IMG/VR virus record: IMGVR_UViG_3300028844_002785 | Span: 1 to 64,000 of that record | Direction: 5' to 3' (one strand) | Source of the DNA: a virus | Length of the DNA: 64,000 nt | Made by a program: the position numbers and the translations under genes | In this document: one piece after another, positions 1 through 64,000 of the stretch | Layout: each line of letters begins with the position of its first letter | How positions within the stretch are numbered: position 1 is the first letter of the stretch | Notes under the pieces: generated by a model | The model's database searches: none | The model's input: only the letters and a program-made list of their open reading frames with translations | Told to the model about the DNA's origin: nothing

Positions 1-129
1 ATGAACGACGAAATCAACGAGATCGCTTACCTAGACTGCGCCGATGTGTTCCTGCAGGAGGAACCCCGCTGGGATGACGAACCCACAGCACCCGCTGAGG
101 ATGACATCATCGACCCTGCTTTCCTCTGA
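1..129 (+). CDS. Small acidic protein, 42 aa, unknown function
   Basis: An open frame runs from the ATG at the first base to TGA and encodes a very acidic peptide (many Asp/Glu, ending DPAFL). Because the frame begins at base 1 the true start could lie further upstream. Base composition is GC-rich and host-like, as in the next three genes. I do not recognise a family. Its place at the head of a run of tiny same-strand genes fits an early-expressed accessory gene, which is inference. Confidence 0.45.
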   Translation: MNDEINEIAYLDCADVFLQEEPRWDDEPTAPAEDDIIDPAFL

Positions 130-164
130 CCCCTACCTGCTCACCCGCTCACTCACACAACACC

Positions 165-326
165 ATGAACAAAGAACAACTCATCGCTCTGCTTCGCGAC
201 GCCGGTAAAACCAGCGAAATGCTGGCACGATTGGATCAGATGCTGCTGAATCAGCAACTAGGTGCTATGCCAGACCAGACTACAGGACTTGCTGCTTATG
301 GTCGCTCTGACGAGATCGATTTCTGA
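165..326 (+). CDS. Small protein, 53 aa, unknown function
   Basis: The ATG follows a C-rich leader with no clear Shine-Dalgarno sequence. The product starts MNKEQLIALLRDAGKT and is predicted to be mostly helical in its first 35 residues, followed by a Gly/Asp-containing tail. It is GC-rich like its neighbours and unlike the bulk of the window. No family is recognised. It sits 35 bp after the first gene and 68 bp before the next, in a run of tiny same-strand genes. Confidence 0.5.
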   Translation: MNKEQLIALLRDAGKTSEMLARLDQMLLNQQLGAMPDQTTGLAAYGRSDEIDF

Positions 327-365
327 ACTGTCACAACGGCCCTCTCAGAGGAGGGGGCTATGGTC

Positions 366-399
366 TACAATAGCCACATACCAAACAAACCCACATGAC
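366..399 (+). repeat. Duplicated promoter-leader, copy 1
   Basis: These 34 bases, from a TACAAT -10-like hexamer through the ATG of the next gene, match positions 684-717 with only three mismatches. Both copies read TACAATAGCCACATAC, then an A/C-rich stretch up to ATGAC. Copy 1 lacks an obvious -35 box at 17 bp spacing, whereas copy 2 has one. Confidence 0.75.
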
Positions 400-655
400 T
401 CTGCCAACCTACGCTGTCCAACCTAACGCCTGGGGATGCTTCGATGAGGCAGGTGCTGACTACGCCATCAACATCTCACACGCTTACGAGATCTGCCGGC
501 AGTGGAGACTAGGGGGAGAGGATGGCGACATGATGATCTGGCGCTTGACATCAGGCGATCCGATCCGCTGGGTTCGTGTCTATGCTGACGAGTCAGTTGA
601 CGTTGCTACGCTGTCAGAACAGGAACTTGATCTGCTCACGATCGACAAGTGGTGA
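395..655 (+). CDS. Conserved-looking small protein, 86 aa, unknown function
   Basis: The ATG is fixed by the repeated leader that also precedes the gene at 713. The product is tryptophan-rich and acidic, with segments such as EICRQWRLGG and IRWVRVYADE that look like a small folded domain. The C-terminal part is an acidic helix (LSEQELDLLTID). I do not recognise the family. GC-rich codon use sets it apart from the structural genes downstream and suggests more recent or host-derived origin (inference). The leader shared with the gene at 713 implies co-regulation. Confidence 0.6.
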   Translation: MTLPTYAVQPNAWGCFDEAGADYAINISHAYEICRQWRLGGEDGDMMIWRLTSGDPIRWVRVYADESVDVATLSEQELDLLTIDKW

Positions 656-660
656 GATGC

Positions 661-689
661 TTGACAGCTAACCGCTTACCCTGTACAAT
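661..689 (+). promoter_or_regulatory. Sigma70-type early promoter
   Basis: TTGACA (661-666), a 17-bp spacer and TACAAT (684-689) form a near-consensus vegetative promoter 24 bp upstream of the ATG at 713. The -10 is followed by AGCCA, a discriminator also seen at 366 and 55988. Confidence 0.75.
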
Positions 690-717
690 AGCCACATACA
701 AAACAAACTCAAATGAC
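684..717 (+). repeat. Duplicated promoter-leader, copy 2
   Basis: Second copy of the 34-base leader found at 366-399, with three mismatches. It includes the -10 hexamer, the A/C-rich untranslated leader and the ATGAC start of the gene at 713. Confidence 0.75.
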
Positions 718-934
718 ATCCGCCACTCAGAACCTGCTCGACATTGCCACCGCCCTACAGGCAGAAGGCAAGACCGTCAAGGTCACAGTGCTCCGCCCCT
801 CACGTCGCGGCGTCAAGTCACTCAGCGGTAAACGTGCTTGGGCAAACGCTGCTCCTAAGGGTTCGTTCCAGCACGGCAGTGTCCCTGGTGCTGCTTCAGT
901 CAAATCAGGCAACAAGTGCTCTAAGGCCATGTGA
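713..934 (+). CDS. Small basic protein, 73 aa, unknown function
   Basis: The start is set by the promoter-leader at 661-717. The N-terminal 25 residues form a likely helix followed by a beta strand (KTVKVTVLR). The rest is basic and rich in Gly, Ala, Ser and Lys with little predicted order, which could suit nucleic-acid or host-protein binding. No family is recognised. It has a near-consensus host-type promoter of its own, so early expression is the best inference. An overlapping frame at 744-998 is judged a shadow. Confidence 0.55.
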   Translation: MTSATQNLLDIATALQAEGKTVKVTVLRPSRRGVKSLSGKRAWANAAPKGSFQHGSVPGAASVKSGNKCSKAM

Positions 935-979
935 GGTGCTAACGGGGCACCTGCCCTATGGTATGGGGGCGAAAACCCC
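934..979 (+). terminator. Two small hairpins after the GC-rich gene cluster
   Basis: AGGTGC/GCACCT (934-939 with 947-952) and GGGG-CGAAAA-CCCC (966-969 with 976-979) are GC-rich stem-loops directly after the stop at 932-934. Neither is followed by a T-run, so intrinsic termination is uncertain. They lie at the boundary between GC-rich and AT-rich DNA. Confidence 0.35.
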
Positions 980-1058
980 TAACTACCCTAATCTATAACG
1001 GACCGGATTCGACCTCTAAGTATCCCTCATATATAAAAAAATTCTCCCAGAAAAAAAC

Positions 1059-1187
1059 ATGAATTTAACCTTGAAGGAACTCGACGAACTATTAAGTATT
1101 CTGCAAGAGACACCAAGAACCACAAAAGAACGCACAGAACTGGTAAAGCGGTTAGAGGATTATCGACTACGTATGACGACAGTATGA
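1059..1187 (+). CDS. Small helical protein, 42 aa
   Basis: The ATG follows a leader of A-runs and the frame closes at TGA in an ATGA overlap with the next gene, so the two are translationally coupled. The product (MNLTLKELDELLSILQETP and a basic helix ending RLRMTTV) is charged and almost entirely helical, compatible with a short helix-turn-helix or coiled coil. No function is recognised. Confidence 0.55.
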   Translation: MNLTLKELDELLSILQETPRTTKERTELVKRLEDYRLRMTTV

Positions 1188-1348
1188 CTAAGACTACACC
1201 AGAGAATGTGAGAGAAGCGCATGAAGGATTATTTTATGCAACAATGAATTTACCAGCAGCTGCAAAACATTGTGGAATGACAGAGAAGGAGATGAAGATG
1301 ACATTTTGGGAGTTTCTCAAATACAATCCTCCGAACTGGGTCGAATGA
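1184..1348 (+). CDS. Conserved cyanophage small protein, 54 aa
   Basis: It starts in the ATGA overlap with the gene before. The product contains NLPAAAKHCGMTEKEMKMTF, which has the spacing of a helix-turn-helix (AAKHCGMTEKEMK), followed by WEFLKYNPPNW. I know similar short proteins from many T4-like cyanophages, always as hypotheticals. A DNA-binding regulatory role is possible but unproven. It is directly followed by the inverted repeat and AbrB-like gene at 1379. Confidence 0.65.
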   Translation: MTKTTPENVREAHEGLFYATMNLPAAAKHCGMTEKEMKMTFWEFLKYNPPNWVE

Positions 1349-1351
1349 TAT

Positions 1352-1366
1352 ATACTGAGACAGTAT
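1352..1366. promoter_or_regulatory. Inverted repeat upstream of the AbrB-like gene
   Basis: ATACTG-AGA-CAGTAT is a perfect 6-bp inverted repeat with a 3-bp centre, lying 12 bp upstream of the ATG at 1379. It could be an operator for the AbrB-like product or a leader hairpin. No convincing -35 box accompanies the TATACT inside it. Confidence 0.4.
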
Positions 1367-1378
1367 TAGTACAGACAC

Positions 1379-1558
1379 ATGTCATATAATATAACTACCA
1401 CAGAGGTAGAATTCGACGAAAACTCGGAAGAGTATGTTGTAAAAATTCCCCAGGATATTTTGGAAGAATTAGATTGGAGAGAGGGAGATACACTAGAATG
1501 GCAGTTCTGGGACTATGATAACCTTCCAGGCCTGCGCCTACATAAGGTAGGTGAATAA
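1379..1558 (+). CDS. AbrB/MazE-like swapped-hairpin DNA-binding protein, 59 aa
   Basis: The central part reads VVKIPQDILEELDWREGDTL, which follows the AbrB/SpoVT/MazE pattern: a beta strand, IP-x-x-(I/L)-x-x-(L), then W-x-x-GD-x-(L/V). It ends LRLHKVGE, the usual closing strand. Such proteins form swapped-hairpin dimers that bind DNA as transition-state regulators or as antitoxins. No toxin gene is adjacent, so an autoregulated transcription factor is more likely. The inverted repeat at 1352-1366 is a candidate binding site. Function is inferred from fold pattern only. Confidence 0.65.
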   Translation: MSYNITTTEVEFDENSEEYVVKIPQDILEELDWREGDTLEWQFWDYDNLPGLRLHKVGE

Positions 1559-1577
1559 GCTCGATTTTCTATAAGAG

Positions 1578-4500
1578 ATGGCAAAGAAACAAAGAGTCCG
1601 TATTAAGAATTCTCGACCCCGACATAATTTTGATACAGATATAATTAGTAATACAGCCCAAGAGGGTTCATCAAGTGCAAGCGGTACTGATGATAGTTGT
1701 ACAGCCCCTGCTCCTGTTGGTGGCGGGACATCAGAGATTAATAGTATTGTAAAACATTCCATACATGAAGTTGGTCAGAGTGGTAGTTCCTTTCCTGGCA
1801 CAGACTCTTATGGTAATGACATGGAGGGAGCGACCTTCGCTGACCGAGAGAAACTATATCATAGATATGATTTACTTGAAGGACTTGCAGAGAATGGATT
1901 AGTTGATCAAGAAGGATTTCCTGTTAATGATAGTGATGTAACAGCACGTCAATATGTTTATGATCAACCTACACAAGAAAGAAGAAGTTCAACTGGTCCA
2001 CAGAATCTCATTCGTAAAGAAGAAGACTCAACAGCTCTTCTATCTTCACATGATGAAGAATATTTTCAACATCTCTTTAGTTGGCCGACAAATCATACAT
2101 TAAGATCTCGAAAGATTGGAGGTTTTATTGAGTTAACTACTGTAACTACTACGACTACTAGTACTGCAGAAAGTACACCTGGAGCAGGTGATGGAACATC
2201 TTGTAGTACATCATCTACAAGTTATACGTTACATCCTCAAGCACAATATTATAATGTTAATTTTACATTAGCAGATGTAGAAACAAAAATATATCAACCA
2301 AATCCAGAAGCTGGTAGTACAAAGGGTGATAAGGTTTGGAATTATAATACATTAACATTTGATCCAACTACAGGTAAGTTGCAAAATAAGGATCAAGATC
2401 TTCGTAGCAAACTTGGTGATCCAATCGTTTATTATGGAGATAGTCATTCAAACGCAATCTTCTTTAATTACTTACAAGATACATCTAAATTTACCTCTGT
2501 CGTAACTCATGATTTTGATGACAATAATAATATAGATAATAATTTTAATGTATCTGGTAATATTGATGTTGTTGCAAAAAACATGCAGGATCCAGGTGGA
2601 TCTAATGATTCAAAGAATAGAAAACATTATGAGATAACTTTTCCTAAAGATATTGTTAATACCGGAGATATACGAATTCATTTTAATGAAAAAACAACAG
2701 CATCTGGTTTATCTCGTAGTAGATTATACGTATCCAGAATAAAGCAAATTGGTACCAGAAAGATCAGAGCATGGTTCCAGACTGAAGACGGTAATACATT
2801 TGCACGTAACTGGACTGTATCTATAGGTGGTGGAGAGACTGGTACGACTAATGTTATTGGTATTGGTGATACTCTTAATGGTGGAACAGTAACTAATGTT
2901 GTTAACTATGTTGAAGATGTAGCGCTTCTTAGAATGGTTGTTGAACAACCAAAAAAAGGTGTAGAAGATCGTGCAATTACTCAAGCAGATTTCCTTGCAT
3001 TAACTAATCCAGATGGTTCATCACAGAATTTAGATGTTGCAGATTATGCAGGAACTAGATCATGGTTAAAACTTAATGATGTTAGAGATATTAATAAGGG
3101 AATGGATGTTCAAGGAGATGGTATTAAGACTATAACTACAACTATTACTGGTGTAGACTATACTAAAAATATTATTTACATTACTGACACTGTAAAAAGT
3201 AAAAAATTAAAGAACCTAAAATTTATTGATAGTGCATGTAATCGTGTAAGTATGCATACAATGTGTTATGCTACTCTGTCTGGTGCTAATGATTTTTCAA
3301 TAGATACAGATTATCCTGTTACTAGAAACGGTCAGACCGTATGTTCAATTAAAGCAAGAGCAGGTAAAGGTATCTTAAACAGGTCTGGAATTGTTGGAAC
3401 ATGGTTTAGTGAAGTAAAACATGAGATTGAATATCAACCTATTTTCTATGGAAGTGACACTAGTTGCGAAAAAGAACTGGATAGTGATGAATTTGGTGAG
3501 TATACATTAGGAACGATTATTTGGGATGACGATACAAGAACGGAAAGTGTATATCTTTTAACAGATCCTGCGGATAATTTTGCATATACTGCAAGTCAAG
3601 TTCATTTTGCACTTACATATGCACCTATTGATCAAGCAACACTAAAAAAAATTGATCGACAAGTTGCAAGAGAGTTAGGTAATGCGAAACCTGATAGTTT
3701 TTTAGATAGAATGAATGAAGAAAATCCTAGTCTTACTACTAGATATATTATTTTTAACAAAGTTTCTGATCATTGCAAGAATGTTTTGAGTGAAAAGAAA
3801 GCATCTGCAGTATTTGATGACATCTGTAGAGACGATATTCAACCATCATACTTTGAAATGTATGACGGTATCAGTGAACAGACTTTTTTACAAGCAAATA
3901 TTACTGCTGTAGAACAAGATGTTCTTGATTATTGCGGAATAAATAACCCGACTATAAATCCAGTGTTAGAAGGTGCGGAACAAGCAGCTTCTACTAGTGA
4001 TGTTTTACCGACAGAGTACTATAAACAGTTTATTTCTAATCCAGATTCTCTGATGAATAGACTTAAGAACGGATTTGATATCGTAGAAAAAGCACGTCCT
4101 AAGAATAAAGTTGATAGATTACCTCCACAGATTGTAGGAGAGGATCAATCGGGTAGAGTTTTTACTAAAACAAGTTTTAGAGATCTTCCTCCACGAACAG
4201 ATAGAGTAGGATATTTTTGTAACGACTTGGTTATTACTGATGATAAGTATCTAAATCCTATTCTAAATCTAGATCCACAAACAACTATCAATCAACCAAA
4301 GATAATTGTTAGGTCAAGACCAAAATGGACAGCGAGTAATGCAGGACAGACTTGGCCAATTAGTATTAGTAGTCCCGCCGGAATACTAACAACTTCAATG
4401 AGTGTCACTGTAAATAATTCTGGTGGTCATGTAGGTAATATCACAACTAGTGCTGGTGCTGTCTCAGCACCTGTTACTATTACTACTGGTATTCCTTTAT

Positions 4501-5453
4501 CCGGTAATACAACAACAACAACATGTTCTATTGCATGGATTCCTCTTAGAAGTAAAACAGATTCAGAAAACGAACAGTATTGTACTAGAGATGCTTTCCC
4601 TAATGTCTATACAATTTCCACTAACATTGCTAGACCACCTGGTGGAAATCATGATGATGCTTTCGCTAAAACAGATATGAGAGATTTACTTTATCTAGAG
4701 AGACCAAAAGATGGAAATGATAATTATATTAATGATATGTTGACGTTACCTTCTCATGTAATATACCCGGCAACTATATGGGAACCAAATGTTAATTTCC
4801 AACAAGACTTTTACAAAATACTTGAATTTAGATTACAGGAACATTCTGAACTAATTTCTGAAACTATTCAAAATAAAGGCAATCCTTATGTAGATAAAGC
4901 AATATCAGTTAAACTTACGAAAGATTTAAAAGATGGTGATACTAATATTACTGTAGAATCAACAGGAGAATTTTTATCTTCTGGATATTTGATTATTCCA
5001 AAGTATACTAAAAAAGTTGTTTCTTTAGAAACTGGTAATAATAGTGGATATTATACTTACAGTGGAGAAGAAATTATTTACTATGGTTCAAAAACAGAAA
5101 CAAAGTTTAAGAATATTCAAAGAGGTATGTTTGGTACAACTTCTGGATTTGAAGAAACTGTATCAGTTGAATCTATAGAAGAAGGTGTTAGATATAAAAT
5201 TGCATCTTTAGGATCTAGTAACTGGGAAAAGATTGGTGCTGGTAAAAATCCATCTGTAGGTCATGTTTTTACTGCAAATAAATATGATGGTGTTGGTACT
5301 GGTACAGTTATTGTATTTGGTACGTGTCCTGATGAAACACCAGATGAAGAATTACTAACAGCATTGTTATCAAGTCCTAAAATTCCTGTTATAACTAGTT
5401 ACGAAAAAGGATTTAGTATTGCTCAACACTCAGTCTTTACACTAAAATACTAA
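1578..5453 (+). CDS. Large virion structural protein, 1291 aa (baseplate/hub region)
   Basis: This large protein precedes the PAAR spike-tip gene by one base and opens the baseplate block, so a place in the baseplate hub, spike or an attached fibre is likely. No enzymatic motif is visible. The N-terminus is basic and low-complexity (Ser/Thr/Gly-rich, with a run of Thr near residue 190-200). The middle is acidic and mixed. The C-terminus carries two modules found in other phage tail proteins: an EEIIYYG...F..I.RGM.GTTSG segment (around 5064-5150), also present in gp7 and the DUF4815 protein, and a Y-x-I-A-S-L-G-S...W-x-x-I-G-A segment (around 5190-5325). Its gene order resembles that of cyanophage structural proteins annotated as hypothetical. 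The exact T4 equivalent, if any, is unclear. Confidence 0.6.
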   Translation: MAKKQRVRIKNSRPRHNFDTDIISNTAQEGSSSASGTDDSCTAPAPVGGGTSEINSIVKHSIHEVGQSGSSFPGTDSYGNDMEGATFADREKLYHRYDLLEGLAENGLVDQEGFPVNDSDVTARQYVYDQPTQERRSSTGPQNLIRKEEDSTALLSSHDEEYFQHLFSWPTNHTLRSRKIGGFIELTTVTTTTTSTAESTPGAGDGTSCSTSSTSYTLHPQAQYYNVNFTLADVETKIYQPNPEAGSTKGDKVWNYNTLTFDPTTGKLQNKDQDLRSKLGDPIVYYGDSHSNAIFFNYLQDTSKFTSVVTHDFDDNNNIDNNFNVSGNIDVVAKNMQDPGGSNDSKNRKHYEITFPKDIVNTGDIRIHFNEKTTASGLSRSRLYVSRIKQIGTRKIRAWFQTEDGNTFARNWTVSIGGGETGTTNVIGIGDTLNGGTVTNVVNYVEDVALLRMVVEQPKKGVEDRAITQADFLALTNPDGSSQNLDVADYAGTRSWLKLNDVRDINKGMDVQGDGIKTITTTITGVDYTKNIIYITDTVKSKKLKNLKFIDSACNRVSMHTMCYATLSGANDFSIDTDYPVTRNGQTVCSIKARAGKGILNRSGIVGTWFSEVKHEIEYQPIFYGSDTSCEKELDSDEFGEYTLGTIIWDDDTRTESVYLLTDPADNFAYTASQVHFALTYAPIDQATLKKIDRQVARELGNAKPDSFLDRMNEENPSLTTRYIIFNKVSDHCKNVLSEKKASAVFDDICRDDIQPSYFEMYDGISEQTFLQANITAVEQDVLDYCGINNPTINPVLEGAEQAASTSDVLPTEYYKQFISNPDSLMNRLKNGFDIVEKARPKNKVDRLPPQIVGEDQSGRVFTKTSFRDLPPRTDRVGYFCNDLVITDDKYLNPILNLDPQTTINQPKIIVRSRPKWTASNAGQTWPISISSPAGILTTSMSVTVNNSGGHVGNITTSAGAVSAPVTITTGIPLSGNTTTTTCSIAWIPLRSKTDSENEQYCTRDAFPNVYTISTNIARPPGGNHDDAFAKTDMRDLLYLERPKDGNDNYINDMLTLPSHVIYPATIWEPNVNFQQDFYKILEFRLQEHSELISETIQNKGNPYVDKAISVKLTKDLKDGDTNITVESTGEFLSSGYLIIPKYTKKVVSLETGNNSGYYTYSGEEIIYYGSKTETKFKNIQRGMFGTTSGFEETVSVESIEEGVRYKIASLGSSNWEKIGAGKNPSVGHVFTANKYDGVGTGTVIVFGTCPDETPDEELLTALLSSPKIPVITSYEKGFSIAQHSVFTLKY

Positions 5454-5454
5454 T

Positions 5455-5724
5455 ATGGCAAGACCAATTTCAAATTTCGGTGATCCTAATACCGGTGGTG
5501 GTATTATTATTAGTACAAAATGTCCCAATATAATTACTGGAGGACGCCCAGTAGCGACTACAGGAGACATTGTGTCTCCTCATGACTCTAAACCCACTCA
5601 TTTTTCTGTTACAGGCCCTGGAAATTTTAGATATTTGAATAATGGAACTCCAACAAACGCTGTTGGTGACTTTGATACATGTTTTCACATAAGATTGGGT
5701 GGAACTCCCAATTTTTTACATTGA
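5455..5724 (+). CDS. PAAR-motif baseplate spike tip protein (gp5.4-like), 89 aa
   Basis: The product has the PAAR pattern: short length, an N-terminal MARPISNFGDP, glycine-rich strands, VATTGDIVSPH with a conserved His, and two further His residues (THFSV and CFHIRLGG) suited to binding a metal ion at the cone tip. PAAR proteins sharpen the central spike of contractile tails and the type VI secretion needle. It follows the 1291-aa protein by one base, which fits a hub/spike operon. Its stop codon overlaps the -35 box of the promoter at 5721. Confidence 0.85.
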   Translation: MARPISNFGDPNTGGGIIISTKCPNIITGGRPVATTGDIVSPHDSKPTHFSVTGPGNFRYLNNGTPTNAVGDFDTCFHIRLGGTPNFLH

Positions 5725-5749
5725 CATTTGACTCTTTTTCGTCTAAAAT
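5721..5749 (+). promoter_or_regulatory. Sigma70-type promoter
   Basis: TTGACA (5721-5726), 17 bp, TAAAAT (5744-5749), ending 21 bp before the ATG at 5771. The -35 overlaps the stop codon of the PAAR gene. An early-type promoter inside the structural block is unusual and separates the 5771-6567 pair from the baseplate operon. Confidence 0.65.
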
Positions 5750-5770
5750 ACTGAAAGTTACCTAAAAAAT

Positions 5771-5917
5771 ATGGCTAAATCAAAAGTTGGACTGTCTGGT
5801 GGTGTTTTTATCGAAGCAAAACCTAAAATGACTCGTCAGGGTCAAGGGAAAAACACCAAATATGCTTCTACATCACGTAATAATGCTAAAAAAGCATATC
5901 GTGGTCAGGGTAAATGA
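5771..5917 (+). CDS. Small basic conserved protein, 48 aa
   Basis: MAKSKVGLSGGVFIEAKPK followed by a Lys/Arg/Asn/Gln-rich tail with no hydrophobic core beyond the first 16 residues. It is strongly basic and probably unstructured in part, so nucleic-acid binding or association with acidic proteins is conceivable. It has a good vegetative promoter just upstream and overlaps the next gene through ATGA. The function is not known to me. Confidence 0.6.
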   Translation: MAKSKVGLSGGVFIEAKPKMTRQGQGKNTKYASTSRNNAKKAYRGQGK

Positions 5918-6567
5918 GTTTAGTAGTCAACTTACCAGCAAAAAAGGTGTATGTAAGGAAAGAATACCTTACTGATCACCAGACTGGTTTTGGCGAATTT
6001 GTTGAGGGTGTCTGGGTATCGGCAAAATCCATACCTGGACGTGCTTTCTATTTTGAGACCTATCTTCCTGAGTATGGTGCAATATATGATAAGCTACCAA
6101 TCAGTGCGTTCCTGGACCGCCCAGAGACCCCTCAACCAGACTTAGATCTACCCAACCTACAGTTTTGGAACTGTATGGATTATGGAGTTGTGGCAATTCA
6201 AAAACAATTTATTGCTTCGATGGATATTGAACTCCGAACTCGTAATTTTGGATCTATATCCGGTGAATATCTATTTACTTTAGATAATTATCATAGCGAT
6301 GTTAATATTATTGATACCAATGTGAGTGAAGACCCACAAGAACACAAATCCCATAATTGTATACTAATTGAAAACGGTCAGTTTGCCCTGTACCCAAACA
6401 ATAGAATGCGAATTTACGATCTATCTATTACACCCGAAACTCCTAAGACCCCAGATTTTAAAGTTTCGACAAAATACTATCAAGTTGAAAATGGCACAAA
6501 ATGGGGTCGTTTAGGTCAGACAGATGAATACTTTTGGCAAACAGAAACCGAAAGTAAAAATAAATAG
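5914..6567 (+). CDS. Conserved cyanophage protein, 217 aa, unknown function
   Basis: The product begins with LPAKKVYVRKEYL, then GVWVSAKSIPGRAFYFETYL and YGAIYDKLPISAF, a beta-rich and aromatic pattern that I associate with a protein widespread in T4-like cyanophages but without assigned role. No enzymatic signature, signal peptide or membrane segment is visible. It is coupled by ATGA to the 48-aa basic gene and read from the vegetative promoter at 5721. It may therefore be an early protein even though baseplate genes surround it. Confidence 0.65.
   Translation: MSLVVNLPAKKVYVRKEYLTDHQTGFGEFVEGVWVSAKSIPGRAFYFETYLPEYGAIYDKLPISAFLDRPETPQPDLDLPNLQFWNCMDYGVVAIQKQFIASMDIELRTRNFGSISGEYLFTLDNYHSDVNIIDTNVSEDPQEHKSHNCILIENGQFALYPNNRMRIYDLSITPETPKTPDFKVSTKYYQVENGTKWGRLGQTDEYFWQTETESKNK
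6560..6566 (+). promoter_or_regulatory. Late promoter-like ATAAATA
   Basis: ATAAATA overlapping the stop of the 217-aa gene and 24 bp upstream of the ATG at 6590. It matches the T4-type late -10 element read by gp55. Confidence 0.5.
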
Positions 6568-6589
6568 TTAACATACAATTGCTAAAATT

Positions 6590-6751
6590 ATGGCTAATTC
6601 CCCAAATCCAGATTATATCCCGTCTATAATGAGTGATGAATTTGGTACTGTAGTTTTAATTACCAATCCAAAATCAGACAAATATCTTAAGAGTGTTAAA
6701 ACATCAATTATGCGGGAAGATGATTTTCGTAAAAAAATAGCCAAGAACTGA
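6590..6751 (+). CDS. Small protein, 53 aa, unknown function
   Basis: A short frame with ATG 24 bp after a late promoter element. The product has a Pro-rich start (MANSPNPDYIP), a strand (FGTVVLITNPK) and a basic helical tail ending RKKIAKN. It lies immediately upstream of gene 25 in the same orientation. No family is recognised; its spacing and late element support it being real. Confidence 0.5.
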   Translation: MANSPNPDYIPSIMSDEFGTVVLITNPKSDKYLKSVKTSIMREDDFRKKIAKN

Positions 6752-6784
6752 TATACATAGTATAACGGTAAAATTTATGCTATA

Positions 6785-7225
6785 ATGATTGGTTCCACAG
6801 CCAATAAACGATCACTCAGTAGTGAGTTCTTAGGTAAAGTTTCTAGGTCTTTTAAAGATTTAAGTTTTAACTTTACTAAGAACCCTATTACTAATGACAT
6901 TGTAGTACTCAAAAATGAAGAGTCTATAAAACAATCTGTAAAAAATTTAGTTCTGACTAAACTTGGTGAAAGACCTTTTAGTCCAGAACTTGGAACAGAC
7001 TGTACTTCATATCTATTTGAACTTAATAAAAATATTGCTTCTAATGAATTAATTCAACAGATTGAAGTTGTTCTAGAAACTTATGAATCTAGGATAATTT
7101 TACAACAAATAGATGTTGATACTGACGATAGGCTAAACTCTTTTGATATAAGCATTGAATATTTAATCGTTGGTCTTCCACCAGAAGTCCAAAACTTATC
7201 TTTTATTTTAGTCAGAGAAAGTTAA
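6785..7225 (+). CDS. 25: gp25-like baseplate wedge subunit, 146 aa
   Basis: This is the gp25 family of baseplate wedge proteins. The region LVLTKLGERPFSPELGTDCT carries the family's hallmark G-E-R-x-F-x-P-x-x-G, and the C-terminal half is the expected alternating beta/alpha pattern ending in a strand. The length is close to T4 gp25 (132 aa). gp25 joins gp6 and gp53 in the wedge and initiates sheath assembly through its sheath-like handshake fold. Gene 6 follows after 4 bp. Confidence 0.93.
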   Translation: MIGSTANKRSLSSEFLGKVSRSFKDLSFNFTKNPITNDIVVLKNEESIKQSVKNLVLTKLGERPFSPELGTDCTSYLFELNKNIASNELIQQIEVVLETYESRIILQQIDVDTDDRLNSFDISIEYLIVGLPPEVQNLSFILVRES

Positions 7226-7229
7226 TTAA

Positions 7230-9329
7230 ATGGAATTACCAGTAGTATCATCACTAGAGTTTGAAGAAGTAAGAGATTCTATTAAGAATTTCATAAAAAA
7301 TAAAACAGATTTTCAAGATTACGATTTTGAGGGATCTAATCTTTCTATGTTGGTTGATATTTTGTCGTATAACACTTTGTATACGACATACAATGTTAAT
7401 ATGGCATCTAATGAGTTAAATTTAGATACTGCTGTATTACGTGATAATATTGTTTCAATATCTAAGAGATTAGGATATACACCATCATCTTACACATCAT
7501 CTAGAGTAAAGATGAATGTAAATGTTTCTGGTATTAGTTCATATGATGTTGTAAGATTAAAAAAAGGTTCAGCATTAAGTGCTGCATCAAATAACAAAAA
7601 TTACACTTTTATTTTAACTGACGATATTGATCTATCGGTTAAAGATAGAACTAGTGTTTCATTTGAAAATATTGAAGTAGTTGAAGGTACTGAGTTTGTA
7701 ATATCATATACTGTTGATGAAAGTAATGAACATCAAAGATTCTTTATTCCAAATAATTTTATAGATGCTGAAACTGTTAGAGTTTCTGTAATTTCTGATC
7801 CTACAAATACTCAAGAAATTGAATATATGAGGAAAGATACTATTGTTGATGTTTCTAATTCAGATACAGTTTTCTTTGTAGAAGAAGTTCAAGACCAAAA
7901 ATATGAAATTGTTTTTGGTGATGATGTACTAGGTAGAAAGGTTAGAGACGGTGAAGTAGTAAAAATAAGATATGTCATAACAAACGGTGGTGAAGCTAAT
8001 AATATTTCAAATTTTAAATTTATCGGTAGGGTAGAAGGATTAAATATAGAAAGTGGTGGTAGTCCGGTTACAATAGGATATAATAATATTACATGGTCTA
8101 CATCAACTACAACTCCAAGATCTGATGGAGGATCTGAATTTGAATCTTCACGATCTATTAAATATAGAGCACCAAGATATTATGCATCTCAAGAAAGAGC
8201 TGTAACTTTAGCTGATTATGAGTCTTTAATTGCAAAAATTTATCCAAATACCGATTTAGTTAAAGTTATAGCGGGTGAAACACTAAATCCACCACAATTT
8301 GGAAAAGTTTTTATTGTTATAAAACCTAGTATCGGTGAAGCAGTTAGTGCAAGTGAAAAATCAAGAATTCAAAAGGAACTTGTAAAATATAAAGTTGGAT
8401 CAATTGACGTTAAAATTGAAGATGCTAAAGGAATTACTTTTGTGATTACACCAAAGGTAATCTTTGATAGTTCTAAAACTAGAAATAGAGAAACACAACT
8501 AAAATCTTTAATAAACGATTATATCGCAGATTTTATTAAAAAACTTGGTTTTAATAGTTTTGGCGGTGCTTTTTCTGACCTATCGTTAAGGTGTGGAATT
8601 AAAGGACTAGATCCCTCTATAACTTTTGTTGGAAATAACGTATATCTAAAACAAAATATACAAATTACACCTAGTATATCCCAAAACTATATTACTGAGT
8701 TTTATACAAAGTTAAAACCAGATATAGATGGTGAATTTTATGCACTATCCGAATATTTTTGTCATAAAGGAGTTGCAAGTCCTGTATTTTTAGCAGCAAA
8801 GACTAAAGAACTTATTGATGATTGTTCTATAGATACAAACATTTATCTGGTTACTGAAGGTGGTGATATTTTAAAAGTTGTTGGTACTATTAATATTGAA
8901 ACTGGAGAATTAACATATACAATTCGGGGTTGTGATGGTTCACCACAAGACATAAATATTCTAGTAGTACCAGATGTTCTAGATGTAGTTGTTGGACCAG
9001 ATGTTGTTCCAAACTTAGTTATTGAAGATATTGAAATATATGCGGATATTACTGATCCTAACGATTTGTCAGTTGTTTTAGATCCAGACTCAATTACTCT
9101 ACCAAGTATCAATCCAGGTGATACAACAGGAGACGTGAATGTAGTTGTTAATCCTCCACCACTGATCACTCCCGGCCCGGGTGGAGGAACTGTTACTATT
9201 CCCGATCTACCATCTATTATTGATGATGAAACTGGTATACCATCAACAGATCCTATTATTAACGATCCTAATGATGTTAATACTATTGAAGACTACATTC
9301 CAGAAACAAATCCATATCTGTGCTCATGA
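7230..9329 (+). CDS. 6: gp6-like baseplate wedge subunit, 699 aa
   Basis: The N-terminus (SSLEFEEVRDSIKNFIKN, FEGSNLSMLVDILSYNT and NVNMASNELNLDTAVLRDNI) is the conserved gp6/BaseJ-type start. The middle holds the wedge core with YASQERAVTLADYESLI, where T4-like gp6 proteins dimerise around the hub. The C-terminal 150 residues are acidic and Pro/Asp-rich, with many D-P-I/D-P-N segments, and look like a flexible extension not needed for the core fold. It lies between genes 25 and 7 as in other cyanophages, with an ATGA overlap to gene 7. Confidence 0.92.
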   Translation: MELPVVSSLEFEEVRDSIKNFIKNKTDFQDYDFEGSNLSMLVDILSYNTLYTTYNVNMASNELNLDTAVLRDNIVSISKRLGYTPSSYTSSRVKMNVNVSGISSYDVVRLKKGSALSAASNNKNYTFILTDDIDLSVKDRTSVSFENIEVVEGTEFVISYTVDESNEHQRFFIPNNFIDAETVRVSVISDPTNTQEIEYMRKDTIVDVSNSDTVFFVEEVQDQKYEIVFGDDVLGRKVRDGEVVKIRYVITNGGEANNISNFKFIGRVEGLNIESGGSPVTIGYNNITWSTSTTTPRSDGGSEFESSRSIKYRAPRYYASQERAVTLADYESLIAKIYPNTDLVKVIAGETLNPPQFGKVFIVIKPSIGEAVSASEKSRIQKELVKYKVGSIDVKIEDAKGITFVITPKVIFDSSKTRNRETQLKSLINDYIADFIKKLGFNSFGGAFSDLSLRCGIKGLDPSITFVGNNVYLKQNIQITPSISQNYITEFYTKLKPDIDGEFYALSEYFCHKGVASPVFLAAKTKELIDDCSIDTNIYLVTEGGDILKVVGTINIETGELTYTIRGCDGSPQDINILVVPDVLDVVVGPDVVPNLVIEDIEIYADITDPNDLSVVLDPDSITLPSINPGDTTGDVNVVVNPPPLITPGPGGGTVTIPDLPSIIDDETGIPSTDPIINDPNDVNTIEDYIPETNPYLCS

Positions 9330-12300
9330 GATACTTAGAAGAAAAAAATTCAATTATTTCTACAATAATTGAAAACCAGTTTCCTCAACACGTACAGGAA
9401 AATAATCCTTTATTTTTAAGTTTTCTATCTGAATATTATAAATCGCAAGAGGGCAAGTATGGTCCTCTTGATATTGCTGCAAATTTAACTGATTATTATA
9501 ATATAACTTATTTTAGACCTAATAGATTAGTAGAATCTGTTGAGTTGACATCTAACATTAGCGATAGTGATACTACTATCCCAGTTTTTAGTACCAAAGG
9601 TTATCCTGAGAAAGGATATATTAAAATTGATAATGAGATAATTTATTATGAAGATAAAACGAGCAACTCATTTACTAATTGTATTAGGGGAACAAAGGCT
9701 TTAGTTTTAAGTAATATCCCAAAATCATTGGTGACATTAGAGACCTCTGTCAAAGCAAGTCATCTAGCAAAAGTAAATGTATATAATATTGCATATAATT
9801 ATTCAAAAGAATTTTTTAACAGAATTAAATCTGAAGTTGGTATACAAATTCCAGAGGTTTTAGATGAGTCTTTAGATATAGGTGAGTTTTTAAAAAAAAT
9901 TAAATCATTTTATTCTGCGAAGGGTAGTTTGAATTCTCACCGAATAGTATTTCGTATATTATTCAATGATAGAAGGTTTGACCTAAAATTAAAACCTAGA
10001 GGTACTGGGGCAGTTTTAGATATACCTAATTTAGACGGCAGTATTCCAGATCCAACAACTTTCCAGATTCCAGATAGCGTTTTTATTAAAAATGGTGGAT
10101 CTGGATATGATAATAGAAAAGTAACTCCCGGTGGTGCATTAATGAATGCTCCTATAGTGGATATTTTTGGTACTGGTACTGGAATTATAAATCAAACTAC
10201 ACAAATTAGAGATAATACAACTGCTGTCATCAAAGTCACCGATATTGATAGTAATGGAACTATTACTAATATTTCGGTAGAAGATATTGGGGAAAACTAT
10301 TTTGGTCCAATTAGAGCACGAGTAAGACCAACAAAATTTGAAGAAGATCAACTTGTAACTAATATTGACGGTACTGGTGTAGCAAGAGTAGAATATTATG
10401 AAGCCAAATCTGACAATGTAATATTATATGATGTAATTGGTAATTTTAGACAGGGACAGGAAATATTCTCAACTTCTGGTGAACAACCAAGAGCTTTTAT
10501 ATCTACATTACCACATATAAATTTCAAAACACGAAAGGGTGTAGAAATTCTTAGTGAAGATCAACAAATTGAGTTTCCTAGAGAATATACATTTAAGACT
10601 TCAAATACACAAGCATCAACAAGAAAAATTATTCGTTGTAAGTTAATTACTGGGTATAATTTAGAAAATGATATTTTACCAGATGTTTTTTCATTAAAAC
10701 AAGACTCTGATAAGTTATTTGGTGTAAAGGGAGTAGACATTGAGGTAGATAATAAAATTTTCTTGACTAATGATATTTTTGAATTTGAAATTGGTTCTAA
10801 TAGTGATGTAAATGACATTTATCTACAACCAGATACTGTAATTGTAAAAAGTACTACTATTAACAGTAATACTGATATTATTACTGTGGACGATGCTTCA
10901 TCATTTCCAGTAACAAATGGCATTTTAAGTATTAAGGGTAATGAGGTAATTTATAAAACCAGAACATCACAACAGTTCTTTGGATGTTCTTATACTGGTA
11001 CTGATTTTAATGTTGATGTTAAGGATGTTGTAATTTCGTTTGGTCGTTATAAATTAGTTGAAAGACAGGAAGATGATCCAGAAAATCCTGGTAGTACAGT
11101 AGAGAAAAATAAATGGACAACTAATGTTAGAGTTTCCATTGGTGATTATAGATTCTATAACAACAATCTTTATATTGCAGAAACTTCTGGTATATCTGGT
11201 TCAATACCACCAACACATACAGTTGGAATAATAACTGATGGTAAGATTAAATGGAGATATTATGATACCAATAGATATGATCATTCATTCTATATCGAAC
11301 AAAATTCAACATCTACTCCAAATCCAAGATTTAGAATTTTTGGATTGCCTGGGGAAGTAATAGTTGAACAGAGTGGTTCCTTAAACAGTTTAACAAAATA
11401 CGAATTTGCTAATTTTGATAGTCCTAATATTGATGTATATAATTTTAAATTAGATAATGAATTAGCAGCAGATAGATCTGATAGACTGTCTTTACTTTTA
11501 AGTTCAAACTATAATAGAGATAGAAATACAGTTACTGATTCTAGAATACCTTCTTTTGGTTCTTTAACTGGATTTAACAGTCATTACGATTACACTGACT
11601 ATGTGTATATTGCAACTTCATGTGTTCCTCCATGGTGGAGTGATATTATTTCGTATCCATCTTCAGGACAAAGTATTCCTGCTAATGATTTAAAGAAAGT
11701 TTCTTTTACAAATCAAAAAGCAGTTACTAGATGGGCAAAATCTGCTATTCTTTATAGTACTCAAGGTGTTTCTCAGTTTAGGACTAATAAAAAATTAGTT
11801 GGTCTTCAGGTAGACGCAATTCAAGTAAATTCATATAAAGGTAATACTGTACAGTATGGATATCTTGATAGATTCTCTATATCACTTAGTGGTAATTATG
11901 GAGTTACATACACAGAGACTGGTGGTATAGCAACTTCAATTAACACATCAAAAAATCCAAAATTAGCTATAACAGAAGGATCTACTACTTTAAATGTAGA
12001 TAACTCAAATAATCTAACCAAAATTTCGGCTGGTATAACTAAAATTAATTTTGCAAACTTATTTGCTCAATATTCATCAGAATTGTCTGGTTTTACTTCA
12101 AAACCATCTATAACAGTTGTTAACCAAAATCCACAAAATGTAGTTAAATTTGTAAATGTTTCAGCTACTGGTAATACCTATTCGGGAATTGATGTTACCA
12201 ATAATATTATAACTGGATCTTCCCATGGCTTTAATACTGGAGATAAAGTAAAGTATATAAGTGATGATAATTATTTTCAATCACTAATTGCCAATACGGA

Positions 12301-15300
12301 ATATTTTGTTAGAGTATTGGATTCCAATAGATTCACTTTACATAAAACTAAATCAAATGCTTTATTAAATAACGCTAAAGTATCATTAAATCCAAATTAC
12401 ATTACACCAGAAACAGCTACTGTTCCAGGTGTACCTGTAGTTCAATCTAATGTATCATTTAGATTTGAAGGTGAGTTTAAGAATCCATATACTGGATCTG
12501 AAGACGCTGTATTAGAAGTAAGTTATACAGACGGAAATATTGATAATATTATAATTAGATCTTCTGGTAAAGGATATGTAAATCTTCCCAAAATTATAAT
12601 TAGTAATGGTGGAAAATCAGATTTTGAAATTCCTTTTAGTAAGAATGGTGTAAAATTTGTTGAAATGAGTGGACCACTCATTTCATATCATAACTTTGAT
12701 AATAAAAACTATAATACAATTCTAGTAAATGATACTGATGGTTTATATGCATCAATAACTAATATATGGGAAAAAACACCAACAGTTGAAGTTGTTAGTG
12801 GTAGAAATGCTTCAGCGACTGCTTTCCTTGCAAATGGAAAACTTAATTCAGTAGTGTTGTCAAATGCTGGTGAGTTTTACGATATAGAACCAGTAGTAGA
12901 AGTTCTTGGTGATGGAAAAGATGCTGTAGTAACTGCATCTATAACTGCATCTGGTGAAATTGAACAATTTACTATTGTCAACCAAGGGTCTGGTTATACT
13001 ACTGCACCTACTATTAAAATAACACCAGTAGGTGCTGGTGGTGCAATAACATCATCTTTAAAAGAATGGACATTTAACTTAGTAAGACAACTAAGTGAAC
13101 TTGGTCGTATTGATAATCATGGTGGATATGTATTTGATTCTGGAGATTCTATCCCGACAACAAATAATACTAAGTCATTTAAGTTAATTGATTATAAAAA
13201 TGATTTTCCAACTGATATTAACCAAAAACAATATTTCTTATTAAAACCAACTGAAAAATTAGCAGCACGTCAGATTAGAAATTCTGCTCCAGATGTTCTA
13301 TTGGGTGCTATTGCTGCAGCAGCAGGAAAAACTGTTGCAAATTTAACTGATGCTGAAATACTTGGAACTACTGGAACTGCTATTGATCAAGTAACAGCAG
13401 CTGCACACTCTTTACCATATCTTGTTTCATATGATGGTATTCCAACGTATCACGGTGGAAAACTTTTACAAAAAAGAAATATAGCTTTTGATGCGGTCAA
13501 TAATCCTTTAGAAGAAGCAGTATCACAATATAAGTTAAAATATACAACTACACCTACTAATGATGTTACTGAAACATCTAAAACTATAGGTGGTACATTA
13601 TATTACTTTAGTCGAGTTGGTGGACCATCCACTGCAGATTATCCAATTGGAAGTTTTATTGAAGATTATCAGTTTGTAGAGGGTGATGATAACTCATTAG
13701 ATATTCATAATGGTAAATTCGCAGTAACCCCAGAATTTCCAAGTGGAAGATATATCTATGCTGCAACTAAAAAATCACATGATGCAGCAACTAATGCAAT
13801 CATAACAGATAGTGGTATCGACTTTGGTGGATTCCCTTATTTTGTTGGAGATACATTTGCATCTGAATATGATGATTACATGAATAATAGATGTAGAACT
13901 AATGATAAAATTCCAAAGTCATTTAATAGAGCATTTGAAAAAGATCTTCTTAAGGTTGTTTCAAATGGAGATGCTAAGTATTTCGGAAGTATTCCAGCTG
14001 GTGCAAACTGGTTCAACGGATTAGATCATAATGATGAGTATCCTAAAGAAGATACTGATAAAATTAGATCAGTTGCAGGAACTTTAACAGTTTCCGGCGG
14101 TGCAGTTGATGCAGTTATTTTAGAAAATAAAGGATCTGGATATAATGTAGGTGATAGATTAAAAATTGATAACTCAAAAACTTTTGGTTCTGGTTTCTCT
14201 GGTTTTGTTTCTAAAATTGGTGGTAAGGAATTATTAAATTCTTTTTTAAAAACACCAGATTATAAAACTGTTACATTCCAAACTAAAGTTGCTAATGAGT
14301 TAGCCATTGGAGATTTAATTGAATTTAAATATAACACTACTGGTTATGATTTTTCAGATTCTCCGATTTTTCTTTTAGAAAACAGTACTTCTCAACCAAT
14401 TAGTTCTAATGTAGTTAAGTTAGATAATGTAGAAGTTTCGATCAAAGAAGGTCAGTCTATAGATAAACTAAAGGATAAACTAATATATGCAGTTTCACTG
14501 AACTCTAACTTTAAATATGAATTACAATTACCAGGAAGTAGTGAAGTTAAAGTCACATATGATATCGAATCAGTAAATGAATATTTTACATTAGTTCCTT
14601 CACCAACGGATACTGTAAGATTTGATATGTCTACGCTACCAAATAGAGTGTATCTACATGTTACATCTGCTGGTAGTACTGATGAGTGGATTTACCAAAT
14701 TGATAAAGTTAGAGACTATCAAGGATCCCATCAAATAATTGATGTTAATCCATCGTTAAAGCAATTCACTGTTCTATTCCAAGAAAGTACATATTCGTTT
14801 GAGCAAAGATTTTTAAGTTATGATGCTCAATCATATGGTGCTGTTGGTCCAATTGAAGAAATAACAATCACCAATACTGGTAATAATTACAGAAAATTGC
14901 CACAAATTGTTGGTTTGATTAAAAAAGGAACAGTTGATACTGATGCTGGCGATGGAACTGCAATAATACAAACAAATTCTAATAGTATTGGTAAAATAAA
15001 AAGAATCTACTATGATTCAATTGGAACATCGTTTACATCTAATAACAATGTAAATTATTATTTAAATTTACCAGCTACAGCAAAAATTATTAATAATTTT
15101 GAAATATATGATGTAGAAATTGTAAACTCTGGTCAAAATTATGATAATGTAATTACAATTTTAGTTGATGGTGCATCTGATAAAGCTACAATAGAAGCTA
15201 CCGTTAGATCTGGAACTATAACTGAAGTTAAAGTTGTTGATGGAGGAATGAATTTCTCTAAGGAACCAGTATTAACAATTTCTTCAACTAACGGAACTGG

Positions 15301-18300
15301 TGGTTTACTGAGATCTAAAATTAGAAGAAAAGATATTGCAACTGGTCAGGAACTAACTGGCAATATTAATTCTATTTTGTTCCCAGTTGAAGTAAAAAGT
15401 AATGTAGTATCTTTTGACCGATTCACATCTGTACTTGAGTTTGATGAAGTTGCTGGCCAGTTTAAAGATGCAGATACTGTTTATCTTGGTGGTAAAGCAT
15501 ATGGAAAAATTGTAAGTATTAGAAGAAATAAAGCATATGCAAATGTGAATCCTTATGCAACATTAAATGTACAAAGATCCGATGTTCAGGGTAATACTAG
15601 TGAATTTTTACAAAAAATAACTGATAGTAATTATTATCAGGATTGGTCTTATTCATTGACATCTTCTAGAGATATAACAGAATGGAGAAAGGATCAAGAT
15701 ATTCTTACTCATCCAGCTGGATTTAAACAGTTTGGTAAAAAACGTATTGAAAGAAGAAAATCAGTATTTAAAGATCAACAAGAAATATTTAAGAGTAATG
15801 TTGCTTTTGCAACTAAATTCTTTAATAAAATTAATTTGACAACTAAACTTGGAGAATGTGGTACTCAAAGATTATTTTTTAGTGACACTAGTCAATTTGC
15901 AGTTGGAGATTATTATTTTGGAATTACATCAACTGCTATTGGTGAAATTCTCCAAGTTACAGAGTTCTTTATTAGAGTTAAAAACAGAAATAACACAAAA
16001 TTTATAACAGATGAATCTATTGTAAAAATTTCTCTAAACTATGCAATTGGTTTAAATCCAGGTACATATAAATCAATAGTTATTGCTAATGGTATACTAC
16101 AGGAACCAGTAGAGTCCTATGATGTATCTACTGATTTCTTAAGTGTTCAAAGTTTTATTCCTAGATTTGATTTAAATACAAATGATGAGATTTTATGGCA
16201 TAAACTACAAACTCCATTTGTTGACTTAGATGATCAAGTTTTATCTGCGGCTGCAACTACATTCTCTCTAAGTGAAAAATCAAATGCAGTTACTATAGAT
16301 GATACGACAAAAGAAAAATTTATAATCTCTATTGCTGGATCTGTTCAAAATCCAGCTAATCTTACAATATCTAATAATATTGTAAATGTTACTAATTCTC
16401 CTAATTACGACAGTAAAGTATTTGCTATTAAACATAACAATTTACGTCAATTAACATTTACTGGATCTGGTACAACCTTTACACTAAATTACACTCCAAC
16501 TGGACATTGCAATCTTCTAATCTTTGTTGAAGGTGCCTCTCAGTCACAATTACTAACAGATTTTACACTATCTGGTAACACAGTTACTTTTAGTGAGTCT
16601 TTTGATACTAATGAATTATTTGGTTGGGAAATAAACGAAACAGTTACTTGTGAGAAGATAAACATCTCAGATCTATTGGGTCTCAGGACTACAATGATAT
16701 TAGATTGTGTAACTAAGAGATTTAACCAAAATATAGAATCAAATGCCATTAAGAAACCAGATTCAATCTATGAAATAAGAAAGGATCAAATTACAGGAAC
16801 AGTTATTCCAGAGAGTAGTACTCTTGTAACTGGTTTTGATACTAAGTTTACATATACAACTCCAAGATATTCTAAGAGTTATGTTGATGTTTTAGATCCA
16901 TTGACATTTAATGGATCAACTAAATCATTTACATTACAGAAGAATGGAGAGAATCATACTCCTCAGAATGGTGAAGAGAGTTTAATTATTCAAACTAACA
17001 TTAGTGGCACTAAACATGTTTTAGATCACACAGAATATACTGTGAGTGGTTCAACGATAACTTTTAACACTGCATATGCTGGATCAGTAAAAGCAACTAT
17101 TCTTGATTACGAAAGCACATTCTTATCAAATGTGTCCAATGAGAGTGGAAGTGTATTAGATAGACTCTTTACGAAACAGGATGGTTCTAGAAGAACATTT
17201 AGTGTTTCTGATGCTGGTGTTCCAATTTACTCAAAAAATGTAGGTGATATCTTTACTATCAAGAATGGAAAACTATTACCTCCAGATTCTTCACAATATA
17301 GTATAAATGATAACAAAATTACTTTTGTGGATGCCCCAACTTCCTCCGATTCTGTAGTTTTAGCTCACTTCAATAGACAATTATTACCTGACTATACAAA
17401 CAACGTTGTTCTAGACGATTTTGTATGCGCTGATGGAGTTACAACAGACTTCCCAATAACTCTCCCAGGTGCCTCAAGAGGATCAGTTATTTGGAATAAC
17501 TTATATCATGTTTTCATTGTCAGAAACGGCGTATATCAGAAACCAGGAAGAGATTTTACTATCGTAAATCAAAATATTCTTAGATTTACAACACCACCAA
17601 CTAAGGAAGAATCTGGGTTAATTTTTGGATATGTGTCTCAGGCAGGTATAACTCAGAATGTATTGATGGATGATATCAATTCTCAATTCAATGGTGTTAA
17701 CTTTGAATTTGATTTAACAGATAATGGAAATCCATTTACTATTCCAGATCTTGGTGGAACAGGTCAGGGGTATGATGATACATTTGTTGTTAGAAACGGT
17801 GTCATACAGAGACCTGTATTAGATTATACTATTGGAACTAATGTTGGTACTGGTGGAAATACAATACAACTTTTACCCAGGCCCGTTGCTTCGGATGATA
17901 TATGGATTCTTTACACCCACAATTCTACCATTTACAATCTATTTTCAGTACAATCTCAATCTAGTAGTGTATCAAGACTTGTTTTTGCTATAGGTACTCC
18001 TGCTGCTGATCCAGCTGATATTAATGATTTTGTAGTTTATGCAGACGGTGTTCCTAGATTTGCTCAAAGAGGTGATTGGGTCTTTGACACTAGTACTGTA
18101 GGAGGTAATACTCCATATAAAATGATATTTTTAAATCATACTGATGGTCAACCACCACAGAATGTAATGGTTATCAAGCATGCTAATACAACTCTAATTA
18201 ATGACTTGGAAGAATGTCAGGATGGATCTAGAACTACATTTAGAGTTCTTGAAAATGGTCAAGATGCAATTGATGCTTTAATTCAAACCACAGATATATT

Positions 18301-21058
18301 GGTTGTTAAAAATGGTATTGTATTACAAAAAGATATTGATTACACAATTCCAACTTTAGACATAATTTTTACAACTGCACCATTACACACTGATAATATT
18401 TTATTAATTAGATCTGATGGTATGGTACATAGTACACTTACTAATACTTCTGGAAACACATATACCATTAGTAATTCAGAAACCACGGAAAAATCAAATG
18501 TAGTTGTCTTCTCTAATAATGAATTTAAATTTGAAGAACTTGGAGATTTTACTTGGGTCAATGATTCAACTATTACATTGAGTAGTGCTCATACCACTGG
18601 AAATTTATTTGCTATTAAGTTTGATGGTATATTTAAACTATTAGATCCAATTAACAATATCTTTAACGGATCTAATACTAAGTTTAACTTAATGGATGGT
18701 CAAAAATTCTTGACTCCTACTGCAGCAACTTATACTGCTAGTACTGGTAATCTGGTTTTGACTATTGCAAACCATGGACTATCTGATGGTAATGTAGTTA
18801 AGATTGCTGCAAATTCAATGAGTTTTACATGTTCAATGGATAATAATTATAGTATTAAGACTTATCCAAGAACTACCGATCCTGTTTATGGTAATAATAT
18901 TACAATTGGTTCAGTAACTACAAATACTATTACTCTTCCAATTGGGTCTTCTCCACTTGTTAACTATACACCTGGACCTAATACCGAATATAATACAGTT
19001 ACTGGTGATTTAATATTAGATATTGGAACATCCGGTGCAGCTGCTAGGTATGTTGGTGAACAGATTAAGTTAGCAAATGGTGCAATTACATTCACATGTG
19101 CATCTGATGGTAACCAAACACAACTATCTCACCCAAGAGCACTTATAGATTCATATACACCAGAAAGTGCAACATATAATTCATCTACCGGAATTGTAAC
19201 TATAACACTTTCTGGTCATGGTTTCGTGAATGACGATTGGGTAAAACTAGAAGATAATGCATTGACATTTACATGCACTAAAGATAGTAATGGTAGTAAC
19301 CACGCATATCCTCGTTCTACAGATCCAATTAGTGGTAAATTTATTCAAATTTCTAATGTAACTACTAATACATTTGATATTAATGTTGGTGTATCACCTG
19401 CAGGTGAACAATACCCACATACATTTGTTAGTGCTGTAACAGACTCATTAAAGAAAAAACGTGATAGACATGATACTCCATTAGTAATTACTGCAATCGA
19501 TGCAACTGCTGGAACAATCACTATTAATGTAGGACCATCGCCAGAAACAGCACCACATACATTTGTTAGTGCTTTGTCAAATTCTGTTATTACTGGTGGT
19601 AATTATGTTCATACATTTGTTTCTGCTAAACCAAGATCTTTAATTATTGGTAATACACAAGAAAACTTTGTTCCAGTTGGAACTACAAGTAATGATAATG
19701 TTCCACATGAAACTGGAATAATTGTTGTTAAGAATGGTAGTGTATTGGATCCAGGAGTTGATTATACATTAACTGGTGATATTAAGAGTCAGATATCACT
19801 TACAACCGCTCCAGCATCTTCTGATATTATATCTGCAAGGGCGGTAGGTATGTTTGATAAACTTGATACTATTACAAGTGGAAGTGGAACTACATTTAGT
19901 ATTACTAAGGGATCTACAGCATATTATGCGAATAACGACATTGATCGTCCAGAAAAACTAGAAAATCAAATCATGGTTATAATGGATGGAAACGTACAAA
20001 GTCCTTTGTATGATTATATTATTAGACATGATAAAATTATCTTTGAAAATAGTGTGACATTTACTAAACTAGTATTACTAGATTTCCGTGGCACACCAAG
20101 TGATGTACAAATTTTATCTAGATCATATGAGGTTTCGGTTGGAGATCAATTATATATTGATGGAGAAATTTCTCCTAGAACAGTAACATCAATTAAATCT
20201 CCAGATGTGTTGATTACTAATAGTTACACGGATACAACTCCATCTGGTTATGTTGGTTCTTCTACACCAAGTAATGGAATTCTTTCCACAATTACAACAA
20301 CTGATAATGGTTTGAATTATAGAGAACCAGTTATTATGAGAACTGTTGGTACTGGAGTTGGTGCTAAGTTCTTAGGAACAACTAACTATAATGAGGGTGG
20401 TACGGTTACTCCTGGAGATCTCTTATATCCAGGAAGAAACATTCAAAATCCACATGATGTTTATGCAACTGTATATGCATCAGTTTACAAAGAACTACCA
20501 GTAAGTAAAACAGAAATTAGACGTGCAACTAAACTTGACGCTGATATAAATGCATCAGTGGAAACAGTTGCACTCGATAATGTTTCTGGATTATCTGCAA
20601 ACACTCCAACCATCACAATTACTGGTTATAACGGTGGTGGTTCAGAAGCGGTATTGAGACCTTATATTTCTAATGGAGAAATAAGAAAGGTTGACATTAT
20701 TAGTGGCGGTGCTAATTATCAAGATAAAGACTTCAGTATTACTTTAACTGGGGGAGGTGGAACTGGATGTGTCTTAAGAGGTACATTAAATTCCAGCGGT
20801 ACAATAACTGCGGTTGATGTTGTAAATAGTGGTACTGGTTATGATACAAATAGAGTGATTCTATATCACACTTCTGGTGGTGTTGTAACATCAGAAGTTA
20901 TTGAATATACAGAATTATCTTCTACATCTGGAACTGCAAATCTTCTTGGTTGTACAAGAGGTGCATCGGGTACTACTGCAGTTTCTCATAGTGCCCAAAT
21001 TGAGTCTCCGGACAATGCATCGACATATACTCTCGTATATTTCGACAATTTTCTTTAA
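9326..21058 (+). CDS. 7: Giant gp7-like baseplate wedge protein, 3910 aa
   Basis: The ATG at 9326 sits in an ATGA overlap with gene 6; an in-frame GTG two codons earlier is a weaker choice. The N-terminal 230 residues (ENQFPQHVQENNPLFLSFL, a YY-rich strand, SLDIGEFLKKIKSFYSAKGS) match cyanophage gp7, the wedge initiator that binds gp10, gp8 and gp6. T4 gp7 is 1032 aa, so most of this protein is extension. The extension is a string of repeat modules: GSGY-type units (10.1, 12.6, 13.0, 14.1, 14.9, 15.1, 20.7 and 20.8 kb), EIIYY/CxRG units (9.63, 10.94 and 20.9 kb), about ten NGxxQxPxxDYT units (16.1-20.1 kb) and FTC.../HTFVSA units (18.7-19.7 kb). Some of these may decorate the baseplate or act in adsorption (inference). 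Confidence 0.85.
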   Translation: MRYLEEKNSIISTIIENQFPQHVQENNPLFLSFLSEYYKSQEGKYGPLDIAANLTDYYNITYFRPNRLVESVELTSNISDSDTTIPVFSTKGYPEKGYIKIDNEIIYYEDKTSNSFTNCIRGTKALVLSNIPKSLVTLETSVKASHLAKVNVYNIAYNYSKEFFNRIKSEVGIQIPEVLDESLDIGEFLKKIKSFYSAKGSLNSHRIVFRILFNDRRFDLKLKPRGTGAVLDIPNLDGSIPDPTTFQIPDSVFIKNGGSGYDNRKVTPGGALMNAPIVDIFGTGTGIINQTTQIRDNTTAVIKVTDIDSNGTITNISVEDIGENYFGPIRARVRPTKFEEDQLVTNIDGTGVARVEYYEAKSDNVILYDVIGNFRQGQEIFSTSGEQPRAFISTLPHINFKTRKGVEILSEDQQIEFPREYTFKTSNTQASTRKIIRCKLITGYNLENDILPDVFSLKQDSDKLFGVKGVDIEVDNKIFLTNDIFEFEIGSNSDVNDIYLQPDTVIVKSTTINSNTDIITVDDASSFPVTNGILSIKGNEVIYKTRTSQQFFGCSYTGTDFNVDVKDVVISFGRYKLVERQEDDPENPGSTVEKNKWTTNVRVSIGDYRFYNNNLYIAETSGISGSIPPTHTVGIITDGKIKWRYYDTNRYDHSFYIEQNSTSTPNPRFRIFGLPGEVIVEQSGSLNSLTKYEFANFDSPNIDVYNFKLDNELAADRSDRLSLLLSSNYNRDRNTVTDSRIPSFGSLTGFNSHYDYTDYVYIATSCVPPWWSDIISYPSSGQSIPANDLKKVSFTNQKAVTRWAKSAILYSTQGVSQFRTNKKLVGLQVDAIQVNSYKGNTVQYGYLDRFSISLSGNYGVTYTETGGIATSINTSKNPKLAITEGSTTLNVDNSNNLTKISAGITKINFANLFAQYSSELSGFTSKPSITVVNQNPQNVVKFVNVSATGNTYSGIDVTNNIITGSSHGFNTGDKVKYISDDNYFQSLIANTEYFVRVLDSNRFTLHKTKSNALLNNAKVSLNPNYITPETATVPGVPVVQSNVSFRFEGEFKNPYTGSEDAVLEVSYTDGNIDNIIIRSSGKGYVNLPKIIISNGGKSDFEIPFSKNGVKFVEMSGPLISYHNFDNKNYNTILVNDTDGLYASITNIWEKTPTVEVVSGRNASATAFLANGKLNSVVLSNAGEFYDIEPVVEVLGDGKDAVVTASITASGEIEQFTIVNQGSGYTTAPTIKITPVGAGGAITSSLKEWTFNLVRQLSELGRIDNHGGYVFDSGDSIPTTNNTKSFKLIDYKNDFPTDINQKQYFLLKPTEKLAARQIRNSAPDVLLGAIAAAAGKTVANLTDAEILGTTGTAIDQVTAAAHSLPYLVSYDGIPTYHGGKLLQKRNIAFDAVNNPLEEAVSQYKLKYTTTPTNDVTETSKTIGGTLYYFSRVGGPSTADYPIGSFIEDYQFVEGDDNSLDIHNGKFAVTPEFPSGRYIYAATKKSHDAATNAIITDSGIDFGGFPYFVGDTFASEYDDYMNNRCRTNDKIPKSFNRAFEKDLLKVVSNGDAKYFGSIPAGANWFNGLDHNDEYPKEDTDKIRSVAGTLTVSGGAVDAVILENKGSGYNVGDRLKIDNSKTFGSGFSGFVSKIGGKELLNSFLKTPDYKTVTFQTKVANELAIGDLIEFKYNTTGYDFSDSPIFLLENSTSQPISSNVVKLDNVEVSIKEGQSIDKLKDKLIYAVSLNSNFKYELQLPGSSEVKVTYDIESVNEYFTLVPSPTDTVRFDMSTLPNRVYLHVTSAGSTDEWIYQIDKVRDYQGSHQIIDVNPSLKQFTVLFQESTYSFEQRFLSYDAQSYGAVGPIEEITITNTGNNYRKLPQIVGLIKKGTVDTDAGDGTAIIQTNSNSIGKIKRIYYDSIGTSFTSNNNVNYYLNLPATAKIINNFEIYDVEIVNSGQNYDNVITILVDGASDKATIEATVRSGTITEVKVVDGGMNFSKEPVLTISSTNGTGGLLRSKIRRKDIATGQELTGNINSILFPVEVKSNVVSFDRFTSVLEFDEVAGQFKDADTVYLGGKAYGKIVSIRRNKAYANVNPYATLNVQRSDVQGNTSEFLQKITDSNYYQDWSYSLTSSRDITEWRKDQDILTHPAGFKQFGKKRIERRKSVFKDQQEIFKSNVAFATKFFNKINLTTKLGECGTQRLFFSDTSQFAVGDYYFGITSTAIGEILQVTEFFIRVKNRNNTKFITDESIVKISLNYAIGLNPGTYKSIVIANGILQEPVESYDVSTDFLSVQSFIPRFDLNTNDEILWHKLQTPFVDLDDQVLSAAATTFSLSEKSNAVTIDDTTKEKFIISIAGSVQNPANLTISNNIVNVTNSPNYDSKVFAIKHNNLRQLTFTGSGTTFTLNYTPTGHCNLLIFVEGASQSQLLTDFTLSGNTVTFSESFDTNELFGWEINETVTCEKINISDLLGLRTTMILDCVTKRFNQNIESNAIKKPDSIYEIRKDQITGTVIPESSTLVTGFDTKFTYTTPRYSKSYVDVLDPLTFNGSTKSFTLQKNGENHTPQNGEESLIIQTNISGTKHVLDHTEYTVSGSTITFNTAYAGSVKATILDYESTFLSNVSNESGSVLDRLFTKQDGSRRTFSVSDAGVPIYSKNVGDIFTIKNGKLLPPDSSQYSINDNKITFVDAPTSSDSVVLAHFNRQLLPDYTNNVVLDDFVCADGVTTDFPITLPGASRGSVIWNNLYHVFIVRNGVYQKPGRDFTIVNQNILRFTTPPTKEESGLIFGYVSQAGITQNVLMDDINSQFNGVNFEFDLTDNGNPFTIPDLGGTGQGYDDTFVVRNGVIQRPVLDYTIGTNVGTGGNTIQLLPRPVASDDIWILYTHNSTIYNLFSVQSQSSSVSRLVFAIGTPAADPADINDFVVYADGVPRFAQRGDWVFDTSTVGGNTPYKMIFLNHTDGQPPQNVMVIKHANTTLINDLEECQDGSRTTFRVLENGQDAIDALIQTTDILVVKNGIVLQKDIDYTIPTLDIIFTTAPLHTDNILLIRSDGMVHSTLTNTSGNTYTISNSETTEKSNVVVFSNNEFKFEELGDFTWVNDSTITLSSAHTTGNLFAIKFDGIFKLLDPINNIFNGSNTKFNLMDGQKFLTPTAATYTASTGNLVLTIANHGLSDGNVVKIAANSMSFTCSMDNNYSIKTYPRTTDPVYGNNITIGSVTTNTITLPIGSSPLVNYTPGPNTEYNTVTGDLILDIGTSGAAARYVGEQIKLANGAITFTCASDGNQTQLSHPRALIDSYTPESATYNSSTGIVTITLSGHGFVNDDWVKLEDNALTFTCTKDSNGSNHAYPRSTDPISGKFIQISNVTTNTFDINVGVSPAGEQYPHTFVSAVTDSLKKKRDRHDTPLVITAIDATAGTITINVGPSPETAPHTFVSALSNSVITGGNYVHTFVSAKPRSLIIGNTQENFVPVGTTSNDNVPHETGIIVVKNGSVLDPGVDYTLTGDIKSQISLTTAPASSDIISARAVGMFDKLDTITSGSGTTFSITKGSTAYYANNDIDRPEKLENQIMVIMDGNVQSPLYDYIIRHDKIIFENSVTFTKLVLLDFRGTPSDVQILSRSYEVSVGDQLYIDGEISPRTVTSIKSPDVLITNSYTDTTPSGYVGSSTPSNGILSTITTTDNGLNYREPVIMRTVGTGVGAKFLGTTNYNEGGTVTPGDLLYPGRNIQNPHDVYATVYASVYKELPVSKTEIRRATKLDADINASVETVALDNVSGLSANTPTITITGYNGGGSEAVLRPYISNGEIRKVDIISGGANYQDKDFSITLTGGGGTGCVLRGTLNSSGTITAVDVVNSGTGYDTNRVILYHTSGGVVTSEVIEYTELSSTSGTANLLGCTRGASGTTAVSHSAQIESPDNASTYTLVYFDNFL
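16060..20100 (+). repeat. About ten NGxxQxPxxDYT-type protein repeats in gp7
   Basis: Repeated units follow V-x-N-G-x-x-Q-x-P-x-x-D-Y-T, then a strand, then F-T-T-A-P-x-x-x-D-x-I. Clear copies lie near 17250, 17510, 17785, 18300, 19725 and 19975, with degenerate ones near 16085, 16510, 18030 and 18500. DNA identity is low but the protein pattern is regular, so the array is old rather than a recent duplication. Confidence 0.7.
18720..19650 (+). repeat. FTC.../HTFVSA repeats in gp7
   Basis: A unit containing (L/I)TFTC-x-x-D-x-(N), (H)-x-YPR and D-P is present three times (FTC near 18826, 19093 and 19267). PHTFVSA or a close variant occurs three times (near 19420, 19558 and 19609). Short glycine/threonine-rich strands separate them. 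Confidence 0.7.
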
Positions 21059-21064
21059 TAAATA
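21057..21064 (+). promoter_or_regulatory. Late promoter AATAAATA before gene 8
   Basis: AATAAATA directly after the gp7 stop codon and 29 bp upstream of the gp8 ATG. It fits the late -10 element seen before other virion genes in this window. Confidence 0.55.
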
Positions 21065-21093
21065 AAAGTATAAAATAAAAAAGCGGAAGAATA

Positions 21094-22641
21094 ATGCCTT
21101 CACTAGTCACTGACAACTTCAGGGTTTTTGCTGCAGAACAGTTTATTGAATCACTTGAAGAACCATATGATAGCAGTAATAATGCGGAAGCAGATTCTTC
21201 CGCTGCAGCTCAATCATATAGGAGTAAGATCTATTTGTTTATAGGTAGATCACAAAACTGGACCCTGGAAAGATATTCAGGTCAGTCGGCAGTAACTGAG
21301 TTTGCTCCTCCAGATGTGTTTGACTCATTTAATGACTCTAATGAAGTCTATGATGATATGATTGCTGTTAAGAGGATTAACAGTACTGATGTTTCTAAAG
21401 TTATTAAAAGACTTACCTGGAAAACAGGTGTTAAGTATGATATGTATGAAAATGACTATACATCCACAAATCTGTCTTTGAATGGTCATGCAAATCTTTA
21501 TGACTCACAATCATATGTTGTAAACAGTAATTTTCAGGTTTATAAGTGCATTTACAATGGAATTAGTCCTACTTATCCACAAGGTAGAGCATCTACAGTA
21601 GAACCATCCGGTACTGCAACTTCTATTATTGAAAGTAATGCAGATGGTTATAGATGGAAGTACATGTACACCATCAATATTTCTGATTATATCAGATTTG
21701 TTTCTAGTGATTTTATGCCAGTTAGAGTTGACTCTACGGTTGCGGCAGCTGCTGTAGATGGTGCTGTAGAACAGTTAATTATTGATAATAGAGGAACTGG
21801 TAATACAGCAAATGCTACATACTACTGTCCTATTATTGGTGATGGAACAACTGATGCGATTGCAAAGATTATAATTAATTCTGGTGGTGGTATTGATACT
21901 ATTGAATCGGAAAGAGTTGGTGCTGGATATACAAGAGCAAAAGTCATATTGACTGAAGCGTATACTACATTATCTAATGCACTTTCTAGATCTGGAAGTA
22001 GTGTTTCACTATCTGGAACAGTAAGTACAGTCATTTCACCTCCTGGTGGTCATGGATCAAATCCTCCAATGGAACTTGGTGGATATAGAGTTATGATCAA
22101 TAAGAGTTTAGAGTTCTTAGATGGAGATGGTGATATTCCAGTAAATTCTCAATTTAGGAGATTTGGATTGATATCAGATCCAAAAAATGTTTCCAATACA
22201 GATTTAGTTTCGGACACAGCAACTGCTTGTTTTGCTATAAAATTTCCTGCTGTAACTAACGTCAATTTTGATGTTGGTGAAGTTATTACTCAAACAACAA
22301 CTGGTGCAAAAGGAAGAGTTATTCATTGGGACTCAATTACTAAGGTATTGAGATATTACCAGAACGAACATATTGACGAAACTCAAAGTGGTCAAAATCA
22401 ATATAAGTTGGTTCCTTTCAGTGGATCAAACATTATAACTGGTGGTACTAGTGGTACTATTGCTACACCAGATACCGCTGCATCTGGAACTGGATCATTT
22501 TTTGGTGTTGCATTTACTACTGGATATGCACAACCAGAGATTAAGAAAAATAGTGGAAACATTATTTACGTTGAAAACAGAAAAGCAGTAAACAGATCTA
22601 CCGACCAAACTGAAGATATCAAATTAGTCGTAGAATTCTAA
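21094..22641 (+). CDS. 8: gp8-like baseplate wedge subunit, 515 aa
   Basis: The N-terminal third (TDNFRVFAAEQFIESLEEP, YLFIGRSQNW, NEVYDDMIAVKRI, GYRWKYMYTI) is the cyanophage gp8 signature. T4 gp8 (334 aa) forms dimers in each wedge beside gp7 and gp6. This version is longer because of an inserted Gly-rich segment with a VGAGYTRAKVIL unit (near 21916), the same GSGY-type module as in gp7 and gp14. A purine-rich stretch with GCGGAAGA precedes the ATG. Its position between gp7 and the DUF4815 gene is standard for cyanophages. Confidence 0.9.
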   Translation: MPSLVTDNFRVFAAEQFIESLEEPYDSSNNAEADSSAAAQSYRSKIYLFIGRSQNWTLERYSGQSAVTEFAPPDVFDSFNDSNEVYDDMIAVKRINSTDVSKVIKRLTWKTGVKYDMYENDYTSTNLSLNGHANLYDSQSYVVNSNFQVYKCIYNGISPTYPQGRASTVEPSGTATSIIESNADGYRWKYMYTINISDYIRFVSSDFMPVRVDSTVAAAAVDGAVEQLIIDNRGTGNTANATYYCPIIGDGTTDAIAKIIINSGGGIDTIESERVGAGYTRAKVILTEAYTTLSNALSRSGSSVSLSGTVSTVISPPGGHGSNPPMELGGYRVMINKSLEFLDGDGDIPVNSQFRRFGLISDPKNVSNTDLVSDTATACFAIKFPAVTNVNFDVGEVITQTTTGAKGRVIHWDSITKVLRYYQNEHIDETQSGQNQYKLVPFSGSNIITGGTSGTIATPDTAASGTGSFFGVAFTTGYAQPEIKKNSGNIIYVENRKAVNRSTDQTEDIKLVVEF

Positions 22642-22649
22642 AATAAATA
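22642..22649 (+). promoter_or_regulatory. Late promoter AATAAATA
   Basis: AATAAATA just after the gp8 stop, 29 bp upstream of the ATG at 22679. Confidence 0.55.
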
Positions 22650-22678
22650 GCAAAAAGAAATCCCTGAAGGTCTTATAA

Positions 22679-25600
22679 ATGCAAGATACAAATCTCAAAA
22701 TATCACCATACTTTGATGATTTTGATCGTTCAAAAAACTATCAAAAAATTCTCTTTAAACCAGGATACTCTGTACAAACACGAGAACTTAACTCGGTGCA
22801 GAGTACTCTGCAAAATCAAATAGAAAGGTTTGGTCAACATGTATTCAAAGAGGGGTCGGTAGTAATCCCAGGAAATGTTAGCTTTGATTTAAGTTTTAAA
22901 GCCGTTCTTGTACAGGGACTCATTAACGGCATTTCTGTAGAAACTTATAGGACTAATTTAAAAGGTAAAATTATTACTGGAGTATCTTCAGGGGTTCAAG
23001 CAGAAGTTGTAGATACAATAAGTGCATCGGAATCAGAAAAAGAAACAATTACTTTATATGTAAAGTATCTTTCGGCCGGTAATATTGAAAATGATATCCA
23101 ACTAAGCACATTTAAAAATAATGAAGTTATTACTGATGAAACTGAAACTCCAGTAGCAGTAACATCTGTACAAAATGCAACTGCATATACAGGATCATCT
23201 GCAACAATTCAGTCTGGTGTTTATTTTATACGTGGATTTTTTGTAGAGGTAGCAACTCAAAAAATTATTTTAGACCAATATGCAAATAAACCTTCATATA
23301 AAATTGGTCTTCAGGTAAATGAAAGTTTGGTGACTTCTGATGATGACTCTACTATATTTGATAATGCTTTAGGTTCAACTAATTTTGCTTCTCCTGGTGC
23401 AGACAGATTAAAGATTGAACCAAAATTTGTAAAACAAAATTTAACTTTTTCAAATAGTGCTGATTTTATTGAATTACTTCGTTTAGAGAATGGGAAATCA
23501 ACTCTAACTTCACTTTCCGAGAATTCTATATATAATGAACTTGAGAAAAATTTAGCGAGAAGAACTTTTGATGAATCTGGGGATTATACAGTAAAACCAT
23601 ATAGATTCACAGTTAGAGAAGCTTTAGATACTGGAAATAATAATGGTGTTTATAAATCCGGTGAGAGAGTAAAGGATGGCAGAACAATTGTAAGAGTTCC
23701 ATCCTCAAGTGATCCAGCAGATTCAATTCTTGGAGAAGATTTTTATGCTTTAGAACTTTCTCCTGGAAAAGCATATGTTAAAGGATTTGAAGTAACTAAT
23801 GATAGAAAACAATATGCAATTGTACCCAAACCAAGAGAAACAAATACTCTCAATAATAATGGTTCTGCTTTAAATATTGGTTCGTATTTTAAAACCAATC
23901 ATTCTACAGTAAAGGGAGCGATTTCATTTCCAAATGCTATTACTCTAAAGGATGTTGACGGGATTGAGATTGGTAGAGGTATTGCGGTTGGTTTGACAGA
24001 GGGTAAACTATATACAACTGAAATTTGTACATATCAAACAATCACAATAGCTTCTGGTCAATCTCACAATTTTGCATCAAATGATTTTATGACCGGAGTT
24101 TCCTCTGGTGCTACTGGTTTTGTGAAATCTGTTTCTGGTCAGACTATTGTACTACAACAGAGTACTGGTACTTTTGTAACTGGAGAGGTTGTAACTAATA
24201 GTAGGTATACTACAGGTCAACCAACAATATCAACAATTTCCAAAGAAAAATTAGAAGATGTAAGAAAAATTGAAAAAATTTCTGGTGGATTTGAAGTACA
24301 ATTACAGTTGGAACCAGTTAAGATAAGTGGTTCTTCTTTCAGTGTAACCAGTAATAGTTTAAGTGGAATCGGAACTTCGTTTTTAGAAGAACTTTCTGCA
24401 AAATCAAAAATTAGAGTTGGTGTAACTGATGTGGAAGTTACTAGTCTTACTTCAAGTGCCGTTGTAATAGCATCAGGTGTTTCAAATGGCACTTATTATG
24501 ATGTTAAAAAATTGATTGCTAAATTTTATTCATCCAGCAATGGTTATACAACTAGAGTTTCCTCTAGACCAGTAAAAGATATTTCTGATAGTGTTGTAAA
24601 CAAATTGGTCTATACCGGTGAGTATGTAACCAGTTCTAATGGTGATTTTGTTATCCAAACATCTCCATCAGAAACTATTGATAAAAATTCAGTTGTAATT
24701 ACTACATCTACAGGACTTGCTTCTGCTGTTAATTTAGTACAACCAGCTAATTCTGGTAATGTAATTAATGTAGATACTGGTGAATCTGCAGGTGTTCCTG
24801 TTAGTGTATACTACAATAGTAGAGTTTCTAATCCAAAGATAAGAAAGAAAGAACTGGAACCATATACTTTCTTAATTGTTGATAAGATAAAGGATGGTAC
24901 TACTAATGACAATAATATCTATGGAACTAGAGTTCAGGATAAAGAAATTTCACTAAAATTTGCTGATGTATCAAAAATACATAAAATCCATGAAGCGGTT
25001 AGACCAGAAGATGATACTAGTGCATTATTAGATTCTCTTATTCTTAATACAGTATCTGGATTAAACGTTGGTGATATTATTGAAACCGATAGTATTAAAG
25101 CATATATTGTTTCCATCAATACATCAACGAATAAAGTTTATGTTACATATGAATCCACTAAATTTCAAATTGGTGACAATTTATCAATTGCTGTAACAAT
25201 TCCATCTAATAGTGATGTTGAGGATATTTTTGTTAGACAGTCTTTACATGGTAGATATATTGATATCACTGATGATTTTGTTTTTTCCAGAAATGATACT
25301 TCAGATTTCTATAAACCATCGAAACTAATCAGGAAGAAAAATTCTGCTGTTCCATCTAAAAAATTTATTGTTATTTTTGATTACTTTAAACATAGTAATT
25401 TAACTAATGATTTTTACTCTATAGAATCATATGGTGAATTAACATATAAAGATATCCCAAGATCTTCTTTATCTACATCAATGGCTGATCTTATTGATTT
25501 TAGATTCTATACACCTCATTCTACAATTTCAAGTTCCACTCAGAATGGATCATTTGAGAAACCACATAGAGAAATCAATAGTGCTTTTAATACATATGCA

Positions 25601-28600
25601 GTTAATTATACAACACAAACTGTACCATTCCCTGATACTGTGTTTTCTTCTGATGTAGAGTCATACTTGGGTAGGATTGATAGTATCTATCTAACACAAG
25701 ATGGTAAACTAAAGGTTGTGAGTGGAGCTGATTCTATAAATCCAAAGTCAACTTTAGATTCATCAGTTGGACTATTAATTGGAACTGTACAACTACCTCC
25801 ATATTTAAAGAGTGTTTTTGATGCAAAGGTAAGTTTTGAAGATAATAGACAATATACAATGAGGGATATTGGCAAGCTTGAACAAAGATTATCTAGTGTA
25901 GAAAATTACACAACATTAAGTTTACTAGAATCTAATACTGTTAATTTACAGGTTTTGGATGAGGATGGTAAAAATAGGTTCAAGAATGGTTTTATGGTAG
26001 ATAATTTTAGATCTACTAGTGTTGCTGACACCACAAATTATGATTATACAGCATCTATTGATTTAGATGAAGGTTGTGTAAGACCATATCCATATGTAAA
26101 TAATGTTGGATTTACTTTCAATGACACTAGTAGTACTTCTACTAGAACTGGCGAGTATATAACTATCCCATATACTGAGGTTGCATATGCATCTCAACCA
26201 TATGCAAGTAGAGTAGAGAATGCAACTCCATTCCTATCTTTCTCTTACATTGGAGACATGACTCTGGATCCTAAAAAAGATATTTGGTATGATACCAATA
26301 GAGAAATAATAGAAGGTCAAAGTATTGATTTATCACAGAGTATTAGTACATTATTTGATTTGGTTGTTCCTGGTGGTATTGTTTGGGGTGACTGGGATCG
26401 TGGTGCTGGTGGAACTACTCGCGGTAATGGTGGTAGAAATGTTACAGATATTAGAACTGGAACACAATACGATGTTGGAACTCTAGATGTAGAATTAGAA
26501 TCTGGTGATACTATTAATGATATTACGGATATAAGATATGCAAGATCCAGGATTGTTAATGTCTCTGTGAAAGCTTTAAAACAAAACACAGATCATGGAA
26601 TGTTTGTTGGAAGTACTGATGCATCTAGATTTACATATCCAAAAATACTAAGAAATCTAAAGAGTGATAATTCAAATAAATTTGTAGTTGGTGAACAAGT
26701 TAGATTAGTTCCAGCACTTGTATATACGCAGAGTGGAGTTAATAGGTGTATTCAAGTATTTCCAAATAGTGATAGGAGGTATATTGAAGCTACTGTTCAA
26801 GATCCAAGAACATTCCTTAGTTCTAAGGAAATTTCTACAAATGATTTTGATAGTAATGGATATACATCTAATACTACTATGTTGGTAATTGATAATATCA
26901 GAAACTGGGATAATACAGATAGTCAAGTAGTAGAACTTGGAGATGATTTTATTATTAGTGGTCAAACTTCATTGGCAAAAACTAGAGCTAATGGTGATAG
27001 AACTCAACAACTAACTTCTACTGCAAGCGGAACCCTGGAAGCATTTGTTATTATTCCACCAAGAACTTTTGAAACTGGAGACTTAGAATTTAAGTTATCT
27101 GATGATCCGAATAATTTCCAGGTTAAAAACTTAACAGGTTCTTATTCAACTGGAGTTTATTATTCACAGGGAACAGAATTAGATGTATCATCTACAATAA
27201 CTACTTTAGAAGTTCCAGAAGTTTCTATGTTTACTGTAGAAGAAAGTACTATTAGATTTATACCAGATCCTCCTCCACCACCACCACCTGCTCCACCAGG
27301 CGGCGGTGGCGGTGGTGACCCACTTGCTCAATCTTTTATAATAGAAGAAACTGGTGGTGTGTTTATTACATCTCTGGAACTTTACTTCTTAACTAAAGAT
27401 GATACTGATCCAGTAACAGTAGAATTAAGAACAGTTGAAAATGGTAGTCCAACCGCTAATATTGTTCCAGGATCTGTGGTAACGTTACCAGCTTCTAGTA
27501 TAATAACTTCCACTGATTCAACTGTTTCTACTAAATTTAATTTTGCGAATCCTATATATCTCTCTGATTTAAATGAATATGCTTTTACTATTAAAAGTAA
27601 TTCTACAAAATATAACTTGTGGGTATCTAGAGTTGGCGAGACAGATATTTCATCTGGAGTTACAATTGATAGACAACCTCATGTTGGAGTTGTATTTAAG
27701 TCTGCAAACGCTTCAACATGGATTTCAGATCAATATGAAGATGTTAAGTTTATATTAAATAGGGCAAAATTTAACACTGGAACAACTTACTCAGCAATTT
27801 TAAATAACAAAATTATTCCTTCACAAAAACTACAGTCAAATGCACTTTATATGGTGGATGGATCATCTGTAGTTAGAGTAACACAACCAAATCATGGTAT
27901 GCATCAAAATGAGAATAAGGTTAGTATAACTGGAGTTCAATCAGATACATCTTCTGGATTATTATCATCTGATATAACACCATCCGTAACTACAATTAGT
28001 ATCAATGATATTACTAATTCTTCAATTTCAGGATTAGGTACAATTGAAGGTTGGGGTACTATTAATAATACTGCAATATCCGGATCAAATGCTGGATTTA
28101 TTAAAATTGAAGACGAGATAATTTCTTATACTGGATTATCTGGAAATAGTTTAACCGGGTGTGTTAGAGGTGCCTTAGGAACTACCGCAGCAATTCACCT
28201 GTCGCAAACACCAGTACAATGTTTCCAATTGAATGGAATTCCATTGAATCAGATTAATACAGATGTACAGATAACAAACGTTATCAGTCTAGATGAATAT
28301 GAATTTACTGTAGGTTATTCTGCTAACTCAACTAAGAGGGGCGGTGGAAATGATATTCGTGCATCTAGAAATATTTCTTATGAAGTAATTACCCCAAAAA
28401 TTTCAACATTAGTTCCTCAGGATACTGTATGTCAAGTTAAATTGGGTTCTGTGTCTGGAACTAGTATTGGAAACACTAGTCAAAAATCATTTGTTCAAAA
28501 AGGATATGAATCAGTTGAGAACAATGTAGAAAATTTATTAACAGATCCTAGAATTTCACTATCACCAATTAATAATACTACATACGCTGGTGGTTCTCCT

Positions 28601-29107
28601 GGTACATTAAATACACAAATTACATTATCAACAACAAATGATTTTCTAAGTCCAGTAATTGATTTACAAGGTTCTTCTATTATTACTATTTCAAATAGAA
28701 TAAACAAAGAAACTCTTGCTAGTGGTGAGTTAGATTTAACTTCAGAACTTCTACCAGCTGGAGGAAAACACTCTTCTTATATTACTAAAAAGGTATCATT
28801 AGAAAATGAATCAACATCAATAAAAGTCTTATTTGATGCTATTAGAACTGGAAACAATGATATTAAAGTCTTTGCAAAAGTCAAAGGCGATAGTCAACCT
28901 GGATCATTTGATAATATGAGTTATATTGAAATTCCAGCAATTTCTTATCCTGCTTCAGAAACAAGTACTCAATATAGGGCATTTGATTTTGAACTTAAAA
29001 ATATTATTGAGTTCCAAGAGTTCAGTATTAAGGTAGTGATGATAGGAAATGATCAAAGTAATGTTCCTAAAATTAAAAACTTTAGGTCAATGGCATTGGC
29101 AATTTAA
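22679..29107 (+). CDS. DUF4815 large baseplate/fibre structural protein, 2142 aa
   Basis: The start (ISPYFDDFDRSKNYQKILF, YSVQTRELNSVQS, QNQIERFGQHVFKEGSVV) is the DUF4815 N-terminal domain of cyanophage structural proteins, which lie where T4 has genes 9-12. Later parts contain a KLEQRLSSVENYTTLSLLE helix (likely coiled coil) and a proline/glycine hinge (PPPPPPPAPP followed by six Gly, near 27266-27318). The hinge leads into DPLAQSFIIEE, the start of a C-terminal beta domain. An EIISYTG...CVRGALGTTA module, shared with gp7, lies near 28105-28195. A role as gp10-like wedge or fibre-attachment protein is likely but not proven. Confidence 0.75.
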   Translation: MQDTNLKISPYFDDFDRSKNYQKILFKPGYSVQTRELNSVQSTLQNQIERFGQHVFKEGSVVIPGNVSFDLSFKAVLVQGLINGISVETYRTNLKGKIITGVSSGVQAEVVDTISASESEKETITLYVKYLSAGNIENDIQLSTFKNNEVITDETETPVAVTSVQNATAYTGSSATIQSGVYFIRGFFVEVATQKIILDQYANKPSYKIGLQVNESLVTSDDDSTIFDNALGSTNFASPGADRLKIEPKFVKQNLTFSNSADFIELLRLENGKSTLTSLSENSIYNELEKNLARRTFDESGDYTVKPYRFTVREALDTGNNNGVYKSGERVKDGRTIVRVPSSSDPADSILGEDFYALELSPGKAYVKGFEVTNDRKQYAIVPKPRETNTLNNNGSALNIGSYFKTNHSTVKGAISFPNAITLKDVDGIEIGRGIAVGLTEGKLYTTEICTYQTITIASGQSHNFASNDFMTGVSSGATGFVKSVSGQTIVLQQSTGTFVTGEVVTNSRYTTGQPTISTISKEKLEDVRKIEKISGGFEVQLQLEPVKISGSSFSVTSNSLSGIGTSFLEELSAKSKIRVGVTDVEVTSLTSSAVVIASGVSNGTYYDVKKLIAKFYSSSNGYTTRVSSRPVKDISDSVVNKLVYTGEYVTSSNGDFVIQTSPSETIDKNSVVITTSTGLASAVNLVQPANSGNVINVDTGESAGVPVSVYYNSRVSNPKIRKKELEPYTFLIVDKIKDGTTNDNNIYGTRVQDKEISLKFADVSKIHKIHEAVRPEDDTSALLDSLILNTVSGLNVGDIIETDSIKAYIVSINTSTNKVYVTYESTKFQIGDNLSIAVTIPSNSDVEDIFVRQSLHGRYIDITDDFVFSRNDTSDFYKPSKLIRKKNSAVPSKKFIVIFDYFKHSNLTNDFYSIESYGELTYKDIPRSSLSTSMADLIDFRFYTPHSTISSSTQNGSFEKPHREINSAFNTYAVNYTTQTVPFPDTVFSSDVESYLGRIDSIYLTQDGKLKVVSGADSINPKSTLDSSVGLLIGTVQLPPYLKSVFDAKVSFEDNRQYTMRDIGKLEQRLSSVENYTTLSLLESNTVNLQVLDEDGKNRFKNGFMVDNFRSTSVADTTNYDYTASIDLDEGCVRPYPYVNNVGFTFNDTSSTSTRTGEYITIPYTEVAYASQPYASRVENATPFLSFSYIGDMTLDPKKDIWYDTNREIIEGQSIDLSQSISTLFDLVVPGGIVWGDWDRGAGGTTRGNGGRNVTDIRTGTQYDVGTLDVELESGDTINDITDIRYARSRIVNVSVKALKQNTDHGMFVGSTDASRFTYPKILRNLKSDNSNKFVVGEQVRLVPALVYTQSGVNRCIQVFPNSDRRYIEATVQDPRTFLSSKEISTNDFDSNGYTSNTTMLVIDNIRNWDNTDSQVVELGDDFIISGQTSLAKTRANGDRTQQLTSTASGTLEAFVIIPPRTFETGDLEFKLSDDPNNFQVKNLTGSYSTGVYYSQGTELDVSSTITTLEVPEVSMFTVEESTIRFIPDPPPPPPPAPPGGGGGGDPLAQSFIIEETGGVFITSLELYFLTKDDTDPVTVELRTVENGSPTANIVPGSVVTLPASSIITSTDSTVSTKFNFANPIYLSDLNEYAFTIKSNSTKYNLWVSRVGETDISSGVTIDRQPHVGVVFKSANASTWISDQYEDVKFILNRAKFNTGTTYSAILNNKIIPSQKLQSNALYMVDGSSVVRVTQPNHGMHQNENKVSITGVQSDTSSGLLSSDITPSVTTISINDITNSSISGLGTIEGWGTINNTAISGSNAGFIKIEDEIISYTGLSGNSLTGCVRGALGTTAAIHLSQTPVQCFQLNGIPLNQINTDVQITNVISLDEYEFTVGYSANSTKRGGGNDIRASRNISYEVITPKISTLVPQDTVCQVKLGSVSGTSIGNTSQKSFVQKGYESVENNVENLLTDPRISLSPINNTTYAGGSPGTLNTQITLSTTNDFLSPVIDLQGSSIITISNRINKETLASGELDLTSELLPAGGKHSSYITKKVSLENESTSIKVLFDAIRTGNNDIKVFAKVKGDSQPGSFDNMSYIEIPAISYPASETSTQYRAFDFELKNIIEFQEFSIKVVMIGNDQSNVPKIKNFRSMALAI

Positions 29108-29328
29108 TGGATAAATTAAAAGTTGAAGGTCATCCAGACCTGATAAGAGATCCAAAGTCTACTGCTGTAATAAACACCAGTAGACAGGATTACGAAGACT
29201 ATATGAATAATTATAAAATTCGTAAGATGAAAAATGATCGTGTGGATTCAATGGAATCTGACATGAAAAACATCAAAAATGAATTAGATGAAATAAAATC
29301 TCTCCTGTTAAGTTTGACTAATAGATAA
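29107..29328 (+). CDS. Small coiled-coil structural protein, 73 aa
   Basis: It starts at the last base of the preceding stop codon (TAATG). The first half contains HPDLIRDPKSTAVINT and a tyrosine-rich DYEDYMNNYKIRK. The second half is a heptad-type helix (SMESDMKNIKNELDEIKSLL) that should trimerise or dimerise. Similar short proteins follow the DUF4815 gene in other cyanophages. A linker or capping role for fibres is plausible; the function is not established. Confidence 0.7.
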   Translation: MDKLKVEGHPDLIRDPKSTAVINTSRQDYEDYMNNYKIRKMKNDRVDSMESDMKNIKNELDEIKSLLLSLTNR

Positions 29329-29351
29329 ATATTAAGGAGATCATATAAATA
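29324..29351 (+). promoter_or_regulatory. Tandem late promoters GATAAATA and TATAAATA
   Basis: GATAAATA (29324-29331) and TATAAATA (29344-29351) lie 20 bp apart ahead of the ATG at 29372. The second is a perfect T4 late consensus, 20 bp upstream of the start. Confidence 0.65.
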
Positions 29352-29371
29352 AAAACAAGTGGTAAACTCCT

Positions 29372-29698
29372 ATGGCGGCTGTTCACAATCTTTATATTGA
29401 CCAAGGGGCAGATTTTTCTGCTGATATTGGAATCTTCGATGATTTCAATACTGCTTGGAATTTGTCTGGATATACAGGCGCGGCTAAAATTAAAAAGTCA
29501 TACTATAGTTCTACGTCAACTCCATTTACAGTTTCTGTAAATGCTGCGGGAACTGTGACATTAGCTCTAACAGCAGCTAATACATCAACTCTCGCTGAGG
29601 GAAGATATTTGTATGATGTTGTGATTACATCATCTGGTGGAAGTAAGACCAGAGTCATAGAAGGTTTAGTAACTATAAACCCAGGAGTAACAACGTAA
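29372..29698 (+). CDS. Small beta-sandwich virion protein, 108 aa
   Basis: The pattern is short alternating strands: NLYIDQGADFSADIGIF, GYTGAAKIKKS, TVTLALTAANT, GRYLYDVVITSSGG and VIEGLVTINPG. This resembles the N-terminal domain of phage receptor-binding or BppU-type baseplate proteins. It is downstream of two late promoters and followed by small and large fibre-type genes, so I infer a tail-fibre or baseplate accessory protein. No membrane segment or signal is present. Confidence 0.65.
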   Translation: MAAVHNLYIDQGADFSADIGIFDDFNTAWNLSGYTGAAKIKKSYYSSTSTPFTVSVNAAGTVTLALTAANTSTLAEGRYLYDVVITSSGGSKTRVIEGLVTINPGVTT

Positions 29699-29699
29699 C

Positions 29700-29906
29700 A
29701 TGAACACGAAAGTTACAGTATCAAATCAACCGCAAGTAATCAAGGTCACATCCGGAGGAGTTAATACATTAACAAATCTATCTGACGTAAATTTTAATAA
29801 TGCAACCGATGGCGCTCTTTTACAATATGATGCAGCAAGTAATACGTGGATTGCTGAAAATGTTATCGAAAAAAGCGGTCTTAAAATAAACGGCGGCAAC
29901 TTCTAA
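29700..29906 (+). CDS. Small tail-fibre-associated protein, 68 aa
   Basis: One base follows the previous stop. The product has strands VTVSNQPQVIKVTSG and then LTNLSDVNFNNATDGALLQY, ending KINGGNF. The L-x-D-V-x-x-x-x-x-x-x-G-x-x-L-x-(Y/W) motif with a following W-I-A is common in phage tail-fibre repeat proteins. It is likely a fibre adaptor or a fibre fragment encoded separately. Confidence 0.6.
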   Translation: MNTKVTVSNQPQVIKVTSGGVNTLTNLSDVNFNNATDGALLQYDAASNTWIAENVIEKSGLKINGGNF

Positions 29907-29927
29907 TTCCCCAATAGGTATCAAAAA

Positions 29928-32003
29928 ATGGCAACTATTTTAAAGATCAAAAGATCTAGTACTAACCCAACAGCAACCCCATCAGCGCTTGGGCAAGGTG
30001 AACTTGCCTACGGTGAAGGTACTAGTACGTATACTGACGCACAGAGTGCTTCAGTAACTTCTTTCGGTAAACTATTTGTTGGTAGAGGAACCGAAACAAA
30101 TGGTGAAGCCGCTAATATTGATATTATTGGTGGTAGGTATTTTACCGACCTTTTAGATCACGGACATGGTACAATAACTGCAAACTCTGCAGCAATTGTT
30201 GACTCTGCTAACAAGGTCGATGAATGGAACGTAGATAATATTACTTTAAATGGAAATACAATTTCCACAACAAACAGTAACGGTGACCTTACAGTAGATA
30301 CCAATGGTACTGGTGATGTAATTATCTCTGGTGCGGCTACTCTAGGAACTAACACATTTAAGATTACCGATGGTTCAACTGACAGATTTGTAGTTGATTC
30401 ATTCTCTGGTGCTATAGACATTACAACTCCATCACTAAGTACTGCAGATACAGCATTAAACATTGGAACTACATGGAACAATTCTGGTGCAGTATTTTAT
30501 GGTATTGACGTTGATGTAACTAACAGTGCTTCTGCATCTGGATCAAGACTTATTAATTTATCTGTAGGTGGTGCTGATAAATTTAATGTTGATTTAAGTG
30601 GTAATGTCAGTATGACTGGCGATATCAATTTTCAGAATGCTACTAATTTTTCTCTACAAGATGATACTGCAGATGCATTTACAATTAAAGAAGGTACTAA
30701 TAAGTACGTTGATATTGATACCACAAATGGTTCTGAGTTAATTACACTTGGAACTGGTAATGTTGATATTGATAACGATCTAAACATCGATGGTGGGGAT
30801 TTAACCACCAATCAAACTACTTTTAACCTACTAGAAACAAACGCTACTACCGTCAATGCATTCGGTACTGCTACCGCAATTGACGTTGGTGCTACTTCTG
30901 GTACGTTTACTCTAAATAACCCAACTTTAGTTGGTACTCAGACAACACAGAACGTATTCAATGCAACTGCTACCACAGTTAATGCATTTGGTGCTGCTTC
31001 TGTACTAAACATTGGTGCAGCTGCTGGAACAACTACACTACGTTCTTCGACTTTAGTTGGTACTGAGACAACACAGAACGTATTCAATGCAACTGCTACC
31101 ACAGTTAATGCATTCGGCGCAGCAGCGACAATCAATATTGGTGGTGCAGCGACAGATATAGTTAACATCGGTGATGATTCTACCGAAGTTGATTTTGGTG
31201 ATCTAAGAATTCTTGGATCAACTATCTATAGTGATAATAGTAATGCTCAAACAATTACTATTGACCCATATCCTGGCGGTGGTGATGCTGGTGGTAACGT
31301 TGTTGTTCGTGGTAACTTGCAAGTTGCTGGTACTACCACAACAGTCAACTCCACCCAGATGACCATTAATGATCCTGTCTTTACATTAGGAGACAGCATC
31401 AGCGAGAAGACTGTTACTGCTGCTGCAAACAGTGGTCAAGCAGATGTTGTTCTTGATAGTGTAGATGGTTTAAATGCAGGTGATGTTGTTTCTGGAAATG
31501 CATCAGTTCCCAATGGAACTACTATTAGTTCCATCAACACTGGAACTAAAACTGTCACTCTCAGTGCAAACCTATCCAGTGGTATTGCAGCGAGTGTAAA
31601 CGAAGCAGTTGTAACACTAACCTTCACACAAGGTGCTGACGATAACCAAGACCGTGGTATTGAATTCAAGTACTATAACAGTGGACTCAAGACAGGTTTC
31701 TTTGGATACGACGAGTCTGGAACTTCTGAAGGTGGATCAACAACTTACTACTTCACATATATTCCAGATGCGACAAATGCTTCGCAAGTATTCTCCGGAA
31801 CAGTTGGTAAAGCATACTTTGATACTGTAAAACTAGAAATTGGTAACCTCAATGGTGTTCCATTCTTTGATCAGTACAAGAGACTAACCACAACTGCTAC
31901 TCCAGGTTCTGCTGATATTACTACATCAGATAAAATTCTGACTACTAATGGTGCAACTGGTGTTCCTGTATGGACAACTACTTTGGACGGTGGCACATAC
32001 TGA
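29928..32003 (+). CDS. Tail fibre-like structural protein with tandem repeats, 691 aa
   Basis: The start (ATILKIKRSSTNPTATPS then LGQGELAYGEGT) is typical of phage fibre proteins. The middle has a beta-helical-looking array of units of about 42 aa with TTVNAFG and (L/I)NIG(A/G)A motifs. Two adjacent units at 30925-30988 and 31051-31114 are almost identical in DNA. The C-terminal part contains GIEFKYYNSGLKTGFFGYD and AYFDTVKLEIGNLNG, a pattern seen in cyanophage fibre proteins. It is Thr/Asn/Gly-rich with no catalytic motif. A host-contact or whisker-type fibre is the best inference. Confidence 0.75.
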   Translation: MATILKIKRSSTNPTATPSALGQGELAYGEGTSTYTDAQSASVTSFGKLFVGRGTETNGEAANIDIIGGRYFTDLLDHGHGTITANSAAIVDSANKVDEWNVDNITLNGNTISTTNSNGDLTVDTNGTGDVIISGAATLGTNTFKITDGSTDRFVVDSFSGAIDITTPSLSTADTALNIGTTWNNSGAVFYGIDVDVTNSASASGSRLINLSVGGADKFNVDLSGNVSMTGDINFQNATNFSLQDDTADAFTIKEGTNKYVDIDTTNGSELITLGTGNVDIDNDLNIDGGDLTTNQTTFNLLETNATTVNAFGTATAIDVGATSGTFTLNNPTLVGTQTTQNVFNATATTVNAFGAASVLNIGAAAGTTTLRSSTLVGTETTQNVFNATATTVNAFGAAATINIGGAATDIVNIGDDSTEVDFGDLRILGSTIYSDNSNAQTITIDPYPGGGDAGGNVVVRGNLQVAGTTTTVNSTQMTINDPVFTLGDSISEKTVTAAANSGQADVVLDSVDGLNAGDVVSGNASVPNGTTISSINTGTKTVTLSANLSSGIAASVNEAVVTLTFTQGADDNQDRGIEFKYYNSGLKTGFFGYDESGTSEGGSTTYYFTYIPDATNASQVFSGTVGKAYFDTVKLEIGNLNGVPFFDQYKRLTTTATPGSADITTSDKILTTNGATGVPVWTTTLDGGTY
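30925..31114 (+). repeat. 126-bp tandem repeat in the fibre gene
   Basis: The 64-base segments 30925-30988 and 31051-31114 differ at a single position and are offset by exactly 126 bp (42 codons). A third, diverged copy precedes them from about 30820. The near identity of the two copies against a divergent third suggests recent duplication or gene conversion. Confidence 0.85.
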
Positions 32004-32009
32004 TAAATA
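32002..32009 (+). promoter_or_regulatory. Late promoter GATAAATA
   Basis: GATAAATA overlapping the fibre gene stop, 20 bp upstream of the ATG at 32030. GAGG (32020-32023) between them can serve as ribosome binding site. Confidence 0.6.
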
Positions 32010-32029
32010 ATTAAAATTATGAGGTAATT

Positions 32030-32239
32030 ATGTCTCCTGAAGAAGCGAACAATTTAATGCAAGTAATGAGTAATAAGATTAATCAATTAACACAGCAGAA
32101 CATAATTCTTGAATCCCGTGTGATGACATTATCCGCCGCGATGGAAAGTATGAAACAAGATGAATCCGGTGATGGTGGAAATTATGATGAGAACCCACCA
32201 GTAAAGCAAAATAATGGCAAAACCAAGCAGCAGGACTGA
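32030..32239 (+). CDS. Small coiled-coil protein, 69 aa
   Basis: It follows a late promoter and ribosome binding site. Residues 1-45 form a heptad helix (MQVMSNKINQLTQQNIILE); the tail is acidic then Lys/Gln-rich and unstructured. It overlaps gene 13 by 26 bp. A similar small gene precedes gene 13 in other cyanophages; the role is unknown, perhaps in neck or fibre assembly. Confidence 0.6.
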   Translation: MSPEEANNLMQVMSNKINQLTQQNIILESRVMTLSAAMESMKQDESGDGGNYDENPPVKQNNGKTKQQD

Positions 32240-33041
32240 ACTAAAGGAGTATTCTCTCCGTAAATTAGGTAAACCAGTTATTGAAATAAATGTTGATGAG
32301 GATCAAGTAGAAGATCTAATTGATGATACGATTCAACTTTTCAATGAAAGGGTTTATGATGGAGTCGAGCGAGTATATTTAAAATATAAAATTACTCAAG
32401 ATGATATTGATAACGGTAAGGGTAGAAATATAACTACTCAAGAAACTGACACCAATGCCGGTGCAACTCCTGCTTCTAGAACTTTAAATTTTGAGGAAGG
32501 TAGGGGATATCTAACAGTACCAGATCATATTATAGGTATTCAAGGTGTACTACCTATGGCGAGTACCTATGTTAATAATATGTTTGGTTTTAGGTATCAA
32601 TTTTTCTTAAATGATTTTTATAATTTTTATGCATATGACATTCTAAATTTAGAAATGACAATGCAATATTTGTCAACCATGGAGTTTTTATTAGAAGGTC
32701 AAAAACCAATTAGATATAATAAAACACAGAATAGATTATATTTGGATGTAGATTGGGGTAGAGTTGCTGCAAATGACTTTGTGTTAATTGACTGTTATAG
32801 AGCTCTTGATCCAACTACATTTACTAAGATATATAATGAAAGGTTTGTAAAAGAATATTTGACTTCTTTGATTAAAAAACAGTGGGGACAAAATTTACTT
32901 AAATTTACTGGGATTAAAATGCCAGGTGGAGTTGAATTTAATGGAAGACAACTCTACGATGATGCTCTTGCTGAATTGGAAAAAATTGAAAGCAAGATGT
33001 TAAGTACATACGAAACTCCACCACTTGATTTTGTAGGATGA
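32214..33041 (+). CDS. 13: gp13-like neck protein, 275 aa
   Basis: The start (SSRTELKEYSLRKLGKPVIE, then INVDEDQVEDLIDDTIQLF) is the conserved gp13 neck signature, with a C-terminal LTSLIKKQWGQNLLKF also conserved. T4 gp13 is 309 aa. gp13 and gp14 form the collar that seals the portal after packaging and accepts the tail. It overlaps the coiled-coil gene before it and is followed by gene 14 after one base. Confidence 0.92.
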   Translation: MAKPSSRTELKEYSLRKLGKPVIEINVDEDQVEDLIDDTIQLFNERVYDGVERVYLKYKITQDDIDNGKGRNITTQETDTNAGATPASRTLNFEEGRGYLTVPDHIIGIQGVLPMASTYVNNMFGFRYQFFLNDFYNFYAYDILNLEMTMQYLSTMEFLLEGQKPIRYNKTQNRLYLDVDWGRVAANDFVLIDCYRALDPTTFTKIYNERFVKEYLTSLIKKQWGQNLLKFTGIKMPGGVEFNGRQLYDDALAELEKIESKMLSTYETPPLDFVG

Positions 33042-33042
33042 T

Positions 33043-34368
33043 ATGGCAAAAAATGTTTATTTCTCTGGTGGAACCAGATCAGAACAAAGACTTTACGAAG
33101 ATTTAATTATAGAATCTTTGAAGATTTATGGTCATGACGTTTATTATCTACCAAGAGAAATTGTAAGTAAAGATGACTTATTTACAGAAGACGTTCTTTC
33201 CAAGTTTGATGAAAATTATATGATTGAGATGTACATCTCTAATTACGAAGGATTTGAAGGAGATGGATCTCTATTATCAAAATTTGGTGTAAGGATTGCT
33301 GATGAAGCAACATTTATAATTGCTAAACGAAGGTGGGAAGATCTAATTGCATCTTCAAATAATTTAGTATCAGCCTTCAGACCTAACGAAGGTGATGCAA
33401 TTTATCTACCATTAACAGATCAATTGTTCCAAATTAAATTTGTTGAACATGAAAAACCATTCAGACAATTAGATGGAATTCAGACATACGGTCTAGTTGC
33501 TGAATTGATGGAATTCTCTAATGAGAGATTGGAAACTGGTGTTTCAGAAATTGATAATCTTGCAAGAATTACTGGTTACACTACAACGTTCAAAATTACA
33601 GATGGCATCAAAGATTTTATTGTTACATCCGGTGGTAGTGGATATGGATCGGGAACTACAGCAACAATAGGTGGAACTGGTACTGGGGCAACTGCTACAG
33701 TAAGTCTTACAAGTGGTGTAGTAACTTCTGTAAATGTCACAGAACCAGGATTAGGATATACAACAGCCCCACCAATTAGTATAGTTGGAAATGGAACTGG
33801 TGCTGCAGTGACTGCTTTGATTGCATCAAAGGGTAATTTTGAGACAGGTGAAATAGTTAAATCACAGGTAAATACTGCAAAAGCAGTTGCATCTAGAACA
33901 TTAAATACAGTTTCATCAATAACTTTATATGATAATGGTAATAAATATACCTACGTTCCCACTGTAACTATAAGCGGTGGCGGTGGATCTGGAGCTACTG
34001 CAACAGCAACTTTAAATTCTACTGGACAAGTTTCTGGTATTATCTTAACAGATACAGGTTCTGGATATACTTCAGATCCAACTGTAATTATACAATCACC
34101 ACTAAATGAATCAACTGCTAAAGTGGTAAGATTTGATACTACAAATAAAGAATTAGAAGTAACTGATATTGTCGGTAAATTTACTGATAATGATAGTTTA
34201 ATAGGTTTAACTAGTGGAGCTGAATGGACGATAAATACGTTTAGTTCTATTGAGAATGAAAACGATCCTGAAGCAGAGAATCTATTCTTTGAAACTGAAG
34301 GAGACAGTATTATAGACTGGACCGAGGGCAATCCTTTCGGAGAATATGGTAATCAAGGAGTCTTTTAA
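33043..34368 (+). CDS. 14: gp14-like neck protein with inserted GSGY repeats, 441 aa
   Basis: Residues 1-180 match gp14 (KNVYFSGGTRSEQRLYEDLI, DVYYLPREIV, IADEATFIIAKRRWEDLI) and the C-terminus ends in the acidic DWTEGNPFGEYGNQG tail typical of the family. T4 gp14 is 256 aa. The extra length is an insertion at about residues 190-385 made of Gly-rich units (SGGSGYGSG, EPGLGYTTAPPISI, TVTISGGGGSGATA, DTGSGYTSDPTVII). The same module occurs in gp7 and gp8. The insertion probably projects from the neck. Confidence 0.9.
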   Translation: MAKNVYFSGGTRSEQRLYEDLIIESLKIYGHDVYYLPREIVSKDDLFTEDVLSKFDENYMIEMYISNYEGFEGDGSLLSKFGVRIADEATFIIAKRRWEDLIASSNNLVSAFRPNEGDAIYLPLTDQLFQIKFVEHEKPFRQLDGIQTYGLVAELMEFSNERLETGVSEIDNLARITGYTTTFKITDGIKDFIVTSGGSGYGSGTTATIGGTGTGATATVSLTSGVVTSVNVTEPGLGYTTAPPISIVGNGTGAAVTALIASKGNFETGEIVKSQVNTAKAVASRTLNTVSSITLYDNGNKYTYVPTVTISGGGGSGATATATLNSTGQVSGIILTDTGSGYTSDPTVIIQSPLNESTAKVVRFDTTNKELEVTDIVGKFTDNDSLIGLTSGAEWTINTFSSIENENDPEAENLFFETEGDSIIDWTEGNPFGEYGNQGVF

Positions 34369-35423
34369 TGTTAGGAACACATTTTTATCACGAAATTATA
34401 CGTAAAACAATTGTAGGATTTGGAACTCTATTCAATAATATTGAATTGAGGCGAACTGATAGTTCTGGCAATGTTATCCAAACTCAAAAAATTCCACTCT
34501 CATATGGTCCGAGAGAAAAGTTTTTAGCTCGAATTGAGGCTGAACCACAACTAGATGGTCGTTCAGAAACTCAAATTACTTTACCTAGAATTGCATTTGA
34601 GATGCAAGGTATTACATATGATCCATCTAGAAAGTTAAGTCCAATACAAATTTGCACTTCTCCTAAAACTGATACAACTGATGCAGTATATAAACAGTAT
34701 TCTCCAGTTCCATATAATTTAGATTTTGAATTAAATATTATTAGTAAAAACAATAATGATTCTGTTCAAATTTTAGAACAAATTTTGCCATATTTTCAAC
34801 CTATGTTTAATATAAGTATTAAACTGGTAGAGTTAACAAAAGAAACCAAAGACGTACCGATTATTTTAAATAGTGTGGGTATGCAAGATGATTATGAAGG
34901 TGATTTTAGAACAAGAAGATCACTAATTCATACACTTACGTTTACTGCTAAAACTTATCTATACGGTCCTGTTGCTACATCTGATGTTATTAGAACTGTT
35001 AACGTTGATATTGGTGCTGCGATCGATGCTGGTGCTAGATATGTAAGATACAGTGCTACACCAAAAGCAACTGAAGATTATAATAATGACGGTACTGCAG
35101 TTACTTCTATCAATATTAATAGTAATACATTTACATTAGCAAATCACGGATATGTAACTAATGATTTCGTTACATTGAGAGTTGCAACTAGTGGAACGCC
35201 ACCTGGTGGACTAGTTGATGGAAATGAATATTATATTATTAAAATTGATAATGATAACTTTAGAGTTGCTGGAACAAAATATAATGCTACTCGTGGATAT
35301 GCTTTAGATATAACTTCTATTGGTACTGGATTACAATCATTCTCTGTTGTAAATACATTAGATGATGCGTTTGTAGAACCAGACGATAACTTCGGATTTA
35401 ATGAAACTTGGACTGATTATTGA
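34368..35423 (+). CDS. 15: gp15-like tail terminator / sheath stabiliser, 351 aa
   Basis: It starts in a TAATG overlap with gene 14. The first 200 residues (THFYHEIIRKTIVGFGTLFN, IPLSYGPREKFLARI, LPRIAFEMQGITYDPSRK) are the gp15 core. gp15 caps the tail tube and sheath and joins tail to neck. T4 gp15 is 272 aa; the extra C-terminal part (NTFTLANHGYVTNDFVTL ... TGLQSFSVV) is a beta module of the kind found in other cyanophage tail proteins. Confidence 0.92.
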   Translation: MLGTHFYHEIIRKTIVGFGTLFNNIELRRTDSSGNVIQTQKIPLSYGPREKFLARIEAEPQLDGRSETQITLPRIAFEMQGITYDPSRKLSPIQICTSPKTDTTDAVYKQYSPVPYNLDFELNIISKNNNDSVQILEQILPYFQPMFNISIKLVELTKETKDVPIILNSVGMQDDYEGDFRTRRSLIHTLTFTAKTYLYGPVATSDVIRTVNVDIGAAIDAGARYVRYSATPKATEDYNNDGTAVTSININSNTFTLANHGYVTNDFVTLRVATSGTPPGGLVDGNEYYIIKIDNDNFRVAGTKYNATRGYALDITSIGTGLQSFSVVNTLDDAFVEPDDNFGFNETWTDY

Positions 35424-35424
35424 T

Positions 35425-35835
35425 ATGGCTGACACATTTGGAAATTTAGATAAAACATTTAACGTAGAATCTGCAATAGAAAAAGCAGAGGAAACAGTTG
35501 TTGATATTAAAAAAATAAAAACTGATAAAGATGTCACCAATGATTATGAGTATACTAGAGGACAACTCTATAACCTCATAGAGAAGGGTCAAGAAGCTAT
35601 TAATGGTATTTTAGACGTAGCACAGAATTCGGACCATCCTAGAGCGTATGAGGTCGCAGGCAACCTCATTAAAAACGTTGCTGATATATCAGATAAACTG
35701 GTAGATCTACAGAAGAAAATGAAAGACCTTGATGAAGACAAGAAAGGTCCAACAACAGTTACAAATAATGCGATGTTTGTTGGTAGTACTTCAGAACTAC
35801 AAAAGATGTTAAAACAGATGGGAAATGATAAATAA
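35425..35835 (+). CDS. 16: gp16-like small terminase subunit, 136 aa
   Basis: The start is placed at the ATG just after the gp15 stop (MADTFGNLDKTFNVE); a longer in-frame start inside gp15 is not needed. The central YTRGQLYNLIEKGQEAI and EVAGNLIKNVADISDKLVDL helices match T4-type small terminases, which form rings with a coiled-coil core and stimulate gp17. The C-terminus VGSTSELQKMLKQM is conserved. It lies between gene 15 and, after three small genes, gene 17. Confidence 0.88.
   Translation: MADTFGNLDKTFNVESAIEKAEETVVDIKKIKTDKDVTNDYEYTRGQLYNLIEKGQEAINGILDVAQNSDHPRAYEVAGNLIKNVADISDKLVDLQKKMKDLDEDKKGPTTVTNNAMFVGSTSELQKMLKQMGNDK
35827..35834 (+). promoter_or_regulatory. Late promoter GATAAATA
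   Basis: GATAAATA overlapping the gp16 stop codon, 22 bp before the start chosen for the DUF6321 gene. Confidence 0.5.
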
Positions 35836-35856
35836 TATGGTAAACCCTCGCCATTG

Positions 35857-36288
35857 ATGATGAAATATTTTAGAGAGTTTAAAGAATTAGCTGAAGCTAA
35901 GCGTGGTTTGTATGCGAACATTCACGCTAAGCGAAAGAGAGGAGAAGCACCAGCGAAGTCAGGTAGTAAGGACTACCCCGCTAAGGATGCTTTCCAGAAA
36001 GCGGCGAGGACTGCTAAACAAGAAAATGCCCAATACTCAGAAGGGGCAGCATGGACAAAAAAGTCAGGGAAAAACAAGTCCGGCGGTCTCAATGAAAAAG
36101 GAAGAAAATCATATGAAAAGGAAAATCCAGGATCTGACCTTAAAGCACCAAGCAAGAAGGTTGGAAATCCCCGTAGGTCATCCTTTTGTGCTAGAATGAA
36201 AGGTATGAAGAAGAAATTAACTTCAAAGAAAACTGCATCTGATCCAGATAGCAGAATCAACAAATCACTAAGAGCTTGGAATTGCTGA
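35857..36288 (+). CDS. DUF6321-type basic protein, 143 aa
   Basis: The ATG at 35857 is chosen over an in-frame TTG one codon earlier; the next codon is also ATG. The protein is very basic, with GLYANIHAKRKRGE, PGSDLKAPSKKVGNPRRSSF, CARMKGMKKKLTSKKT and DSRINKSLRAWNC. This C-terminal block is what I know as DUF6321, common in marine phages and metagenomes. Strong basic charge and conserved Cys/Arg suggest DNA or RNA binding, perhaps in packaging, since it lies between the terminase genes. The function is unproven. Confidence 0.75.
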   Translation: MMKYFREFKELAEAKRGLYANIHAKRKRGEAPAKSGSKDYPAKDAFQKAARTAKQENAQYSEGAAWTKKSGKNKSGGLNEKGRKSYEKENPGSDLKAPSKKVGNPRRSSFCARMKGMKKKLTSKKTASDPDSRINKSLRAWNC

Positions 36289-36289
36289 T

Positions 36290-36556
36290 ATGGCTAACAC
36301 AAACTATGTAAGAAACGACAAAGATAATACTGCTGACGATCCACAACCAACATCAACAACTGTCACACACTTTGATGGGAATGAAGGTTGGACTCAAAGA
36401 CAGTGGAAAGATTTTAACGGCAATTATCAAGCAAGAAAATCTAACAACACTACTAGAACACCTGGTACATACCAAGCAAGAAATTCTAACAACACCACTA
36501 GAACCCCCTCAGCATATCAAAGGCGAGATAAAGACAATAACGTTGTGTCTGCATAA
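36290..36556 (+). CDS. Asn/Thr/Arg-rich repeat protein, 88 aa
   Basis: Residues 46-60 and 61-75 are tandem 15-aa repeats of the form YQAR-(K/N)-SNNTTRTP, with a third partial copy (YQRRDKDNN). The rest is hydrophilic with a single GWTQRQWKDFNGN segment. It appears unstructured. The tandem repeats are nearly identical in DNA too. It follows the DUF6321 gene after one base, between the terminase genes. No function is recognised. Confidence 0.55.
   Translation: MANTNYVRNDKDNTADDPQPTSTTVTHFDGNEGWTQRQWKDFNGNYQARKSNNTTRTPGTYQARNSNNTTRTPSAYQRRDKDNNVVSA
36425..36514 (+). repeat. Two tandem 45-bp repeats
   Basis: Units 36425-36469 and 36470-36514 encode the 15-aa repeats of the Asn/Thr/Arg-rich protein; both carry the core TCTAACAACAC and are in frame. 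Confidence 0.75.
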
Positions 36557-36579
36557 TCTAACGTAAGTATTAAAAAATA

Positions 36580-36618
36580 CTGACTATGTTAAATAGTTTG
36601 GTATAATACATTATACCA
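36580..36618 (+). promoter_or_regulatory. Sigma70-like promoter with a palindrome over the -10
   Basis: CTGACT (36580-36585), 16 bp, TATAAT (36602-36607), 29 bp before the ATG at 36637. The -10 lies inside a perfect 20-bp inverted repeat, TGGTATAAT-AC-ATTATACCA (36599-36618), a strong operator candidate. Confidence 0.6.
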
Positions 36619-36636
36619 TTTACCATAGGAACTTTA

Positions 36637-36936
36637 ATGGAAAACGATAAACAAGTATCCGACCTTAAATTACAAAGGAAGGAATGTGAAAAATGTGGCG
36701 CTACCTGGATTAATGGTCAGCATGTTTGGAGAGGAACTGGGAATATTGGCACTTCAAGTGAGATGGATCTAGCTGGTTTAGTTTGTAATAAACTTGGTAA
36801 TGATCAATGTATCAATCCAATGAAAGGTAAAGACGGTGGACAAACATGGGAGTACCGTTCTGGTTTCATTGATGGGGTATTTTCAGAAAAGAAAAAAAAT
36901 ATGGAAGAATTAAGAGATAAATTTAGTGATCTCTAA
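36637..36936 (+). CDS. Conserved cyanophage protein with a CxxC pair, 99 aa
   Basis: An AGGAACTTTA leader precedes the ATG. The product has CEKCGATWINGQHVWRGTG, followed by LAGLVCNKLGNDQCINP with two more Cys, so a four-Cys zinc site is possible. It then reads GGQTWEYRSGFIDG and ends in an acidic helix. I know similar proteins from many cyanophages, without a function. It has its own promoter and operator-like palindrome, which suggests early, repressible expression separate from the late terminase gene that follows. Confidence 0.65.
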   Translation: MENDKQVSDLKLQRKECEKCGATWINGQHVWRGTGNIGTSSEMDLAGLVCNKLGNDQCINPMKGKDGGQTWEYRSGFIDGVFSEKKKNMEELRDKFSDL

Positions 36937-36939
36937 ATA
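36933..36939 (+). promoter_or_regulatory. Late promoter-like CTAAATA before gene 17
   Basis: CTAAATA overlapping the stop of the 99-aa gene, 21 bp upstream of the GTG start of gp17. It is a weaker variant of the ATAAATA element. Confidence 0.4.
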
Positions 36940-36960
36940 ATAATAGTTGTAGTATGATGT

Positions 36961-38607
36961 GTGACTGATAGCGTATATCTTGGTAATCCCAATTTAAAAA
37001 AAGCAAACACTCCAATAGAGTTTACTCCTGACCAGGTTCAGGAGTTTATTAAATGTAAAGGAGATCCGGTATATTTTGCTAGAAACTATATTAAAATTGT
37101 TTCACTAGACGAAGGTCTGGTGCCATTTAGTATGTACGATTTCCAAGAGGAAATGGTACGTTGTTTTCATAAGAATAGATTTAACATTGCAAAATTACCC
37201 AGGCAGACTGGTAAGTCTACTACTGTTGTTTCTTACTTGCTTCATTATATCATATTTAATGACAATGTAAATATTGGTATTCTTGCTAACAAAGCATCAA
37301 CTTCAAGAGAACTATTATCTCGTTTGCAATTAGCATACGAGAATCTACCGCGATGGATGCAACATGGTATCCTTGCGTGGAACAAGGGTAATGTAGAACT
37401 AGAGAACGGATCTAAGATTCTTGCAGCATCAACCTCTAGTTCTGCTGTTCGAGGTATGTCATTTAATATTATTTTCCTGGACGAATTTGCGTTCGTTCCA
37501 AATCATATTGCAGAACAATTTTTTAGTTCTGTATATCCTACTATCTCTTCTGGTAAGTCTACCAAAGTTATTATCATCTCTACTCCAAATGGGATGAACA
37601 TGTTCTATAAACTCTGGCATGACGCTGAGAGGGGTAAGAACGAATATACAACTACAGAAGTACATTGGTCTCAAGTACCCGGTAGAGACGCTGTGTGGAA
37701 GGAGCAGACGATTGCTAACACATCGCAACGTCAGTTTACACAAGAATTTGAGTGTGAGTTCTTGGGATCTGTTGATACATTGATTGCCGCATCTAAATTA
37801 AGGATGATGGTGTATGAAGATCCATTAGAAAGAAAAAATGGTTTAGATGTATATGAGTTACCCATTCCAGAACATGAATATGTAATGACAGTTGATGTGT
37901 CTAGAGGTGTCAGTAATGACTATTCAGCATTTGTAGTAGTAGATATTACAACTATTCCATATAAAGTAGTTGCAAAATATAAAAACAATAATATAAAACC
38001 ACTGTTATTTCCCAATATCATACATCCAGTTGCGATGAGTTATAATCATGCATTTGTTTTATGTGAAGTAAATGACATTGGTGGACAGGTTGCAGACATC
38101 ATGCAATTTGATCTTGAATATGATAATCTTCTTATGTGTGCAATGAGAGGAAGAGCTGGACAGATTGTTGGTCAAGGGTTCTCTCATAAATCACAGTTAG
38201 GTATTAAGATGACTTCCACAGTCAAAAAAACTGGATGTTCAAACTTAAAAGCACTTATTGAAGATGATAAATTATTGATTAGTGATTATGAAATTATTGC
38301 TGAGATGACAACTTTTATTCAAAAGAAACAATCATTTGAAGCAGAAGAGGGATGTAATGATGACCTTGCTATGTGTCTTGTTATTTTCGCATGGTTGTCT
38401 GTGCAAGAGTATTTTAGAGAACTTACTTCTGATGATGTTAGAAAAAGAATTTTTGAAGATCAAAGAGAATCTATTGAAGAAGATATGGCACCATTTGGTT
38501 TTATATTAAACGGTAACGAAGAAGATAGTTTTGTAGATGAACAGGGTGATACTTGGAATAGAGCAAGTGAGTATGGAGACATGTCTTATATGTGGGAGTA
38601 TAAGTGA
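36961..38607 (+). CDS. 17: gp17-like large terminase (packaging ATPase-nuclease), 548 aa
   Basis: The start is GTG; ATGs just upstream run into stops, so no ATG is available. ATPase domain: Walker A RQTGKST (residues 81-87) and Walker B FLDEF (D174, E175). Nuclease domain: D312 in TVDVSRG, E369 in CEVNDIGG and D467/D468 in CNDDLAM, the RNase H-type acidic triad. gp17 docks on the portal gp20, pumps DNA into the prohead and cuts the concatemer. T4 gp17 is 610 aa. No intron or frameshift is seen. Confidence 0.96.
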   Translation: MTDSVYLGNPNLKKANTPIEFTPDQVQEFIKCKGDPVYFARNYIKIVSLDEGLVPFSMYDFQEEMVRCFHKNRFNIAKLPRQTGKSTTVVSYLLHYIIFNDNVNIGILANKASTSRELLSRLQLAYENLPRWMQHGILAWNKGNVELENGSKILAASTSSSAVRGMSFNIIFLDEFAFVPNHIAEQFFSSVYPTISSGKSTKVIIISTPNGMNMFYKLWHDAERGKNEYTTTEVHWSQVPGRDAVWKEQTIANTSQRQFTQEFECEFLGSVDTLIAASKLRMMVYEDPLERKNGLDVYELPIPEHEYVMTVDVSRGVSNDYSAFVVVDITTIPYKVVAKYKNNNIKPLLFPNIIHPVAMSYNHAFVLCEVNDIGGQVADIMQFDLEYDNLLMCAMRGRAGQIVGQGFSHKSQLGIKMTSTVKKTGCSNLKALIEDDKLLISDYEIIAEMTTFIQKKQSFEAEEGCNDDLAMCLVIFAWLSVQEYFRELTSDDVRKRIFEDQRESIEEDMAPFGFILNGNEEDSFVDEQGDTWNRASEYGDMSYMWEYK

Positions 38608-38858
38608 TGGATTTAGATGAAGAAATTTCCCTGGAACATTTATTATTTCAACAAAGAAGATGTAGAACTTGTAATAAAGTAAAGGACCTAATGGATGGTT
38701 TTTATCTTACACGAAAAGATAGAGGTGATATACCATCATCGTATTCTTATGAGTGTAAGGAGTGTACAAAGAAAAGAGTAACTAAAACTAGAAAGGATAA
38801 CCCAGACATACCATATTGGTCAGTTCCAAGAATAAAAGATGTATATCCAGACTGGTAG
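38607..38858 (+). CDS. Zinc-ribbon small protein, 83 aa
   Basis: The ATG at 38607 overlaps the gp17 stop; a GTG one codon earlier is less likely. Four cysteines in two CxxC pairs (CRTCNKVKDL and YECKECTKKR, about 30 residues apart) make a zinc ribbon like that found in HNH endonucleases, but no H-N-H residues follow. Instead the tail is basic and ends PYWSVPRIKDVYPDW. It may be a small nucleic-acid-binding protein or a remnant of an HNH enzyme. Its coupling to gp17 points to packaging, by inference. Confidence 0.65.
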   Translation: MDLDEEISLEHLLFQQRRCRTCNKVKDLMDGFYLTRKDRGDIPSSYSYECKECTKKRVTKTRKDNPDIPYWSVPRIKDVYPDW

Positions 38859-38882
38859 TCTAGACTAGTAGCATGTTCATGC
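38856..38882. other. Two small palindromes in the gp18 leader
   Basis: TAGTCTAGACTA (38856-38867) and GCATG-TT-CATGC (38871-38882) are perfect inverted repeats lying back to back between the zinc-ribbon gene and the late promoter of gene 18. No T-run follows within ten bases, so they are not clear terminators; RNA processing or a protein site is possible. Confidence 0.4.
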
Positions 38883-38906
38883 ATTGTTTCCCCACCAAAG
38901 AATCGA

Positions 38907-38914
38907 TATAAATA
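38907..38914 (+). promoter_or_regulatory. Late promoter TATAAATA before gene 18
   Basis: A perfect T4 late consensus 38 bp upstream of the sheath ATG. A second overlapping ATAAATA starts at 38912. The strong match fits the need for high sheath expression. Confidence 0.7.
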
Positions 38915-38952
38915 AATAGTTTTGAGAAAAAAATCTCATAGAGGTATAGAAA

Positions 38953-40977
38953 ATGACATTAGCTTCACCTGGAGTACTCATTAAGGAAATAGATTTTACA
39001 GCTACCGTTCAAGTAGCTGATCAAAATATTGGTGTTGTTGCTATCGACGCAGAACGTGGTCCTACGGATCAAGTAACTTACGTTTCTAGTGAAAGAGAAC
39101 TTGTAGAAATTTTTGGTAAACCAAATAACTATAATTACGAGTCATGGTTTGCAGCTGCAACCCTAATTCAATATGGTGCAGTCGTTGCTGTAATTAGACC
39201 TACTGGCGCTACAGATCTTGGTCTTAACAATGCTAATATCAAACTAGATGGAACTTCTTCCACTAGTCTGGTAATTAAGAACAAGGACGATTTCGATTCA
39301 ACTACAACCAAGGATTATACTTGGGCAGCAAGAACTGCTGGATCATTTAACAATGCCGTTAAGGTTGTTGTCGTTGACCATGGCGCTGATCAACAAGTAA
39401 CTGCAACCGGTCATGGTTTAACAGCAGGAACTTATTTCCAGTGGGTATCTGGTAGTAAAACTTATAAAGGTAACGTTTACAAAGTAGTAGACGTAGATAC
39501 TATTCAAGTAACTCTATGGGATACCACTAAAAGACTAACTGGTAATGAATCATTAGTTGATGCAAGTAACGCTGCTCTTGCAACGGTATCTGCTCTTGTA
39601 TCCGATGATGTATACGGTACACTAGAGTATGGAACAAATAGAAAATGGTCTTCTATCGCACCACAACCAGGAACATCTGCTTCTGCAGTTACAAAAGGTG
39701 CTAAGTATGATGAATTTCATATTGCTGTTGTAGATGTTAATGGTACTGTTTCTGGTACTCCTGGTAGTGTACTAGAAACATTGACATTTGTTTCTAAAGC
39801 ATCTGATGCAAAAAGTGCAGAAGGATCTACTACATACTACAAAACAGTAGTTAAAGATCAGTCAGAATATATTTATCCTGGAGATAGTATATTTATTACT
39901 TCTGGCGAACAACTTGCATTAGCTGGTCAGGTTGGTACTGCGGCAGAAATTGGTGCAGCTCTTCAAAGTGCTACATTTAAGTTATTCGATTTTGATGGTA
40001 CTGGTTCCGGTACTGGAACAACTGATGATTCAGTTGGTACTCTTTCACTCGCAGATGGTGATGATTATAGTTATGTAGACTCTGCTGCTATTGCATCAGT
40101 TAGAGCCGGTCTAGTTTCTGGTTATGATTTAGTAGAGGATCCAGAACTATTTGGTGATGTTGATTTCTTGGTTCCTGGTCATATCTCAACTACAGTAGTT
40201 GCTAGATTGATTGCAATCGCAGAAAAGAGAAGAGATTGTGTGGTTGTTGCTTCACCAGAAAAATCTGATGTTGTTAACTCCAACACCACATCTAAAAAGA
40301 CTGATGACATCATCGCGTTCTTCAGAACGTTACCAAGTACATCCTATGCTATGTTTGACTCTGGATATAAGTATATCTACGATAAGTACAATGATGTTTA
40401 TCGTTACGTGCCTTGTGCTGCAGACGTTGCTGGTCTTTGTGTTTCTACAACCAACAATTCAGAAACTTGGTTCTCACCTGCTGGATATAATAGAGGACAG
40501 ATCCGTAATGCAACTAAACTTGCTTACAGTCCAAAACAAGCAGAAAGAGATAGACTTTACACAGACAGAATCAATCCAATTGTTTCATTCCCTGGTCAAG
40601 GTATAGTTCTCTTTGGAGACAAAACTGGTCTTGCATCGCCCTCTGCATTTGATAGAATCAATGTTCGTCGTCTCTTTATTGAACTTGAGAAGAATATTGC
40701 AAACTTCTCTAAGTATCAACTATTTGAGATCAATGATGAACTTACAAGATCTGGATTCAGATCTGCTATCGAACCTTATTTAAGAGGTGTACAAGGTAGA
40801 AGAGGTATCTATGATTTCCTAGTTGTTTGTGATAGTACAAACAACACTCCAGATGTTATTGACAGAAATGAGTTAGTTGCTGAAATCTTCATCAAACCAG
40901 CTCGTACAATTAACTATATTACTATCACGTTTGTCGCCACTAGAACTGGTGTTTCGTTCAACGAACTTACAAACTAA
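38953..40977 (+). CDS. 18: gp18-like tail sheath protein, 674 aa
   Basis: The start (LASPGVLIKEIDFTATVQ, then GVVAIDAERGPTDQ) is the conserved sheath N-terminus that donates a strand to the next subunit. The C-terminal third (ISKYQLFEINDELTRSGFRS-type region, RGVQGRRGIYDFLVVCD, then AEIFIKPARTINYITITF) is the contractile-sheath core domain. T4 gp18 is 659 aa. The sheath contracts to drive the tube through the host envelope. Gene 19 follows after 41 bp with a good AGGAGA site. Confidence 0.96.
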   Translation: MTLASPGVLIKEIDFTATVQVADQNIGVVAIDAERGPTDQVTYVSSERELVEIFGKPNNYNYESWFAAATLIQYGAVVAVIRPTGATDLGLNNANIKLDGTSSTSLVIKNKDDFDSTTTKDYTWAARTAGSFNNAVKVVVVDHGADQQVTATGHGLTAGTYFQWVSGSKTYKGNVYKVVDVDTIQVTLWDTTKRLTGNESLVDASNAALATVSALVSDDVYGTLEYGTNRKWSSIAPQPGTSASAVTKGAKYDEFHIAVVDVNGTVSGTPGSVLETLTFVSKASDAKSAEGSTTYYKTVVKDQSEYIYPGDSIFITSGEQLALAGQVGTAAEIGAALQSATFKLFDFDGTGSGTGTTDDSVGTLSLADGDDYSYVDSAAIASVRAGLVSGYDLVEDPELFGDVDFLVPGHISTTVVARLIAIAEKRRDCVVVASPEKSDVVNSNTTSKKTDDIIAFFRTLPSTSYAMFDSGYKYIYDKYNDVYRYVPCAADVAGLCVSTTNNSETWFSPAGYNRGQIRNATKLAYSPKQAERDRLYTDRINPIVSFPGQGIVLFGDKTGLASPSAFDRINVRRLFIELEKNIANFSKYQLFEINDELTRSGFRSAIEPYLRGVQGRRGIYDFLVVCDSTNNTPDVIDRNELVAEIFIKPARTINYITITFVATRTGVSFNELTN

Positions 40978-41018
40978 TTCGTTCTCTTTCGCTAAATTAC
41001 ACTAGGAGATAAAGAAAA

Positions 41019-41660
41019 ATGGCAAGAGGTATTTCGGAGTTTAAGACTAAACTCATCAATGGCGGCGCAAGACCCAATCTGTTCTTGGTTCGTCTAAACT
41101 TCCCAACAACGCTAAATACGATCACTGATATTGAATCAGTAGATTCATCAAACGTTATTACCGAAAGAGCAGAATTCCTTGTGAAGACTGCTCAATTACC
41201 TGCATCAACGATCGGAACAATCGATGTTCCTTTCAGAGGTAGAATGCTTAAGGTTGCTGGAGACAGAACATTTGAACCATGGTCTGTTACCGTTGTAAAT
41301 GACGGTCAATTCGGTATCCGCAAAGCATTTGAAACCTGGTCTAGAGGTATTAATGCACTAACTGAAAACGTATCACAACTTGGTTACGGTGATGATAATC
41401 CTGGTTATTGTGTTGACCTTGAAGTCTTCCAACTAGGTAGAGACCAACAGAAACCAAATAAAACCCCTCAGTCAATGAATTCTCAGGGTCGTGATGGAAT
41501 GGAAGTTATTCGCGGATATAAATTCTACGATGCTTGGCCTTCTTCACTTTCTGCAATCGATCTCTCTTATGAGTCGAATGATCAGATTGAAGAATTCACA
41601 GTAGAATTCCAGTATAACTACTATGAAGTCTCTAAGGCAAGCCTCGATACTGGGGTTTGA
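41019..41660 (+). CDS. 19: gp19-like tail tube protein, 213 aa
   Basis: The start GISEFKTKLINGGARPNLF, with VKTAQLPASTIGTIDVPFRG and FEPWSVTVVNDGQFGIRKAF, is the conserved tube fold shared with type VI Hcp. T4 gp19 is 163 aa; an internal stretch (GRDQQKPNKTPQSMNSQGRD) looks like a loop insertion. Hexameric rings of this protein stack into the tube inside the sheath. A strong AGGAG ribosome site lies 9-13 bp before the ATG. Confidence 0.95.
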   Translation: MARGISEFKTKLINGGARPNLFLVRLNFPTTLNTITDIESVDSSNVITERAEFLVKTAQLPASTIGTIDVPFRGRMLKVAGDRTFEPWSVTVVNDGQFGIRKAFETWSRGINALTENVSQLGYGDDNPGYCVDLEVFQLGRDQQKPNKTPQSMNSQGRDGMEVIRGYKFYDAWPSSLSAIDLSYESNDQIEEFTVEFQYNYYEVSKASLDTGV

Positions 41661-41666
41661 TAAATA
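41659..41666 (+). promoter_or_regulatory. Late promoter GATAAATA before gene 20
   Basis: GATAAATA overlapping the gp19 stop, 25 bp upstream of the portal ATG. Confidence 0.6.
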
Positions 41667-41691
41667 ATAGAGAAAGATTAGACTTTATACT

Positions 41692-43332
41692 ATGACTCAG
41701 TTATTTGGGTTCTCAATTGAGGAGCGCAAGAAGAAAGAAAAACTTTATTCACCCGCTCCTCCAAATAATGATGAAGGCACCTCCACAGTTGCGGCTGGTG
41801 CCTACTTTGGTCAGTATGTAGACCTTGATGGTATCCCCAAAAATAATAATGATTTTGAGTTAATTAAAAAGTACAGAGAAATTGCTCTTCACCCAGAGTG
41901 CGATAGTGCTATTGATGACATCATCAATGAATCTATTAGTAGTGACCTAGATTTTGCTCCTGTAAATATTGAGCTGTCTAACCTAGAAGTTGGTGATAAA
42001 ATCAAGAAACAGATTAGAGAAGAATTTAAACTTATTCTTAAGTTATTGGATTTTGATAAGAAGTGTCATAACATTTTCCGTCGATGGTATATTGATGGTA
42101 GAATGCACTATCATAAAATGATTGACTTTGAAAATCCTAAAGAAGGAATCAAAGAATTAAGATATATTGATGCACTAAAAATTAAAAAAGTAAGAGAAGT
42201 TGTAAAGAAAAAAGAAACTCTTGCAGATGTAGAAAGAGGACCTGCAGGAGAAAAATTTGATTATGGTGAAGTACTTGAATATTATATGTACTTTCCCCAT
42301 GGATATAAAGCAACTCAAGCAAAAGGACTAAAGATTGCTGATGATGCGATATGTGCTGTAAGTTCTGGTTTGATGGATCATAACAGGAACACTGTTTTAT
42401 CATTCCTACACAAAGCAATTAAATCTGTCAATCAACTCCGTATGATTGAGGATAGTCTCGTTATCTATAGATTGTCGCGTGCTCCAGAACGTCGTATTTT
42501 CTATATTGATGTTGGAAATCTACCTAAGATGAAAGCGGAACAATACCTAAAAGAGGTTATGAACCGTTATCGTAATAAGTTGGTATACGATTCAAATACT
42601 GGTGAAGTTCGTGATGATCGTAAGCACATGAGTATGCTTGAGGATTTTTGGTTGCCTCGTCGCGAAGGTGGTCGTGGTACTGAGATTACTACACTACCTG
42701 GTGGACAGAATTTAGGTGAACTAGAAGACGTTAAGTATTTTCAGAAAAAACTTTATAAGTCTTTGAATATTCCTCTTTCAAGACTCGAACAAGAATCGTC
42801 TTTCACTATTGGAAGATCAAATGAGATTACAAGAGACGAACTTAAGTTTGCTAAATTTGTTGGTCGTCTCCGCAAAAAGTTCTCAGAACTCTTTCATGAT
42901 CTTCTAAAAACTCAACTAGTTCTTAAGGGTATTATGACCCTAGAGGATTGGGAAGATTTGAAAGAAAATATTCAATATGATTTTATTTTTGATAATCATT
43001 TTACAGAACTAAAAGATAATGAACTTTTAACAGAAAGATTAAATACTGTTGGTTTGATGGAACCTTATCTTGGAAAATATTTTTCTGCTGATTATGTTCG
43101 TAAGCAAGTTCTTCACTTTACTGATGAAGAAATTGAAGAGATGGATATTCAAATAGAGAAAGAAAAATCACTCGGAATTATTCAGGATCCTATGGCAATG
43201 ATGGGTGATGAGATGGGTGGTCAACTTCCTCCATCAGAAGGTGGTGCGGAAAATGGTGCCGGCGGAAGTGACTTAGACAGTGCTTTTGCTGCAGCAATAT
43301 CATCTTCTGATTATAATAAAGGAAACATTTGA
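41692..43332 (+). CDS. 20: gp20-like portal protein, 546 aa
   Basis: The region YREIALHPECDSAIDDIINE, the IEDSLVIYRLSRAPERRIFY stem and NIPLSRLEQESSFTIGRSNE are portal hallmarks of T4-like phages. gp20 forms the dodecameric channel at one capsid vertex, nucleates prohead assembly, anchors gp17 and later binds gp13/gp14. T4 gp20 is 524 aa. The C-terminal 50 residues are Gly/Met/acidic-rich and probably flexible. Confidence 0.96.
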   Translation: MTQLFGFSIEERKKKEKLYSPAPPNNDEGTSTVAAGAYFGQYVDLDGIPKNNNDFELIKKYREIALHPECDSAIDDIINESISSDLDFAPVNIELSNLEVGDKIKKQIREEFKLILKLLDFDKKCHNIFRRWYIDGRMHYHKMIDFENPKEGIKELRYIDALKIKKVREVVKKKETLADVERGPAGEKFDYGEVLEYYMYFPHGYKATQAKGLKIADDAICAVSSGLMDHNRNTVLSFLHKAIKSVNQLRMIEDSLVIYRLSRAPERRIFYIDVGNLPKMKAEQYLKEVMNRYRNKLVYDSNTGEVRDDRKHMSMLEDFWLPRREGGRGTEITTLPGGQNLGELEDVKYFQKKLYKSLNIPLSRLEQESSFTIGRSNEITRDELKFAKFVGRLRKKFSELFHDLLKTQLVLKGIMTLEDWEDLKENIQYDFIFDNHFTELKDNELLTERLNTVGLMEPYLGKYFSADYVRKQVLHFTDEEIEEMDIQIEKEKSLGIIQDPMAMMGDEMGGQLPPSEGGAENGAGGSDLDSAFAAAISSSDYNKGNI

Positions 43333-43338
43333 TAAATA
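43331..43338 (+). promoter_or_regulatory. Late promoter GATAAATA
   Basis: GATAAATA overlapping the portal stop, 22 bp before the ATG at 43361. Confidence 0.6.
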
Positions 43339-43360
43339 AAAGAGTAGGTTAAGTATTATT

Positions 43361-43624
43361 ATGACTACTGTATCAAAAGAAATTGTTGATGCTATTCTAA
43401 GCAAAGATAATTTTAATGCCAATGAAAAAATTTATGATGCTCTTTACGGAAAAAGTTCTGAACAATTGCAGACTCGCAAAGTAGAAATTGCGAAACAGTT
43501 TTTTGATCCTGATGCTACAAATACGCAGGACACAGAAACTAACATTGCAGATGAAACTCCTGAGGCTTCTGCTAATAGTGAAGAACCTGAAAAACAAGAA
43601 ACCGAGGAAACACCAGAACAATGA
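43361..43624 (+). CDS. Small acidic prohead-core-like protein, 87 aa
   Basis: The N-terminal half is helical (SKEIVDAILSKDNFNANEKI, then LQTRKVEIAKQFF). The C-terminal 35 residues are almost all Asp, Glu, Thr, Ala, Asn and Pro. T4 has the small acidic core proteins gp67 and gp68 at this place between genes 20 and 21, so a prohead core role is likely by synteny and composition. It overlaps gene 21 (ATGA). Sequence alone does not prove the assignment. Confidence 0.65.
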   Translation: MTTVSKEIVDAILSKDNFNANEKIYDALYGKSSEQLQTRKVEIAKQFFDPDATNTQDTETNIADETPEASANSEEPEKQETEETPEQ

Positions 43625-44274
43625 AACTTATCTCCGAAGAAATTGTAGACGTTCAGTTTGTTACTGAAGATGCTAACGGTAAAAAAAGTCATTTTATTGA
43701 GGGAGTATTTCTCCAATCTGACATTAGAAATCGTAATGGTAGAATGTATCCTTTCGATACTCTAGACCGTGAGGTGTCAAAGTATAATGAAAACTACATT
43801 CAACGAGGTAGGGCCTTGGGTGAACTCGGTCATCCTGATGGTCCAACCATCAATTTAGATCGAGTATCACATAAAATCGTATCATTACGTGCCGAAGGAA
43901 AAAACTTTATCGGTAAAGCAAAACTTCTAGAAACCCCAATGGGTAAAATCGCGAAGAATTTGTTAGACGAAGGAGTAAAACTAGGTGTATCTTCTAGAGG
44001 ACTTGGGTCCATTGAGAAGAGAGGTGATACTAATATCGTTAAAGATGATTTTATGCTCTCTACTGCTGCAGATATTGTAGCAGATCCTTCCGCGCCTGAT
44101 GCTTTTGTTGAGGGTATTATGGAAGGAGCAGAGTGGGTTTGGGACAATGGAATCTGGCAACAGTCAGCACTCGAAAAGGCCAAACACCATATCGAGTCTT
44201 CTTCAAGGAATGACTTGACAGAAAGAAAGTTAAAAATGTTTGAAAGCTTTCTCTGTAACTTAAAAATTTCATAA
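43621..44274 (+). CDS. 21: gp21-like prohead core protease, 217 aa
   Basis: The fold is that of T4-type prohead proteases: an N-terminal EGVFLQSDIRNRNGRMYPF, then a catalytic-type histidine in RALGELGHPDGPT (H71), and GVKLGVSSRGLGS with the candidate nucleophile serine (S124/S125). The VADPSAPDAFVEGIMEGAEW motif is conserved. The enzyme cleaves scaffold, core and gp23 at (L/I)-x-E sites during maturation. T4 gp21 is 212 aa. Confidence 0.95.
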   Translation: MKLISEEIVDVQFVTEDANGKKSHFIEGVFLQSDIRNRNGRMYPFDTLDREVSKYNENYIQRGRALGELGHPDGPTINLDRVSHKIVSLRAEGKNFIGKAKLLETPMGKIAKNLLDEGVKLGVSSRGLGSIEKRGDTNIVKDDFMLSTAADIVADPSAPDAFVEGIMEGAEWVWDNGIWQQSALEKAKHHIESSSRNDLTERKLKMFESFLCNLKIS

Positions 44275-44277
44275 ATA
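44270..44277 (+). promoter_or_regulatory. Late promoter CATAAATA before gene 22
   Basis: CATAAATA at the gp21 stop, 35 bp before the gp22 ATG; a CGAGGAG ribosome site lies between. Confidence 0.6.
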
Positions 44278-44312
44278 TTATTAGAAAATACCATTTTCTT
44301 CGAGGAGAAACC

Positions 44313-45332
44313 ATGTCCGACAAAAATATTGAATTAGAAGAATCTTCGGTGACTGCTAACGCAAAAGCCGGCGATCCTATGCCAAAGATTGACAACACTG
44401 TACCAGGTCAGACTGGTTCTGCTGAAGATCTTGGTGGTCCATTAACTAAGCCTTCACCAGGTACTGAAGAAACACCAGGTAAGAAAGTTTCTGCGAAAGC
44501 ATCGAAAGTTTCTAACGTGGTTAACAAGACTGGTGGTACACCAGATCCAATGCCAACCATTGATGGTTCCGCACCTGGACAATCAGGCGTCAAGGAAGAG
44601 ACCGAAGAAGTAGAAGAAATTTCAATCGATGTCACACAAGATGTCGAAGCACTTCTACAAGGAGAAGAATTCTCCGACGAGTTTAAATTTAAAGCAGCAA
44701 CCATTTTTGAAGCCGCTGTTAAAGCGAAGGTTGTTGAAGAAGTAGAAAAAATTCAAAAGACTTTTGAAGAAAAACTTCAGCAAGAAGTTGCTGAAGTCAA
44801 AGAGTCAGTAGAAACTAGAGTTGAATCACATCTTGACTACGTTGCAGAACAATGGGTCAAGGAAAATCAACTTGCGGTTGACACTGGTCTCCGCAGTGAA
44901 TTGAGTGAAGAGTTTATCCTTGGTCTCAAGGGACTCTTTGAACAACATTATGTCGATATCCCTGAAGATAAGTATGACGTTCTCGGAGAAATGTCCGAGA
45001 AATTAGATGAAATGGAAGAGAAACTCAACGAGCAAATCGAAACAAACGTTGGTCTTAATGCGACCCTCGGAACTTATATTAGAAATGGAGCAATTGCAGA
45101 AATTTCCGAAGGTCTTGCTCAGACACAAAGAGAAAAGCTTGCCTCTCTCGCAGAAGGTGTTGAGTTCGTTAGTGAAGAATCTTATCGTGAAAAGATCGTG
45201 ACGATCAAGGAAAACTATTTTCCTAGAACACAAGCTTCATCTTCTGAAGATCTTGTAACAGAAGCTCAGGTTATCTCAGCTGAAGGTCCTATGGCTGCAT
45301 ATGCCGCCGCCCTTTCTAAATGGTCTAACTGA
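44313..45332 (+). CDS. 22: gp22-like scaffold (prohead core) protein, 339 aa
   Basis: A Glu/Lys-rich, largely helical protein with long coiled-coil-like stretches (VKAKVVEEVEKIQKTFEEKL, KLDEMEEKLNEQIETNVGL), as expected of the assembly core that gp21 later degrades. The N-terminal 100 residues hold an imperfect duplication: a DPMPKIDNTVPGQTG block and a DPMPTIDGSAPGQSG block about 55 residues apart. T4 gp22 is 269 aa; the N-terminal duplication accounts for much of the extra length. It sits between genes 21 and 23 and has its own late promoter. Confidence 0.93.
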   Translation: MSDKNIELEESSVTANAKAGDPMPKIDNTVPGQTGSAEDLGGPLTKPSPGTEETPGKKVSAKASKVSNVVNKTGGTPDPMPTIDGSAPGQSGVKEETEEVEEISIDVTQDVEALLQGEEFSDEFKFKAATIFEAAVKAKVVEEVEKIQKTFEEKLQQEVAEVKESVETRVESHLDYVAEQWVKENQLAVDTGLRSELSEEFILGLKGLFEQHYVDIPEDKYDVLGEMSEKLDEMEEKLNEQIETNVGLNATLGTYIRNGAIAEISEGLAQTQREKLASLAEGVEFVSEESYREKIVTIKENYFPRTQASSSEDLVTEAQVISAEGPMAAYAAALSKWSN

Positions 45333-45338
45333 GTTTTC

Positions 45339-45346
45339 TATAAATA
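45339..45346 (+). promoter_or_regulatory. Late promoter TATAAATA before gene 23
   Basis: A perfect T4 late consensus 43 bp before the capsid ATG, followed by an AGGAGA ribosome site at about 45374. This pairing fits the highest-expressed virion gene. Confidence 0.75.
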
Positions 45347-45389
45347 ATTCAGATTCCTAACATAACAAACAACTAGGAGAAATTCCCAA

Positions 45390-46760
45390 ATGTATAATTC
45401 AGAAAACCTTCAAGAGAAGTGGGCTCCCGTACTCGAGCACACCGGTCTTGATAACATCAAAGACAATCATAGACGCGCAGTTACCGCTGTTCTTCTAGAA
45501 AACCAAGAACGTTTCATGCAAGAAGAGCGTGGAATGCTTACTGAGACTCCAACCAACTCTGCTGGTACTGGTGGTTTTTCAGGTTCAGGTGCTAACCCAC
45601 CTGTTGCTGGTTTCGATCCTGTTCTAATCAGCTTGATCCGCCGTTCAATGCCTAAGTTGATGGCATATGACATCTGCGGTGTCCAACCAATGTCTGGTCC
45701 TACTGGACTTATCTTCGCAATGCGTTCACAACGTGGTACTGACCGCGATGGTAACGGTGCGACCCCTAACGTATTCACTAACGAAGCATTCTACAACGAG
45801 ACTCCAACTGGATTCTCTGCTGATGACGGTGCATATTCTGCCGCAACTGGCGAAGCTGAAACCAACCCTTCAGTTCTTAACGCTTCTTCACCTGGTAACT
45901 ATGCCGCTGTCGGTGGTATGAACACCGCGACTCAGGAAGCACTTGGATCTTCTTCAGGAACCGCTTTCCGCGAGATGTCATTCTCGATTGAGAAAGTTGC
46001 TGTTGAAGCAAAAGGTCGCGCTCTGAAAGCTGAGTATTCACTAGAACTCGCTCAAGACCTTAAGGCGATCCATGGTCTTGACGCTGAAGCAGAACTTGCT
46101 AACATTCTTTCTGCTGAAGTTCTTGCTGAAATCAACCGTGAAGTTGTACGTACAATCTACGTAACTGCAAAACCAGGTGCTCAGAACAACGTTGCTAACG
46201 CAGGTTCATTCGACCTAGACGTTGACTCCAACGGTCGTTGGATGGCAGAGAAGTTCAAAGGACTTATCTACCAGATTGAAAGAGATGCTAACGCGATCGG
46301 TCAAGAGACTCGTCGCGGGAAGGGTAACTTCATCGTCTGTTCTGCAGACGTTGCAAGTGCTCTAGGTATGGCAGGCGTTCTTGATTACGCACCTGCTCTA
46401 GGTGGTAACAACGGTTTGGCAGGTGTTGATGACACCGAGTCAACTCTAGTTGGTACACTTAACGGTCGTATTAAGGTCTATGTTGATCCTTACTCTGCTA
46501 ACATTGCAGACGATCACTTCTACGTCATGGGTTATAAGGGTACTTCTGCATATGATGCAGGTCTCTTCTACTGCCCATACGTTCCTCTCCAGATGGTCCG
46601 TTCCATCGGTCAGGACACATTCCAACCAAAGATTGGTTTCAAGACTCGCTACGGCATGGTCGCGAACCCATTCTCCCGTGGAACCACTCAGTCAAGCGCT
46701 GCATTGACTGCAAACGCAAACGTCTACTACAGACGTACTCGCGTTCTCAACCTTATGTGA
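45390..46760 (+). CDS. 23: gp23-like major capsid protein, 456 aa
   Basis: The N-terminus (SENLQEKWAPVLEH, NHRRAVTAVLLENQE) and the core (SLIRRSMPKLMAYDICGVQP, SGPTGLIFAMRS, GRALKAEYSLELAQDLKAIHG) are diagnostic of T4-like capsid proteins with the HK97 fold. A prohead protease site (L-T-E, cleavage after about residue 52) is visible and would free the mature N-terminus. T4 gp23 is 521 aa. Codon use is visibly more GC-rich than in neighbouring genes, with C-ending codons, as expected for a highly expressed gene. It ends the capsid operon before a strong terminator. Confidence 0.97.
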   Translation: MYNSENLQEKWAPVLEHTGLDNIKDNHRRAVTAVLLENQERFMQEERGMLTETPTNSAGTGGFSGSGANPPVAGFDPVLISLIRRSMPKLMAYDICGVQPMSGPTGLIFAMRSQRGTDRDGNGATPNVFTNEAFYNETPTGFSADDGAYSAATGEAETNPSVLNASSPGNYAAVGGMNTATQEALGSSSGTAFREMSFSIEKVAVEAKGRALKAEYSLELAQDLKAIHGLDAEAELANILSAEVLAEINREVVRTIYVTAKPGAQNNVANAGSFDLDVDSNGRWMAEKFKGLIYQIERDANAIGQETRRGKGNFIVCSADVASALGMAGVLDYAPALGGNNGLAGVDDTESTLVGTLNGRIKVYVDPYSANIADDHFYVMGYKGTSAYDAGLFYCPYVPLQMVRSIGQDTFQPKIGFKTRYGMVANPFSRGTTQSSAALTANANVYYRRTRVLNLM

Positions 46761-46781
46761 TTCGTTTTTCACATTCTTTCG

Positions 46782-46809
46782 GAGGGTCCCAAAGGGGCCC
46801 TCTTTTTTT
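46782..46809 (+). terminator. Strong intrinsic terminator after gene 23
   Basis: A 9-bp stem (46782-46790 with 46794-46802, one G-T pair) with loop AAA is followed directly by seven T residues (46803-46809). This isolates capsid mRNA from the recombination genes. Confidence 0.93.
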
Positions 46810-46816
46810 ATAAATA
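46809..46816 (+). promoter_or_regulatory. Late promoter TATAAATA, abutting the gp23 terminator
   Basis: TATAAATA begins in the last T of the terminator T-run and lies 14 bp before the ATG at 46830. With T4-like spacing the transcript would have almost no leader. Confidence 0.6.
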
Positions 46817-46829
46817 ATTCTAAAACATT

Positions 46830-47354
46830 ATGGCATATTTTGCTGACAATCCAAACTGTCCTTCCAACTTTCTTTCTGGAATAGGATTTCAGTTTAATTT
46901 AAAAAAATTGCCTGGAGTATCTTTCTACTGTCAATCTGCTAATATACCTTCAGTAAATTTATCCGTTGCTATGCAAGCAACTAGGTTTAATGCGATTCCA
47001 GAACCAGGAGATGAAGTTAACTATGATGATCTTTCTATAAGATTTTTAGTAGATGAAAAACTAGTAAACTATAAATCTATTCATAATTGGATTAGATATC
47101 TAGGACATCCAGAAGGAGAAAAAGACTGGACCGATTATTCTGATGGAGATTCTTATCAAGAAAAACAATATAGTGATGGTCAAATATTTGTATTAGATAG
47201 TAATTTTAATAGAAAATTTGAAATTTATTTCAAAGATTTATTTCCAGTATCTTTGGGAGGATTAAATTTTGATGCTACATATACAGACACTGAGTATTTT
47301 GCTGTAGATGCTACATTTAAATATACTATCTATGATATAAAGGATGTAAGTTAG
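46830..47354 (+). CDS. 3: Tail completion protein (candidate gp3), tail-tube-like fold, 174 aa
   Basis: In cyanophages the gene after 23 is annotated as gp3, the tail completion and sheath stabiliser protein, and the length matches T4 gp3 (176 aa). The sequence contains KLPGVSFYCQSANIPSVNLS, then YDDLSIRFLVDEKLVNYKSI and IHNWIRYLGHPEG, which resembles the tube-fold family of gp19, gp48 and gp54. So either gp3 or a tube-initiator is possible. It follows a terminator and an independent late promoter, so it is read separately from the capsid gene. Confidence 0.7.
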   Translation: MAYFADNPNCPSNFLSGIGFQFNLKKLPGVSFYCQSANIPSVNLSVAMQATRFNAIPEPGDEVNYDDLSIRFLVDEKLVNYKSIHNWIRYLGHPEGEKDWTDYSDGDSYQEKQYSDGQIFVLDSNFNRKFEIYFKDLFPVSLGGLNFDATYTDTEYFAVDATFKYTIYDIKDVS

Positions 47355-47381
47355 CCTAGATAAGATACTGATTGATTTTAT

Positions 47382-47813
47382 ATGATAACACTTGACGACA
47401 TTAAATCCCAATGGGCTGAAGACTCAAAAATTGAACAAGATCTACTAGACGAAGAATCAATTAAAATTCCCCAACTACACAGCAAGTATTTAAATTACTT
47501 GTCTGATGTTAGGTTGTTAAAAATAAAAAAGGACCATGAATATAAATCTCTACTCAGAGATAAGTTTGAGTATTACACAGGTAAATCAGAACCAAGTGTG
47601 TACCAAGAAAAACCGTTTGACTTAAAAGTACTGAAGTCAGACCTAGGATTGTATATGGATTCTGATCCTGAATTACAGCTTCTACAAACTCGCATAAATT
47701 ATTATGAAGAGATTATGTTTTTTCTTGAAAAAGTTCTCCAATGTTTAAACAACAGAGGATTTCAAATCAAGAATAGTATTGACTGGCAAAAATTTATGCA
47801 AGGTAGTATTTAA
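47382..47813 (+). CDS. uvsY: UvsY-like recombination mediator, 143 aa
   Basis: The pattern matches T4 UvsY (137 aa): an N-terminal LDDIKSQWAEDSKI, a central LLKIKKDHEYKSLLRDKFEY followed by YYTGKSEPSV (compare the K-x-x-x-x-Y-Y-x-G of T4), and a C-terminal LEKVLQCLNNRGFQIKNSID. UvsY helps load the UvsX recombinase on gp32-covered single strands. uvsX itself is outside this window. It couples to uvsW through TAATG. Confidence 0.88.
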   Translation: MITLDDIKSQWAEDSKIEQDLLDEESIKIPQLHSKYLNYLSDVRLLKIKKDHEYKSLLRDKFEYYTGKSEPSVYQEKPFDLKVLKSDLGLYMDSDPELQLLQTRINYYEEIMFFLEKVLQCLNNRGFQIKNSIDWQKFMQGSI

Positions 47814-49288
47814 TGACTGATGTAGTTATTCAAAAGAAAAATGAAGTATATTTAACTGTTGAGTGTGAACCGCATATTAAATATGAACTGTCGGAGTATT
47901 TTACATTTGAAGTTCCAAATGCAAAGTTCATGCCTCAATATAAAAAAAGATTGTGGGATGGTACAATTAAATTGTTCAGTCCAGCTGATGGAAAAATATA
48001 CTGTGGTTTGTATGACTACCTAGTTGAATGGTTAGATTCCAGAGAGTATAGTTACGAAAACAAAGATAATGAATATTATGGTTTACCACAAGAAACCAAT
48101 GATTTAATATCAGTTAATGGTATAGTAGATTTTGTTAAGAGTTTAAATATACCTTTCAAGGTAAGAGACTATCAATACTATGCTATTTTTCAGGCATTAA
48201 AATATAATCGTAGGTTATTATTATCTCCAACTGCATCGGGTAAGTCATTAATGATTTATTCTATTACTAGATTTTTTGCAAATAGAGGAGATAGAATATT
48301 AATTGTTGTACCTACTACATCATTAGTTGAACAGATGTGTGGTGACTTTGATACGTATGGTTGGTCTTCTGAAGATAACTGTCATAAAATTTATGCCGGT
48401 AAAGATAAACAAACTAATAAACAAGTAGTAGTAACAACTTGGCAATCAATATATAAATTACCTAAAAGTTATTTTGAACAATTTGATTGTATTATTGGAG
48501 ATGAAGCACATTTATTTAAAGCAAAATCTCTAATCAATATTATGACCAAGTTACATAATTGTAAACATCGTATTGGATTTACTGGAACTCTAGATGGATC
48601 AAGTACAAACCAACTTGTATTGGAGGGATTGTTTGGACCAGTCAATAAAGTTATTAAGACAAAACAACTAATTGATAAAGGTCATCTATCAGCATTAAAA
48701 ATTAATATTTTATTATTACAACATCCAGAATTATTATTTGATTCATATCAAGATGAGATGGATCATATCTGTACTATGGATAAGAGAAATAAATTTATTA
48801 AAAAACTTACATTAAATCAAACTGGTAATACTCTTATCTTATTTGCATATGTAGAGAAGCATGGTCAAGTACTTTACGATATGATAAATAGCAGTGTATC
48901 AGAGAATAGAAAGGTATTCTTTGTCCATGGTGGTGTAGATACTGAGGATAGAGAAGAGGTTAGACAAATTACAGAGACCCAAGATGATGCTATAATTATT
49001 GCTTCATATGGAACATTCTCTACTGGCATTAATATTAAAAAATTACATAACATTGTATTTGCCAGTCCTAGTAAATCAAGAATAAGAAATTTACAATCAA
49101 TAGGAAGAGCTCTTCGTAAAAGCAATCAAAAAGAAATAGCAACATTATTTGATATTGCAGACGATTTCACAAAAGGAGATAGAAGAAACTATACATTAAA
49201 TCATATGGTAGAAAGAGTAAAAACTTACTCTCAAGAAAATTTTAATTATGAGATTATTCCAATCAATTTTAGGAGAAAGGAAGAATGA
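47813..49288 (+). CDS. uvsW: UvsW-like superfamily 2 helicase, 491 aa
   Basis: Superfamily 2 motifs: Q-type region before SPTASGKS (Walker A, residues 138-145), VPTTSLVEQM (motif Ia), GDEAH (motif II, D230-H233), GFTGTLDGSS (motif III), ILFAYVEKHGQ (motif IV) and QSIGRALRKSN (motif VI). The N-terminal 110 residues with KYELSEYFTFEVPNAKF and RLWDGTIKLFSP match the UvsW DNA-binding domain. UvsW unwinds R-loops and branched DNA and shifts replication from origins to recombination. T4 UvsW is 587 aa when both parts are counted. Confidence 0.94.
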   Translation: MTDVVIQKKNEVYLTVECEPHIKYELSEYFTFEVPNAKFMPQYKKRLWDGTIKLFSPADGKIYCGLYDYLVEWLDSREYSYENKDNEYYGLPQETNDLISVNGIVDFVKSLNIPFKVRDYQYYAIFQALKYNRRLLLSPTASGKSLMIYSITRFFANRGDRILIVVPTTSLVEQMCGDFDTYGWSSEDNCHKIYAGKDKQTNKQVVVTTWQSIYKLPKSYFEQFDCIIGDEAHLFKAKSLINIMTKLHNCKHRIGFTGTLDGSSTNQLVLEGLFGPVNKVIKTKQLIDKGHLSALKINILLLQHPELLFDSYQDEMDHICTMDKRNKFIKKLTLNQTGNTLILFAYVEKHGQVLYDMINSSVSENRKVFFVHGGVDTEDREEVRQITETQDDAIIIASYGTFSTGINIKKLHNIVFASPSKSRIRNLQSIGRALRKSNQKEIATLFDIADDFTKGDRRNYTLNHMVERVKTYSQENFNYEIIPINFRRKEE

Positions 49289-49680
49289 TGATTCAAGAAT
49301 TTATCGGAATGCTAAAGTTAGTTAGTGGTGAAGAAATTATTGGTAGAGTATTAGTATGTGAAGAAGAGAATGGATTTGTTATTGAGAATCCATTTAGTGT
49401 AGAAGAAACTATTATTGAAACACCAGCTGGTGAAATGGTAAAGATAGATTTGAGACCATGGGTTAAATTCTCTAGAGAAGAAATTCTATTTGTAGAGAAA
49501 GAAAAAACAATAACTATCTATGAAGCAGATGATAGAATAGAAAAGATATACAATAGAACATTACGTAAATATTTCTTTCAAGAAGATACAAGTAAATTAG
49601 ATCTTAATGAAGAGATGGGATTTAAAAATAAAGTAAATGATGCAAGAGATAGCTTAGAGAAGATCTTTAAAGATAGCTAA
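49285..49680 (+). CDS. Sm-like (LSm-fold) protein, copy 1, 131 aa
   Basis: It starts in the ATGA overlap with uvsW. Residues 1-85 (LKLVSGEEIIGRVLV, FVIENPFSVEETIIETPAGE, LRPWVKFSREEILF) align by eye with the 96-aa gene at 59061: both have KL-x-(x)-SGE-(E/D)-(I/V)-(I/V)-x-x-(I/V), a middle strand with P-x-G-E, and a (R/A)PW motif. To my knowledge a cyanophage-derived Sm-like protein structure from marine metagenomic sequence has been reported, and these look like that family. The extra 40 residues are helical and charged. An RNA-binding or mRNA-regulating role is inference. Confidence 0.65.
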   Translation: MMIQEFIGMLKLVSGEEIIGRVLVCEEENGFVIENPFSVEETIIETPAGEMVKIDLRPWVKFSREEILFVEKEKTITIYEADDRIEKIYNRTLRKYFFQEDTSKLDLNEEMGFKNKVNDARDSLEKIFKDS

Positions 49681-49728
49681 GTTGTTCTCTGAACCTTAGC
49701 AGAGTTATTATACAGACATTTTAACCAC

Positions 49729-49757
49729 TTGTCAAGTCTTTGATAATGTGGTATACT
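49729..49757 (+). promoter_or_regulatory. Sigma70-type promoter of the 55-47-46 operon
   Basis: TTGTCA (49729-49734), 17 bp, TATACT (49752-49757), 36 bp upstream of the gp55 ATG. Host RNA polymerase would make the late sigma factor before late transcription starts. Confidence 0.75.
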
Positions 49758-49793
49758 ACTAACAATTACGAAAGCTAATAGCTGACATGTACC

Positions 49794-50264
49794 ATGAAGA
49801 AAAAAGAACATTATGTAAACAATAAAGAATTTTTAGAAGCTATTACAGTTTATAGAAACAAAGTCATTAAGGCAAAAGAATCAGGTGAAACAAGACCAAG
49901 AGTACCAGAATACATTGGAGAATGTTTTTTAAAGATTGCAACACACCTATCATACAGACCAAACTTTGTTAACTATATGTTCAAAGATGATATGATTTGT
50001 GACGGTATTGAAAACTGTTTACAATACATTGATAATTTTGATCCAGAAAAATCTTCTAATCCATTTGCTTATTTTACTCAAATTATTTACTTTGCATTCT
50101 TACGTAGAATACAGAGAGAGAAAAAACAATTAGATATTAAAACACGAATCCTAGAGAAGTCTGGATTTGATGAAGTGTTTAGCGCAGATAGTTCGGTGTT
50201 AGGATATGATTCTTCTACGATGAATAGTATTAAAGAGTCCCTTGAAATTAAAGTTAATCGATGA
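49794..50264 (+). CDS. 55: gp55-like late sigma factor, 156 aa
   Basis: The core segment (GIENCLQYIDNFDPEKSSNP, FAYFTQIIYFAFLRRIQREKK) is the region-2-like helix block of T4-type late sigma factors. T4 gp55 is 185 aa. gp55 replaces the host sigma and reads ATAAATA promoters with the help of the sliding clamp gp45 and the co-activator gp33. Many ATAAATA elements occur in this window upstream of structural genes. Its end overlaps gene 47 (ATGA). Confidence 0.94.
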   Translation: MKKKEHYVNNKEFLEAITVYRNKVIKAKESGETRPRVPEYIGECFLKIATHLSYRPNFVNYMFKDDMICDGIENCLQYIDNFDPEKSSNPFAYFTQIIYFAFLRRIQREKKQLDIKTRILEKSGFDEVFSADSSVLGYDSSTMNSIKESLEIKVNR

Positions 50265-51310
50265 CCATTGCCCTTATTACTGATCAACATCTTGATGGGA
50301 GAAAAAACTCTCAAGTGTTCTGGGATTATTTCTTAAAATTTTATGATAATGTATTCTTTCCTTCTTTAGATAAGTATAAAATAAAAAATATTATTGATCT
50401 CGGTGATACGTTCGATAATAGAAAAAATATTGATCTTGCTGCATGGCATCGTATTAAGAAACACTATTATGATAAGTTAGCAGAACGTGGTATACGTGTT
50501 CATATGATTGTTGGTAATCATACTGCATATTATAAAAATACAAATAAAATTAATACACCAGAATTACTTTTAAATAGTTACGGTAACATTCATATCTATA
50601 GTGAGGTTGAAGATATTACTATAGAAGGATTAAAAATAACGATGCTTCCGTGGATTAATTCTGAAAATTATGATAAAGTTTTTAATCACTTAAACAACAC
50701 TGACTCTAAAATTATTATGGGTCATCTTGAGATCGATGGATTTCAAGCTATACCTGGTCATGTGTTTGAGGGTGGATTAAAATCAGAATCATTTAATAAA
50801 TTTGATAAAGTTTTTTCAGGACATTTTCACCATAAATCAGAAAGGGGGAATATAAAATACCTTGGAAATCCATATGAACTTTTTTGGAATGATTATAAAG
50901 CAGAAAGAGGATTTCATTTACTAGATGCTAAGACTCAGAAACTAGGATTTATTAAAAACCCATATCGTATTTTTAATAAAATATTTTATAATGATGTAAA
51001 AAATAATTATAAAAATTTTAATGCTTCTGAATATAAAGATATGTACATTAAAATTTTTATAGAAGAAAGAAATGATAATAACTTATTTGAACAAGTTTTA
51101 GAAAAATTATATGACACAGGTGTACATGATATTAAAGTTATTGAAACTGATAATTTAAACTTAGATAACTCTGAAGAAACTTTTGAGGGTGAGGATACCC
51201 TTACTACTCTCAATAGATATATAGATGAAACAGAGAATATAAATCTTAATAAAAATAGTATTAAAAATATTATTAAATCGATTTATGTTGAGGCTTGCGA
51301 GGTGCAATAA
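50261..51310 (+). CDS. 47: gp47-like recombination nuclease subunit (Mre11-type), 349 aa
   Basis: Metallophosphoesterase motifs are all present: DQHLDG (D8, H10), DLGDTFDNRKNID, IVGNHTAYY, IIMGHLEIDG and FSGHFHHKS. gp47 binds two metal ions and works with gp46 to resect double-strand ends for recombination-dependent replication. T4 gp47 is 339 aa. It lies before a small DUF3110 gene and gene 46, with overlapping stop and start codons. Confidence 0.95.
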   Translation: MTIALITDQHLDGRKNSQVFWDYFLKFYDNVFFPSLDKYKIKNIIDLGDTFDNRKNIDLAAWHRIKKHYYDKLAERGIRVHMIVGNHTAYYKNTNKINTPELLLNSYGNIHIYSEVEDITIEGLKITMLPWINSENYDKVFNHLNNTDSKIIMGHLEIDGFQAIPGHVFEGGLKSESFNKFDKVFSGHFHHKSERGNIKYLGNPYELFWNDYKAERGFHLLDAKTQKLGFIKNPYRIFNKIFYNDVKNNYKNFNASEYKDMYIKIFIEERNDNNLFEQVLEKLYDTGVHDIKVIETDNLNLDNSEETFEGEDTLTTLNRYIDETENINLNKNSIKNIIKSIYVEACEVQ

Positions 51311-51582
51311 TGTTTATTCTCACGATGTCAGATGAAACTGAAGGAGCATATGCCGTTATAACACAGGAAGGTGAAAAAGTCCTTCAGTTGTTTGAAACTA
51401 GTGATGATGCTGAACGGTATGTTGGACTTTTAGAAGCAGATGGATTTCCATCTGTTGAAGCAACTGAGATTGAGAGTGAACAAGTAGTTGCGGCTTGTGA
51501 GAGATTCGGATATAATTATGTTATAATAACACCAAACGACTTTGTAATCCCACCAAAATTTGATTCGCATGATTTTATTTAA
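51310..51582 (+). CDS. DUF3110-like cyanobacterial protein, 90 aa
   Basis: The ATG at 51310 shares its A with the gp47 stop; an upstream TTG in gp47 is rejected. The segment EKVLQLFETSDDAERYVGLL followed by EADGFPSVEATEIESEQVV has the pattern of the cyanobacterial and plant DUF3110 family (V-x-x-(L/M)-F-x-x-x-x-D-A-x-R-(F/Y)-x-x-x-L-E-A-x-(D/G)-F-P). The end carries FVIPP. It sits between genes 47 and 46 and its end overlaps gene 46 by 14 bp. It looks like an acquired host family inserted in a conserved operon. The function of DUF3110 is unknown. Confidence 0.75.
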   Translation: MFILTMSDETEGAYAVITQEGEKVLQLFETSDDAERYVGLLEADGFPSVEATEIESEQVVAACERFGYNYVIITPNDFVIPPKFDSHDFI

Positions 51583-53287
51583 GAGTGTAACTTATAAAAA
51601 TTTTCTCGCTACAGGAAACAATCCTATAACAATCTTTTTAGATTCTACTAACACAACTCTGATTGTTGGTCAGAATGGTGCTGGTAAGAGTACTATCATT
51701 GAAGCAATTGTATTTGCACTGTTCAATAAATCTTTTCGTAAAGTAAATAAAAATCAACTTATCAATAGTATCAATGAAAAAGATTGTGTAGTAGAAGTTA
51801 TATTTTCAGTTGGTGCTACTGAGTGGTTAGTTCGACGTGGAATGAAACCTGGTATATTTGAAATTCATAAGAATGGAGTTTTACTTGATCAACATTCCTC
51901 TGCAGTAGATCAACAGAAATGGTTTGAACAATACGTATTGAAACTAAACTACAAATCATTCACTCAAATTGTTGTACTTGGTTCTTCTACATTTGTTCCT
52001 TTCATGCAGTTACCTGCTGGATCACGTAGAGAAATTATTGAGGATCTTCTAGATATTCGTATCTTCTCTACAATGAATGTTATTCTAAAAGATAAAATTA
52101 AAACATCAGGTGAAGAACTTAGAAATTTTGAAACCGATATTGCTTTCTTGAAAGAGAAAGCAGAAATGCAAACTAATCATATTAAGTCTTTAGAGAAAAC
52201 GGCAAAGAAAACTATATCTCAGAAGCAAGATAAAATTGTAGAACTAGAAGAGGGTGTTGAAGTATTAAATAAAACCATAGAAAAATCTAATACTCATGCA
52301 ACTCAATTATTAGAAGAACTAACTAAATTTAATGGTATTGATATAAAAATTAAAAAATTAGAAAAGGAAATTACAACTAATACTAACTTAATTACAAGAA
52401 CTGAAAAAGAAGAAAACTTTTTTGTAGATAACGATGTATGTCCAAAGTGTACACAACCTATAACTGAAGATGTTAAGAAAAAGCATATTCTTCAATCTTC
52501 TAAAATTATTCATGATACAACTGAAATAGTTAAAAAATATAAGAGTCAACTTCAGACAGCAAATAAGATTATTGAAAAACAATCTGATATGAATATGGAG
52601 GTATCTGATATTAATTGGGATATCAAATCAAAATTGCAAACTATTAAAACAACTCAAAAAATTATTTCGGATATCAAAAGTGAGATTGAAGATTTAAAAA
52701 ATGATAGTTTAGATATTGATAGTGAAAAAGAAAAGTTATCTGCCATCGGCACCGAAGGATTATCTGTACAAAAATCTATTACAGATATAAAAGATACTAA
52801 AAGAAACTATGATGTTATTTCTTCACTACTCAAAGATGGTGGTATTAAGTCAATGATCATTAGGAAGTATCTTCCTGTTATGAATCAACTTATCAATAAG
52901 TATCTACAAGAACTTGACTTCTATGTAAACTTTACTTTGGATGAAGAGTTTAACGAAAGTATTAAATCTAGACATAGAGATGATTTTACATACAGCTCCT
53001 TTAGTGAAGGAGAGAAGATGAGAATTGACCTTGCTCTGATGTTTACTTGGAGATCTATTGCTAAACTTAAAAATTCTGCAAACACAAATCTTCTTATCTT
53101 AGATGAGGTTTTTGATTCTTCTCTTGACGTTGGTGGTACTGATGAATTCCTTAGAATTATCAGAGGAGTTCAGGACGATACTAACATCTTTATTATCTCT
53201 CATAAAGGAGATGTTCTTCTTGATAAGTTTGATAGAGTTATGAAATTTGATAAGGTTAAAAACTTTAGTAAGGTCACAGTTTCATGA
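51569..53287 (+). CDS. 46: gp46-like recombination ATPase (Rad50/SbcC-type), 572 aa
   Basis: The ATG at 51569 is chosen; an in-frame TTG three codons earlier is not needed. Walker A GQNGAGKST (34-42), a central coiled coil with zinc hook CPKC (C291-C294), the ABC signature FSEGEKMRIDLALMF, and Walker B LLILDEVFDSS are all seen. It partners gp47 in end resection. T4 gp46 is 560 aa. It overlaps the DUF3110 gene and, through ATGA, the CpeT-like gene. Confidence 0.96.
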   Translation: MILFKSVTYKNFLATGNNPITIFLDSTNTTLIVGQNGAGKSTIIEAIVFALFNKSFRKVNKNQLINSINEKDCVVEVIFSVGATEWLVRRGMKPGIFEIHKNGVLLDQHSSAVDQQKWFEQYVLKLNYKSFTQIVVLGSSTFVPFMQLPAGSRREIIEDLLDIRIFSTMNVILKDKIKTSGEELRNFETDIAFLKEKAEMQTNHIKSLEKTAKKTISQKQDKIVELEEGVEVLNKTIEKSNTHATQLLEELTKFNGIDIKIKKLEKEITTNTNLITRTEKEENFFVDNDVCPKCTQPITEDVKKKHILQSSKIIHDTTEIVKKYKSQLQTANKIIEKQSDMNMEVSDINWDIKSKLQTIKTTQKIISDIKSEIEDLKNDSLDIDSEKEKLSAIGTEGLSVQKSITDIKDTKRNYDVISSLLKDGGIKSMIIRKYLPVMNQLINKYLQELDFYVNFTLDEEFNESIKSRHRDDFTYSSFSEGEKMRIDLALMFTWRSIAKLKNSANTNLLILDEVFDSSLDVGGTDEFLRIIRGVQDDTNIFIISHKGDVLLDKFDRVMKFDKVKNFSKVTVS

Positions 53288-53772
53288 TAGATAAATTTAT
53301 AGACTGGTATGTGGGTTCATTTACCAACAGGAAACAAGCATTGTCTCACCCATTCATGTTCAAGGAAGTTAACTTGAGTCATAAGTATATGGGTGACAAT
53401 ACTTTTTATGGAGAACAAAAAACAGTATATACTGATAATACATATCGAAAATTTAAAAATGTAATATCAGAATCTGATGGATTGATCATTGCAAAAAATT
53501 ATACATTGGAGGATGAATATATGCCCAACTGTGATATGGTTTTTAAATTTGATGGCAAACAATTTGTAGGTGAAGTTGAAGGTTGTGATTGTTTAGTGGA
53601 GAGAGAAGGAAAACAAACATATGTAAAAAATTCTACCTATCTTAGTGAAGACAGTTATAAGGTTTATGATAGAGGTTATGAGGTAGATACGGACGAATAT
53701 ATCTGGGGCTCTAGATGGGGACACTTTAAGTTCATTCGCATTGATAAGGAACCCATATGGATTGATGGTTGA
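53284..53772 (+). CDS. cpeT: CpeT/CpcT-like phycobiliprotein lyase, 162 aa
   Basis: The start KFIDWYVGSFTNRKQALSHP, then FYGEQKTVYTDNTYRKFKNV and NCDMVFKFDGKQFVGEVEG, follows the CpeT/CpcT pattern: an N-terminal helix with (F)-(T/S)-N-x-x-Q-A, then a beta barrel, and GCDCLVEREG near the middle (the usual G-C-x-(V/L) segment). CpeT-type lyases attach bilins to phycobiliprotein cysteines. Cyanophages carry them as auxiliary metabolic genes affecting host light harvesting. It is coupled to gene 46 by ATGA, so is expressed with recombination genes. Bilin substrate cannot be read from sequence. Confidence 0.8.
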   Translation: MIDKFIDWYVGSFTNRKQALSHPFMFKEVNLSHKYMGDNTFYGEQKTVYTDNTYRKFKNVISESDGLIIAKNYTLEDEYMPNCDMVFKFDGKQFVGEVEGCDCLVEREGKQTYVKNSTYLSEDSYKVYDRGYEVDTDEYIWGSRWGHFKFIRIDKEPIWIDG

Positions 53773-53797
53773 CACCACTCCCCTTTCATGGTATCTT
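53769..53797 (+). promoter_or_regulatory. Sigma70-type promoter upstream of the CobT-like gene
   Basis: TTGACA (53769-53774), 17 bp, TATCTT (53792-53797), 20 bp before the ATG at 53818. The -35 overlaps the last codons of the CpeT-like gene. Confidence 0.65.
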
Positions 53798-53817
53798 AGC
53801 TGTATCGATAAAAAACT

Positions 53818-55968
53818 ATGTCAGTTTCTCAAGTCAAAAGCAATCTTGCAAAACTTCTTGCAACTGAAAACCTGACAGTTGAACATAGTAATGTCTCTAC
53901 AGCATCTTTCAATGTTGAGACCAGAGTTCTTCAACTTCCTGTATGGGAAAACATTACAGAAGACATCTATGATCTTCTTGTAGGTCATGAAGTTGGACAT
54001 GCTTTATATACACCATCAGATTATTATACTGAGGATGTTCCTCAATCATTCCTTAATGTTATTGAAGACGCCCGTATTGAACGAATGATTAAGGCAAGGT
54101 ATCCAGGACTTTCAAAGTCTTTTTACAAAGGATATGCAGAACTTAATAATCAAGATTTTTTTGAGTTACGTGGACTAAAACTGTCTACGATGAAATTGAT
54201 TGATAGAATTAATATTTATTTTAAGATTGGTATTCATGATATCAATACAATTATTCCATTCTCACATCAAGAAAATAAATTTATTGAGATGACTAGGAAT
54301 GCTGAAACTTTTGATGATGTTGTAGATATTTGCAAAAAACTTATTAAATATATTAATGAGAGTAAAGATAAAGAAGATATTAATTTAGATGATGTAAAAA
54401 ATATTTCAGAAACTGATCAACCTGATAATGGTGAACAGATCCCAATTGAAATAAAAGATTCTGAGTCTGATAGTAATGATGCCAATTCTCAGACTGATGG
54501 TAATGAAGGTGGTGAGGGAACTGAGCCTGATAATGATTTAAACACTGATTATGATGAAGAAGAATATTCTTCTGATACGGATAGAGCATGGAATCGCAAT
54601 ACAAAAACTCTTGTAGATACTACGGCAATGAAACATGTGTATGTAACTCCACCATCTATTGATTGGTCCGAATGCATTGAACCAATCAGTATGTTTACAG
54701 AAAACATGAATAAGAATATAGAATTTTTTGAGAAAGCATCGTTAGGTTATAATAATATTAATATTATTGATCTTTGGAAAAAATCTTTTACTTCCTTTAA
54801 AACTGAAAGTAGTAAATCAGTTTCTTATATGGTGAAAGAGTTTGAAATGAAAAAACAAGCTGATCAATATAATCGTTCTGGTATATCTAAAACAGGAGTT
54901 CTAAATACAAACAAATTATTTTCTTATAAGTGGTCTGAAGACGTTTTTAAAAAGAACACTATTCTTCCCAATGGAAAGAATCATGGGTTAATTATGTACA
55001 TTGACTGGTCTGGATCTATGTGTGATAATATGACTGGTACTGTTAAACAATTAATTAACTTAATTAGTTTTTGTAAAAAAGTAAACATTCCTTTCCAAGT
55101 ATTTGCTTTTTCAGATCATGGTGTATATGAACCTCGTAAACCATATCGTGAAACAATTAGAGATTATGAAATTGCAATAAGTCAACGTTTTCGTTTAATC
55201 GAATTGTTTAATAGCAAAGTTAAAAATTCTGAATTTGATAATCAATTATTTAAACTTTGGGCGTTGATGAAATGTATTGAAGCTAGGTCTGGTAATATGC
55301 CGCATGGAAATTATTCTTTGAGTGGAACTCCATTGAATGATACTATTCTTGCCGCAATATATGTTTTTAATAAATTTAAACGGGAAACTAAAGTTGATAA
55401 AGTAAATACAGTATTTCTTACTGATGGAGAATCAAACGGGTTGGCGTATTGCACAACTAAAAAACATGTAGATGGTGAAAAATACATTTCTAGAACACCT
55501 ATAAATTATGATTCTCAATATAATGTAATTTGTATCAAAGATCCTAGTAGTGGATATGTAGATTTAAATATCAACGATAGTCATGATTACAGAACTTGTG
55601 GAATGAATGTAACAACTGCTTTGATTAAATATTATAAGTGGATGACAGGATCAAATATTATTGGGTTTAGACTTTCTGAGTCATATAATATTAAATATAT
55701 TATTAGGGCATCAGTTGATGGTGGAACAGACAATTATGATCACTACAAAAAAATGTGGAGATCTGATAAATGTTTTGTTATTAATAACTTAGGATATGAT
55801 GAACTATATGTTCTTCCAGGATCAGGAGATTTTAATGGTGCTGAAGCTGTAATCAATGCTTCAAATACTGATAGTAAAAGTAAAATTAGAACACAGTTTA
55901 AGAAATATGTAAAAACTAAAATGTTTAATAAGATAATCTTATCAAAATTCGTCAATCAAATTGCTTGA
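53818..55968 (+). CDS. CobT-like VWA-domain protein with N-terminal metallopeptidase motif, 716 aa
   Basis: Residues 47-90 contain VGHEVGHALYTP (H57-E58-V-G-H61) and, 22 residues after H61, NVIEDARIERM with E83, a full gluzincin-type zinc site. Residues 180-260 are acidic and low-complexity, as in CobT. The C-terminal VWA domain has MIDAS motif D396-W-S-G-S400, LSGTPLNDT and FLTDGESNG. The next gene is a MoxR-type AAA+ ATPase, so together they form an AAA+/VWA pair like CobS/CobT, chelatase subunits, or the DUF2201-type metallopeptidase-VWA proteins. The substrate is unknown; CobT in a cobalamin pathway is only one possibility, because no CobN-like large subunit is visible here. Confidence 0.75.
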   Translation: MSVSQVKSNLAKLLATENLTVEHSNVSTASFNVETRVLQLPVWENITEDIYDLLVGHEVGHALYTPSDYYTEDVPQSFLNVIEDARIERMIKARYPGLSKSFYKGYAELNNQDFFELRGLKLSTMKLIDRINIYFKIGIHDINTIIPFSHQENKFIEMTRNAETFDDVVDICKKLIKYINESKDKEDINLDDVKNISETDQPDNGEQIPIEIKDSESDSNDANSQTDGNEGGEGTEPDNDLNTDYDEEEYSSDTDRAWNRNTKTLVDTTAMKHVYVTPPSIDWSECIEPISMFTENMNKNIEFFEKASLGYNNINIIDLWKKSFTSFKTESSKSVSYMVKEFEMKKQADQYNRSGISKTGVLNTNKLFSYKWSEDVFKKNTILPNGKNHGLIMYIDWSGSMCDNMTGTVKQLINLISFCKKVNIPFQVFAFSDHGVYEPRKPYRETIRDYEIAISQRFRLIELFNSKVKNSEFDNQLFKLWALMKCIEARSGNMPHGNYSLSGTPLNDTILAAIYVFNKFKRETKVDKVNTVFLTDGESNGLAYCTTKKHVDGEKYISRTPINYDSQYNVICIKDPSSGYVDLNINDSHDYRTCGMNVTTALIKYYKWMTGSNIIGFRLSESYNIKYIIRASVDGGTDNYDHYKKMWRSDKCFVINNLGYDELYVLPGSGDFNGAEAVINASNTDSKSKIRTQFKKYVKTKMFNKIILSKFVNQIA

Positions 55969-55993
55969 CGGACCAACCGTTGTGCAGTATAAT
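55965..55993 (+). promoter_or_regulatory. Sigma70-type promoter of cobS
   Basis: TTGACG (55965-55970) overlapping the CobT-like stop codon, 17 bp, TATAAT (55988-55993), 24 bp before the ATG at 56018. The -10 is followed by AGCCA, as at 366 and 684. Confidence 0.8.
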
Positions 55994-56017
55994 AGCCAAG
56001 TAACCAAAGGACATCCA

Positions 56018-57112
56018 ATGAACTCTACTGACGTAATTGTTTCAGATCTAATCTCTCGATTTGGGTCAAGCGTTACTCGTAAAAATATTTCCGAATACAG
56101 TGAGACTAGTGATGCTTCCTTTGTAACCTTGTGTAATCGACTAAAGCCATACAAGGTTGGTCGTGGTTTGTATAATCTTACAGTTAAAGAAAAACTAGAA
56201 CAGAATTATTCAACTGATACTGGAGTTCCTTTTATTGAAATCCAAAATCTTGTTCCGGATAAAGATCCTACATATGTTCCTTTTGGAAATTTTTCTGATG
56301 TAAAGAAAATTATCAAGTCTGGTATTTTCTATCCAACGTTTATTACTGGTCTGTCTGGAAATGGTAAAACATTTAGTGTAGAACAAGCATGTGCTCAACT
56401 TGGACGAGAACTTGTTCGTGTAAACATTACTATTGAAACTGATGAAGATGATCTTATTGGTGGTTTCCGTCTTGTCGATGGGGCAACTGTTTGGCATAAC
56501 GGACCTGTCGTTGAAGCACTTGAACGAGGAGCAATCTTGTTACTCGATGAAGTTGACCTTGCTAGCAATAAAATCCTCTGTCTACAGTCCATCCTTGAAG
56601 GTAAAGGTGTGTTCCTGAAAAAAATTAACAAATATGTTAATGTAACAGATGGGTTTAATGTATTCGCAACAGCTAATACTAAAGGTAAGGGTTCTGATGA
56701 TGGAAGATTTATTGGTACTAATGTGCTAAATGAAGCATTCCTTGAAAGATTTGCGGTAACGTTTGAACAGTGTTATCCTAATCCTACAACAGAACAAAAA
56801 ATTCTTGATGGTGTTTCATCAACTCTAGATATGCAAGAGTCGTTAGATACGACATTCTGTAAAAATCTGGTGGACTGGGCAGAAATTATTCGTAAAACAT
56901 TTGCCGAAGGTGGTATCGACGAAGTTATTTCAACTCGTCGTTTAGTTCACATTATTCGTGCATACAGTATCTTTGGTAATGAATCTAAAGCCCTTAGTGT
57001 TTGTTTGAATAGATTTGACAATGACACCAAACAATCTTTCCTAGATTTGTTTGATAAACTAGTTGCACCTAAGGAAGAAACTTTTGATGATCAAGACTTG
57101 ACAACACTGTAA
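56018..57112 (+). CDS. cobS: CobS-like MoxR-type AAA+ ATPase, 364 aa
   Basis: The ATG is chosen because the only longer frame starts at a TTG inside the promoter. Walker A GLSGNGKT (111-118), Walker B LLLDEVD (D177, E178), sensor-1-like FATANTKGKG and arginine-finger region NEAFLERF all fit MoxR/CobS ATPases. The VDGATVWHNGPVVEALERGA loop (pre-sensor insert) is typical. An N-terminal 80-residue domain with LISRFGSSVTRKNI precedes the ATPase. CobS is widespread in T4-like cyanophages and is usually linked to cobalamin synthesis; here its partner is the VWA gene just upstream. It has a strong host-type promoter. Confidence 0.9.
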   Translation: MNSTDVIVSDLISRFGSSVTRKNISEYSETSDASFVTLCNRLKPYKVGRGLYNLTVKEKLEQNYSTDTGVPFIEIQNLVPDKDPTYVPFGNFSDVKKIIKSGIFYPTFITGLSGNGKTFSVEQACAQLGRELVRVNITIETDEDDLIGGFRLVDGATVWHNGPVVEALERGAILLLDEVDLASNKILCLQSILEGKGVFLKKINKYVNVTDGFNVFATANTKGKGSDDGRFIGTNVLNEAFLERFAVTFEQCYPNPTTEQKILDGVSSTLDMQESLDTTFCKNLVDWAEIIRKTFAEGGIDEVISTRRLVHIIRAYSIFGNESKALSVCLNRFDNDTKQSFLDLFDKLVAPKEETFDDQDLTTL

Positions 57113-57126
57113 ATAATTTGTATAAT
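57098..57126 (+). promoter_or_regulatory. Near-consensus sigma70 promoter of the DUF3310-45-44 operon
   Basis: TTGACA (57098-57103), 17 bp, TATAAT (57121-57126): both hexamers are perfect. The -35 lies inside the last codons of cobS. It should drive the sliding clamp and clamp loader genes early. Confidence 0.88.
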
Positions 57127-57127
57127 C

Positions 57128-57148
57128 AATAGGGTGAAATTCCCTATT
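57128..57148 (+). promoter_or_regulatory. Leader hairpin before the DUF3310-45-44 operon
   Basis: AATAGGG (57128-57134) and CCCTATT (57142-57148) form a 7-bp stem with a 7-base loop directly at the expected transcription start, 16 bp before the ATG. It could stabilise the mRNA 5' end or be a translational operator. Confidence 0.55.
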
Positions 57149-57164
57149 ATAATTTTGAATAACT

Positions 57165-57452
57165 ATGACAAAAAAATACAATGAAGATGCTCTGTTGAAA
57201 GAGCTGAGTGATTACATTGCTGGAACTTATGGACAACACTATTCTGCTGGCAACGACAGCATTCAAACGTTAGATTTAATTGAAGCATGTGGAGACGCTG
57301 AGTCATTTTGTCGCAGTAACATCCTGAAGTATGCTTCACGTTATGATCGCAAGGGCACTGCCCGTCGTGATATAATTAAGATCCTTCACTACGGTCTTCT
57401 CCTTCTACATTTTTCTGACAAAGCTGCAGTTACTGAACCCTACCCACAATAA
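57165..57452 (+). CDS. DUF3310-like protein, 95 aa
   Basis: The pattern IQTLDLIEACGDAESFCRSN, then ILKYASRYDRKGTARRDIIK and HYGLLLL, matches the DUF3310 (SaV-like) family of phage proteins: an ID/LIE helix, an F-C-x-(G/S)-N-(A/I)-x-K-Y-x-(S)-R motif and a final helix. The function of the family is unknown. It is the first gene of the clamp operon, behind a strong promoter and hairpin, and is two bases from gene 45. Confidence 0.75.
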   Translation: MTKKYNEDALLKELSDYIAGTYGQHYSAGNDSIQTLDLIEACGDAESFCRSNILKYASRYDRKGTARRDIIKILHYGLLLLHFSDKAAVTEPYPQ

Positions 57453-57454
57453 TT

Positions 57455-58120
57455 ATGAAAATTTCCATCGAAACTCTGAATATTCTCAAAAACTTTTCTA
57501 ACATCAACTCTTCGTTGGTTGTTAAAAAGGGAAATATTCTGCGAACTATTTCTCCTGCAAAAAATATTCTTGCAAAGTTTGAATGTCCAGAATCTTTCGA
57601 CAATGATTTTGCTGTATATGATCTAAATGAATTTCTGGGTGGTCTCTCTCTGTTTAAGGATCCTGACTTTGATTTTGGTAATACTTCTTATCTTTCTATT
57701 CGCAGTAATAAATCTAGAGTTAAATACTTTTTCTCCGATCCCAGTGTGATTACTGCTCCTCCAGAAAAAGATATTGAACTACCAACTATTGATGTTGAGT
57801 TTACTTTGACTGAAGAAGTTCTTTCGTCATTGATTCGTGCAGCAAGTGTGTATCAACTTCCCGATCTTTCCTTGGTTGGTGAGAATGGAAACATGAATCT
57901 TGTGGTTCGTACAAAGAACAATGATACATCTAACAATTTCTCCGTCAAGGTTGGTGAAACTGAGAATGAATTTTGTTTCAATTTCAAAGTAGAGAACCTA
58001 AAACTTATGCCTGGAGTGTATAATGTTCAGGTATCTACTGCTAATATTTCAAAGTTTACACATGATAAGTGGAACTTGTCCTATCTTATTGCTCTAGAAC
58101 CTGACTCTACTTTTAATTGA
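57455..58120 (+). CDS. 45: gp45-like sliding clamp, 221 aa
   Basis: The sequence has the PCNA-like clamp pattern of T4 gp45 (228 aa), with ISIETLNILKNFSNINSSLV, FAVYDLNEFLGGLSLF and a C-terminal PGVYNVQVSTANISKFTHD, WNLSYLIALEPDS. The trimeric ring tethers DNA polymerase gp43 and, in late transcription, contacts gp55. The gene precedes gp44 with two bases between stop and start. Confidence 0.95.
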   Translation: MKISIETLNILKNFSNINSSLVVKKGNILRTISPAKNILAKFECPESFDNDFAVYDLNEFLGGLSLFKDPDFDFGNTSYLSIRSNKSRVKYFFSDPSVITAPPEKDIELPTIDVEFTLTEEVLSSLIRAASVYQLPDLSLVGENGNMNLVVRTKNNDTSNNFSVKVGETENEFCFNFKVENLKLMPGVYNVQVSTANISKFTHDKWNLSYLIALEPDSTFN

Positions 58121-58122
58121 TA

Positions 58123-59064
58123 ATGAGTGATTTTATCTGGGTTGAAAAATACCGTCCTACTAAAATTGAAGACTGTATTCTCCCCGAAGGTATCAAAACT
58201 ACCTTACAAAGTTTTGTTAAAAAGGGGGAAGTTCCAAACCTTCTCCTTGCTGGTCCCCCTGGTATCGGCAAAACTACAGTTGCAAAAGCTCTTTGCAACG
58301 AACTTGGTGTTGACTTTTACGTAATTAATGGATCTGACGAAGGACGATTTCTGGACACGGTACGGAACCAAGCAAAGAATTTTGCGACGACCGTATCACT
58401 TCAAGCAAATGGAAAACCAAAAGTTATCATCATTGACGAAGCAGATAACACAACCAATGATGTACAACTCCTCTTACGGGCAAACATTGAGGCGTATCAT
58501 AACAACTGCAGATTCATCTTCACCTGCAACTACAAAAACAAAATCATCGAACCCCTCCACAGTCGATGTGCCGTCGTTGACTTCTCAGTCAACGGAAAGG
58601 AAAAGACAGCTATTGCGGGGCAATTTTTCAACCGTATCAGGTCTATACTTGAGAAAGAAACTGTTGATTATGATCCTAAAGTTGTCGCAGAAGTAATCAA
58701 AAAATATTTTCCTGATTGGAGACGTGTCTTAAATGAATTGCAAAGATATGCTTCTATTGGTAGTATTGACACAGGAATTCTAACTGCAGTTTCTGAAGTC
58801 AATCTGAAAGATCTTGTTGGTAATATGAAAAATAAAGACTTTAGTAAAGTTAGGAAGTGGGTTGTGGAAAACCTTGATAATGATCAAAGTGCAGTTCATC
58901 GTAAAGTATATGATACCATGTATACATCTTTGGAACCTGCATCTATTCCACAAGCTGTTTTAATTTTTGCTAAATATCAATATCAGTCTGCATTTGCTGT
59001 TGATCCAGAGATCAATACGCTTGCATGTATGACTGAACTAATGTGTGACTGTAAATTCAAATGA
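58123..59064 (+). CDS. 44: gp44-like clamp loader large subunit, 313 aa
   Basis: The ATG at 58123 is chosen (MSDFIWVEKYRP, the universal clamp-loader start) rather than a TTG two codons upstream. Walker A GPPGIGKT (44-51), DEAD box IIDEAD (D105 to D108) and SRC motif (S147-C149) are all present. gp44 forms a 4:1 complex with gp62 that opens gp45. T4 gp44 is 319 aa. It is joined by ATGA to an accessory gene rather than directly to gene 62. Confidence 0.96.
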   Translation: MSDFIWVEKYRPTKIEDCILPEGIKTTLQSFVKKGEVPNLLLAGPPGIGKTTVAKALCNELGVDFYVINGSDEGRFLDTVRNQAKNFATTVSLQANGKPKVIIIDEADNTTNDVQLLLRANIEAYHNNCRFIFTCNYKNKIIEPLHSRCAVVDFSVNGKEKTAIAGQFFNRIRSILEKETVDYDPKVVAEVIKKYFPDWRRVLNELQRYASIGSIDTGILTAVSEVNLKDLVGNMKNKDFSKVRKWVVENLDNDQSAVHRKVYDTMYTSLEPASIPQAVLIFAKYQYQSAFAVDPEINTLACMTELMCDCKFK

Positions 59065-59351
59065 ATGTAAAACTTATTCGTATGTCTTCTGGTGAAGACG
59101 TTGTTGCTACTATCGTCAGTGAAACTGATAGTATACTTGAAGTAGAAGATGCTATTGTAGCAATTCCTACTGGTGAGAGCCAAATTGGATTTGCTCCATG
59201 GTCTCCTCTTGTATCAAAATCGGACAAAACTTTGCCCGTAAATAAAAAATTTGTGGTTTACATTGCAGAGGTTGCAGAAGACATCGTAAACCAGTATAAT
59301 CAGATGTTCAGTAAAATTGTAACTCCAACTAATAAACTGATATATAAATGA
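59061..59351 (+). CDS. Sm-like (LSm-fold) protein, copy 2, 96 aa
   Basis: It overlaps gp44 by ATGA. The sequence VKLIRMSSGEDVVATIVSE, DAIVAIPTGESQIGFAPWSP matches copy 1 at 49285 along its length: the same SGE-(D/E) turn after strand 1, P-x-G-E and APW/RPW, and a hydrophobic final strand (FVVYIAEVAEDIVNQYN). This size is that of an Sm-fold unit (about 75-100 aa). In cellular organisms Sm/Hfq rings bind RNA; in this operon with RegA and replication genes an RNA-regulating function is attractive but inferred. Confidence 0.65.
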   Translation: MNVKLIRMSSGEDVVATIVSETDSILEVEDAIVAIPTGESQIGFAPWSPLVSKSDKTLPVNKKFVVYIAEVAEDIVNQYNQMFSKIVTPTNKLIYK

Positions 59352-60460
59352 TTCTTTCTCCAGAAGATACTCTATACGCATACGGTAAGATCAATGAAGC
59401 ATACGGTTCTATCAACCGTATTGATGACTTCTTTCGTATGAAAAAAATTGAACGTATCAAAGAGATTCCACCAACTCTCTTTGGTTTGTCCCATGAAGAT
59501 GATCTGTTTCAGGATTTCTCTATGCATCCTGAGGACATGAACTTTCGTATTGTTCAACCAGACCACAGCACGTTCAATACTCTTCTGGAAATGACTGCAT
59601 CATTTACCTACGAGGAAGCACCAGGTAAAGAGATGAAACTGATGATCCAGGAGACCACCACAGGCACCGCTGTAGGGTTCATCAAACTGGGTTCTCCCAT
59701 CATCAACTCCAAACCTCGTAACGAGTGGTTGGGAGGGGTTCCTGACCTGACCATCTTCAACAAACGTGCGATCATGGGATTTATCATCGTTCCTACTCAA
59801 CCGTTTGGATTCAACTATCTTGGTGGTAAACTTCTGTCATTGATCTGTTGTAGTCATGAAGTTCGTGAGATGTTGAATAAGAAGTACAATACAGAAATGT
59901 GTTTGTTTGAGACAACATCGTTGTATGGTAATATCAAAGGTACCAGTCAGTATGATGGTCTAAAGCCATACCTTCGTTATCGTGGAGATACAGAATCTAA
60001 GTTTCTGTTGACTCTCCCAGACTTCATCTATCATGATCTGAGTAAGTGGTTTATTGAAAGGAATGGTGGTCCTTTAATTCATAAAGGTGCTTCTAGTCGC
60101 AAACTCAAAATTCAAACCAAGATGATTTCTATCATCAAAAATTCTCTGAAGGAATACTATCCAGATCTGTATACAGAGTTTGTTGCATTCATTAAATCTA
60201 AACAGGATGTGACAACTCAGAAACGTTTTTATATGTCTGACTATGGATATGAAAACGCTAAAGATGTTATACTTGGTAAAACTGAAACACTAATTCCAAA
60301 CAAACAAAACTTCGATAAATTTTATCTAGAAAATATGGTACAATGGTGGAAACGAAAAGCTTCTAATCGTTACCAAAAACTTGTTAGTGAAAATTATCTG
60401 AGAACAGATATTGAAGTTTGGAATTCTAATACTATGAACACTATTGACATTATCAGATGA
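59348..60460 (+). CDS. DruA/DUF4338-like protein, 370 aa
   Basis: The central region (GTAVGFIKLGSPIINSK, RNEWLGGVPDLTIFN, IMGFIIVPTQPFGFNYLGGK, LCCSH-type helix, MCLFETTSLYG and KPYLRYRGDTES) follows the order seen in DUF4338/DruA proteins of the Druantia defence system: G-x-I-x-L-x-S-P, R-x-x-W-(I/L)-G, an (I/L)-I-(L/V)-P strand, a (L)-x-(S/G)-x-L-L helix, then L-x-E-T-x-(V/S). An N-terminal 90-residue helical domain and a C-terminal 100-residue basic region flank it. The gene is joined by ATGA to both neighbours. The phage role is unknown; it could be nucleic-acid-directed. Confidence 0.55.
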   Translation: MILSPEDTLYAYGKINEAYGSINRIDDFFRMKKIERIKEIPPTLFGLSHEDDLFQDFSMHPEDMNFRIVQPDHSTFNTLLEMTASFTYEEAPGKEMKLMIQETTTGTAVGFIKLGSPIINSKPRNEWLGGVPDLTIFNKRAIMGFIIVPTQPFGFNYLGGKLLSLICCSHEVREMLNKKYNTEMCLFETTSLYGNIKGTSQYDGLKPYLRYRGDTESKFLLTLPDFIYHDLSKWFIERNGGPLIHKGASSRKLKIQTKMISIIKNSLKEYYPDLYTEFVAFIKSKQDVTTQKRFYMSDYGYENAKDVILGKTETLIPNKQNFDKFYLENMVQWWKRKASNRYQKLVSENYLRTDIEVWNSNTMNTIDIIR

Positions 60461-61800
60461 CGCTTACCAAATTCTTAACTGACCAAAAATTTGAAAAGAC
60501 TATACGAATTTTAGTCTATCCAAACATTACGTTCTCTAAGGATTTGACAAAGGATAGTTATATTCAAGTGATTACAAATATGATCACTGAGCTTAATAAG
60601 ATTCGTACTGATTTATTTTTCTATTTAATTCTCCCATCTTTCTTGGAGATGTTGGACTTTCCTAATACCAGTCAACTTATTATGAAAGTTCCTACGTATC
60701 CTCCTACGATGCGTTCTCATTTTGATGTAGATTTTTTCAGAAGACTTATCAATCATGATCTTGATATTGATTTAGTATTCTCTCATCTTCCAGAACATAC
60801 ACATGCTATTAAAAATACTATCAGTAATGTAACTCATCATAGCCCTTCTTACTTTGGATATTGTCACTGGTTTGATCTCAAAGAAGTTGTTGCATGGAGT
60901 CAACCAAGTTTCAATCAAAATATTCTTGGACTACTTGAGATGGAACGTTGCTATCTCAATACACAGAGTCAAAAAAATCTTGTATTAAAGCAATCGACCG
61001 AAACCTTTAATAAGGGAACCCTTATTAAACTTAAGGACATTCTTACACCACATCATCTAGGAGTTAAAGAATCTGATATTGTAGAACCAAATACAAATAC
61101 CGATAAATTAATTGTTTTTAATCACAGACCTGATACATATAAAGACTTCAATAACTTTATGAAGGTTCTAGAGTCTCTCAGAGAGGTTAGAGAAGACTTT
61201 ACTGTGTGGATACCATTGTTAGAAAAATCAGATAAGGATTGGATTACTACTGAGAAGTTTAATAAGCAACGTTATTACAAAAAACTTCAACAATGTAGAG
61301 TTGGATTTTCTCCAAAACAAGTTTATGGTGGATGGAGTGTTTCAACTACAGATGGTATTATGAATGGTTGTCCATATATTATGTACGACGCTGATTACTA
61401 TCAAGAACTAAATCCAACTGCAGATTTCTTTACTGAAAATTCTACCGCTGTAAATCTTTTGAATAAGTATCTAGATGATCCTGGATATCGAAATGAGATG
61501 TCTGTCAAATCTCAATCTTATTTACGTGAAAATCTTATCTATACTGCTGAAATTAAAAACATAAGTGATTACATAGATGATCTTATTGATAGACAAAAAT
61601 GTATTCAGTCTGATGTGACAACCAGATTAATTGATATAATTAAATCGAAGGGACAAGTTACTAAAAAAGAATTATTTAATTCCTACCTTGGTTGGGGTAG
61701 AGGAATTAAGTTTGGTCCTTACCGGAGAGCTTTGCTCAATCATGAAAATATCTATGATACAATAGATTCCACTCCTTATTATTGCTGGATTGACACTTAA
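60457..61800 (+). CDS. GT-B-like glycosyltransferase candidate with C-terminal helical domain, 447 aa
   Basis: The first part is an alpha/beta domain (IRILVYPNITFSKDLT, DLFFYLILPSFLEML, DIDLVFSHLPEHTHAI). From residue 220 a second Rossmann-like half begins with KLIVFNHRPDTYKDFNNF, and it holds LQQCRVGFSPKQVYGGWSVS and TDGIMNGCPYIMYDADYYQE, arranged like the donor-binding end of GT4-type enzymes. Residues 380-447 (IIKSKGQVTKKELFNSYLGW, RRALLNHENIYDT) resemble a winged-helix domain. It follows the DruA-like gene by ATGA, 3 bases before gene 62. DNA base glucosylation is possible, by analogy with T4 alpha-gt, but the donor and acceptor are unknown. Confidence 0.55.
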   Translation: MTLTKFLTDQKFEKTIRILVYPNITFSKDLTKDSYIQVITNMITELNKIRTDLFFYLILPSFLEMLDFPNTSQLIMKVPTYPPTMRSHFDVDFFRRLINHDLDIDLVFSHLPEHTHAIKNTISNVTHHSPSYFGYCHWFDLKEVVAWSQPSFNQNILGLLEMERCYLNTQSQKNLVLKQSTETFNKGTLIKLKDILTPHHLGVKESDIVEPNTNTDKLIVFNHRPDTYKDFNNFMKVLESLREVREDFTVWIPLLEKSDKDWITTEKFNKQRYYKKLQQCRVGFSPKQVYGGWSVSTTDGIMNGCPYIMYDADYYQELNPTADFFTENSTAVNLLNKYLDDPGYRNEMSVKSQSYLRENLIYTAEIKNISDYIDDLIDRQKCIQSDVTTRLIDIIKSKGQVTKKELFNSYLGWGRGIKFGPYRRALLNHENIYDTIDSTPYYCWIDT

Positions 61801-61803
61801 ATT

Positions 61804-62187
61804 ATGGAACTTAAAGACTGGTTGAACTCTATTAATCAATCAAAAATTAACTTGATTGATGAAGACTATGGTACAGAAAAAGATTATCCCCCATTCATTA
61901 TCAATAAGTGTATGTCTGGTTTTATAGACACAGTTCTTATCGCTAATGAAATGAATATTCATTCTGATCTTTCAAAGAAGATGCAATATGATTTTTTTAT
62001 AAATATTGTGAGACCGAAAAAAAGATTTTCTCCATGGTTGAGAAAAGAAAAACTTGACACCCTAGAACTCATCAAAAATTATTATCATTATAATGATGAG
62101 AAAGCCAGAAGTGCTCTGAGACTTTTATCGGAAGAACAAATTGAATTTATCAAACAAAGGATGAAAACTGGAGGAAAAAATGAGTGA
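61804..62187 (+). CDS. 62: gp62-like clamp loader small subunit, 127 aa
   Basis: The middle segment (SKKMQYDFFINIVRPKKRFS, then PWLRKEKLDTLELIKNYYHY) matches cyanophage gp62, including the KMQYDF-x-I-x-x-x-R-P-(K/R)-K-R-F core. T4 gp62 is 187 aa, so cyanophage versions are short. It completes the gp44/62 loader. Its distance from gene 44 (three genes apart) is unlike T4, where 44 and 62 adjoin. The end overlaps regA by 8 bp. Confidence 0.88.
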   Translation: MELKDWLNSINQSKINLIDEDYGTEKDYPPFIINKCMSGFIDTVLIANEMNIHSDLSKKMQYDFFINIVRPKKRFSPWLRKEKLDTLELIKNYYHYNDEKARSALRLLSEEQIEFIKQRMKTGGKNE

Positions 62188-62614
62188 AGTTCTGGAGTAC
62201 AATTGGTCGCCTGATAAAATGGTTGAGGTGACACTCAAGGAGCCTGATGATTTTCTGAAGGTTCGCGAGACTCTTACTCGTATCGGTGTTGCATCACGTA
62301 AAGAAAAAAAGATTTATCAGTCTTGTCATATTTTGCATAAACAAGGTAAGTATTATATCGTTCACTTCAAAGAGTTGTTTGCTCTTGATGGTAAAAAAGC
62401 AAATCTTTTTGTAAATGATATTCAACGTAGAAATCGTATTGCTCAGTTGTTATCTGACTGGGGGTTGGTTGATGTAGTAGAATCTTCTATGGTTGAAGAT
62501 TGTGCTCCTCTAAGTCAAATTAAAGTTCTTTCTTATAGAGATAAAGGTGAGTGGACTTTAGAAAGTAAGTATAATATTGGTAAAAAGAAAACAACTACTA
62601 CTCAGTCAGTATAA
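62180..62614 (+). CDS. regA: RegA-like translational repressor, 144 aa
   Basis: The sequence has MVEVTLKEPDDFLKVRETLT-type start after a short N-terminal extension, YQSCHILHKQGKYYIVHFKE and NRIAQLLSDWGLVDVVES, all diagnostic of RegA (T4: 122 aa). RegA binds ribosome sites of early mRNAs such as 44, 45 and regA itself. The gene closes the 45-44-62 operon; its 3' end overlaps the convergent minus-strand gene at 62602 by 13 bp. Confidence 0.95.
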   Translation: MSEVLEYNWSPDKMVEVTLKEPDDFLKVRETLTRIGVASRKEKKIYQSCHILHKQGKYYIVHFKELFALDGKKANLFVNDIQRRNRIAQLLSDWGLVDVVESSMVEDCAPLSQIKVLSYRDKGEWTLESKYNIGKKKTTTTQSV

Positions 62615-62751
62615 CCATCATCATCCTCTACGATAGTAACTCTACTATCATTAGTTAAATAAAAATCCTTATCGGAATAGATCTCAGATTCTAATTCGTT
62701 AAGGATTTCTTTTAGCTTTTTATGTAATATTTTTAGTTTAGATTTTTTCAT
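62602..62751 (-). CDS. Small acidic/basic protein, 49 aa, minus strand
   Basis: The ATG is the reverse complement of CAT at 62749-62751. The product starts with a basic helix (KKSKLKILHKKLKEILNEL), followed by an acidic tail rich in Asp (IVEDDDGYTD). It overlaps the end of regA on the other strand. A minus-strand terminator lies just upstream of it (62778-62804), so transcription from the distal promoter should stop before reaching it unless there is read-through. No family is recognised. Confidence 0.55.
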   Translation of the reverse strand: MKKSKLKILHKKLKEILNELESEIYSDKDFYLTNDSRVTIVEDDDGYTD

Positions 62752-62777
62752 AGTTCTATATTTAAATGTATGTATAC

Positions 62778-62804
62778 AAAAAAAGGTCCCTCTACAGGGA
62801 CCTT
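62778..62804 (-). terminator. Minus-strand intrinsic terminator
   Basis: A 9-bp stem (62783-62791 with 62796-62804, loop of 4) with a run of seven A on the plus strand at 62778-62784, hence T residues after the hairpin on the minus strand. The plus side has no T-run, so it acts only on minus-strand transcripts. Confidence 0.85.
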
Positions 62805-62808
62805 AATA

Positions 62809-62979
62809 CTATTCTAATAAACTTTTACATATACGTTTGCACACAGTCTGACTTTCATCGCATTCAATTAAGCAGTCAAAGTAATCATTGACCAGATCTA
62901 ATTCTTCATTACATCTGTCTAGAGTATTTTTAAAATGATTCCATTCTACTAATTGGTTACGGGAAACTATGTTATGCAT
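62809..62979 (-). CDS. Small Cys-rich protein, 56 aa, minus strand
   Basis: A GGAGGAAAT ribosome site (plus-strand TTTCCTCC at 62981-62988) precedes the ATG. The product starts MHNIVSRNQLVEWNHF, then contains DRCNEELDLVNDYFDCLIEC with further Cys later (QTVCKRICKS), about five cysteines in 56 residues. Disulfide or metal binding is conceivable. The gene ends 5 bp before the minus-strand terminator. I do not recognise a family. Confidence 0.7.
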   Translation of the reverse strand: MHNIVSRNQLVEWNHFKNTLDRCNEELDLVNDYFDCLIECDESQTVCKRICKSLLE

Positions 62980-62988
62980 ATTTCCTCC

Positions 62989-63111
62989 ATGTCATATTTA
63001 ATTTTTAAAAAATAATATAGTTAATTTCATATCATAAGCACCTCTATTCTACTACTATATAGGTTACTTTGTGTTTATTCACTAACATTTGTGTAATTTA
63101 AATATAAGTAT
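62989..63111. other. Intergenic, AT-rich
   Basis: No gene is supported here. The stretch holds the leader of the Cys-rich minus-strand gene and AT-rich DNA between it and the next terminator. Confidence 0.5.
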
Positions 63112-63140
63112 AAAAAAAGAGAGGGTTCTTAACCCTCTCT
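63112..63140 (-). terminator. Minus-strand intrinsic terminator after the DUF4278 gene
   Basis: A 10-bp perfect stem (63118-63127 with 63131-63140, loop CTT) followed on the minus strand by T residues (plus-strand A-run 63112-63118). It lies 13 bp beyond the stop of the gene at 63154. Confidence 0.9.
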
Positions 63141-63153
63141 GTGAAGTAAGTTA

Positions 63154-63321
63154 TCACTTTGTATACAGATGACCGCGATAGCAAAATGTACCATGGGTCT
63201 CTTTTGATTCTACACAACGAGTAGAGTACTCAACACCACGATATGAGGTGTGTGTAATCTGTGCGTCGTGAAGTGCAGATGCTTTGTTGATCTGCTTCTT
63301 GATCATGTTTAGTGTGTTCAT
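63154..63321 (-). CDS. DUF4278-like protein, 55 aa, minus strand
   Basis: The start is the ATG after AGGAGTAACACA, giving MNTLNMIKKQINKASALHD. An in-frame ATG 34 codons upstream is rejected because it overlaps the next minus-strand gene and has no ribosome site. The C-terminal SYRGVEYSTRCVESKETHG then CYRGHLY contains two YRG-x-x-Y motifs, the mark of DUF4278 proteins, which are widespread in cyanobacteria. Its function is unknown. It is the second gene from the minus-strand promoter and is followed by a terminator. Confidence 0.75.
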   Translation of the reverse strand: MNTLNMIKKQINKASALHDAQITHTSYRGVEYSTRCVESKETHGTFCYRGHLYTK

Positions 63322-63364
63322 TGTGTTACTCCTAAAGTAATGAGGGTTTTTAATCCCCGTTCCT

Positions 63365-63532
63365 TCAGTCGTGTGCGTCCCAATACCATTGACATTCTGG
63401 TGCTGAGTCCTTAAGGGTCTCAACTAACTCAATCTTAAGCTGATTGTTAAGATCATTATTGTTCTCAATCTTCAGCATGATAGCATCAGTTTGAGTACAG
63501 GTGAGTGTTGTATAGAATAATAGTTCTAGCAT
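63365..63532 (-). CDS. Conserved small cyanophage protein, 55 aa, minus strand
   Basis: The product starts MLELLFYTTLTCTQTDAIM, then has a KIELVETLKDSAPECQWYWD segment. I recall similar proteins, with the L-Y-T-T-L-(T/S)-C-(T/S)-Q-(T)-D-A core, in other T4-like cyanophages. It looks like a short helical protein with two Cys. It is the first gene of the minus-strand cluster, 63 bp downstream of the promoter -10. No function is known. Confidence 0.7.
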   Translation of the reverse strand: MLELLFYTTLTCTQTDAIMLKIENNNDLNNQLKIELVETLKDSAPECQWYWDAHD

Positions 63533-63588
63533 GGGATGAACGGCTCCGTTCCGCGACTTACTTGCGTCCGATTTCTCGGATGAACGAC

Positions 63589-63605
63589 AGGTCTATTATA
63601 GACCT
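63589..63605. promoter_or_regulatory. Palindrome over the minus-strand -10
   Basis: AGGTCTA-TTA-TAGACCT, a perfect 7-bp inverted repeat, covers the minus-strand TATAAT. A dimeric repressor bound there would block the minus-strand promoter. Confidence 0.55.
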
Positions 63606-63623
63606 TATATAGTATTTAGTCAA
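63595..63623 (-). promoter_or_regulatory. Sigma70-type promoter, minus strand
   Basis: On the minus strand: TTGACT (plus 63618-63623), 17 bp, TATAAT (plus 63595-63600). It drives the genes at 63365 and 63154 toward the left, and points away from hsp20. Confidence 0.8.
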
Positions 63624-63624
63624 G

Positions 63625-63632
63625 TATAAATA
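63625..63632 (+). promoter_or_regulatory. Late promoter TATAAATA upstream of the terminator
   Basis: A perfect late consensus on the plus strand, with a terminator only 50-80 bp downstream, so it would yield a short RNA. Confidence 0.6.
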
Positions 63633-63639
63633 ATTATGT

Positions 63640-63712
63640 GTCTTTCGTGCGGCACACTCTACATTCGGAAAATACCATTTAATGGTACGGGTTTCGCACC
63701 GTACCATTTTTT
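63640..63712 (+). ncRNA. Possible late-transcribed small RNA ending at a terminator
   Basis: Transcripts from the late element at 63625 would begin near 63640 and stop at the hairpin with a T-run at 63712, giving an RNA of roughly 70 bases. It is based only on promoter and terminator positions. Confidence 0.35.
63673..63712 (+). terminator. Intrinsic terminator with a competing upstream arm
   Basis: The main stem is AATGGTACGG (63681-63690) with CCGTACCATT (63699-63708), loop of 8, then T residues to 63712. An extra TACCATT at 63673-63679 can pair with the same left arm (63681-63687), so two mutually exclusive hairpins are possible. Confidence 0.8.
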
Positions 63713-63721
63713 ATGTTTTGC

Positions 63722-63729
63722 TATAAATA
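63722..63729 (+). promoter_or_regulatory. Late promoter TATAAATA of hsp20
   Basis: A perfect late consensus 10 bp after the terminator T-run and 55 bp upstream of the hsp20 ATG. Confidence 0.7.
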
Positions 63730-63784
63730 AATTCGATTGCCTTCGGGGATCACACAAAAAAACTCGCTTACTAAGGAGCATAAA

Positions 63785-64000
63785 ATGACGGGACTCACAC
63801 GTTATACGTCCAGTGACATGGGCAAAATTCTTGATGCTGTAGGAAAATATAGTGTCGGACTTGATGATGTTTTCCACAGGTTACATTCATATGGTATGGA
63901 TAATCCTGGTGGTTCATATCCTCCATATAATATTGTAAAAGAATCGAACGTTAAATGGCGTATCGAACTAGCACTGGCTGGATGGTCAAGGGATGACATT
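63785..64000 (+). CDS. hsp20: Hsp20/alpha-crystallin small heat-shock protein, N-terminal part
   Basis: An AAGGAG ribosome site (63773-63778) lies 6 bp before the ATG. The visible 72 residues contain ILDAVGKYSVGLDDVFHRLH and the start of the alpha-crystallin domain, SYPPYNIVKESNVKWRIELA, LAGWSRDDI. Cyanophages widely carry hsp20, thought to help virion folding or host survival of stress during infection. The gene continues beyond the window end. A late promoter and a terminator lie upstream. Confidence 0.9.
   Translation, partial: MTGLTRYTSSDMGKILDAVGKYSVGLDDVFHRLHSYGMDNPGGSYPPYNIVKESNVKWRIELALAGWSRDDI

What the first reader, a model, noticed from the sequence alone, without database searches (positions are those of the whole stretch)
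59348..60460. DruA/DUF4338-like protein in a phage clamp-loader operon
The gene between 44 and 62 encodes a protein whose central motifs follow the order of the DUF4338 family, known from DruA of the bacterial Druantia anti-phage system. A phage carrying such a domain in its core replication operon, coupled by ATGA on both sides, is unexpected. It may be an ancient replication or DNA-handling function that Druantia borrowed, a decoy, or an inter-phage exclusion factor.
Basis: partly seen in the sequence, partly recalled or inferred. Interest (0 to 1): 0.75.

Follow-up and report, generated by a model that had tools for sequence, protein, structure and literature searches.

The report
DruA-type GNAT-fold enzyme in marine phage
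A marine T4-like phage carries, inside its DNA-replication operon, a relative of the bacterial anti-phage protein DruA; the protein looks like an intact acyl-transfer (GNAT-fold) enzyme and in many related viruses is directly coupled to a sugar-transferring enzyme, which suggests that it chemically decorates DNA or another molecule rather than running a Druantia defence system.

Summary
ORF 59348-60460 (370 aa) matches PF14236 (DruA/DUF4338), E=1.4e-10, above the curated cut-off; all 45 family members tested match, and profile comparison with genuine Druantia type I DruA gives E=2e-11. It is ATGA-coupled on both sides, but is not next to gene 62: the order is 45-44-orf96-DruA-like-glycosyltransferase-62-regA. 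DruA-like proteins in Synechococcus phages were already reported (Phold, NAR January 2026), so presence alone is not new. Added here: (1) a confident model whose listed PDB matches are GNAT acyltransferases, with DUF4338-wide residues retained; (2) carrier phages lack DruB-E, so this is not a Druantia system; (3) it is accessory (31 of 514 gp44-bearing phage records), under strong purifying selection, and a clade separate from Druantia DruA; (4) in metagenomic viruses it is usually coupled to a GT4-type glycosyltransferase with a C-terminal winged-helix-like domain, or to a second glycosyltransferase-like family, in several genome positions; gene 44-62 intervals without it held neither (0/49, against 7/9 with it). 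Best reading: a GNAT-fold enzyme of an accessory nucleic-acid (most likely DNA) modification cassette. Substrate and reaction are inferred, not shown.

The parts
59348..60460 (+). DruA-like (DUF4338) gene, 370 aa, GNAT fold predicted; the subject of the finding
   Evidence: PF14236 E=1.4e-10; hhalign to Druantia DruA E=2e-11; AlphaFold2 pLDDT 87; listed PDB matches are GNAT/acetyltransferases
59543..59992 (+). Predicted GNAT core, residues 66-215, with the residues shared across DUF4338 (G93, G110, R124, GGKL159-162, TTS189-191, G194, S200, Y202, G213, T215)
   Evidence: Secondary structure of the model; cross-family alignment of 21 proteins
60068..60457 (+). C-terminal helical part, residues 241-370, net charge +8
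   Evidence: Model secondary structure; charge count
60457..61800 (+). GT447: GT-B/GT4-type glycosyltransferase with C-terminal winged-helix-like domain (residues about 386-447), ATGA-coupled to the DruA-like gene
   Evidence: AlphaFold2 pLDDT 87.5; Foldseek PDB best E=1.3e-12, GT4 enzymes; Glycos_transf_1 weak hits in 12/16 members
59061..59351 (+). orf96, small protein of phrog_527 (unknown), between gp44 and the DruA-like gene
58123..59064 (+). gp44 clamp-loader large subunit
   Evidence: AAA and Gp44_lid; phrog_168
61804..62187 (+). gp62 clamp-loader small subunit
   Evidence: Phage_clamp_A E=2.8e-13; phrog_225
62180..62614 (+). RegA translational repressor
   Evidence: Translat_reg E=1.2e-44
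57455..58120 (+). gp45 sliding clamp
   Evidence: gp45-slide_C; phrog_223
57098..57126 (+). Promoter-like site TTGACA-17-TATAAT (12 of 12) upstream of the operon; consensus match only

Best explanation
The gene encodes a full-length member of the DUF4338/DruA family, which has the GNAT (acyl-CoA-dependent acyltransferase) fold and is probably a distant relative of the phage Mu DNA-modifying enzyme Mom. It looks catalytically intact and forms an accessory cassette with a co-translated GT4-type glycosyltransferase that has a C-terminal winged-helix-like domain. The cassette sits in replication and recombination operons of marine T4-like phages. The most likely job is chemical modification of phage DNA during replication: one enzyme adds a sugar, the GNAT enzyme adds an acyl-type group to the base or to the sugar, protecting the genome from host or rival nucleases. 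Shown by computation: homology, predicted fold, conserved residues, purifying selection, coupling and co-occurrence with glycosyltransferases, absence of Druantia partners. Inferred: that it is an active enzyme, that an acyl-CoA is the donor, that DNA is the substrate, that the two enzymes act in one pathway.
For: DruA homology. GNAT fold: model pLDDT 87, listed PDB matches all GNAT/acetyltransferase, best E=1.2e-3, probability 1.00, phage Mom among viral matches; a 2024 paper independently calls DUF4338 a GNAT domain (PMC10853773). IS-type DUF4338 bridges to Mom, E=4e-5. Low dN/dS. Of 152 distinct IMG/VR loci with the gene, 70 also hold GT447 and 24 GT330; where adjacent, 69 of 73 share a one-base stop-start overlap. 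44-62 intervals: 7/9 with a GT when the gene is present, 0/49 when absent. GT447 without the DruA-like gene lies beside a TAGT / HMC-glucosyltransferase-type protein and near a weak N6/N4-methylase-like one.
Against: No PDB match falls below E=0.001. Direct profile comparison with Mom is not significant. GT447 is absent from all isolate genomes searched, so the DruA-like protein can be kept without it. No TET/JBP gene above cut-off in carriers, so no known route to a hydroxylated base was found. No DNA modification has been measured in any carrier. The loci counted are related to each other.
Confidence: 0.42

Rival explanations
1. Glycan or virion modification: the glycosyltransferase builds a sugar on a host surface molecule, virion protein or small molecule and the GNAT enzyme acylates that sugar. 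DNA is not the substrate.
For: GT447 structural matches are small-molecule and glycan GT4 enzymes; a cytidylyltransferase of the heptose/glycerol type lies in the same neighbourhood in 18 viral loci with the gene (counted before removing duplicate contigs), as in sugar-nucleotide synthesis.
Against: Family relatives sit in DNA-targeting defence operons; the gene lies in replication and recombination operons in every context seen; GT447 has a winged-helix-like C-terminal domain.
Confidence: 0.2
2. The GNAT-fold protein acylates a protein (host RNA polymerase, the clamp or clamp loader, or another host target) to redirect transcription or replication, as phiKMV Rac is reported to do; the glycosyltransferase is a separate passenger.
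For: GNAT fold; phage GNATs that modify RNA polymerase are described (PMC7824862); co-expression with gp44/gp62.
Against: Specific coupling with two glycosyltransferase families is then unexplained; presence in only a minority of phages with the same replisome.
Confidence: 0.15
3. Stand-alone exclusion or anti-phage factor: the phage uses the DruA-like enzyme, with or without the glycosyltransferase, to act against competing phages or host mobile elements.
For: Homology to a defence-system protein; accessory distribution and cassette-like mobility.
Against: DruB-E and the MZB helicase are absent; the gene is embedded in an essential early operon, not in an accessory island.
Confidence: 0.12
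4. Decoy: a DruA mimic that titrates Druantia components of the host.
For: Resemblance to DruA (PMC12774648).
Against: DUF4338-wide residues are kept, not degraded; deep separate clade rather than a recent mimic.
Confidence: 0.04

Closest known systems
DruA of Druantia type I (PF14236, DUF4338)
   Same: Homologous over most of the length; same conserved residues and order.
   Different: No DruB-E partners; separate deep clade; coupled to a glycosyltransferase in many viruses.
DruA-like proteins of Synechococcus phages reported by Phold (PMC12774648, S-PRM1)
   Same: Same family: S-PRM1 is one of the 31 isolate records found here, 49% identical.
   Different: That report gives structural similarity only; it does not describe the GNAT fold, operon position or glycosyltransferase cassette in the passages read.
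Mom of phage Mu (GNAT-fold DNA adenine modification enzyme)
   Same: GNAT fold; viral Foldseek match to a phage Mom; IS-type DUF4338 matches Mom at E=4e-5. One deposited genome even annotates this protein 'methylcarbamoylase mom'.
   Different: No significant direct sequence-profile match; the conserved residues differ from those of the Mom alignment.
GT4/GT-B glycosyltransferases (neighbour GT447)
   Same: GT-B fold, best match E=1.3e-12.
   Different: Extra C-terminal winged-helix-like domain; no Pfam match for the window copy.
Pelagiphage DUF4338 paralogs (Mosig_00022, HTVC008M AGE60440)
   Same: Sister clade in the tree; same PHROG.
   Different: Fixed position after 46/47 and a deformylase; GT447/GT330 not within 6 kb in 80 close relatives, though GT330 is near in HTVC008M.

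Membership tests
Pfam PF14236 (DruA/DUF4338) | Score above the curated cut-off | tested here: met
   41.3 bits against 27
Pfam PF14236 (DruA/DUF4338) | Conserved residues of the family core | tested here: met
   G93, G110, R124, LGGKL158-162, TTS189-191, G194, S200, Y202, G213, T215 shared with DruA groups
Druantia type I defence system | DruE helicase (DUF1998/MZB) encoded with DruA | tested here: not met
   No MZB match in the window's record or 11 isolate genomes; the window's record is a fragment
Druantia type I defence system | DruB, DruC, DruD | tested here: not met
   No BLAST match among ORFs of the fetched viral loci; more distant relatives not excluded
Druantia type I defence system | Anti-phage activity | not testable with these tools
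   Needs plaque assays
GNAT superfamily | GNAT fold | tested here: met
   Foldseek PDB, listed matches all GNAT/acetyltransferase, probability up to 1.00, best E=1.2e-3 on a predicted model
GNAT superfamily | Acyl-CoA pyrophosphate-binding loop between strand 4 and helix 3 | tested here: inconclusive
   Invariant N156 and GGK159-161 lie at that place in the model, but the canonical Q/RxxGxG/A is not exact
GNAT superfamily | Acyltransferase activity | not testable with these tools
   Needs biochemistry
Mom family | Significant profile match to Mom | tested here: not met
   E=0.07 direct; only indirect link through IS-type DUF4338
Mom family | Adenine modification of DNA | not testable with these tools
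   Needs mass spectrometry
GT4/GT-B glycosyltransferase (neighbour 60457-61800) | GT-B fold | tested here: met
   272 PDB matches at E<=0.001, top ones GT4/GT-B enzymes

The most novel reading that the evidence does not exclude
A new two-enzyme phage DNA hypermodification pathway (glycosyl transfer plus GNAT acyl transfer) that plugs into T4-like replication operons as a mobile cassette, and from which the unknown biochemical function of DruA in Druantia type I (acyl chemistry on DNA) can be deduced.
Probability: 0.25. Interest if true: 0.82.

Novelty: new variant of a known kind. Interest (0 to 1): 0.52.

Why it matters
I found no held paper that gives DruA a biochemical function; the recent Druantia mechanism papers read here concern type III, which lacks DruA. 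A phage relative that looks like an intact GNAT-fold enzyme and travels with a glycosyltransferase gives a concrete, testable reaction class for the whole DUF4338 family, in defence systems, other bacterial DUF4338 proteins and phages. It also points to possible unrecognised DNA modification in abundant ocean phages.

Tried and rejected
Sequence searches of the PDB (phmmer and profile) gave nothing useful. NCBIfam gave no hit. Direct Mom profile comparison was not significant. GT447 against GT330: not detectably related. TET/JBP search for a hydroxymethyl-base pathway: negative above cut-off. Considered and set aside: a Druantia system in the phage (partners absent); a decoy (residues kept); a core replication gene (patchy distribution). 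The first GT447 counts included contigs fetched twice; the non-redundant counts are those. The published residue roles of Mom could not be checked, as that paper is not held, so I did not use them as evidence.

Full report
Observation. The ORF at 59348-60460 (+) is 370 aa with an ATG start, and ATGA overlaps join it to orf96 and to the next gene. Pfam PF14236 (DruA, DUF4338) matches at E=1.4e-10, above its cut-off; two PADLOC DruA models match weakly; PHROG places it in phrog_19197, function unknown. All 45 diverse members of its family match PF14236. The gene order is DUF3310-45-44-orf96-DruA-like-GT447-62-regA, behind a perfect sigma-70 promoter-like match at 57098 (the scan as a whole finds no more sites than shuffles).

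Distribution. Thirty-one isolate records carry it, 25 named for Synechococcus and 3 for Pelagibacter. 514 phage records have a gp44 relative at E<=1e-60, so it is an accessory gene. Positions differ: 44-62 in most isolates read, between 43 and uvsX in HTVC008M, near 46/47 in S-B68.

Relation to DruA. Plasmid and genome DruA proteins of about 410 aa are homologous; hhalign gives P=97%, E=2e-11 over 179 columns. In 62 of 80 retrieved bacterial loci a DruE-type helicase match lies nearby, so these are mostly genuine Druantia operons. Residues shared across DUF4338 groups include G93, G110, R124, L158-GGKL, T189-TS, G194, S200, Y202, G213 and T215. The maximum-likelihood tree separates the phage clade (100/100), sister to a pelagiphage paralog clade (99/94), from short DruA, long DruA and IS-type groups; long branches make the deep order unsure. 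The root, and so the direction of transfer, cannot be told. The phages carrying it lack the DruE-type MZB domain, and DruB-E have no match in the fetched viral loci.

Fold. AlphaFold2 from 45 sequences gave mean pLDDT 87. The 50 PDB matches listed are GNAT or acetyltransferase structures, best E=1.2e-3, probability 1.00, none below E=0.001. The viral library gave long matches in giant viruses and a match to a phage Mom at E=9e-3. A 2024 paper independently calls DUF4338 a GNAT domain (PMC10853773). Direct comparison with a 5-sequence Mom profile failed, but IS-type DUF4338 matches both Mom (E=4e-5, P=70%) and this family (E=2e-8). I therefore claim the GNAT fold, and only a distant, indirect link to Mom.

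Selection. Pairwise dN/dS against close relatives is about 0.03-0.08 for the gene, and about 0.08-0.16 for its neighbour GT447. Both are maintained, functional proteins.

The glycosyltransferase link. The neighbour GT447 has no match in isolate phages but 63 loci in IMG/VR. Its model (pLDDT 87.5) matches GT4 enzymes (best E=1.3e-12) and a phage HY126 glycosyltransferase. Of 152 distinct IMG/VR loci with the DruA-like gene, 70 also hold GT447, 24 hold GT330 and 58 neither (some are too short to tell); where the two are neighbours, 58 of 60 (GT447) and 11 of 13 (GT330) share a one-base stop-start overlap. Of 44 GT447 contigs with at least 1 kb upstream, 38 have the DruA-like gene. GT330 I treat as glycosyltransferase-like only: its HTVC008M relative hits the PHROG beta-glucosyltransferase family weakly, and Pfam and PDB searches gave nothing. 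Each family occurs in more than one genome context. In 44-62 intervals recovered by a gp44 search, 7 of 9 with the DruA-like gene had one of these and 0 of 49 without did (Fisher p=1.2e-7, not corrected for relatedness or for the fact that the two families were chosen as neighbours of this gene). GT447 without a DruA-like gene sits next to a TAGT / HMC-alpha-glucosyltransferase-type protein, with weak PLP-like and N6/N4-methylase-like matches and an HNH protein in the same cluster, which hints at DNA modification. Against this, isolates keep the DruA-like gene without GT447, no TAGT was found in the isolates or in the window's record, and no TET/JBP gene above cut-off.

Interpretation. Established by computation: homology to DruA, GNAT fold by model, maintained sequence, accessory location in replication operons, frequent coupling with a glycosyltransferase. 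Inferred: enzymatic activity, acyl-CoA use, DNA as substrate. Phold's authors already reported the DruA resemblance in six Synechococcus phages (PMC12774648), so the observation itself is known; fold class, operon survey and cassette are what I add. I rate DNA modification the likeliest reading at 0.42, with glycan, protein and exclusion functions as live rivals.

Noticed in passing
L304, L296, L306 (around GT447): A second virus group carries GT447 without the DruA-like gene, in a cluster with a PLP-enzyme-like protein, an N6/N4-methylase-like protein, a TAGT / HMC-glucosyltransferase-type protein and an HNH protein: a possible DNA-modification cluster.
   Followed up: partly
L082:5602-6900, L170:5974-7116, L419-L498: A second phage DUF4338 clade in pelagiphages has a stable place after 46/47 and a peptide deformylase and matches PF14236 better than the window protein; HTVC008M carries both clades.
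   Followed up: partly
Foldseek viral hits A0A3G4ZXG3, A0A5K0UAJ3, A0A3G4ZRA1: Giant-virus proteins (Faunusvirus, Yasminevirus, Dasosvirus) match the model over its length, 16-21% identical, E down to 1e-15.
   Followed up: no
L154:7294-7794, L122, L104 and others: A cytidylyltransferase-like gene (PF01467; heptose-phosphate adenylyltransferase PHROG) recurs near the DruA-like gene and the glycosyltransferases, and near the pelagiphage paralog in 27 of 80 contigs.
   Followed up: partly
L393, L394, L415: Short bacterial DUF4338 proteins of about 320 aa form a separate group that bridges DruA and Mom by profile comparison.
   Followed up: partly
L083:5001-6122: The S-SCSM2R genome annotates its copy 'methylcarbamoylase mom', and S-CREM1 annotates its copy 'iron-binding protein'; neither name is supported by a direct sequence match here.
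   Followed up: partly
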